The position numbers and the translations under genes are program-made. DNA of 28,055 bases, taken from a virus. Location of the stretch: IMG/VR virus record IMGVR_UViG_3300030098_005157, positions 1 to 28,055 of that record. The stretch is one strand, 5' to 3'. Below, piece after piece: positions 1-28,055 of the stretch. Below the pieces are notes generated by a model. The model worked only from the letters and a program-made list of their open reading frames with translations, was not told the origin of the DNA and did no database searches. Position 1 is the stretch's first letter; every line of letters starts with the position of its first letter.

Positions 1-589
1 CACCCTCAGCACGAATCTTAATTTCTTCCTTGAAGCCTTCGGCGCGGTTGAACCAATTCGACAAGAACCGACGAACCGCAGTCTTCCGCTTCGCCTGACT
101 CTCTTCCCAGGCACGAGCCTTCTTTGCCTCGGTAAGTAAATCCAAGCTCGGGTGCGCGTCCTCCTGAGACTTGCACCACTTGTCCAAGGACTTGCCGCGA
201 GTAATCAGGTTTCCCCAGGTGTCGATGAGGTATGCCTCAAGACTCTCCTCACGCGCGGGCGCTGGTGCGACCGTGCGCACACTTTCCCCCCCTACGGGGG
301 AAAGGGCGCGGGCGTGTGACGCCCGCTCGCCCGCGTGCATGAGGGAAGTACAGGGTGTCAATACAAACCCATCGGAATCTTCAGTGATGAGTTCGCGACC
401 GACCAAGGCAGACACCCCGTCACTTATTACGCTCACAGGTACACGGGTAATAGCGGACAGGTACAACGGGTCCAGGTGATCTGCACTCAGGCGCATGTCA
501 TCCGACAAGGCCAGTAACACCGGGTAGAGCAGGACGCCCTCCCAGCGTGTCCCAACGATCTTGGGATGCGTTAAGTAACTACGGTCCAT
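1..589 (-). CDS. Phage replication-initiator-like protein, C-terminus cut by window edge
   Basis: The minus-strand frame is open from an ATG at 589 to the left edge (196 codons, no stop). The start has a clear ribosome site (GGAGG, five bases upstream) and a promoter behind it. The N-terminal 75 residues (YLTHPKIVG..., then SDDMRLSADHLDPLYLSAITRVPVSVI) look like the winged-helix head of phage replication or replisome-organizer proteins, which often begin 'YLTHPKF'. A polar, Ala/Pro/Arg-rich linker follows (about 80-115). The last part (KARAWEESQAKRKTAVRRFLSNWFNRAEGF) resembles the C-terminal tail of such proteins, where 'RRFL..WL.R' is common. I infer a role in origin recognition or helicase loading. 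The linker is encoded by a GC-rich hairpin (282-304) like one in the control region near 5860. Location beside a candidate origin supports the call. Family recognition is from memory and is moderate. Confidence 0.6.
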   Translation of the reverse strand, partial: MDRSYLTHPKIVGTRWEGVLLYPVLLALSDDMRLSADHLDPLYLSAITRVPVSVISDGVSALVGRELITEDSDGFVLTPCTSLMHAGERASHARALSPVGGESVRTVAPAPAREESLEAYLIDTWGNLITRGKSLDKWCKSQEDAHPSLDLLTEAKKARAWEESQAKRKTAVRRFLSNWFNRAEGFKEEIKIRAEG

Positions 590-601
590 CGCAACCTCCA
601 A

Positions 602-617
602 GGCGCTTCAGTGCGCC
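602..617 (-). promoter_or_regulatory. 5'-terminal leader hairpin of the replication-protein transcript
   Basis: On the minus strand GGCGC-ACTGAA-GCGCC forms a perfect 5-bp hairpin, starting about three bases after the expected transcription start and ending 12 bases before the ATG at 589. A near-identical element (CGCACTRAAGCG core) lies in the leader of the gene starting at 1849. It could stabilise the mRNA end or bind a regulator; the role is inferred. Confidence 0.5.
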
Positions 618-626
618 AGCTCCATG

Positions 627-655
627 AGGGTACGTCTAGTGGCTAACACTGTCAA
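627..655 (-). promoter_or_regulatory. Sigma70-like promoter of the replication-protein gene
   Basis: On the minus strand there is TTGACA (655-650), a 17-base spacer and TACCCT (632-627). The -35 is perfect and the -10 matches four of six positions. The predicted start near 620 gives a leader of about 30 bases to the ATG at 589. The same unusual -10 (TACCCT) is used by the plus promoter at 5991-6020. Confidence 0.65.
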
Positions 656-688
656 GCTGATGGCTGTAGACGGAGACAGATCAAGGTG

Positions 689-935
689 GTAGCCTACGGC
701 TACATCTGTGTTGCACCCCAAGCGCACACTCGAAGAGCCCGGTCTAGCCCCCATACCCCCCCCTAATAGCTAGGCCGGGCTTTTCTACGACTAGCTCGCA
801 GCTACGTCTCACCCACGCTCCTGGACCTTAATATTAATTGATGCACTCTTGCAGGGGTGGGGGGAGGGTTGACCCTTCGTAGAAGGGTCATAGACAAACG
901 AAAGGATACCTATCGAAGATAGGTAAAAGCTTTTA
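689..935. repeat. Cluster of perfect inverted repeats with three-base loops
   Basis: Read directly: GTAGCC-TAC-GGCTAC (689-703); GACCCTTC-GTA-GAAGGGTC (871-889, 8 bp); ACCTATC-GAA-GATAGGT (908-924, 7 bp); and the 12-bp palindrome TAAAAGCTTTTA (924-935). Each hairpin loop is GTA or GAA on one strand and is closed by a C-G pair. That is the GNA triloop known to make unusually stable single-stranded DNA mini-hairpins. None is followed by a T-run, so they do not look like ordinary terminators. Confidence 0.7.
736..785 (+). terminator. Terminator-like long hairpin, plus orientation
   Basis: The arms at 736-748 (AGCCCGGTCTAGC) and 769-781 (GCTAGGCCGGGCT) pair over 13 positions with one G-T wobble, around a 20-base C-rich loop. 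TTTT follows on the plus strand. It would stop plus-strand transcription, yet no plus gene is seen upstream. It may instead be a cruciform or origin element, or end an antisense RNA. Confidence 0.45.
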
Positions 936-984
936 GGGGGATTTGCTTCTATCTAGGGGGTAAACCCAGAGGAAATTGCCTAGC

Positions 985-1262
985 GATTCCAGGGACTTAC
1001 AGAGCTTTTTCTTTGAAGCTCAATAAGGGGGGAAGTCTCCAGGGCCTCCGAAGCTCTAGAGTCGGCACCCCAAACCCTCAGCAGCCCCTATTTGCTCCCG
1101 ACGGCCCTGAGAGGCCTCAGAATGAGTTATCCACAGCCCCCCCTTTGTCCTGACCTCTGGAGACCGGCTCCCTGCCCTTCCTGGAGCTGCTAGGGCCGTC
1201 CTGGTGTCTCCAGGGCCTCCCTCGATGGCCCGGCTTCCGTCCTGGAGCCGTCCTGGAGCCGA
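985..1262. repeat. Repeated CTCCAGG / CCTGGAG words, iteron-like
   Basis: A 15-bp direct repeat GTCTCCAGGGCCTCC occurs at 1035-1049 and 1206-1220. The core reappears as TTCCAGGGAC near 987, and in the other orientation as TCCTGGAGC at about 1180, 1240 and 1251; the last two are a tandem GTCCTGGAGCC. Such clustered words in both orientations could be initiator-binding sites. They could also be chance in a GC-rich spacer. Confidence 0.4.
1127..1135 (+). promoter_or_regulatory. Perfect DnaA box
   Basis: TTATCCACA is an exact match to the strong E. coli DnaA box (TTATNCACA). It sits just after a small hairpin (CTGAG-AGGC-CTCAG, 1107-1120). It is the only exact box I found in the gene-free region. 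A single 9-mer can occur by chance, but its place in the only repeat-rich spacer next to an initiator-like gene favours a real role. Confidence 0.5.
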
Positions 1263-1270
1263 AAAAGAAC

Positions 1271-1300
1271 AAAAAAAGGGGCCCCCCGAAGGGAGCCCCC
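1271..1300 (-). terminator. Rho-independent terminator of the minus operon
   Basis: On the minus strand GGGGCTCCC-TTCG-GGGGGCCCC forms a 9-bp stem (one G-T wobble) with a TTCG tetraloop, followed by seven T. It lies 25 bases after the stop of the gene at 1325-1849 and ends transcription before the gene-free region. Confidence 0.88.
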
Positions 1301-1324
1301 AAAAGAAGGGAGGAAGCTAACTAG

Positions 1325-1849
1325 TTAGCTTGCGAGGATGGCCTCCTTCGCCTCCCGGCTCCAGGTCTTCAGCTTCTCCAGTCCCTCAGCTCCGCCAACC
1401 TTGCCCTTCTTCACAGCCTTGAAACCCTTCTTGCAGAAGGGCTTGACCGAAGGATTGGAGAGGAAAGCTTCCATGCTTTGCCGGCTGGAGAGCTTCACCG
1501 ACTTCACCAGGACCTTCAACTCCGTTGAAGGATCAACCTTCTTCGTCTCCCCGTCCCGACGCCGAACGACCTTCGCCCCCTTCTTTTTCTTCTTTCCCTT
1601 CTTCGAAGGGGCAAGGGACTTCCGGATTGCCGGCCGGAAGCTCTCCAGAGCTTCGATCAGCAAATCCAGGTCAGCTTCGCTTCGGAGGATGATGGCCTGA
1701 GAACGAGTTCCCTCTTCGAGGGAATCAGCGCCGTAGGCCTTGCCGACGGTGGTCAAGCGAAGCTTTCCTTTGCTGGAGTAGAGCTTCGCTCCGAAGGACG
1801 GGGTGATGGCCTCAAGACCGAGAAGCTTTGCTTCGTTTTGGTTTTTCAT
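1325..1849 (-). CDS. Lysine-rich protein of unknown function
   Basis: 174 residues, from ATG at 1849 with an AGGAAAAG ribosome site five bases upstream. I do not recognise the family. The N-terminal 80 residues look folded, with beta strands (GAKLYSSKGKLRLTTVGKAYG) and a helix (ADLDLLIEALESFRPAIRKSL). A very basic linker (KKGKKKKKGAKVVRRR, about 83-98) follows, then a second helical, basic half. This makeup suggests nucleic-acid binding, by inference only. It is last in the minus-strand block and followed by a strong terminator. It is separated from the gene upstream by about 170 bases holding a GC hairpin and a leader hairpin, so it may have its own expression control. Coding is well supported by start site, length and terminator. 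Confidence 0.72.
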   Translation of the reverse strand: MKNQNEAKLLGLEAITPSFGAKLYSSKGKLRLTTVGKAYGADSLEEGTRSQAIILRSEADLDLLIEALESFRPAIRKSLAPSKKGKKKKKGAKVVRRRDGETKKVDPSTELKVLVKSVKLSSRQSMEAFLSNPSVKPFCKKGFKAVKKGKVGGAEGLEKLKTWSREAKEAILAS

Positions 1850-1870
1850 TTTCTTTTCCTTTGTTTGGTG

Positions 1871-1888
1871 GACCGCTTTAGTGCGACC
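1871..1888 (-). promoter_or_regulatory. Leader hairpin shared with the replication gene
   Basis: On the minus strand GGTCGC-ACTAAA-GCGGTC pairs over six positions using two G-T wobbles, so it folds well as minus-strand RNA but not as plus-strand RNA. It lies 21 bases before the ATG at 1849. Twelve core bases match the hairpin at 604-615 except for one. A common regulator or mRNA-end protection is inferred. Confidence 0.45.
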
Positions 1889-1900
1889 CGGCCCATCCCA

Positions 1901-1931
1901 TTAAGCACCCCCCCTTAGGGGGGGGTGCTAA
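1901..1931. repeat. GC-run hairpin (C7-TTA-G8)
   Basis: TTAAGCA, seven C, TTA, eight G, then TGCTAA form a hairpin of about 12 bp. It lacks a T-run on either strand. Similar seven-C hairpins occur at 282-304 and 5854-5874. It sits between two minus genes and might attenuate or process the transcript. Confidence 0.6.
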
Positions 1932-1997
1932 ACCTGGGAGGATTCTGGTTTTCTAAATATTTTGTTCAGAGAGTTTTTCGAGAGGAATCCTGGTCTT

Positions 1998-2013
1998 GCC
2001 TGGACTGATAGCG
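1998..2013 (+). repeat. Dispersed 16-bp repeat, copy A (one mismatch)
   Basis: GCCTGGACTGATAGCG differs by one base from two identical copies at 5876-5891 and 5929-5944. All three are outside genes and in the same orientation; this copy is just after the stop of the gene ending at 2019. Confidence 0.55.
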
Positions 2014-2018
2014 AATTC

Positions 2019-2279
2019 CTAAGAAAGGGATTTGCTGGGTTGCGAGAAATAAAAGGAACCGTGAAAAGCTCCGTAAAGACTTGCCCAATCCTCAAACCAG
2101 AGAATCTCAATGTCGTAAACATCGGCAAGGTCCTCTGCTTTTTCCATGAAATCGGCAAGTTGTTCGGGGCCTGAAGTTCCATTTAGTACCTCTGTTCTTT
2201 TCCTATCTATCTTTTGGAGTAAGTCTCGAAGGGGAATCGGTGGGCCCGAAGTTCCCCAAGCATTGTTAAATGGGACCAT
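2019..2279 (-). CDS. Small acidic protein downstream of the VWA gene
   Basis: 86 residues, ATG at 2279, six bases after the stop codon of the VWA gene, so very likely co-translated. Not recognised. It is mostly helical by appearance (LRDLLQKIDRKRTEVL, then GPEQLADFMEKAEDLADVYDIEILWFEDW), acidic, with no membrane segment or cysteine pair. Its place as the immediate partner of an AAA+/VWA pair suggests an accessory subunit or regulator; that is inference. Two longer-looking antisense or overlapping frames here have no ribosome site and poor composition. Confidence 0.68.
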   Translation of the reverse strand: MVPFNNAWGTSGPPIPLRDLLQKIDRKRTEVLNGTSGPEQLADFMEKAEDLADVYDIEILWFEDWASLYGAFHGSFYFSQPSKSLS

Positions 2280-2285
2280 TCATAT

Positions 2286-4154
2286 TCACCGTCCTTTCTT
2301 TAGCTTTCGCAGCCCTGCGACTGCGGTTTTTGCATCGTAAACACCACCAATTATGTAGGCCCTGGCTTTGTCAAAGACCCTTTCGTTTCTTCTATCCATT
2401 TGCTTTAGCCGGTGTTGACAGTGCTCTTCGCCGTCTGGCGAAAGCCAAAGCAAAGGGCAGTAATGAGACAAAAGGGAATAGACTTCCTCGGCATCGTCGT
2501 CGCCAAAGGCAATTGCCCCGGAGACTTTGCCCTTCTTTAGAAACTCTTCGAAGTCTTTGAGGCTATCGCCATAAATATGGGGTACTTCGTCTTGTCTTTG
2601 ACCAACAATAACGGAGTCAGCCATCTCGGCAGTCCAGCCATTAAAATGGGCCATAACAACAACGTCAGGATCTTGATCGGCAATTGCTAGGGCAGCAGCA
2701 AAGCAGGCATCCCTAATTGCTTCACAAGAAGGGGAAATATCTACAAGGATTAGCTTGAGGCCGGCACCCTTTTCTTCTTTGCGAGCAGAAGAAAGCCTCA
2801 TGCTCTTTCCAAAAAGCTCTTTGGCAAGCTTTCCACTGTGGATTCGGGGCGTTTCCTCGGCACCAATGCCAACTTCGTTGGCAATAAAGAAACCAGTAAA
2901 GTGCTCGGCAATCTTGCGGGCCTCAGCTTTTACTTGTCTCTTCTCTAGAGTTGCTTTGTTTTTGTCGATGTAACCACCAGGGCTTCCATCTCGGAACGTG
3001 CTTTCCCTTGAAAAGCCTGACCCTGGTTCAGTGTTTAGAAATTGATCATCAAGCCCATCGGAAAGCTCTGCCGAATTGATTAGGCTTTTTAAATCTACCT
3101 TTGTAGGTGGATTGGTAATCATCGACTGATTCCCCGCTACCCTTCGGCCCTTTGCCCCCGAAAGGGCAAAGGTACCGAAAGAGAAGGGGTTATTTAGGGG
3201 TGAGGATACATCCCCCAGGGGTTCGTCAAAGCCAGCAGTAACTGAGTCCATAGCTCCGTCAAAAGTCTTTCCTTGCAAGGCAGAGGGTAGTTTCTTTGAG
3301 GGCAGCGTCACACCTGACTCTGGCAATTCTGAAGACCCATTTATAAAGCCATTTTGTTTAGAGCTTTTTTCAGCAAAACCAGAGTGTCTCGGTCTATCAG
3401 CAGGGTTGGCCGACCCTTTTTGAAACGACCTTGAAGCATCCGAGGGATGGCTTAGTTCCCTCTTGTCACTCTCTGTTTTTCCATCAAAAGCTTTAGCCTG
3501 GGAAAGGCTAGGTTGCTCGCTTTCGCTTACACCTTGTTTACCGTCTCCAAAAGAAAGTTCCCATTTGAAACCCTCTGGGTTTCCCTCTTGAGAAAACTGC
3601 CCGTTCCTCTCCTCTGCCACGCCCGGCCCAGAATCCGTCGATTCTTTTTTGCCAGGAGAAAGGTGATCAACCCTTTCTTCAGTAGGACAGGAGTTAAGGT
3701 CAGAATCCTTAGAGGCTTCTTCTAAAGACTTTATTTGCTCATCATTTAAAGGCTCCTTTGTATAGTTCTCTTCTGTTTGTACGTTGTAATCAGCGACAGG
3801 GAATACAGCATCGGGACCATGCTTTTGAATAAGCTCATCAACCCTTTTGTGATAAGCCCAAGCTCGACCATAAACACTGTGAGTTTTTTCTCTGAGTTGG
3901 GGCAGCCAAATGGAGCCTTCCCTCAGGCCTAAATCCCTCCCCCTTGCCCTTCCATCATTCAAAGCAATCATTGAATAAGAAGGGCCAATGTCGATTCCCC
4001 CGATAGACCGGCGAAACATTATGTCTTCTTCTGTCATTTGAAGTTCATGAATAATGGCAAGGACTTGCTTCACCTCCCGAAGGGACATGTAGCTTCGGTT
4101 GAAAAAGGTTTCTAGATAACGCCTTTTCTTTAGTAGCTTGTTCCACTTAGCCAT
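2286..4154 (-). CDS. Von Willebrand A-domain protein, partner of the MoxR-like ATPase
   Basis: 622 residues; the ATG at 4154 overlaps the stop of the ATPase gene (TAATG). The N-terminal 130 residues are folded and charged (RRYLETFFNRSYMSLREVKQ). Residues about 130-420 are low-complexity, rich in Ser, Gly, Glu and Lys, and surely disordered. The C-terminal domain carries the metal-site motif DISPS (DxSxS) at about 472-476 after a hydrophobic strand (LKLILV), as in VWA domains, then Asp-rich GDDDAEEV and a helical end. In MoxR-VWA and CobS-CobT systems the VWA protein binds the substrate and the AAA+ ring remodels it. A long acidic or disordered middle is also typical of CobT-like chelatase subunits. 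The phage target is unknown. The gene is relatively AT-rich compared with the late genes. VWA assignment rests on one clear motif and on the neighbour. Confidence 0.75.
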   Translation of the reverse strand: MAKWNKLLKKRRYLETFFNRSYMSLREVKQVLAIIHELQMTEEDIMFRRSIGGIDIGPSYSMIALNDGRARGRDLGLREGSIWLPQLREKTHSVYGRAWAYHKRVDELIQKHGPDAVFPVADYNVQTEENYTKEPLNDEQIKSLEEASKDSDLNSCPTEERVDHLSPGKKESTDSGPGVAEERNGQFSQEGNPEGFKWELSFGDGKQGVSESEQPSLSQAKAFDGKTESDKRELSHPSDASRSFQKGSANPADRPRHSGFAEKSSKQNGFINGSSELPESGVTLPSKKLPSALQGKTFDGAMDSVTAGFDEPLGDVSSPLNNPFSFGTFALSGAKGRRVAGNQSMITNPPTKVDLKSLINSAELSDGLDDQFLNTEPGSGFSRESTFRDGSPGGYIDKNKATLEKRQVKAEARKIAEHFTGFFIANEVGIGAEETPRIHSGKLAKELFGKSMRLSSARKEEKGAGLKLILVDISPSCEAIRDACFAAALAIADQDPDVVVMAHFNGWTAEMADSVIVGQRQDEVPHIYGDSLKDFEEFLKKGKVSGAIAFGDDDAEEVYSLLSHYCPLLWLSPDGEEHCQHRLKQMDRRNERVFDKARAYIIGGVYDAKTAVAGLRKLKKGR

Positions 4155-5047
4155 TACGAAGCCCTCCTAAAGCGGACGATCTCCGACCAACTGCCAGCAA
4201 CTTCTTTGTGCAAATCACTAGTCTTCTTCTCTGAACACAAAGCAATAAAGCTACGAGCCTTCGAAGACCGGGCTGCCCACTGAGAAAGAAGAATGAAAAT
4301 GTCGTCTATCGACTCAGCCAAATAAGAAGCTGAGGTAATGAGGCGAATGCCCTCCTGGATAGAAAGAGACTCATTGTTTTCAGAAGAGGCAACCCGGCGA
4401 GCTGCTTTCCAAAGAAGCTTACAAATACCAACCGGAATCCCCGACCGAGTATGAATCAAAGCAATCTGGGTTTTTACATCCAAAGGATTCATGACAAGCC
4501 GGCAAAACCTACGGGTTCCGGCTTCGGTCAAATCCCTCTGTTCATTTGAAGTAGCAACAACAAGGACATTATTGAGGTTTGTTTGTAGGTGAACACCGGG
4601 CTTGATTGGCACTCGACCAGATTGCAGCCAATCCAAAAGCAAAGACTCGGTGCGCTCCATAGTTTTATCAAGCTCATCAAGCAAAAGGACAACGCCTTTT
4701 TCTTGACTAAGCTTTGCAACGCGAGCCAAAACCCCATCCTGCCGAACCGAAGAAGCGTCCCCAGAAACAGCAGCAGAAACATCTACGCCAACAAAAAGCT
4801 CATCGGCATCGGACCAACTGTGGCACTGATAAACAACAAGCTCAGAAGAAAGAGCTTTTGCTACGGCAGCAGCAAAGGCTGATTTGCCGGTGCCGGGAGG
4901 CCCCATAATAACCATTGCTTTTGCACCAGCCTTTTGGTCAACAAGCAAAAGTGTCCCCGCCAAACCAACAATGTCAGTTCGGCGGGGAATGTAACCTGTT
5001 TCTCTGATTCTCTTTTCAAGGTCATCGAGGGTAAAGCCGAGCTGCAT
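4154..5047 (-). CDS. MoxR/CobS-like AAA+ ATPase
   Basis: 297 residues from ATG at 5047; the start overlaps the stop of the upstream gene (TGATG), and an in-frame GTG lies one codon earlier. Walker A is GPPGTGKS (about 48-55), Walker B LLLDELD (about 121-127), sensor 1 VVATSN, and an arginine pair GTRRF follows. DELFVGVD after the first helix-strand unit fits the MoxR/CobS group. The C-terminus has the helical lid. Such ATPases form hexameric rings that remodel a partner brought by a VWA protein, which is the next gene. Some phages (N4-like ones among them, as I recall) carry MoxR-VWA pairs of unknown role. Function as an AAA+ ATPase is secure; the substrate is not known. It is cytoplasmic, with no signal or membrane segment. 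Confidence 0.92.
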   Translation of the reverse strand: MQLGFTLDDLEKRIRETGYIPRRTDIVGLAGTLLLVDQKAGAKAMVIMGPPGTGKSAFAAAVAKALSSELVVYQCHSWSDADELFVGVDVSAAVSGDASSVRQDGVLARVAKLSQEKGVVLLLDELDKTMERTESLLLDWLQSGRVPIKPGVHLQTNLNNVLVVATSNEQRDLTEAGTRRFCRLVMNPLDVKTQIALIHTRSGIPVGICKLLWKAARRVASSENNESLSIQEGIRLITSASYLAESIDDIFILLSQWAARSSKARSFIALCSEKKTSDLHKEVAGSWSEIVRFRRAS

Positions 5048-5256
5048 CACTCACCTCGCTTGTCAAAAAGAAGGGTGATGGGGTTCTCGGAATCGTCAAA
5101 GAAAATATCCATCTCTTCTTCGTCAATGCCGAGGTAAATGCTGGCATTAGAAAGAAGGACAGTCTTTCTTGTTGGGATTTCCTCGTTCAAAGGGGGAGGA
5201 ACGGTGATGCAAAGAGGAGAAAAAGGGAAAGAAGAATCAAAGTAATCTTTGGACAT
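5047..5256 (-). CDS. Small acidic protein before the ATPase
   Basis: 69 residues, ATG at 5256 overlapping the previous stop (TGATG); its own stop overlaps the ATPase start. Not recognised. The sequence is Pro/Ser-rich at the start (SSFPFSPLCITVPPPLN) and acidic later (GIDEEEMDIFFDDSENP). Strict overlap on both sides says it is translated with the AAA+/VWA genes and may be part of that complex. Its negative charge would also fit a DNA mimic or an adaptor; neither can be shown from sequence. Confidence 0.7.
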   Translation of the reverse strand: MSKDYFDSSFPFSPLCITVPPPLNEEIPTRKTVLLSNASIYLGIDEEEMDIFFDDSENPITLLFDKRGE

Positions 5257-5564
5257 CAGCACACCGCCCCAACTTCACCAAAACCATCGGGAAAAATCAC
5301 AAGAGGAAAAGCACAGTGGTCAGGCCAACCCTCTAACAAAGAAACAATGGGGAAATCAGCGATGTGATTACCGTCTTCGTCGTTCACCGGAGCAACAACA
5401 AAAGCCTTTTCGTTCTCTTGAACGAAACAAAGATTGTCTAAATCAAGACCAAAGGGAGGGCTGCCAGCAGCCTGGAGAATCGAAAACTTCATCACTGTTT
5501 TTTCTATGTGCTCTGAGAGCGTCGGCTCGAAGCGGTAAAAAGATACGGGGGTTCTAAAAATCAT
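5256..5564 (-). CDS. Unknown acidic protein, first full gene of the AAA+/VWA operon
   Basis: 102 residues starting at the ATG at 5564, with AGGAAAG six bases upstream; the frame is open further upstream to 5753, but that part crosses the promoter and has no start site. Not recognised. It has a hydrophobic-polar pattern of a small globular domain (FAVVAPVNDEDG..., LVIFPDGFGEVGAVC), acidic, with no membrane helix. It follows a 19-codon hydrophobic leader ORF whose stop touches its ribosome site, and it overlaps the next gene by three bases. Operon position implies a role tied to the ATPase pair. Confidence 0.72.
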   Translation of the reverse strand: MIFRTPVSFYRFEPTLSEHIEKTVMKFSILQAAGSPPFGLDLDNLCFVQENEKAFVVAPVNDEDGNHIADFPIVSLLEGWPDHCAFPLVIFPDGFGEVGAVC

Positions 5565-5572
5565 TTTCTTTC

Positions 5573-5632
5573 CTAGTAAGTTGAGGCGATTGCACCAAAG
5601 GTGATGCAAACAAAAATGTAAGAGATGAGCAT
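5573..5632 (-). CDS. 19-residue hydrophobic micro-ORF in the operon leader
   Basis: MLISYIFVCITFGAIASTY, then TAG. The ATG is at 5632 and the stop at 5575-5573; the TAG is also the first part of the ribosome site (TAGGAAAG) of the gene starting at 5564, a layout that would couple the two. The peptide is almost wholly hydrophobic, long enough to span a membrane. Its own ribosome site is weak (AAAGG, 11 bases from the ATG). It may be a leader peptide or a tiny membrane protein, or chance. There are no paralogues in the window. Confidence 0.4.
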   Translation of the reverse strand: MLISYIFVCITFGAIASTY

Positions 5633-5668
5633 TCAGCGGTTGGCCTTTCTTATTTGTTGTTGTTGAGA

Positions 5669-5683
5669 GCCCCACTTCGGGGC
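5669..5683 (-). promoter_or_regulatory. 5'-terminal hairpin of the AAA+/VWA transcript
   Basis: On the minus strand GCCCC-GAAGT-GGGGC is a perfect 5-bp GC stem. It begins within a few bases of the start expected from the promoter at 5691-5720, the same arrangement as at 602-617. Likely protects or regulates the leader; inferred. Confidence 0.5.
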
Positions 5684-5690
5684 GGTCCAC

Positions 5691-5720
5691 AGTGTAAGCC
5701 GGCCGGCATACGGAAGTCAA
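5691..5720 (-). promoter_or_regulatory. Sigma70-like promoter of the AAA+/VWA operon
   Basis: On the minus strand: TTGACT (5720-5715), an 18-base spacer, TACACT (5696-5691). The spacer contains the perfect palindrome GCCGGCCGGC. The whole 30-base unit matches the plus promoter at 5991-6020 at 24 positions, including spacer bases that a polymerase does not read, so a shared regulator is likely. Confidence 0.68.
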
Positions 5721-5853
5721 GCTGTGCCTCGTTTCCGCTGTGATTCCGGGCACTTAGAGCTGCCCTTCATGCGTATATATAGAGAATAAGTATCCTTATA
5801 TCTACGCGAGGAAAGTCGCCCGTCCGCGCACCCTCGCGCGAGCGCGCGCGCCC

Positions 5854-5874
5854 TGCCCCCCCTACGGGGGGCAG
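5854..5874. repeat. GC-run hairpin (C7-TAC-G6)
   Basis: CTG, seven C, TAC, six G, CAG: a 9-bp stem. It directly follows an alternating purine-pyrimidine CG tract. The same seven-C/TAC design appears inside the replication gene (282-304), flanked there too by CG-rich sequence. Confidence 0.65.
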
Positions 5875-5875
5875 C

Positions 5876-5891
5876 GCCTGGACTGGTAGCG
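5876..5891 (+). repeat. Dispersed 16-bp repeat, copy B
   Basis: GCCTGGACTGGTAGCG, identical to the copy 53 bases further on and one base different from 1998-2013. Spacing of 53 bases is about five helical turns, which would suit a protein binding both on one DNA face. Confidence 0.65.
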
Positions 5892-5928
5892 CTCGCGCAC
5901 TACAGAGGTTTCTCTACAGCTCGTCGCT

Positions 5929-5944
5929 GCCTGGACTGGTAGCG
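5929..5944 (+). repeat. Dispersed 16-bp repeat, copy C
   Basis: GCCTGGACTGGTAGCG, exact match to copy B. It ends 46 bases before the -35 of the plus promoter, where an activator or repressor could act. Confidence 0.65.
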
Positions 5945-5961
5945 GCTGACCTCTGCCTAGG

Positions 5962-5980
5962 TACCCAACTACGTTGGGTA
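5962..5980. repeat. Perfect 8-bp hairpin with TAC loop
   Basis: TACCCAAC-TAC-GTTGGGTA lies 10 bases upstream of the plus promoter -35. It has the same loop type as the hairpins at 689-703 and 871-889. Possible operator. Confidence 0.6.
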
Positions 5981-5990
5981 AACTAAGGGG

Positions 5991-6020
5991 TTGACATCCG
6001 TAAGCCGGTCGGTGTACCCT
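5991..6020 (+). promoter_or_regulatory. Sigma70-like promoter of the early plus operon
   Basis: TTGACA (5991-5996), 18-base spacer, TACCCT (6015-6020). It matches the divergent promoter at 5691-5720 at 24 of 30 bases. The expected start is near 6027, about 60 bases before the first gene. Confidence 0.72.
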
Positions 6021-6085
6021 CTAGGGCAGCGTCGGGTCAGAAGTTGCTGAGCCGATGCCATCAACGCCAACCACAGGAAATGAAA

Positions 6086-6358
6086 ATGGAAGTGATGTTT
6101 CCCCCTGGGCAAGTTGTCGCCACCCCTGGCGCTCTCTCCTTGCTCGAACAGCATGACCTTGAAGCTGCAACCTTTTTACTACGTCACCTAGGTGGAGACT
6201 GGGGGGATGTTTGCAAGCAAGACTCAAAGATAAACGACGACGCCTTGAAAGACGGCAATCGGATTCTCTCTTCATACCCAATCAACAAGAAAAAACTTTG
6301 GATAATCACAGAAGCTGACCGCTCAGTTACCACCCTTCTTCTCCCGGAGGAGTATTAA
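6086..6358 (+). CDS. Conserved small protein of plasmid/phage type (GDWGD...ITEADRSVTT family)
   Basis: 90 residues from the ATG at 6086, which has AGGA at the right distance; an ATG two codons earlier (6080) is also possible. The layout 'PPGQVVATPGAL...HLGGDWGDV...D....N..ALKDGNRILSSYPIN..KLWIITEADRSVTTLLLPEEY' matches a small family I recognise from proteobacterial plasmids, integrative elements and phages, usually annotated only as hypothetical or plasmid-related. Function is not known to me. It is the first gene after the plus promoter, and its stop overlaps the next start (TAATG). Confidence 0.85.
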   Translation: MEVMFPPGQVVATPGALSLLEQHDLEAATFLLRHLGGDWGDVCKQDSKINDDALKDGNRILSSYPINKKKLWIITEADRSVTTLLLPEEY

Positions 6359-6786
6359 TGGAAATCAAACACCACATTGAAGAAGCAGAAGCCGCTGCAA
6401 GCGATGCTCAAGACCAAATCCAGTACGTCATAGACGCCCTCTCTGAAGTTAGTTCGTTGGCAGAGGAAGTCACTGAGCAAAAGCAGCTCTTAATTGACTA
6501 CGCAGAGGACACTGAGACGGTTCAGGCCCTCGGGTTCGACTCAATTAGCGACATGATTAGAGCCTTCGAGGGGACCGGAGACTTCCGTGACCATCTTGAT
6601 GAGTCTCTTTCCTCCCTCGGCCTGCCCAAGACTAATGAGGGTCTAAAGCAAATGGCTAAGGCTGCATCCATTTGGTTGCAGCTAGAGCCGCACATCAAGT
6701 CTATTGCAGGGCTTCGTAATGGCTTGACCATAAAGCTAAACAAGACCGTCCCGGCATTCCAAAGCCCAGACAAGGAGGTGAACTGA
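6358..6786 (+). CDS. Acidic coiled-coil protein, unknown
   Basis: 142 residues, GGAGGAG ribosome site, start overlapping the previous stop. The N-terminal half is a likely coiled coil (residues about 5-60, EEAEAAASDAQDQIQYVIDALSEV and on), acidic; the rest is helical (LKQMAKAASIWLQLEPHIKS). Not recognised. Expressed early with the other small genes, so a host-takeover or DNA-metabolism accessory is possible but not shown. Confidence 0.75.
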   Translation: MEIKHHIEEAEAAASDAQDQIQYVIDALSEVSSLAEEVTEQKQLLIDYAEDTETVQALGFDSISDMIRAFEGTGDFRDHLDESLSSLGLPKTNEGLKQMAKAASIWLQLEPHIKSIAGLRNGLTIKLNKTVPAFQSPDKEVN

Positions 6787-7034
6787 TGGTGGATTACACA
6801 GGAAGAACAAGGCCGGATTACCTAGCAATGGAGCTTCAGAACATGGGGCTCTTCGTCAGGGACTACAGCCCAGAGGGAAAGAAAAGACTCTACGACGCTG
6901 CGGTAAAGCTCCACACAGAGCTTTGCAAGCTTGACTCAACCAACATCGAAGAGTGGATGAAGCTGCCGCTCATCGAGTTTGTAAATGCGATTGCCAAAGT
7001 TGACGGCATGAAGCTCATCACAAAGGGAAAGTAA
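6786..7034 (+). CDS. Small unknown early protein
   Basis: 82 residues; AAGGAGG nine bases before the ATG, which overlaps the previous stop (TGATG). Helical, mixed charge (GKKRLYDAAVKLHTELCKLDS, EEWMKLPLIEFVNAIAKVDG). No known motif seen. Coding support comes from the strong ribosome site and the exact junctions. Confidence 0.75.
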   Translation: MVDYTGRTRPDYLAMELQNMGLFVRDYSPEGKKRLYDAAVKLHTELCKLDSTNIEEWMKLPLIEFVNAIAKVDGMKLITKGK

Positions 7035-7035
7035 A

Positions 7036-7299
7036 ATGGAAAAAGAAAATGAAGTGAAGGCGTTTAACTTCCTGGGCTCAATGCGAGGCCAGTTCATCAT
7101 GGGTCAGGCTTTGCAGGTTGCCATTGAGGCAATGGAATCCGTGGAGCCTGAGCATTTAAGAGAAGTCTCCAACATCGAGGATATGAAGTTCTTGAGAGAC
7201 AACCTCTTCAACGTCGGAGCTGCGCTGTATCAAGCCAGAGAAACCTTCGGTGATTGGGGCAAGACCCAGGATGAAATGGGGGCAAGCCATGACTCGTAA
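7036..7299 (+). CDS. Small unknown early protein
   Basis: 87 residues, starting one base after the previous stop, with AAAGGGAAAG upstream. Helical, acidic (QALQVAIEAMESVEPEHLREVSNIEDMKFLRDNLFNVGAALYQARETFG). Not recognised. The last 11 bases overlap the next gene. Confidence 0.72.
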   Translation: MEKENEVKAFNFLGSMRGQFIMGQALQVAIEAMESVEPEHLREVSNIEDMKFLRDNLFNVGAALYQARETFGDWGKTQDEMGASHDS

Positions 7300-7480
7300 A
7301 GACTTCCAGCTTATTGCAGATGCCTTGAAGGCAGGCTTCGAGGATTACTCAAGCGATGAGTATCAAGGCGTTAAGAAGATGGTAATTGGGTCTATGGCTC
7401 AGTACCTGATGCACACCAACAAAAACTTTGATGCCCCTCGGTTTATCCGAGCTTGCGAGGGGTGGGAGAAGGAAGCATGA
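7289..7480 (+). CDS. Small unknown early protein
   Basis: 63 residues from the ATG at 7289 (MTRKDFQLIADALKAGF...), inside the end of the preceding gene; GGGG lies eight bases upstream. The frame is open upstream to 7250, but those residues look out-of-register. The text 'KDFQLIADALKAGF' followed by 'MVIGSMAQYLMHTNKNFDAPRFIRACEG' is like small phage proteins that carry a 'DF..iA..l......NprFd...F..aC' pattern. No function is known for these as far as I can recall. Confidence 0.74.
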   Translation: MTRKDFQLIADALKAGFEDYSSDEYQGVKKMVIGSMAQYLMHTNKNFDAPRFIRACEGWEKEA

Positions 7481-7749
7481 GCATCGAATGGTTCGACAGA
7501 AAGAGTGGTGCGCCAAGGATCAAAGAAGCCCCTGGTGGTGGATACATGACGGTCTTTGGGACACCAGATTGGGTGAAACTTCCTAAGGAATTAGGAGGTG
7601 GAAAGAAGAGAATCTTGAGAGAGAAGCGAGCTGTCTGTGTTTGTGGAGACAAGCACATCGTCAAGCACTTCGAACTTGAGGACAACCTTGGAGTAGCTGA
7701 GTGCAGTGAACTCGGCTTCGCTTGGTACATGAGAGAAGGAGGTGCGTGA
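7477..7749 (+). CDS. Small protein with CxCGxxH motif
   Basis: 90 residues from the ATG at 7477 (ATGA overlap with the preceding stop; GAAGGAAG before it). An upstream in-frame start at 7453 would overlap the former gene more. It contains VCVCGDKHIVKHF (about 53-65) with another Cys at about 76, so it may bind a metal. The small protein at 12457 has a similar C-x-C-G-x-x-H string. Not otherwise recognised. Confidence 0.7.
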   Translation: MSIEWFDRKSGAPRIKEAPGGGYMTVFGTPDWVKLPKELGGGKKRILREKRAVCVCGDKHIVKHFELEDNLGVAECSELGFAWYMREGGA

Positions 7750-7976
7750 TGTTGACAGACGAAAATTGGAGTTATTTCGACAAGGTTTGTCAGCGGGCCG
7801 AAGACATAACTTGTCGCGGCGAAGAAGAGGTCGAGACAATTGTTAATTATTGGAGGGTGCGAATAGAGGAGGCCGGTCGAAAGGGGTGGAGCCCCAACAG
7901 GACTGCCGAGGCGATCTATGAGGAGTGGATCTTTGATGGCCCTCCCTATGTCAATGAAGACGAAGTAGGTTCGTGA
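7749..7976 (+). CDS. Small unknown early protein
   Basis: 75 residues; the ATG at 7749 overlaps the previous stop (TGATG) and has AAGGAGGTG upstream. Acidic and helical, with tryptophans (ENWSYFDKVCQRAEDITCRGEEEVETIVNYW is the start, after three residues). No known domain seen. Confidence 0.72.
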   Translation: MLTDENWSYFDKVCQRAEDITCRGEEEVETIVNYWRVRIEEAGRKGWSPNRTAEAIYEEWIFDGPPYVNEDEVGS

Positions 7977-8194
7977 TGGCAAGCCACAAGAAGGAGCTAG
8001 AGGCAATCTTAACTCTCTCAGAGGCTGCATACGAGCGACTGTCCAACGACATCTCTATGAGGATGGAGCTTGGGTTCGGTGAAAGCGATGCACCAGAGCC
8101 CGAGCGCTCAAACTTTCGAGAGCTTTACGACGACCTTTGTTATCTGCGCGGAGCGATCTGCGCCCTGAAAAAATGTTGGAAAGGAGATGAATGA
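7976..8194 (+). CDS. Small unknown early protein
   Basis: 72 residues from the ATG at 7976, overlapping the previous stop (TGATG); a GTG lies one codon earlier. Two helical stretches (HKKELEAILTLSEAAYERLSND; NFRELYDDLCYLRGAICALKKC) suggest a small helical hairpin. Not recognised. Confidence 0.7.
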   Translation: MASHKKELEAILTLSEAAYERLSNDISMRMELGFGESDAPEPERSNFRELYDDLCYLRGAICALKKCWKGDE

Positions 8195-8508
8195 TGGAAA
8201 GCACAGAGAAAAAACACTGGACGCAGGACAACAAATACTACTGGACAAAGGTTAAGCAAGCAGTAGACGGCGACCCGAAGAGCGTCCTGTACGAAGACAA
8301 GAAAGACTCACCGACTCTTGAAGAGGCTCGTGAGTTTATTGGCGGATACATCGAGCTTGTCCATACAAGGTCTGGCGCTCAGTTAGTCATTGATGAAGAG
8401 GGAGGCTTTAAGCGTGAGCTAGAGGTGAATGCAATCGCCTCGTTTCTTTACGGAGGAGAGATTGTCGGCAACGCAATCATCCTGATTGGAGATGCAAAGT
8501 GGACCTAA
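8191..8508 (+). CDS. Small unknown early protein
   Basis: 105 residues if the first of two adjacent ATG codons (8191, 8194) is used; AAGGAG lies four and seven bases upstream, so 8194 may be preferred. Mixed alpha/beta look (SGAQLVIDEEGGFKRELEVNAIASFLYGGEIVGNAIILIG). Not recognised. It ends with TAATG shared with the next gene. Confidence 0.72.
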   Translation: MMESTEKKHWTQDNKYYWTKVKQAVDGDPKSVLYEDKKDSPTLEEAREFIGGYIELVHTRSGAQLVIDEEGGFKRELEVNAIASFLYGGEIVGNAIILIGDAKWT

Positions 8509-8690
8509 TGCCTGATGGCTTTTTCAAATGTCTCTCTGAAGAAGAGCAAGACGAGTATCGAATGTGGGCAATCAATAACTACAAACCAGGGAGCCCCATC
8601 TCAGGGGTATGGCACCCGGTTGTCAGGAAGGAGTGTGAGCGAATCAATGCAGAGCGAAACCAGAGAACAAGCAACAGTAAGAATTCTTAA
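8508..8690 (+). CDS. Small unknown early protein
   Basis: 60 residues from the ATG at 8508, overlapping the previous stop. Starts MPDGFFKCLSEEEQDEYRMW. The last 44 bases overlap the next gene in another frame. There is no clear ribosome site, so it may depend on coupling. Not recognised. Confidence 0.6.
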   Translation: MPDGFFKCLSEEEQDEYRMWAINNYKPGSPISGVWHPVVRKECERINAERNQRTSNSKNS

Positions 8691-8886
8691 TAAGGCAAAG
8701 CCAGCGACCAAGTACCCAGTGAAAAGGCATGTCCCCGAAACTGAGATTGGCGTTCTTCGAAAGGACGGAGGCACCTTCTTTGTTACGAAAGATGAAAACA
8801 TTTTTATCGGAGCAAAAGACGGCTGCTTAACCTTTGACTACCAGTCGGTAGAGGATTTGATGAGCGATGGCTGGCTCATTGACTAA
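8647..8886 (+). CDS. Small unknown early protein
   Basis: 79 residues from the ATG at 8647; an upstream in-frame GTG at 8635 and an ATG at 8515 are alternatives, but sequence quality falls off before 8647. AAGGAG is 13 bases upstream, longer than ideal. Basic first half (ILNKAKPATKYPVKRHV), then a compact beta-rich part (GVLRKDGGTFFVTKDENIFIGAKDG). Not recognised; overlaps both neighbours. Confidence 0.62.
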   Translation: MQSETREQATVRILNKAKPATKYPVKRHVPETEIGVLRKDGGTFFVTKDENIFIGAKDGCLTFDYQSVEDLMSDGWLID

Positions 8887-9118
8887 GGCGAGACAGAAAC
8901 TGTCCCGCCTTCAAAGTAGCTTTGTCTATGCCCCAAATGCTTCGCACTTTTTGTCGGCGGCCCTTGATGCTCAAGGCTGTGTGAGGTGCGGGGCAAAGAT
9001 AGGAAACAAGTCTCTCTATGCCGTGCTTGCCCAGGTTGTTAAGCATGACATCAGCGGAGGAATGATCTGTGCGAAGTGTGTTGCTTCGTTCAGAAGGTGG
9101 ATGAAGGAAGGAGAATGA
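8867..9118 (+). CDS. Small zinc-ribbon protein
   Basis: 83 residues, ATG at 8867 inside the end of the former gene. Two cysteine pairs, C38-VR-C41 and C68-AK-C71, about 27 residues apart, make a zinc ribbon. The N-terminus and C-terminus are basic (RQKLSRLQ; RRWMKEGE), which would suit nucleic-acid or protein binding. The exact family is not recognised. Confidence 0.75.
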   Translation: MAGSLTKARQKLSRLQSSFVYAPNASHFLSAALDAQGCVRCGAKIGNKSLYAVLAQVVKHDISGGMICAKCVASFRRWMKEGE

Positions 9119-9119
9119 A

Positions 9120-9428
9120 ATGAATAAAGATGAAAAAGAAAATTTCATTGAGTCTTACGCACCAATGAGGACCAAAGAAGGTCTGCCCGATGGGCCAACC
9201 CCAACATCTATTCCTAGGGCCAAGCCAAAATCTGGCCTTCTGGCTGGCGTAGTCTCAGAAATTGAATGCCCTGTATGTGGTTGCGAAGACATCTTTGAAG
9301 TTGAACAAGACGTAGAAGACAGCAGGCTTGTCGGCGGCAAAGGCATCGGGGTTTTCCTCGGTTGCCCTGCCTGTCCCTGGGCATCTTCGATGCTAACTAT
9401 TGCCCTCGCTGGCTCTTCTGTAGATTAG
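9120..9428 (+). CDS. Zinc-ribbon protein
   Basis: 102 residues starting one base after the previous stop, with AAGGAG upstream. C50-PV-C53 (then C55) and C82-PA-C85 form a zinc ribbon in the second half; the first 45 residues are polar and Pro-rich, probably flexible. Similar single zinc ribbons occur in many phage early proteins. It directly precedes the nuclease gene, with a 30-base gap. Confidence 0.75.
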   Translation: MNKDEKENFIESYAPMRTKEGLPDGPTPTSIPRAKPKSGLLAGVVSEIECPVCGCEDIFEVEQDVEDSRLVGGKGIGVFLGCPACPWASSMLTIALAGSSVD

Positions 9429-9458
9429 TTGGTAAGCTAGGAAGCGAAGGAGGTTAAA

Positions 9459-10592
9459 ATGCTGTGGAGCAAAAGCTTTGTTCAGGCAGATTCGTCGTGC
9501 CCTAAGCAGTCAGTGAAGCTGCGTATGGGAGATAAGGGTCGAGCCTGGGATGGTTTTAAAGTCGGCTCGCATGTTCATTACGTCATCGGCGAAACCCTGA
9601 AGAGAAAAGGGGCGAAGCTCAATGAGGTAGGAGCCTCCTTCGCTCACAAGCTCTCTATTCAAGAGATGGTTTCAGTCAACCACATGCTCAGTAACTTTGA
9701 GGAGATGCAGATTGGCATTCCTGAGCGCTCAGTAATCGAGCAATCTTACTGCTCTGTCATTGAGCAAGGCGGAAGTCCTGTCATGTGGGAGGAAGCCCCA
9801 GCCTGGATGGAAAGGGGAGATGAGTGGAACCCATCTCTTGCCAAGGAAACAGTGTGGAGGTTTCAGCCTGACGCCTACTTCCTTTCTCAGGATGGGACAA
9901 AAGTCTTCTGCATTGACTGGAAGACTGGCTGGAGTTCGCCTTCTGACACTGCGCTGATGGCAGACATTCAGGCGATCACCTACTGCGCTGCTCTATGCCA
10001 AATGACTGGAGCAAAAGAGGCAGAGTTTCAGTGGTGGAACCTTCGCTGGAAAAAGGGGCAGTCGGTTGCTCGCTCAAGTGAAGAGTGGATTGCTCTAGCT
10101 AAGCCAATCTGGGCCGCGTGCTGGACAAAGGATAGGTACAAGACAACAGAAATTCAGAAGGACGAGCGACCCGGAGAGCACTGCGGCCGCTGCCCCTACT
10201 CCGAAGAGTGTCTTGTCGTTGTCCCTGAACACCTGAAGAAAGACGATAAGGACCTTTACCTGTACTCGCTGAAGCTTGACCAGCTAGCGAAAAAGATACG
10301 GGGAGAAATGAAGAGCAGGCTGAAGGAGCGCACTGGTGTCTTAGACATTGGCAACGGCGTAACCCTCGGTCCTCGAATAGTGACACACAAGAAGTGGAAG
10401 AGAGGAGAAAAGGAGCACGGAATGAGAAAGGTGCTGGAGCTATTCCCAGATCACCTTTCGCTTACAGATGTCTTCGACATCAAGGGTTCAATTGGTTCGT
10501 GGTTGAAGCAGTTGCCCGACACGCTGAGAGAGCACATTGACGAACACATTGAAGAGGGAAGCAGACAGACCCTCATTGAGAAGGAGAATTAG
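9459..10592 (+). CDS. PD-(D/E)XK exonuclease, Cas4/RecB-like, with iron-sulfur-type cysteines
   Basis: 377 residues, with a strong AAGGAGG site seven bases before the ATG. It has the RecB-family nuclease pattern: a His motif (VGSHVHYVIGE, about 37-47), P-D138 in FQPDAYFL, D153-W-K155 (the DxK catalytic pair), and QAITYCAAL (QxxxY). Four cysteines, C14 near the N-terminus and C242-x2-C245-x5-C251 near the C-terminus, are placed as in Cas4 and AddB, where they hold a 4Fe-4S cluster. The next gene is RecT, so I infer the RecE/lambda-Exo role: resecting double-strand ends to leave single strands for annealing. There is no cas1 or cas2, so a CRISPR role is unlikely. Normal full length; the start is secure. 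Confidence 0.88.
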   Translation: MLWSKSFVQADSSCPKQSVKLRMGDKGRAWDGFKVGSHVHYVIGETLKRKGAKLNEVGASFAHKLSIQEMVSVNHMLSNFEEMQIGIPERSVIEQSYCSVIEQGGSPVMWEEAPAWMERGDEWNPSLAKETVWRFQPDAYFLSQDGTKVFCIDWKTGWSSPSDTALMADIQAITYCAALCQMTGAKEAEFQWWNLRWKKGQSVARSSEEWIALAKPIWAACWTKDRYKTTEIQKDERPGEHCGRCPYSEECLVVVPEHLKKDDKDLYLYSLKLDQLAKKIRGEMKSRLKERTGVLDIGNGVTLGPRIVTHKKWKRGEKEHGMRKVLELFPDHLSLTDVFDIKGSIGSWLKQLPDTLREHIDEHIEEGSRQTLIEKEN

Positions 10593-10593
10593 A

Positions 10594-11703
10594 ATGGGAG
10601 TTAATCAACTTCAAGCCCCAGGACACGGGGCAAGAGGACCGGGTGGTCTTAACGATATGGCCGCCAAGATTGAGCACGCGAAAGGAAAGCTCGCAAAGGT
10701 TTCGACTAGGTACCTAGGAGAAGACCGGCTTGCTGCCCTCGCCATCTCTATCTGGTCAAAGAACAAAAGGCTGCAAAGCTGTAGCCCAACAAGCTTTCTC
10801 CGAGCCCTCTACGAGGCTTGCCAGCTTGGCCTTGACCCTACTGGTGTCGGCAACCAGGGACACATCGTTGCCTATCGTGGCGAAGCAAAGTTCATCAGAG
10901 GATGGGGCGGCGTCGTCACTATGGCGGCTCGCCGGGGTATCAACATCGACACCTTTGCTGTCTATGACTCTGACGAGTTTGAGGTTGCCCGATATGCAAA
11001 CGACAAAGGCTACTTCCTCGGGCTGCACCACGTTGAAAAGCGAGAAGACCCAGAGGCTCTCGGGAATGTTCGGGCTGCTTATGCCGTAGCTTCTTGCAAG
11101 GATTGGGAGCAGCCGATGATTGAGGTCGTCTGGCGGCATGACGTAGAGAAGATTCGAAAGAACTCTGCCTCACCGAATAGCCCAGCATGGAAAGAGTGGT
11201 ACTCCGAGATGGCCCGCAAGACTGCGGTTAACCGACTCGCCAAGCGACTGCCTCTCTTTGTCGAGGTGAAGGAACTTAACGACGAAGGCAAGGTAGAGAA
11301 GCGAAGCGTAGCCATTAACTCTGTCCCATACGAAGACACTTACTACGATGGCAGCGTCGGCAATAAGCAGATTGATGCACCCATTCATGGCGAAACCATC
11401 GAGCATCAAGCAGCCCCGAAGCCCCAAAGCAACGAGCAGCTTTCTGCAATCTCTGACGCACTAGAGCTTAGGAACGAGTCTCCAGATATTTATGCCCAGG
11501 TATTTGGTCGTAAGGACATTACGAAGATGGGCCGAGACGAGTTGTTTTCCTTGATTGAAAAGGTCAAGCAGCTTTCCATCGCTGCCGCCCAGCACGCTGA
11601 GCGGGAAACGGTTGAGCACAAGCAGTCCGTTGAGATTCAGTACAACGACCGATACCCAGAAGGAAACAAGAAGAACGATTACGAGGAAGAGCTAGGTTTT
11701 TAA
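10594..11703 (+). CDS. recT: RecT-family single-strand annealing protein
   Basis: 369 residues from the ATG at 10594, just after the nuclease stop, with AAGGAG seven bases upstream; the open frame to 10537 lacks a ribosome site. The core (about 20-235) shows RecT features: LAALAISIWSKNKRLQSCSPTSFLRALYEACQLGLDP, then HIVAYRGEAKFIRGWGGVVTMAARRG, and PAWKEWYSEMARKTAVNRLAKRLP. The C-terminal 120 residues are variable and charged. RecT proteins coat single-stranded DNA and anneal complementary strands, acting with a 5'-3' exonuclease, here the preceding gene. The stop codon opens the 5' arm of a hairpin that starts the structured region before the next gene. Confidence 0.94.
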   Translation: MGVNQLQAPGHGARGPGGLNDMAAKIEHAKGKLAKVSTRYLGEDRLAALAISIWSKNKRLQSCSPTSFLRALYEACQLGLDPTGVGNQGHIVAYRGEAKFIRGWGGVVTMAARRGINIDTFAVYDSDEFEVARYANDKGYFLGLHHVEKREDPEALGNVRAAYAVASCKDWEQPMIEVVWRHDVEKIRKNSASPNSPAWKEWYSEMARKTAVNRLAKRLPLFVEVKELNDEGKVEKRSVAINSVPYEDTYYDGSVGNKQIDAPIHGETIEHQAAPKPQSNEQLSAISDALELRNESPDIYAQVFGRKDITKMGRDELFSLIEKVKQLSIAAAQHAERETVEHKQSVEIQYNDRYPEGNKKNDYEEELGF

Positions 11704-11872
11704 AGGGTGGGTTTCCTAAAGTCCTTCGTATTCGTGCCTACCCTTTAGCGGCGAAGCTTAGTCGCACTCGCCGCGCATTTTCCACGAGTCAAAGGCTATG
11801 CCTGCCGGGGGTTGAGAGTTTCCCCTCTCAACGGTGAACGGGCTTCCTGCTTGAAGGAAGCCAACCCCGGCA
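11701..11872 (+). ncRNA. Structured RNA leader with a perfect three-way junction
   Basis: Reads as RNA with five stems. Hairpin A: 11701-11711 with 11737-11747 (11 bp, one wobble). Hairpin B: 11748-11754 with 11768-11774 (7 bp), directly abutting A. Then a closed three-way junction: P1 TGCCGGGG (11803-11810) with CCCCGGCA (11865-11872); P2 GTTGAGAG (11811-11818) with CTCTCAAC (11825-11832), loop TTTCCC; P3 GGCTTCCT (11841-11848) with AGGAAGCC (11855-11862), loop GCTTGA. Each junction stem is eight perfect pairs; linkers are 0, 8 (GGTGAACG) and 2 (AA) bases. An unstructured CAACCAACAACAA spacer then leads to the ribosome site. There is no T-run, so it is not a terminator. The P2 loop TTTCC is complementary to GGAAA at 11893-11897 over the start region. 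I do not recognise it as a known riboswitch or ribozyme. Confidence 0.72.
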
Positions 11873-11896
11873 CCAACCAACAACAAGGAATAGGAA

Positions 11897-12241
11897 ATGG
11901 CTGAACACACATATTCAGATTATTGGAACGCTGTAAAAGGGTTTGCCTTTGATGCAATCGAGGAGGCCCTGGACAGAGACGACGACAAAGACTTCTACGA
12001 GTTCATTGACGAATGGCTGCACAACTTAGTCGATGGCTCTTACTGGGTTATCTATACCCATGCTGCGACGAAAGTCATGCAGTACACAGACCACGCCAAT
12101 GCCTATTGGGATGTACTTGGCGAAGATGTGAGTGCCAGCTCTTGGTCTGAGCTTGTGAGCAAGCTTGCCTACTTTGCCCATGAGCAAGACATCAGGGACA
12201 GGATTAACGTCGAGCTTGAGAAAGAAGAGATGGTGCCGTGA
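11897..12241 (+). CDS. Conserved-looking phage protein of unknown function
   Basis: 114 residues; AAGGA and AGGA both precede the ATG. Acidic and aromatic (TYSDYWNAVKGFAFDAIEEAL, then DEWLHNLVDGSYWVIYTHAATKVMQYTDH). The 'WLHELVDGHEWVIYTYKA..VL.YSDN' pattern is one I recall from small proteins of many phages and mobile elements, without a known function. It is the first gene after the structured leader, so it and the next genes may be controlled by it. Its stop overlaps the next start (GTGA). Confidence 0.8.
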   Translation: MAEHTYSDYWNAVKGFAFDAIEEALDRDDDKDFYEFIDEWLHNLVDGSYWVIYTHAATKVMQYTDHANAYWDVLGEDVSASSWSELVSKLAYFAHEQDIRDRINVELEKEEMVP

Positions 12242-12411
12242 CGACCTACCTTTCAATCAAGCAAGCACTGAAGCTTCTTACTTTGATGAGAAGCCAGCGC
12301 CTAACAAAAGAAGAACGAGAAAAAGTAAACGCTGCCATCATGGACTTAACTAGGGCCTCCGTAGACCCTGAGTACAGAGCTTCTCTAGAAGCAGGTGGGA
12401 GTAAGGCATGA
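12238..12411 (+). CDS. 57-residue protein with GTG start
   Basis: GTG at 12238 overlaps the preceding stop (GTGA) and the frame ends with TGA at 12409-12411. The product starts (M)TTYLSIKQALKLLTLMRS and continues with a helical, charged part (LTKEEREKVNAAIMDLTRAS). A purine-rich AGAAGAGA precedes it. Not recognised. The frame fills an otherwise empty gap and has sensible composition. Confidence 0.62.
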   Translation: MTTYLSIKQALKLLTLMRSQRLTKEEREKVNAAIMDLTRASVDPEYRASLEAGGSKA

Positions 12412-12456
12412 CCCCGATAGCCTCAGCAATTCAAGCACCAAACATAGGAGAAGCAC

Positions 12457-12666
12457 ATGAAGCACTGGCACAGGTTCGGACCCTGGACAGTTATCCGTGC
12501 AGGAGAGCACGCCAATCTTCCAGAGCAAGAGTATTTGAAGAAGACCTGGGCACCGCCCATGTGGGTTCAGAGTTGCTCATGCGGTCAAGAGCACAGAATG
12601 AGAGGGAGAAGTAGGCCCAAAGCCTCTATTAAGTTCAAGGAATTCTGGGGAGCTAAGCTCTGGTAA
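12457..12666 (+). CDS. Small basic protein with CxCGxxH motif
   Basis: 69 residues from the ATG at 12457 with AGGAG seven bases upstream. Starts MKHWHRFGPWTVIRAGEH; then Q-S-C-S-C-G-Q-E-H (about 38-46), followed by a basic tail. It may bind a metal or nucleic acid. A competing frame (12408-12614) overlaps it but has poor composition. The stop overlaps the next start (TAATG). Confidence 0.7.
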   Translation: MKHWHRFGPWTVIRAGEHANLPEQEYLKKTWAPPMWVQSCSCGQEHRMRGRSRPKASIKFKEFWGAKLW

Positions 12667-13163
12667 TGGGAAAGAAAAGCAGAAACAAAGGGGCTGCATT
12701 CGAAAGAGCTATCGCCAAAAAGCTTCGCGCTTGGCTTGGCGATGACTGGGAAGTTAAGCGAAATCCAACCGACAGACAGAAGGGAAAGACCGGAGCTGGC
12801 GAGTTTGAAATCGTAGGACCCTTTAGCTTTCCCTACGCCATTGAGTGCAAGGCTCACGAGAGCTTTGAGTACAGTCAGTTATTCAAGGTTCCCGTCTCGG
12901 GGCCGTTCATATCCTTTTGGGACCAAGCCAAGAGACAGGCTGAGGCGGCCGAGAAGGCCCCTCTTTTGGTCTTTAAAAGAAATAATGGCCCAGTGCTCGT
13001 GGCAGTCAACTGGAAGGGATTCTGGCCCATTGTAGCGGCTTCAGGGATTGAGACGGTTCACAGCCTTCTCAGGCTCTATGACCATGACTGCGTGGTCATA
13101 CCTTTCGATGTCTTCCTGGAGCTTCGTCCCTCTGCTCTTTACGAGCTAACTGCTGACGAGTAA
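12666..13163 (+). CDS. Holliday-junction-resolvase-like PD-(D/E)XK nuclease
   Basis: 165 residues, ATG overlapping the previous stop. It begins GKKSRNKGAAFERAIAKKLRAWLG (basic start, then catalytic-type Glu), has GAGEFEIVGP at about 39-48 and the hallmark YAIECKAHESF (E-x-K, about 54-64), the order seen in Hjc-like and other small phage PD-(D/E)XK nucleases. These cut branched DNA made during recombination and replication. It fits the pathway with the exonuclease and RecT upstream. It is last in the plus operon; a strong terminator follows within 25 bases. Type of junction specificity is inferred. Confidence 0.82.
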   Translation: MGKKSRNKGAAFERAIAKKLRAWLGDDWEVKRNPTDRQKGKTGAGEFEIVGPFSFPYAIECKAHESFEYSQLFKVPVSGPFISFWDQAKRQAEAAEKAPLLVFKRNNGPVLVAVNWKGFWPIVAASGIETVHSLLRLYDHDCVVIPFDVFLELRPSALYELTADE

Positions 13164-13185
13164 GTTTTACTAGCTCAGCAATATT

Positions 13186-13236
13186 GAAACCCCGCTCGGC
13201 TACCCCTTCCTTCTCAGCCGGGTGGGGTTTCTTTTT
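13186..13236 (+). terminator. Strong terminator between converging operons
   Basis: Arms GAAACCCCGCTCGGCT (13186-13201) and AGCCGGGTGGGGTTTC (13216-13231) pair over 16 positions with two wobbles, followed by TTTTT on the plus strand. It ends the plus operon. The T-run overlaps the stop codon of the converging minus gene (13235), and the stem could also serve the minus transcript, though its T-run there is short. Confidence 0.9.
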
Positions 13237-13594
13237 ACTCTAGGAAGTAAACAGCGTTTGCCGTTCCGCTTGTTGCTCCAGAGCCAGTGGCGGCACTTGA
13301 TGCGGAGACAGTTACCGCTGTGCTGAAGGTAATCCCTTTGTCCACCCACATCACCACGCTTTCTGTGTGCTTCACAGGGATAACAACGTCAGCGGAGCTG
13401 GCTGTTGCCTCGGTGGAGTCCCAAAAGAGATAGTAATTCGTAGCGCCGCCGCTGCTCGTGTTGTCGAGCTTTGCTGTGTAAAGCGAGCCACTGGTTCCAG
13501 TAAGGTTGAGCTTCGCTGTGGTGTCAATGTCCTGGGCAGTGAACAGATAGTTCTGTAGGCCAGTGACAAACGGGGAAACCTTGTAAGTAGCCAT
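13235..13594 (-). CDS. Beta-rich virion-type protein, tandem paralogue
   Basis: 119 residues, ATG one base after the previous stop. Thr/Ser/Ala/Gly-rich with beta-strand pattern, like small phage capsid-decoration or tail proteins. It aligns with the upstream neighbour: LYTAKLDNTSS...YYLFWDST...VVMWVDKGITFSTAV here against VYAVVIDNTANSSLAYLRFWDTT...VQYNFDKGIYFGTGI there. The two clearly arose by duplication. It is last in the late minus operon. Exact role unknown. Confidence 0.75.
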   Translation of the reverse strand: MATYKVSPFVTGLQNYLFTAQDIDTTAKLNLTGTSGSLYTAKLDNTSSGGATNYYLFWDSTEATASSADVVIPVKHTESVVMWVDKGITFSTAVTVSASSAATGSGATSGTANAVYFLE

Positions 13595-13987
13595 TTAAGA
13601 CCCCAGAAGATAGGTCAGGTTTACGTTGCCAGCGGGAGCTACGTTTGTGGTTGTGCCCACCGTAGTCACCACTGATGTGTGGATTCCTGTCCCAAAGTAA
13701 ATGCCCTTATCAAAGTTGTACTGAACCTTGGTGGAAGCATCTGCCTTGAGAATCATAAAGGGAAGGTCGGTCCCGCTCTCGGCGTCCCCAGCGACCGTTG
13801 TGTCCCAGAAGCGAAGGTAGGCAAGCGAGGAGTTCGCAGTGTTGTCGATGACAACAGCGTAGACCCTTATCGCTCCACTGAAGATAAGCTCCGAAGCCAA
13901 GGAGGCTCCTTTCGCCGGGGGAGTCTGAGTCTGGTGAACAATGTTTGTGCCTACCTGAGACTCAATGGCTGTTTTGTACTCAGACAT
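13595..13987 (-). CDS. Beta-rich virion-type protein, tandem paralogue
   Basis: 130 residues; ATG at 13987 overlaps the previous stop (TAATG). Shared blocks with the next gene are 'IDNTA', 'FWDTT' and 'DKGIYFGTGI'. No signal or membrane segment. The small Ser/Thr-rich beta fold fits a virion surface or tail component; phages often carry such proteins near lysis genes. Function is inferred only from composition and place. Confidence 0.75.
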   Translation of the reverse strand: MSEYKTAIESQVGTNIVHQTQTPPAKGASLASELIFSGAIRVYAVVIDNTANSSLAYLRFWDTTVAGDAESGTDLPFMILKADASTKVQYNFDKGIYFGTGIHTSVVTTVGTTTNVAPAGNVNLTYLLGS

Positions 13988-14406
13988 TACTTAACCGCCT
14001 TCTCTAGCTTGGCGATTCGTCTTTCAATCCTTCGCTTCGCAATCTTAGCCATGTGCGGGCCTCGCTCCTCAAGGCGTCCCCTAAGAAACTCAAGCCTTTC
14101 TTTTCGCCGCTTCATGGCTTTTTCGATGGCTCTGTAGATCCCGATAGCTGCCAGTGAAGCTAGGAAAAACCCAAAGAAATCAAGTGCTTCCGCAAGCTCG
14201 TTAGGAATTTGAATGGCCTTATCAAGTCGGTAAGCCATCTCAAGGGCGAGTCGGCTGTCCTTTTGAATCTGGTTAAGACCTACAAGTTCAGAGCCAATGT
14301 CCTCAGTAACATCGAGCAAGAGCGCGAGCATCTTGTCGTTGTGCTTATTAACAAAGGCGGCTGCCTCCTTCTCCTTCTGGAGACGACTAGCTTTCTTCAG
14401 ACTCAT
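13987..14406 (-). CDS. Membrane protein with coiled coils, lysis block
   Basis: 139 residues; GGAGG eight bases or so before the ATG at 14406, which lies inside the end of the preceding gene (20-base overlap). One transmembrane helix (about 76-95, LDFFGFFLASLAAIGIYRAI), preceded by a helical, charged region and followed by a very basic helix (KAMKRRKERLEFLRGRLEER). The strong positive tail should stay in the cytoplasm. Position among lysis genes suggests a holin, spanin or regulator, but the topology is not a textbook match to any. Confidence 0.7.
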   Translation of the reverse strand: MSLKKASRLQKEKEAAAFVNKHNDKMLALLLDVTEDIGSELVGLNQIQKDSRLALEMAYRLDKAIQIPNELAEALDFFGFFLASLAAIGIYRAIEKAMKRRKERLEFLRGRLEERGPHMAKIAKRRIERRIAKLEKAVK

Positions 14407-14629
14407 CTGCCACCTCCTTCACTTCCTCGACAGCATCGGCAACCTTGCGGCCAGAGCGAATGGCCTCACTGACATCGACAAGTCCCTGAGCGCCGACAAA
14501 GGACAGGACCATTGTGGTCAGTGAGGAAAGCGTTTCATCCGACAGGTTAAGGCCAAGCATGTCAGAGCCAGCCACAATAACCACAACCACCAGGGTCAGG
14601 ATGAGCTTACGAGATACGAACTTTTCCAT
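14387..14629 (-). CDS. Small membrane protein, holin candidate
   Basis: 80 residues from the ATG at 14629 (MEKFVSRKLILTLVVVVIVAG), with TAAGGA five bases upstream; the upstream extension of the frame has no start site. One clear transmembrane helix (about 8-24) after a short basic head, a second moderately hydrophobic stretch (SSLTTMVLSFVGAQGLVDV, about 35-53), and an acidic tail. This is compatible with a two-helix holin. It sits two genes after the peptidoglycan-type enzyme. Confidence 0.7.
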   Translation of the reverse strand: MEKFVSRKLILTLVVVVIVAGSDMLGLNLSDETLSSLTTMVLSFVGAQGLVDVSEAIRSGRKVADAVEEVKEVADESEES

Positions 14630-14637
14630 CGTGTTCC

Positions 14638-14724
14638 TTAACAAAAGCGAGTGCTTGCGAGGATTAAAATCACCATGAGAATACCAGCTACAGCAAACCA
14701 ATCCACAATAGGCTGCTTATCCAT
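14638..14724 (-). CDS. 28-residue single-span membrane peptide in the lysis block
   Basis: ATG at 14724 overlaps the stop of the enzyme gene (TAATG) and the TAA stop at 14640-14638 forms part of the ribosome site (TAAGGA) of the next gene. The product starts MDKQPIVDWFAVAG and continues as ILMVILILASTRFC: a short polar head and one hydrophobic helix with a basic residue near the end. Exact coupling on both sides and a clean membrane peptide make it a likely real gene. It could be a small holin, antiholin or lysis helper. Easily missed because of its size. Confidence 0.65.
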   Translation of the reverse strand: MDKQPIVDWFAVAGILMVILILASTRFC

Positions 14725-15308
14725 TACCATCCACCGTTTAAGAGTGTGTAGGTAAACGTCTCCCAGCCCCTCTCCCTTTGCTGCGTCTTGCACAGAAGAA
14801 GGAAGCAATCGAAGTCATGTGGGTTTGCAAATACCTGACAACCGGCTGACCACTTGTCCACATTCACAGAGCCGAACTCAGAGGCGCTGGCTCGATGACA
14901 GTTAATCCCAAAGTACCCTGTCTGGATGTTGTCTGAGTTGTAATTAACTTTGGAGTTAAGGTCGTTATCCCTATGAACATCCACCTCATTGGCTTGCACT
15001 AAAGCTTCGTACTTGCCCTTGTGCTTGCCGAGCTTCCAGAGCCCCTTGTACTGACGGTCAGCAACTACAGCAGCAGTCCCCAGCTTGTTCATGGGATTCT
15101 CTAGCCAATAAGTGCCGGGATCTGTGGTGATAGGCCACCACCTATCTATCCACTGCTCGTTGTCTTTGTAGATGACGTGCATCTCGTCATCGAACTTGTT
15201 GGGGGTGCCGGTAGGGTTCCGAATACCAACTAAGTTGAGGTTCCAGTCTCCTTGCGTGAAGACCTTTCCCCCGACCAGCAGAACACGCTGAAGAATTGGA
15301 TGAAGCAT
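14724..15308 (-). CDS. Putative peptidoglycan-acting cysteine enzyme (HR...SxGCQ family), endolysin candidate
   Basis: 194 residues, ATG at 15308 overlapping the previous stop (TAATG), AAGGAAGG upstream. The layout 'NLVGIRNP......FDDEMHVIYKDN....WWPITTDPGTYWLENPMNKLGTA......YKGLWKLGKHKGKYEALVQ....V.V.RDN' followed by GYFGINCHRAS and WSAGCQVF is one I recognise from phage and Bacteroidetes proteins. The His-Arg, Ser-x-Gly-Cys pattern (H at about 144, C at about 162) resembles the active site of L,D-transpeptidase (YkuD-like) folds. In a lysis block it is the best candidate for cell-wall attack, though cell-wall crosslinking chemistry cannot be excluded. There is no signal peptide, so it would need a holin. 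Confidence 0.68.
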   Translation of the reverse strand: MLHPILQRVLLVGGKVFTQGDWNLNLVGIRNPTGTPNKFDDEMHVIYKDNEQWIDRWWPITTDPGTYWLENPMNKLGTAAVVADRQYKGLWKLGKHKGKYEALVQANEVDVHRDNDLNSKVNYNSDNIQTGYFGINCHRASASEFGSVNVDKWSAGCQVFANPHDFDCFLLLCKTQQRERGWETFTYTLLNGGW

Positions 15309-15649
15309 TACCTTCCTTGAACGTGATCTGAAAGCTTGGTGACGCTTGTAGACAGAAGTTCGATACTCTTCGTCAGAGAGCGTGGCGTATAGACCAAAGG
15401 GAGGCCATCGGCATCCTTCGCGCCCAGCACTTCGCTCATCTTCTCGCAGTTCGCCGCAGTCCTAGCCTGAGCCTCGCGGATAAGCACAAGCTGCTGCTCA
15501 AACTCATCACACTGCTCCTGCTTCGCACCAGAGTCAGCCTTGCTGTCAGCTTCATCCCGGCTCTGCAAGTAGTCGAGGACTACCTTGAGGACCATGACGA
15601 TAAGGATGCCGGTTGCGCTAAGCCCTCCTAGTCCTCCGAACTCTTCCAT
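15308..15649 (-). CDS. N-terminally anchored coiled-coil protein, lysis block
   Basis: 113 residues, ATG at 15649 with TAAGGAG six bases upstream. A Gly-rich head, one transmembrane helix (about 9-27, LSATGILIVMVLKVVLDYL), then a coiled coil (DEFEQQLVLIREAQARTAANCEKM), a DGLPLVYTPRSL segment and a final helix. This single anchor plus long helical tail fits an inner-membrane spanin (Rz-like) or an atypical holin. It starts the lysis block right after the tail-protein genes. Confidence 0.68.
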   Translation of the reverse strand: MEEFGGLGGLSATGILIVMVLKVVLDYLQSRDEADSKADSGAKQEQCDEFEQQLVLIREAQARTAANCEKMSEVLGAKDADGLPLVYTPRSLTKSIELLSTSVTKLSDHVQGR

Positions 15650-15659
15650 GACTTGCTCC

Positions 15660-16505
15660 TTACTTGTTTCTTTTCAGCACACGAAGCTTTGAGAACGTGC
15701 AGTTCCACGATGACCGCCCGCCTGTATAGTTGTTGTAAAAGCTGTGCAGGCAAAGAGTGGCGTTGCTGATCGTCACATTAAGCGTGGGGGTTGACGACGG
15801 AGCGGCATTTGTTGTTTCGCTGAGGACCCCAGAGATCTCCCCTAAAGAAGTCAGGGGGTCAACGAACTCTGACGCCTGAGCGTGGGACGCCACAAAACCG
15901 CATGAACCAGCATACCAAACCAACTCTCGCATGCCGGGGGCCGGGTTGCTGCCGAGGCTAACGTGGGCTGCTCCAGCAGTGCCTGCCTGCACTTCGGTGC
16001 AAAGGTTCGGAGAACCTGTGTTTATGCTGTCGATGAACGCAGTTGAATTCTCAAACCATTTGTTGGCTGTTCCGCCGTCTGAAATATGCAATCCATAGCA
16101 TTGCCAGTTGTCGTTTAGCGTGCTGCTAGAAAGAAGAACTTGAACCGCAATAGTGTCGTCGATGGCTAGTCCATCAACAAGACTAGGGAGAGACGCCTGT
16201 AGGCGGGGACAAGAGTAGTTGTCTTTCTGGAGGTCAGACGAGTCGTTTCCAGTTCCGTAAGAAAACTTCAAACCAGTGCCGCTGATTATTTCAACGCTAT
16301 CCACTTTTCCCGAAGGGATTTTTGCAGTCCAAGTTTTGCCGGAAATGCTGCGAGTATTAGTGTCAGACAAAGTTTGAGTGCTATCAAAAGCCGTTGTGAA
16401 GTCAGCTTCGTAAACCACAGTCCAGTTTGATGCAGGGGCAGCGGCCTCTGGAGGGTCAGGAAATGCTCTCGTCGCTTTGCTTCCATCTGGGAACGATCTA
16501 GCCAT
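15660..16505 (-). CDS. Tail or adhesion protein, lectin-like, paralogue B
   Basis: 281 residues from the ATG at 16505, overlapping the stop of the upstream gene (TAATG); the frame is open further, but the start is fixed by the overlap and by the shared head MARSFPDGSKATRAFP, matching MAKAFPGGSGVTRAFP of the neighbour. After a Pro/Ala linker comes a long Ser/Thr/Gly/Asn-rich beta region of the kind found in phage tail-associated carbohydrate-binding (LamG-like) domains. The alignment continues weakly into the body (QTLSDTNTRSISGKTW against QSLHDFTSDATVDIDGIEW). Likely a virion adhesin; the ligand is unknown. Confidence 0.7.
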   Translation of the reverse strand: MARSFPDGSKATRAFPDPPEAAAPASNWTVVYEADFTTAFDSTQTLSDTNTRSISGKTWTAKIPSGKVDSVEIISGTGLKFSYGTGNDSSDLQKDNYSCPRLQASLPSLVDGLAIDDTIAVQVLLSSSTLNDNWQCYGLHISDGGTANKWFENSTAFIDSINTGSPNLCTEVQAGTAGAAHVSLGSNPAPGMRELVWYAGSCGFVASHAQASEFVDPLTSLGEISGVLSETTNAAPSSTPTLNVTISNATLCLHSFYNNYTGGRSSWNCTFSKLRVLKRNK

Positions 16506-17377
16506 TAGAGCATCTCCGTATACATAACCCGGCACTTCGTGAAGATGGGGTTGGGGTCTGTGGGGTTTCCCTCGCTGACAGCGTGCATCCCAACTCGGAG
16601 GTTGGCGAGGGTGAACGCAGAGCCATCCGACTTGGTGCAAAGGTCCAGAGCACCTGTAAGGCCAGGAGACCAGTCGTTAGGATCGGGGAAGTCTCCACTT
16701 CCTGGCATCGTTCCAATGGAACCAACAATAGTTCCGATATAGTTCTGCCCAGGCCAGATAATTAGCTGGAAGAAATTCCTATCTGCCAACGCTGTGTCAG
16801 CCGTTGGGTTCTTACTCATATGAGCTTCCGCGCTCTTAGTCCTGATAGACCTGTACTGAGAGCTGGTGTAGTTGTCGGAAAAGCCGCAAGCGTTTAGGTA
16901 TCTCACATTGCTGTTGCTCGTCCCAACCTCAGAGTTCATCGCGATGGCACCGATTTGGTCCCACCTGTTTGCTATGTCTTGAGTTGCTGTGAACGTGCAT
17001 TGAAAGCAAACGGCGTGCTTGTTCATGGCGTAGGTCGTTTTTGCTCCAACTGCATCCTTGACCAAGACGGAGACAATCGGAGCCGAGACATCCGTGTCCC
17101 AAATCTTCTGAGACCCGGCAGGCCAGATCCTCAGCCCAGCAGAGCCATCTATGCGAAGGCCGTCTGTCTGGATGCCAGCCGTGTGATTGAGGCACTTCCA
17201 CTCAATCCCGTCGATGTCTACGGTAGCGTCTGAAGTAAAGTCATGCAGTGACTGGGAGGCCCAGTTTACACTGATGGCTTCCTGCCACTTGAGATCACCG
17301 CCGCCACCACCACCCCCAGACAGGGCAGGTGGAAAAGCCCTGGTTACTCCAGAGCCTCCTGGGAAAGCCTTAGCCAC
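16505..17377 (-). CDS. Tail or adhesion protein, lectin-like, paralogue A
   Basis: 290 residues, with a GTG start at 17377, two bases after the preceding stop; the ribosome site is weak (AGGGA, distant), so coupling is likely. The conserved 16-residue head (MAKAFPGGSGVTRAFP) is followed by a run of seven glycines and a beta-rich body (about 30-290) with many Asn, Ser and Thr. The head is the best-conserved part between the two paralogues and may be the piece that docks on the virion, with divergent bodies facing the host. Role inferred. Confidence 0.7.
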   Translation of the reverse strand: MAKAFPGGSGVTRAFPPALSGGGGGGGDLKWQEAISVNWASQSLHDFTSDATVDIDGIEWKCLNHTAGIQTDGLRIDGSAGLRIWPAGSQKIWDTDVSAPIVSVLVKDAVGAKTTYAMNKHAVCFQCTFTATQDIANRWDQIGAIAMNSEVGTSNSNVRYLNACGFSDNYTSSQYRSIRTKSAEAHMSKNPTADTALADRNFFQLIIWPGQNYIGTIVGSIGTMPGSGDFPDPNDWSPGLTGALDLCTKSDGSAFTLANLRVGMHAVSEGNPTDPNPIFTKCRVMYTEML

Positions 17378-17379
17378 AA

Positions 17380-17787
17380 CTACGCCATTCCCTTCACATA
17401 GAAGACAATCGTGTAGTTCTTGCCGCCGCCTCCAGCCACATCGGTAATCGTGTAGCAGGCTCCGTCGAAGAAGGGAATCGGAGTAGCAAGGGTGTCACTG
17501 CTTTGGGTGTTCGGGTTTAGGTCTAGAGTTACCTCATAGTGGAGATAGTCGGTGGTAGTTCCGCTGTATACCTTGACCGTAGCTTTGTGGGAGGCACCGC
17601 TGCTTGCGCTGACTGTAAGCTGCAAGCCATGAATTAAGCCTCTAGGGACAGCCGAAGAAGCAAGCGTTCCCGTTTTGATTAGCCCGACGCCAGTCCCCGG
17701 GTTAATGGATGTAGTGGAGTTATCACCAACTCCAGTGTAGGAATCTCTGGCTACAGGAACCCAGATTTCTTTTGTGCTATACGCCAT
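17380..17787 (-). CDS. Beta-rich virion-type protein
   Basis: 135 residues, AGGAGG six bases or so before the ATG at 17787. Ser/Thr/Gly-rich strands (GLIHGLQLTVSASSGASHKATVKVYSG, PFFDGACYTITDVAGGGGKNYTIVFYVKG). It resembles in build, though not clearly in sequence, the paralogue pair at 13235-13987. It comes right after the giant gene and before the adhesins, so a tail or capsid-surface protein is likely. Confidence 0.7.
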   Translation of the reverse strand: MAYSTKEIWVPVARDSYTGVGDNSTTSINPGTGVGLIKTGTLASSAVPRGLIHGLQLTVSASSGASHKATVKVYSGTTTDYLHYEVTLDLNPNTQSSDTLATPIPFFDGACYTITDVAGGGGKNYTIVFYVKGMA

Positions 17788-17807
17788 CGCTTCCTCCTGC
17801 CCCTTGT

Positions 17808-17833
17808 CCGGCTATTAAGCGACAGATAGCCGG
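17808..17833. promoter_or_regulatory. Intercistronic hairpin after the giant gene
   Basis: CCGGCTA (17808-17814) and TAGCCGG (17827-17833) pair perfectly around 12 bases, between the giant gene's stop and the ribosome site of the next gene. No T-run follows on the minus strand. It may be an RNA-processing or stability site. Confidence 0.5.
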
Positions 17834-17862
17834 TGGGTCTATGGGGTTATGGGATTACTCTA

Positions 17863-20800
17863 CTACTTATCATCGGGGATGTAGAAAAGACTAGGGAGTT
17901 CGTCGCTGTCTTCCTTCTTGGGCGAAACTTTCATTGCTTCCTCACCGCCGACATAAAGCTCTTTCTTCAGTCGGTCCATCTGCACATCAATCGGGATGCC
18001 TTGGTTGCGGTAAATCTCCTTGAGCCTTTTGAGCATCAGGTATTCGTACATCGCCAGTGCTGAATCAAAGTCCAGAGCTGTTGGCTTTAGGCCCAGGAAG
18101 TAAGCAAGGGCACGCTCCCTGTCGGTGGCAAGAGCATCGGTGTCGCCCATGTCCACTGACCTCGACATAAACGTGTCCTGGACTAGCTTCATGTGCTCTC
18201 GCATTACCCGGAAGCCAGGGAGCTTGCTGACAAGGTAGAACTGCGCGGGCTTTTTAGACCTGTATTCGTTCCTCCACTTGCCGGTCCACTCTCCGTCTTT
18301 GTTGTAGACTTTTCGCCGGCTTGTCGGGACAGCCTTGCCATCGTCGTCAACTTCCATTCCGATAAACCACTTAAGAAGCGGAGGAGCGTCTTTGTACGCC
18401 CGGATGTTGTTGATCTGCTCCCAGCCCTTTCCATAGTAAAGGGACTTGTTAAACGCGGCTTCTGCCATCGTCAGAGGGATTGGGTTCATTCGGGTGAGAG
18501 AACCAATCGGCATAAAGCCGTGGTCTTTTCTGGCTAGGAACTCAATCGCAGCCTGCTGCGGAATGCCGTGAACTCGGAACATTCTCCCTAGCCCGGTGCG
18601 GACAACAACCTGCCACCGCATCTCCTGGGGCATCGCCTGGATTTCTTCTTCGGTGAATTGCCCGTTGCCAACTCCATTGATGAAGCTCTTGAGGACAACA
18701 AAAGACCGTGGGTTCCTCACCATCTGGCGAAGCTGGAACCTCATGTTTCCTGCATCCCAGGTGTAGAAGAAGAAGAACCTTCGGAGGTAGTGCCGCTCAA
18801 ACGGAGTGAGGTGGCCGTAGTTCCTCATGGCGTCATCAACAAGAGTCGAAGCCTCTTGTACCGTTTTGCCTTTTCTCATGAGGCCAACGCCAAGAGTGAG
18901 CCTCGCCTGTAGCTCGATGCTTGAGTTTAGGTTAGCCATCATCCTCATGTACGAGGGGAACGACATGCCGGCAATTGCCGTGGTGACAGCCGCCGTTGGC
19001 CCACCAAAGGTCGATGCAATCGCGGCAGATGTGGTTAGGCCGACAGCCCTTTCGCCCCAGTACATGATGAAGTTCTTGGGGTTCTCTTTGTCCTTGCCGA
19101 TTGGGATAGCGGCGTTTTCCATGAACTCGCTGACTTCGCTTTGCCAAACCTTCCTAAAGCCAGTAGCAACTCCCTTCGGAATCGAACGACCCCTGCGAAG
19201 CCCAGAGCTAAGGACCTCTGTCCCAAGCGCTCCAGCAGCCTGACCAAGGAAGAAGCCAGCCGCAGCCCCAGCAGGCCCAGCAGCAGCCATACCGGCAGCA
19301 GCGCCGAGCCCACCACCAACACCGCCGCCAATAAGAGACTGGTACAGAGGAACGTCTGTCTCTCTCGCCGCTCCGTACATCTCTTCTGCATAGGCAGATC
19401 CTCGAAGGCTTTCTGTAATAGCCGTTTCTTCTTCCAGAATCCTTCGCCAGTCGGCAACGGTTTCTACGCGGCCACCAAGCCTAAGCGGTTTGTCTTTGAC
19501 GAGCTGCCAGCCCTTTGAGCTGTAGTCCATCATCAGACCCATAGCCAGCATGTGATTAACAGGGTTGAAAGACCCCAGTCCTAGCTGCTGAAGGATAGAC
19601 AAGTAGTTGCCAGCGAAGTTCATGCCGATATGGGCAAGACCTACGATGGTGGCCTGACTCTTTGCCACTCCGGTAAGGCCGTCGAAAACGCCCATGAAGT
19701 AGCTGCCAGACGCCGGGTCTGGAGAGTTCATCCACCGGATGTATTCCACGGCAGCCGTTGGCAGATAGACATCAGGGAGGTTAAAGGCCCTGACAACGTT
19801 TGCATCTACATTGACGCCTAGCTGGCGAAGCGAGCGAACGATAAGACCAGGGTCTTCCCCACGAGCCAGCCTAGTGACGATTAGCTCCTTGAACTTTCTT
19901 AGCTCAGAAGGAAGCTCCATTCGCGCCGTTGCTGCAATCGTGTCCTCTGCCGTAAGCCGAGAGTACCCATACTCCTTAGCCTTCATCTCTGACCAGGAAG
20001 CAGGGTTTTCCGAAACAAGCCGAGCAATCTCCTTCCCCAGGGGGAAAAGGTCCTGCATGTCCCGGATAAAGATGGCGTCAGCCACCGCTTTGTTGGTTTG
20101 CTGGCCGTAACGCTTAATCAAAGTACCTAGGTCAGTCTCAAAAAAGTCGTAGATTTCGTTGAGGTCAGCCTCTTTTCGGGCCCACTTGATTGCTTCGGAC
20201 CACTCTTCTGGAGAGAAGAGCTTTTCTAGGTCGTTGCTGTTTACCGCAGCCGAAAGCTCATCAAGCTGCTGGACTGAAACGAAACGCTGGAACGGCCCGT
20301 TGTCGCCCCACCCTGGGCCTCTCTTTGTGCTTGCGATGTGGTACAAAATTTCCGTAGCCAAGTCGTCCCTGGCAACTTCATTGATGTCTTCCAGGAACGA
20401 AGCCTTTGCTCGGAACTTCTCCGACCCAAGCTTTGCGTCCTTCGGCATGAGGCCACGGCCTCGCAGCACGGCAACCTTTCTTCTGGTTGTGGTGCTTAAG
20501 ATATGAGGGACATACGCGGCAAGGTTCACTCGCGACAAGAACTCTTCTTTGCCCCAGGGCTTCTCCAGCTTGTTTTCTCTTAGGTAGGTAATTCGCTCTT
20601 CGAGGATTTCGCGAGCGCTGGTTCCTTCATCAAGCTCGTTTGCCTGCTTCCGAAGGTTCTGGATTTCCTTGAGGACCTTCGGGTCAACAGTCTTAACCAG
20701 CTTGCCGGCAGCTTGCATTCTCTTTAGCTGCTCGCCCAGGAAGTCATCGACAAGCTCTGCCACCTGCAAGGCTTGCTCAATCTCATCCTTAGAGAAAGCT

Positions 20801-23800
20801 GCCCCAACCCTTGATCGGCCAGCCTCTTTTCGGCGTTTGCCCGCCTTGAGGCCAAGGCGCAAGTCCTCGGTTCCGACAAGCCCTAGCTTTGCAGCAATTC
20901 GCTTAGCTTCTGGGCTAGCGTTCTTGCCGACCCCGTAGAGGCGCTTGTTCGGGTCCTTGAGAAGGCGCATGATCTTCTGAATCTCATCAGAGGTCATCTC
21001 CCTCAGAATGTCTGCCGCCTGAGACTTTTTAAACGTATCGACCGCCACCTGCTTTTGCAGTTCAGCGTAGTCGCCGTAAGCACGAGCTTCTTTCCTGAGA
21101 GAAATAACCTCACGCCAAACCTGACCAGGAGTTCTGAAGTCGTAGTTCAAGAGCTTTGCCGTAGCCATAAGCTCTTTAGAGAACTCTGGGTACTGCTCTA
21201 GAATTTTTGTCAGGCGGTCGGCCTCTTTGACCGGAGCAATCTTTAGCTCAAGGTCGCGCTCGCTTTGCCTTAGCCTCTTGATTTCATCTTCGATGTTTCG
21301 TCGCTCAAGAGAAGACGGCTGTAGCGGAGCAGCTTTCTTTTCAAGCGCCTGGATCTTTCGCTTAATCTTTCCAGCCTGGGCTCGCACAGAGCCCTTCTTT
21401 GGCAGCGTGGCCTTAGCCCTAGGCTCAACGCCAGTCAAAGCCCTGGAGGCTGTGGAGAGGGCGTCTGAGAGGGCGTCTTCGGACGCAACGCCAGTGCCTC
21501 CTCCGATGTCCATGTCCCGAAGAGCAGGAAGCTCATCGTAAGCAGCGGCGCTTCCAAACTTCTTGCCCTGCCTCCGAGCAAGAATCAGCTCTTTTCTAAC
21601 AATGTCCTCAAGGTCAGAGATTGCCCCGTCAATCCACTCCAGGGTCTTAGCTGCCTTCTTCTGCTGTCGAGCCGTAATCTTCTTCTTCTTTGAAGAGATT
21701 TCGTTAGCCACCTCAAGGGTGTCTTCAGCCGCAACCTTTGCCTGGGCAAGCTCTTCAAGCTTAGACTTGGCTTCGAGCATCCACCGCTTAACTGCCGTGA
21801 AGTCGCGAGCTGAAATCAACTGCTTGATGCTCTTCCCGCGAACCTCTGGCTCAAGGCCAGTCCTTTCGGCAAGCTCTTTAGTTAGCTTTTTTAGCTTGAG
21901 TTCATCCCTTGCCGTTCCGGTCCTTGCCTTGTCCCACACAGAGTTAGGCAGCTCTGGGTCCATTGCCTGGATGTAACGCACATCTTCTGGGTCAACGCCT
22001 TTAGCCGAAATCTTCGGGATTACCACTCCCTGCTGGTCTGCGTTTCGGCTGTTGAAGGTGGCCGCAACTTCCTCAATCCACTGCCTCCACTGCTCGCTTC
22101 GAGAGGCTGGCTTAAGACCCATGAACTTCGTAAGCTCGCTTCCTCGGTAGAGCTTGAAAATCTCATTAACGAGTGAAGCAACGTCGTCCTCACCCAACAG
22201 GGTGTTGCGAACAATGTCTCTAATCAGAAGTTTCTTGAACTGAGCAACCCCGCCTCTGCCCTTCTTAAACTCAGAAGGCGTTGGCGCTTTGAACCTACGA
22301 AGTCTTTGCGGAGAGTGGTACCTGCCTGCGGCCTTGTTGCTTGCTTCCTGGAGGGTTTGAAGGGCAACGGACTTTGTTGTTGCGCTTTCCGACAACGCCA
22401 TCTTTACCGTCTTGGCAATCTCTTCGTTGGTGTAGCCTACGCTCTTCATCAACCGTTGGATTGAGTTGCGATAGGCAGCTCCAGAGAACAGCCTGGATAC
22501 GGGATCTGAAAGCTCATACGCCCGCTGAGCTGTCCTGACCTCAACTGAAAGAGGGCTTTCCTCCAAGGCTCTGGGGTCGAAGATGCGGTCAAGAACGCCC
22601 TTGATGTCGTCCGACACCGTGAAGGTTTCTACCCCGGCATCTCTCAGAATCTGCATCTTCTGAGCGTCAGACATTTTTTCAATTTGCTCAGCCGTATACT
22701 TCTTCTTTTGGTGTTTCTTTGCGAGCTTTTGCAGATTCTTAGTTGAGTAATCAACAGGAAGGGGAGAGCCATCGGTCGGGAGCAAGACTGCGCCCTTAAT
22801 GCTTCTGCCCTTCTTGTAGTAGGCGTAATAAAGGGTTTTAACCCAGTCCTTGAACTGGACGAAAATCTTCTTAATCCCAGCAGACCGATTAACGATGTCT
22901 GGGAATTCTCCAGTCTTCATGTACTGGACGAACGCATTTGCAAACGCCTCTTCGGCAATCGTGTTCCACTGACCATCTTTGGCAAAAGCTTTGTCGCCAA
23001 AGTTTCTCCGAGCCCATTCGTTCGCAATCTCTTGGTCGCGCTTGCTCAGGGTTGTTCGGAAAAGGTGTCCAGTCTCATGAATGAAGGTCGTGAAGTCGCC
23101 CTTCTGCATGATTTCAATGATTCGAGCCCCGTCTTTTGAATCATGAAGGAAAGTCCCCAAGACATCGTAGCCGTCTTGCTTTGCATCAAGCGCGTACTTC
23201 GGAACGCCTTCTTCGCGAATCTTGCTCTTCTGAGCATCGCTCATCGAGACTTTGTAGAAGTCCGCTCTATATGGCCTTCCCTCTACGGTGTCTTTCGCTT
23301 TTTTAATCAAGCGAGAGACATAACTTTCCTGGTTAGACGGGGGGATAAACGAGTCAACAACGCTCCACTCAACAGCCTCGTCACCTCTAAGCTCTGCAAC
23401 CGACATCAAGCGCTGCATATCGTCTCGTCTAAAGAGTGCCCTTCGCTTTACATCGTCAGCAAGCCTTATGCTGGCCTTATCTACTGGATATTCGCGAGTC
23501 CCGAGATTAGAGCTGTCTAGAATTCCCAAGAGGAACGTGTCGATTTCGTCCTTATAAATACGACCAGTGCCGTAAGGAGCGTGAGAAAGCTTGTTCTCTA
23601 TGGCTTTGTACCTGTTGTAGGCAGAGCGAATTTTTCGGTAGTTTTTACTAGCAAAAGCTTTCTTAAGATTTTCCCCTGCTCTTCTAAGCGGAACAAAATC
23701 GCCAGCCAGCATTTCCCCAGAATCTCCTGGGCCTCTCTCCATAGCTTTCGCAAGACCGCTGTATCGGCCTTTATCTACCCCTGATTGAGAAAATTCATAA

Positions 23801-26800
23801 ACTGCCCCCAGATCCTTCGCCCCAAACTTATTTGGAAACTGCGAAGCCAGCTCTAAAAGGTCGTCAGTTGTTTTTGCAGACTTTGCCTTTTTCCAGATTT
23901 CTTCAACTTCAGGAGAAGAAAAAAGCGACCTAGGCGGCTGGGCATCGGAAGCGAAAGGCCGCCTTAAGAATTCGTTAAACTTTTTCGTTAAGCGGTAAAG
24001 GTCTTCAGGAGAATCCGAAGCAATTTTGCTAGCCCTCATCGCCATCGGGTCATCTTCGTAGTCGATGAACTTGACCTTAGTGTCGGAGCCTAAAGTGCGT
24101 ACCAGTTCTTTCCTAATCTTTTCATCATAAAGAACCTTCGCTGGCTTTTTGGTCATCCGGCCAGACTTAGCCCTTCTTCGGCCACCCTCCCAAAGTATTC
24201 CGTCAAAGTTGTTTTTAACTGCATGATCAACAAGCGACCTTGTAGCTAGTTTTTGCCAGCTTTTTTTGTAAGGAACATTCGGGACAGGAGTCTTTTCAAG
24301 GGACGTTGAGCCAAGCCTTATTGCCTTGCTTGAGGATTCAACTATTTGCGGCCACAGGAATCGAAGGTCCTCGATGTATTCGCCTTGAATAAATGGGAAT
24401 GAATCTGGCCCAGCGTTTTCCTCTACAAACCGACGCAACCTTTCTTCGGGAAAGGCAGAGTCAATCGACCTGTTTTTGCCGTTAATAAAGTTAGAGACTT
24501 CTTCAGCTAATATCCCTTCAACATCAGCAGCAACTGACGGAGTTAGCTTTGCGGCGTAAGCCGCGTCGTTAAGAGACTCAACAACAGGAATCCTAACGCC
24601 GTCAACAGGGTCGATATAGCTGGCTTTTTGAATTATTTCGGCAGCGTCGTCTGGGTCGAAAAGGAATGGAGCGCGAGCAATTTGCTCTTCGCTTCTCTGA
24701 TAACCCGCTTTCTTGGCAGTGCCGTGAGCATCGCTCTGAATTTCTAAAATTCTTAAAAGCTTCTCCCCAGTGTCTGGGTCGATAACCGTGTCAAAGCGAA
24801 CATGAAGAAAGATGTTGGGGCTGTACTCATACTTCTTCACGATCTCTTCGCCGTAGTGGTAAAGCCCAGTAGCTTTGTCTACTGAAACTTCACCCGGCAA
24901 AAGGTCGTCAACCGAGAACGTCATCTCGGTGTATTCCTTGCCAGGAAGCCCTCTGATGTAACCCGGAGTCCCTGGATTTGTCTCTGGGCTAACGTAACCT
25001 GGGTCGTATTTGTTGGCGAAATGACCTGCGTCTGCGTTTCCTCTTAAGGTTTGGTCTTCGGGGAAAGAGTCAGCAATTTTCCCTAGTTCAATGTAGGCGG
25101 ATTGGCTGTCGAGAAGCTCTTTGTTTGATCCAAGCAAAGGTGCTCGGTCAGCCGGAATGTAGCTTTCATAGACAGCCGGCTCTCCAGAAGCAGATTTGCC
25201 CTCAACCCAAACTCGAATTCCCTGCTCAGGCTTTTGCCCAAGGCCCTTTTCTCTTGCAGAAACTAAGGCGTCATAGGATTCGTCCAGTGTATTAAGGCTC
25301 TCTAGGACACCCACCCTGTTGGGGCGGTCAAAGTGCCCGGTGTCAATCACTAGCTCACCAACAGGGTGGCGGCTATCAATGATAGTTATCCTTGGGCGCA
25401 TGGAATCTGCAAAGTAGTCAAACAGTGCAGTGCTTGTTAGGCCGTAATCATCCAGGACGTTTACAGATTCTTCGACGGTAAGCAGCTTCCCATCAATGTA
25501 CACCGCTGGGAAATTCCCAAACTCATCAGGAACGTCGCCGCCTTCAACTAGTTCTTTCCAGAAATTGCTTCTGAAAAAATCAGTGAGGGCGTCATCAGCG
25601 CCAACCGTAACAAGGTCGTTAACCTCGACAAACCCATCGTCTATCGGATTGAATACATGTGGCTCTTCATCAAGCTTTGTTACTCGAACTTCGTTCGGGT
25701 AAAGAAAACCCTCGTCAAAGCGACGAGGAGTAGCGCCCTCTGACATAAAGTAAACGGGGTCGTATTCCCTTTGGGCCTTAACGATCTTTGTCATCCTCGG
25801 CCACTCACCCCTAACGAAGTCTGGGGTGGTTTCTTGGGGGGCGCGAAGGCCTGCAAAAATACCCCTGCGCGCTTCTTCGCTTAGAGATGAAAGATCAACA
25901 CTAACGTCGGGGGTACTTTCGACTCGGACAGACCAGGGCCGAGTGTTTGCCTCAACAAGCTCAATCAACTCATCTTTTGTAATGCTCTGATAATCGTCTA
26001 GACCAGGGATAATCGAATCAGCGATTTCCTCCTGCTTTACTCCGAGCTTTTGAGCCTGCTTTCCACTAAGGAAATCTTTGAACTCGCCAACTGTCTTGAA
26101 GTTAGGAGCTTCTCTAAGCGCGTTTAATAGAACAGAGTAGAAACGGGTGCTGTCATTCGGGTTAAACGGGTTTAGCTGCCTCAAAGCGCCAGCCTCAGCG
26201 GGAGCACCTGGGTCCTGAGCCCTTACCTGAATGTTCATCTCGGTGAAGTAAGCTGGCGCGTACTCCTTTGGCACCCCTTGATTGAAGGCCCATGCCTCAG
26301 CCGCAAGCCTGTACATCTCCTTAATCGCTTTAACCTGGGGAGGAGAAAACTTATCCGGCGACTTGAATGAGAGGCTTTCTACGGACTCATTGAACGCCCG
26401 CTGCGTTGCCTTCCACTGGCTGAGGTCGCCAGCAGGAAGCCGGCCTGCTGCCTGGGCATTCTTTACAGCCGACTCTGGGTTCTTCGTCCACTCAGCAGAC
26501 GGCCCCTGGGGAAGATAGATTTCGTCCAGAGTCTCGCCCATAGAAAGGCGCACCAACTCAAGGTTCTTCAGAGCCTCGTCTAGGTTTTCGCTTTGATTCC
26601 AGACCTTGTTTTTAACCAGCTCTTGCAAGCCATCTCTAGCTTCTCGGAGCATTGCAATCCGGTCAACGATAGCCCCGGTTTGCTCGAAAGCGCCGAGCAT
26701 TGCTTCTCGCCTAAACGTCTCGCCCAGAGTGTCGGCCAAGGCCGTGCGAATCATTCGGATGTTGTTGGTCGCATCAGCCAAGAGCTTCTTGCGAGCTTCT

Positions 26801-28055
26801 TTTGCCGGGAGAGGATTGCCGGCAACATCCATGACAACAGTGTCGTCAGCCAGCCCTCTGGTCGCCTCTAGCTCCCTTGAGAGAGTCATGAGCGAATCGC
26901 CAATGTTTGCGAACTCAGCGGCAGCGTTTAGGTCGTCAAGGAGAGACTGGGGAATATCCGAGAGGTCGCCGTCTAGAGCGCGGGAAACAATTTGTTCAAC
27001 ATTAGTTAGCTTCGCAAAGCCTTCGATTGCTTCTTCGGACAAGGGCATGTGACGACCCAGCTCAGCAAGCTGCAACGCAAGCTGCTGGACTTCTTTGTCG
27101 TCTGTAATTGCATCAATCCTTCGAAGGAACTCAGCAACCCTGGCAGTGTCAACAGCCCTCTTTCGAGCGTTCTGCATGTCCAGACGCTCGACCTGCTTGA
27201 ATCGAGCAGGGTGCAGCACCTCGTCCTGGCTAAGCTTCCTTGCTTCAGACTTAAGGCCAGTGACGTAAGGCTGCGCCTTGTCGATGTTGAAAATGCTGGA
27301 AGCGCGCCTTCGAGCCTTGTCGGCTCGCAAGGGAATGATTGTGCCAGTCGCCCAATACCCAAATCTAGACCGAAGTGCGTCTGTTGAAGAAACAACCTTG
27401 GTGGCCTCGTAGGCAGCGTTTTTACTTTGCTTCGGCGCTTTGGGAGGGTCGGACCACTTTACCTTGCCAACCCACTTTGGCTTCCCAGCCGCGTCTGCCC
27501 CAACCATTGCGGCCTCAAAAGAAAAGAGCTGCTTCTTTTTCTTAGACTCCTTCATCAAGTAAACCCAAAGAGCCTCGCCTTGAAGGGGGCCAGCGTTCAC
27601 AGTGTTGAGCGGTATGTTGTTTGTCTTGATGTAGTCCTGGACTGCTTCGGCAACGCCGCCCGCAGAGTTGTCCATCATCTGCCTAAGCTGCACTGCTTGA
27701 TCAATTCCGTAAACGCCGATGCGCCCGTTTCTGAAAGCAGTGTCAGTGGCAGCAATTACGTCTGCGGCTACCGACTCATTGGCCTGCTGCACGGCCATGC
27801 TCCGCGCTTTTTCCGGCGACCAAGCGTTCTCGCCCTTCTGAAGCTTTGAGTTAATGTCCTGGAGATACTGGGCTGTTCTTTTGGCAACTTCGCTGCCGAC
27901 AGCTTGAGCACCCTTCCTGGTCATTGTGATTCCGAACTTAGCCGGAAGGGCGATAGCCTTTACGGTCGCACCTGGGAGGTTAAGGGGGTCGAGGATTGCC
28001 GAGTTGACAGTGCCTACAAACTCCCTTCCTCCACGGCTCCCCTGGTCCCAGGCTC
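17863..28055 (-). CDS. Giant polyvalent phage protein with zincin motif, N-terminus beyond the window
   Basis: The frame is open from the stop (TAG, 17865-17863) to the right edge, at least 3,396 codons; an ATG at 27924 is internal by all signs. Residues below count from that Met. About 900-1200: a domain with EIQSD (1061-1065) and later VPYKKSWQKLATRSLVDHA, a pair I know from phage polyvalent proteins, where the 'EIQSDW' region precedes 'PFK..W..L..K'. About 1616-1620: HETGH, then EEAFANAF, FPDI and FKDWVKTLYY, a zincin-type metallopeptidase domain of these proteins. About 1780-2400: charged helices and coiled coils. About 2700-3250: NFAGN, a Gly/Ala-rich hydrophobic stretch (2865-2910), and RRFFFFYTWDAGN, typical of their C-terminal membrane-type region. 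Such proteins are thought to be packaged in the virion and injected with DNA. The actual activity is unproven. Confidence 0.85.
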   Translation of the reverse strand, partial: AWDQGSRGGREFVGTVNSAILDPLNLPGATVKAIALPAKFGITMTRKGAQAVGSEVAKRTAQYLQDINSKLQKGENAWSPEKARSMAVQQANESVAADVIAATDTAFRNGRIGVYGIDQAVQLRQMMDNSAGGVAEAVQDYIKTNNIPLNTVNAGPLQGEALWVYLMKESKKKKQLFSFEAAMVGADAAGKPKWVGKVKWSDPPKAPKQSKNAAYEATKVVSSTDALRSRFGYWATGTIIPLRADKARRRASSIFNIDKAQPYVTGLKSEARKLSQDEVLHPARFKQVERLDMQNARKRAVDTARVAEFLRRIDAITDDKEVQQLALQLAELGRHMPLSEEAIEGFAKLTNVEQIVSRALDGDLSDIPQSLLDDLNAAAEFANIGDSLMTLSRELEATRGLADDTVVMDVAGNPLPAKEARKKLLADATNNIRMIRTALADTLGETFRREAMLGAFEQTGAIVDRIAMLREARDGLQELVKNKVWNQSENLDEALKNLELVRLSMGETLDEIYLPQGPSAEWTKNPESAVKNAQAAGRLPAGDLSQWKATQRAFNESVESLSFKSPDKFSPPQVKAIKEMYRLAAEAWAFNQGVPKEYAPAYFTEMNIQVRAQDPGAPAEAGALRQLNPFNPNDSTRFYSVLLNALREAPNFKTVGEFKDFLSGKQAQKLGVKQEEIADSIIPGLDDYQSITKDELIELVEANTRPWSVRVESTPDVSVDLSSLSEEARRGIFAGLRAPQETTPDFVRGEWPRMTKIVKAQREYDPVYFMSEGATPRRFDEGFLYPNEVRVTKLDEEPHVFNPIDDGFVEVNDLVTVGADDALTDFFRSNFWKELVEGGDVPDEFGNFPAVYIDGKLLTVEESVNVLDDYGLTSTALFDYFADSMRPRITIIDSRHPVGELVIDTGHFDRPNRVGVLESLNTLDESYDALVSAREKGLGQKPEQGIRVWVEGKSASGEPAVYESYIPADRAPLLGSNKELLDSQSAYIELGKIADSFPEDQTLRGNADAGHFANKYDPGYVSPETNPGTPGYIRGLPGKEYTEMTFSVDDLLPGEVSVDKATGLYHYGEEIVKKYEYSPNIFLHVRFDTVIDPDTGEKLLRILEIQSDAHGTAKKAGYQRSEEQIARAPFLFDPDDAAEIIQKASYIDPVDGVRIPVVESLNDAAYAAKLTPSVAADVEGILAEEVSNFINGKNRSIDSAFPEERLRRFVEENAGPDSFPFIQGEYIEDLRFLWPQIVESSSKAIRLGSTSLEKTPVPNVPYKKSWQKLATRSLVDHAVKNNFDGILWEGGRRRAKSGRMTKKPAKVLYDEKIRKELVRTLGSDTKVKFIDYEDDPMAMRASKIASDSPEDLYRLTKKFNEFLRRPFASDAQPPRSLFSSPEVEEIWKKAKSAKTTDDLLELASQFPNKFGAKDLGAVYEFSQSGVDKGRYSGLAKAMERGPGDSGEMLAGDFVPLRRAGENLKKAFASKNYRKIRSAYNRYKAIENKLSHAPYGTGRIYKDEIDTFLLGILDSSNLGTREYPVDKASIRLADDVKRRALFRRDDMQRLMSVAELRGDEAVEWSVVDSFIPPSNQESYVSRLIKKAKDTVEGRPYRADFYKVSMSDAQKSKIREEGVPKYALDAKQDGYDVLGTFLHDSKDGARIIEIMQKGDFTTFIHETGHLFRTTLSKRDQEIANEWARRNFGDKAFAKDGQWNTIAEEAFANAFVQYMKTGEFPDIVNRSAGIKKIFVQFKDWVKTLYYAYYKKGRSIKGAVLLPTDGSPLPVDYSTKNLQKLAKKHQKKKYTAEQIEKMSDAQKMQILRDAGVETFTVSDDIKGVLDRIFDPRALEESPLSVEVRTAQRAYELSDPVSRLFSGAAYRNSIQRLMKSVGYTNEEIAKTVKMALSESATTKSVALQTLQEASNKAAGRYHSPQRLRRFKAPTPSEFKKGRGGVAQFKKLLIRDIVRNTLLGEDDVASLVNEIFKLYRGSELTKFMGLKPASRSEQWRQWIEEVAATFNSRNADQQGVVIPKISAKGVDPEDVRYIQAMDPELPNSVWDKARTGTARDELKLKKLTKELAERTGLEPEVRGKSIKQLISARDFTAVKRWMLEAKSKLEELAQAKVAAEDTLEVANEISSKKKKITARQQKKAAKTLEWIDGAISDLEDIVRKELILARRQGKKFGSAAAYDELPALRDMDIGGGTGVASEDALSDALSTASRALTGVEPRAKATLPKKGSVRAQAGKIKRKIQALEKKAAPLQPSSLERRNIEDEIKRLRQSERDLELKIAPVKEADRLTKILEQYPEFSKELMATAKLLNYDFRTPGQVWREVISLRKEARAYGDYAELQKQVAVDTFKKSQAADILREMTSDEIQKIMRLLKDPNKRLYGVGKNASPEAKRIAAKLGLVGTEDLRLGLKAGKRRKEAGRSRVGAAFSKDEIEQALQVAELVDDFLGEQLKRMQAAGKLVKTVDPKVLKEIQNLRKQANELDEGTSAREILEERITYLRENKLEKPWGKEEFLSRVNLAAYVPHILSTTTRRKVAVLRGRGLMPKDAKLGSEKFRAKASFLEDINEVARDDLATEILYHIASTKRGPGWGDNGPFQRFVSVQQLDELSAAVNSNDLEKLFSPEEWSEAIKWARKEADLNEIYDFFETDLGTLIKRYGQQTNKAVADAIFIRDMQDLFPLGKEIARLVSENPASWSEMKAKEYGYSRLTAEDTIAATARMELPSELRKFKELIVTRLARGEDPGLIVRSLRQLGVNVDANVVRAFNLPDVYLPTAAVEYIRWMNSPDPASGSYFMGVFDGLTGVAKSQATIVGLAHIGMNFAGNYLSILQQLGLGSFNPVNHMLAMGLMMDYSSKGWQLVKDKPLRLGGRVETVADWRRILEEETAITESLRGSAYAEEMYGAARETDVPLYQSLIGGGVGGGLGAAAGMAAAGPAGAAAGFFLGQAAGALGTEVLSSGLRRGRSIPKGVATGFRKVWQSEVSEFMENAAIPIGKDKENPKNFIMYWGERAVGLTTSAAIASTFGGPTAAVTTAIAGMSFPSYMRMMANLNSSIELQARLTLGVGLMRKGKTVQEASTLVDDAMRNYGHLTPFERHYLRRFFFFYTWDAGNMRFQLRQMVRNPRSFVVLKSFINGVGNGQFTEEEIQAMPQEMRWQVVVRTGLGRMFRVHGIPQQAAIEFLARKDHGFMPIGSLTRMNPIPLTMAEAAFNKSLYYGKGWEQINNIRAYKDAPPLLKWFIGMEVDDDGKAVPTSRRKVYNKDGEWTGKWRNEYRSKKPAQFYLVSKLPGFRVMREHMKLVQDTFMSRSVDMGDTDALATDRERALAYFLGLKPTALDFDSALAMYEYLMLKRLKEIYRNQGIPIDVQMDRLKKELYVGGEEAMKVSPKKEDSDELPSLFYIPDDK

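Follow-up and report, generated by a model that had tools for sequence, protein, structure and literature searches.

What is the structured RNA that appears to be encoded in the gap between recT and the next gene of an uncultured virus, and does it serve that next gene? The locus lies in a stretch of DNA of 28,055 nucleotides (the window, below) that makes up positions 1 to 28,055 of the IMG/VR record IMGVR_UViG_3300030098_005157, a virus record of 48,514 bases. Portal and terminase proteins are encoded in the other part of the record, and it is on these matches that the identification of the source as a probable tailed phage rests. The initial annotation of the window, made from the sequence without database searches, had described three perfect stems closing a three-way junction, two abutting hairpins ahead of it that start on the recT stop codon, and an unstructured spacer with a ribosome site behind it, and had read the whole as either a regulatory leader or a phage small RNA, matching no riboswitch or ribozyme known to it.

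The locus and its fold in the window

The surroundings of the RNA in the window represent a recombination operon (Table 1). No sigma-70 promoter pattern, intrinsic terminator or T-run was recognised around the RNA in the window, in agreement with the T-run having been reported as missing, and the ribosome site does lie outside the predicted structure. The stems P1, P2 and P3 are exact as first drawn, perfect 8-bp helices, all of them part of the predicted minimum-energy fold of the window. The segment 11690-11900 folds at -83.1 kcal/mol, compared to -65.3 +/- 4.6 kcal/mol for dinucleotide shuffles (z = -3.9, none of 200 shuffles being as good), and the segment 11702-11872, taken by itself, yields a z of -4.5, with none of 150 shuffles as good. 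The significance of the folding energy is not uniform among the relatives described below, with z near zero for L042 and L012, and thus it is covariation, not folding energy, that bears the case. Both upstream hairpins are present too, the first one starting inside the recT stop codon, but they are not equivalent: the first (hairpin A) is conserved, while the second is replaced in other members by short or different hairpins and is dispensable.

Table 1. Features of the RNA and its flanks, in window coordinates.
Feature	Position	Strand	Remarks
recT	10594..11703	+	Upstream gene in recT-containing members; Pfam RecT, E 1.8e-30
recT stop codon TAA	11701..11703	+	From the sequence; hairpin A starts on it
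Hairpin A	11702..11746	+	11702-11711 pairs with 11737-11746; 25-nt loop 11712-11736
Helix K, 5' strand AUUCGUG	11730..11736	+	Hairpin A loop; immediately precedes the A 3' strand
Optional hairpin in third loop of pseudoknot	11748..11774	+	In predicted window fold; not conserved
Helix K, 3' strand CACGAGU	11783..11789	+	Same covariation tests as the 5' strand
Linker CARNGGCUAUNCC before P1	11790..11802	+	UAU and CC invariant in 10/10 members
Three-way junction	11803..11872	+	P1 11803-11810/11865-11872; P2 11811-11818/11825-11832; P3 11841-11848/11855-11862
Junction strand J2/3, GGUGAACG	11833..11840	+	Near-invariant, 10 members
Junction strand J3/1, AA	11863-11864	+	Near-invariant, 10 members
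Shine-Dalgarno-like AAGGA of downstream gene	11885..11889	+	From the sequence; ~12 nt 3' of P1, outside the structure
Gene for 114-aa acidic, all-helical protein	11897..12241	+	Neighbour, not a required partner

Elsewhere in the window, a single ORF of 3353 aa occupies positions 17863-27924 of the minus strand, and a 622-aa ORF (2286-5050, minus strand) adjoins an AAA_5/MoxR-like ATPase, an arrangement that recalls chaperone pairs of the MoxR type. In the rest of the record, a short stretch of Ns (XXXX in translation) is found just past the window end (G000:C1 ~28004-28400; L138:5-400).

Relatives of the RNA and covariation of its helices

Protein searches with the 114-aa gene product and with RecT led to related viral contigs, whose post-recT gaps contain a common DNA motif despite differing downstream genes, and a pattern for the P3 region added contigs with the same motif near quite different genes (L031/L043, L036). 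With duplicates removed, these represent nine distinct members (the window, L033, L027, L025, L024, L042, L026, L031 and L036), and a junction covariance model trained on the nine recovered each of them, along with a tenth, L012 (58.9 bits, E = 3.6e-12), absent from the training. The member set thus consists of ten distinct sequences, of about eight clearly different lineages, all from IMG/VR, with one copy of the RNA per record, as judged from records searched whole.

Further pattern and protein scans of viral records uncovered no more true members: the matches to relaxed patterns were mostly due to chance, and the L050-type sequences, while alike by eye, were rejected by the covariance model. 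A pattern scan of bacterial genome contigs produced 48 matches, all ascribed to chance: none has the fold, and most lie in coding-like sequence. Likewise, when the covariance model was run on GTDB genomes, 385 from the group of a Roseibium and 292 from that of a Synechococcus, a single match was returned, L179; scored with strict filters and judged to be a chance one, it falls where an ORF resembling purM by eye begins. A DNA search of cultured phages gave no match, and neither did the covariance model on all of MW202692 and most of MK613349, both terminase relatives. The RNA is therefore rare in the collections searched and was seen in virus records only.

The junction was tested on a ten-member alignment (A6) covering 23 pairs, against 500 shuffles and by five measures. 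In A6, 87.1% of the cells are paired and 13 of the 23 pairs have changed on both sides, with the count for P1 being too low, as MAFFT places its 3' strand one base off, a register that we corrected by hand. None of the 500 shuffles reaches the A6 value on any of the five measures, and when the partners are slid by 1-3 columns, the pairing signal collapses. Compensatory changes were found for all three helices. In P1 a core of about 6 bp is conserved, and the two outermost pairs form together in just the window, L031 and L036. Variation is greatest in P2, in which seven of the eight pairs covary; this helix is missing from L025, L027 and L012, and is dispensable. P3 is paired in every member, in the versions UU/AA, CA/UG, UA/UG and CC/GG, and one of its pairs is G-U in eight members and G-C in two. 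On the opposite strand, such a G-U would read as an A-C mismatch, and so the functional form is the plus-strand RNA.

The part upstream of the junction was aligned by hand for the ten members, each segment being checked against the loci. Hairpin A is paired in 94 of 95 cells, with 35 both-side changes (none of 10000 partner swaps as good), retains G-U pairs, and its stem beats local shuffles in nine of the ten members. In all ten, its start lies between -6 and +11 nt relative to the first base of the stop codon of the upstream gene. Helix K, the pairing of the hairpin A loop with bases ahead of the linker, was missed by the initial annotation, which treated the two upstream hairpins alike. K is paired in 54 of 60 cells of the hand alignment, with 28 both-side changes, and examples are AUUCGUG/CACGAGU in the window, GAGAUGG/CCAUCUC in L025, and CGCAAUGG/CCAUUGUG in L031. 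Because the helices had been picked by eye, the test was repeated in a constrained form, with fixed short windows and with the best helix chosen alike for own and swapped partners, across eight distinct members; of 100,000 permutations, 26 match the real pairing. In L026 the case is weak, for K as well as for hairpin A. With no bases between the K 5' strand and the A 3' strand, the covariation shows the whole RNA (~11702-11872) to be, in its predicted form, a long H-type pseudoknot and a three-way junction joined by a conserved GGCUAUNCC linker. The invariant or near-invariant unpaired bases are the UAU and CC of the linker and those of J2/3 and J3/1.

Changing neighbours

As to the genes around the RNA, the upstream gene is recT in seven members, a gene for a 138-aa protein in two, and a gene for a 108-aa protein in L012. 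Downstream, at least six unrelated genes are found across the members: the 114-aa family, a 167/176/351-aa family (grouped by eye), a PAPS-reductase-like gene, genes for 109-aa and 149-aa proteins, and a zinc-finger-like gene, with no consistent class, and no consistent association with metabolic or transport genes, among the members compared. Moreover, the 108-aa protein of L012 is a homologue of the product of the gene at 11897, here standing upstream of the RNA, and the family of this gene is present in other viruses that do not have the RNA. The spacing varies as well. In seven of the ten members, a short CA-rich spacer and a ribosome site follow directly after the RNA. In L024, a tRNA-Met (CAU) with an encoded CCA (L024:2170-2246) begins about 12 nt after P1, before the next gene, and in L033 and L026 the RNA is separated from the next ribosome site by an extra structured RNA module of about 120 nt. 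In all three, the spacer has stayed with the downstream gene, so that the RNA behaves as a module in its own right. The RNA is, in short, independent of the genes that flank it, and a leader dedicated to the gene at 11897, one of the two roles first proposed for it, is unlikely.

What does remain constant is strand and position: in every member, the RNA is found on the coding strand and is always intergenic, and an opposing operon is met after about 1.0-4 kb of further co-directional genes, as judged from seven loci. No terminator-like site was found after the RNA within the plus-strand operon, and the frequency of such sites is not above chance.

Three coding explanations were also rejected. 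Protein coding across the element is not compatible with the distance between the conserved blocks, which shifts the frame, or with the changes in P3, which are compensatory. A readthrough or frameshift pseudoknot would extend the upstream gene, and the extension frames are not conserved (9-53 aa in frame, 1-67 aa in -1 and 1-37 aa in +1). A mini-ORF, GUG-AAC-GGG-CUN-CCU-GCN-UGA, spanning J2/3 and P3, is present in most members, broken in L012 and not preceded by a ribosome site, and we read it as incidental to the conservation of the RNA.

The 114-aa protein itself, for which no Pfam or PHROG match was found, is strongly acidic (26 D/E versus 8 K/R) and has a confident all-helical predicted model (pLDDT 85.8), with no PDB match to the predicted fold at E <= 0.001. 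Its DGSYWVIYTHA core is common to otherwise different viruses. That it may be a DNA mimic is a guess.

Known RNAs and the possible role of this one

A comparison of the window to Rfam 15 gave no match at the gathering threshold and just 12-bit chance matches at E <= 10, and for five homologous loci there was no credible match except for the tRNA. In particular, neither the EAR/epsC model (RF01735) nor the models of self-cleaving ribozymes match the window or the homologous loci, and a short literature search found no description of this RNA. The RNA is thus new. It is unusual both in architecture and in its independence from neighbouring genes, and with covariation in all of its helices, the view of a structured RNA unlike known riboswitches and ribozymes has held up. 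Discoveries of new orphan structured RNAs have precedents, with 104 reported in a single study (PMC2864571).

The noncoding RNAs of phage PhiKZ, of about 100-180 nt, structured, originating from intergenic or UTR regions and detected by Northern blot (PMC8545117), are of similar size and origin, a likeness of description; they have two stem-loops, some being terminator-like hairpins, while the RNA here has no terminator-like hairpin. In common with UTR-derived phage noncoding RNAs, it is intergenic, structured as judged by covariation, and has no conserved coding frame. The manA and wcaG RNAs, structured RNAs of marine metagenomes and phages, precede diverse genes in cyanophages (PMC2864571); unlike these, the RNA here has no Rfam match and no consistent metabolic gene association.

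The reading that we prefer, tentatively and with somewhat less than even confidence, is that of a noncoding RNA that acts autonomously after release from the transcript of the early operon, and the small phage RNA of the initial annotation is, to this extent, still plausible. The RNA would be transcribed with the rest of the early operon, a few genes ahead of the opposing one, its fold would protect it, and it would be released from the polycistronic transcript or outlast its decay, while its conserved unpaired bases would bind a partner that does not vary, for instance a protein of the host or the phage. With no dedicated promoter or terminator recognised, release by processing is an assumption. 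In L024, the RNA would probably be severed from the downstream message as the tRNA-Met matures. Independence from both the identity and the spacing of the downstream gene argues against a dedicated leader, and the PhiKZ RNAs, as a precedent (PMC8545117), count in favour of an autonomous RNA. Counting against it are the seven members in which a ribosome site comes directly after the RNA, a placement typical of a cis element, and the small size of the member set.

Such a cis element, acting on the nascent RNA or the mRNA whatever gene follows, would either modify RNA polymerase or block exonucleases, setting the ends of mRNA segments at the 3' end of the upstream gene. It would fit with an RNA that is always on the sense strand, intergenic, abutting a stop codon, present in one copy per record and independent of its neighbours, and precedents exist. 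The put RNAs of phage HK022 (putL and putR), of about 70 nt, with two stem-loops, are found near early promoters (PMC9378689), and they resemble the RNA here in being phage-encoded, structured and independent of gene identity, with no protein dedicated to them. The EAR/epsC RNA likewise contains a pseudoknot, with antitermination activity reported (PMC2864571). However, the RNA here is larger than put (~124-171 nt), combines a pseudoknot with a three-way junction, and stands late in the operon, whereas put RNAs, which bind RNA polymerase and suppress termination, lie just after early promoters and ahead of terminators; this position near the operon end, with no terminators downstream, argues against a put-like antiterminator (PMC9378689). 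EAR belongs to other genes and hosts, and in addition to its model being unmatched, no operon terminators were found here. We thus consider a cis element somewhat unlikely. Decidedly unlikely, in our view, is a portable riboswitch-like element, or a protein-bound translational regulator, placed before varied cargo genes, even if the same seven members have it immediately 5' of a ribosome site, the pseudoknot and the junction with conserved unpaired bases are as in aptamers, and manA and wcaG set an example (PMC2864571): the class of the downstream gene is inconsistent, a tRNA or another RNA of about 120 nt intervenes in three of the ten members, and no expression platform was recognised in the predicted window fold, which has no terminator and does not sequester the ribosome site.

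An undescribed self-cleaving ribozyme cutting the operon transcript is very unlikely. Small ribozymes (hammerhead, HDV, pistol, twister and others) share with this RNA junctions or pseudoknots and conserved cores, and conserved junction nucleotides with no fixed gene association in phages are a pattern of such ribozymes, but the covariance models of none of them match, no cleavage site can be assigned, and the junction strands, of 0, 8 and 2 nt, are unlike those of the hammerhead. Least credible of all is an element acting at the DNA level, such as a single-stranded origin or a recombination site, or else a patch marking a boundary of gene exchange. The swapping of genes on both sides among the relatives and the recombination operon of the window would suit it, but G-U pairs are kept in P3 (eight of ten members) and in hairpin A, the loops are conserved while the stems vary, which fits an RNA fold, and no integron-like boxes were seen by eye.

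RNAs of such tertiary organisation, with conserved unpaired bases, usually bind a ligand or a protein, or catalyse. Extending the autonomous noncoding RNA to a new class, with its own biochemical activity, is possible if doubtful: it might be a trans-acting RNA for host takeover or counter-defence, or a new ribozyme, kept by an uncultured phage lineage while the surrounding genes were exchanged. Retention of the RNA while neighbouring genes swap would point to a function in infection at the RNA level, not to the regulation of one gene, and the consensus, together with the ten members and the evidence for each helix, presents a compact target for assays.

A second, smaller RNA, an H-type pseudoknot of the form RCCGC-ACAGG-GAGGCAC-A-GCGGY-GGCUGUAUCAG-GUGYCUC, was noticed in L033 (~7310-7365), in L026 (minus strand), and in L003 (~3505-3560) and L004 (~7612-7668), the latter two not carrying the three-way-junction RNA. 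It directly precedes the ribosome sites of three unrelated genes, and one of its pairs is compensated (GCCGC/GCGGC versus ACCGC/GCGGU).
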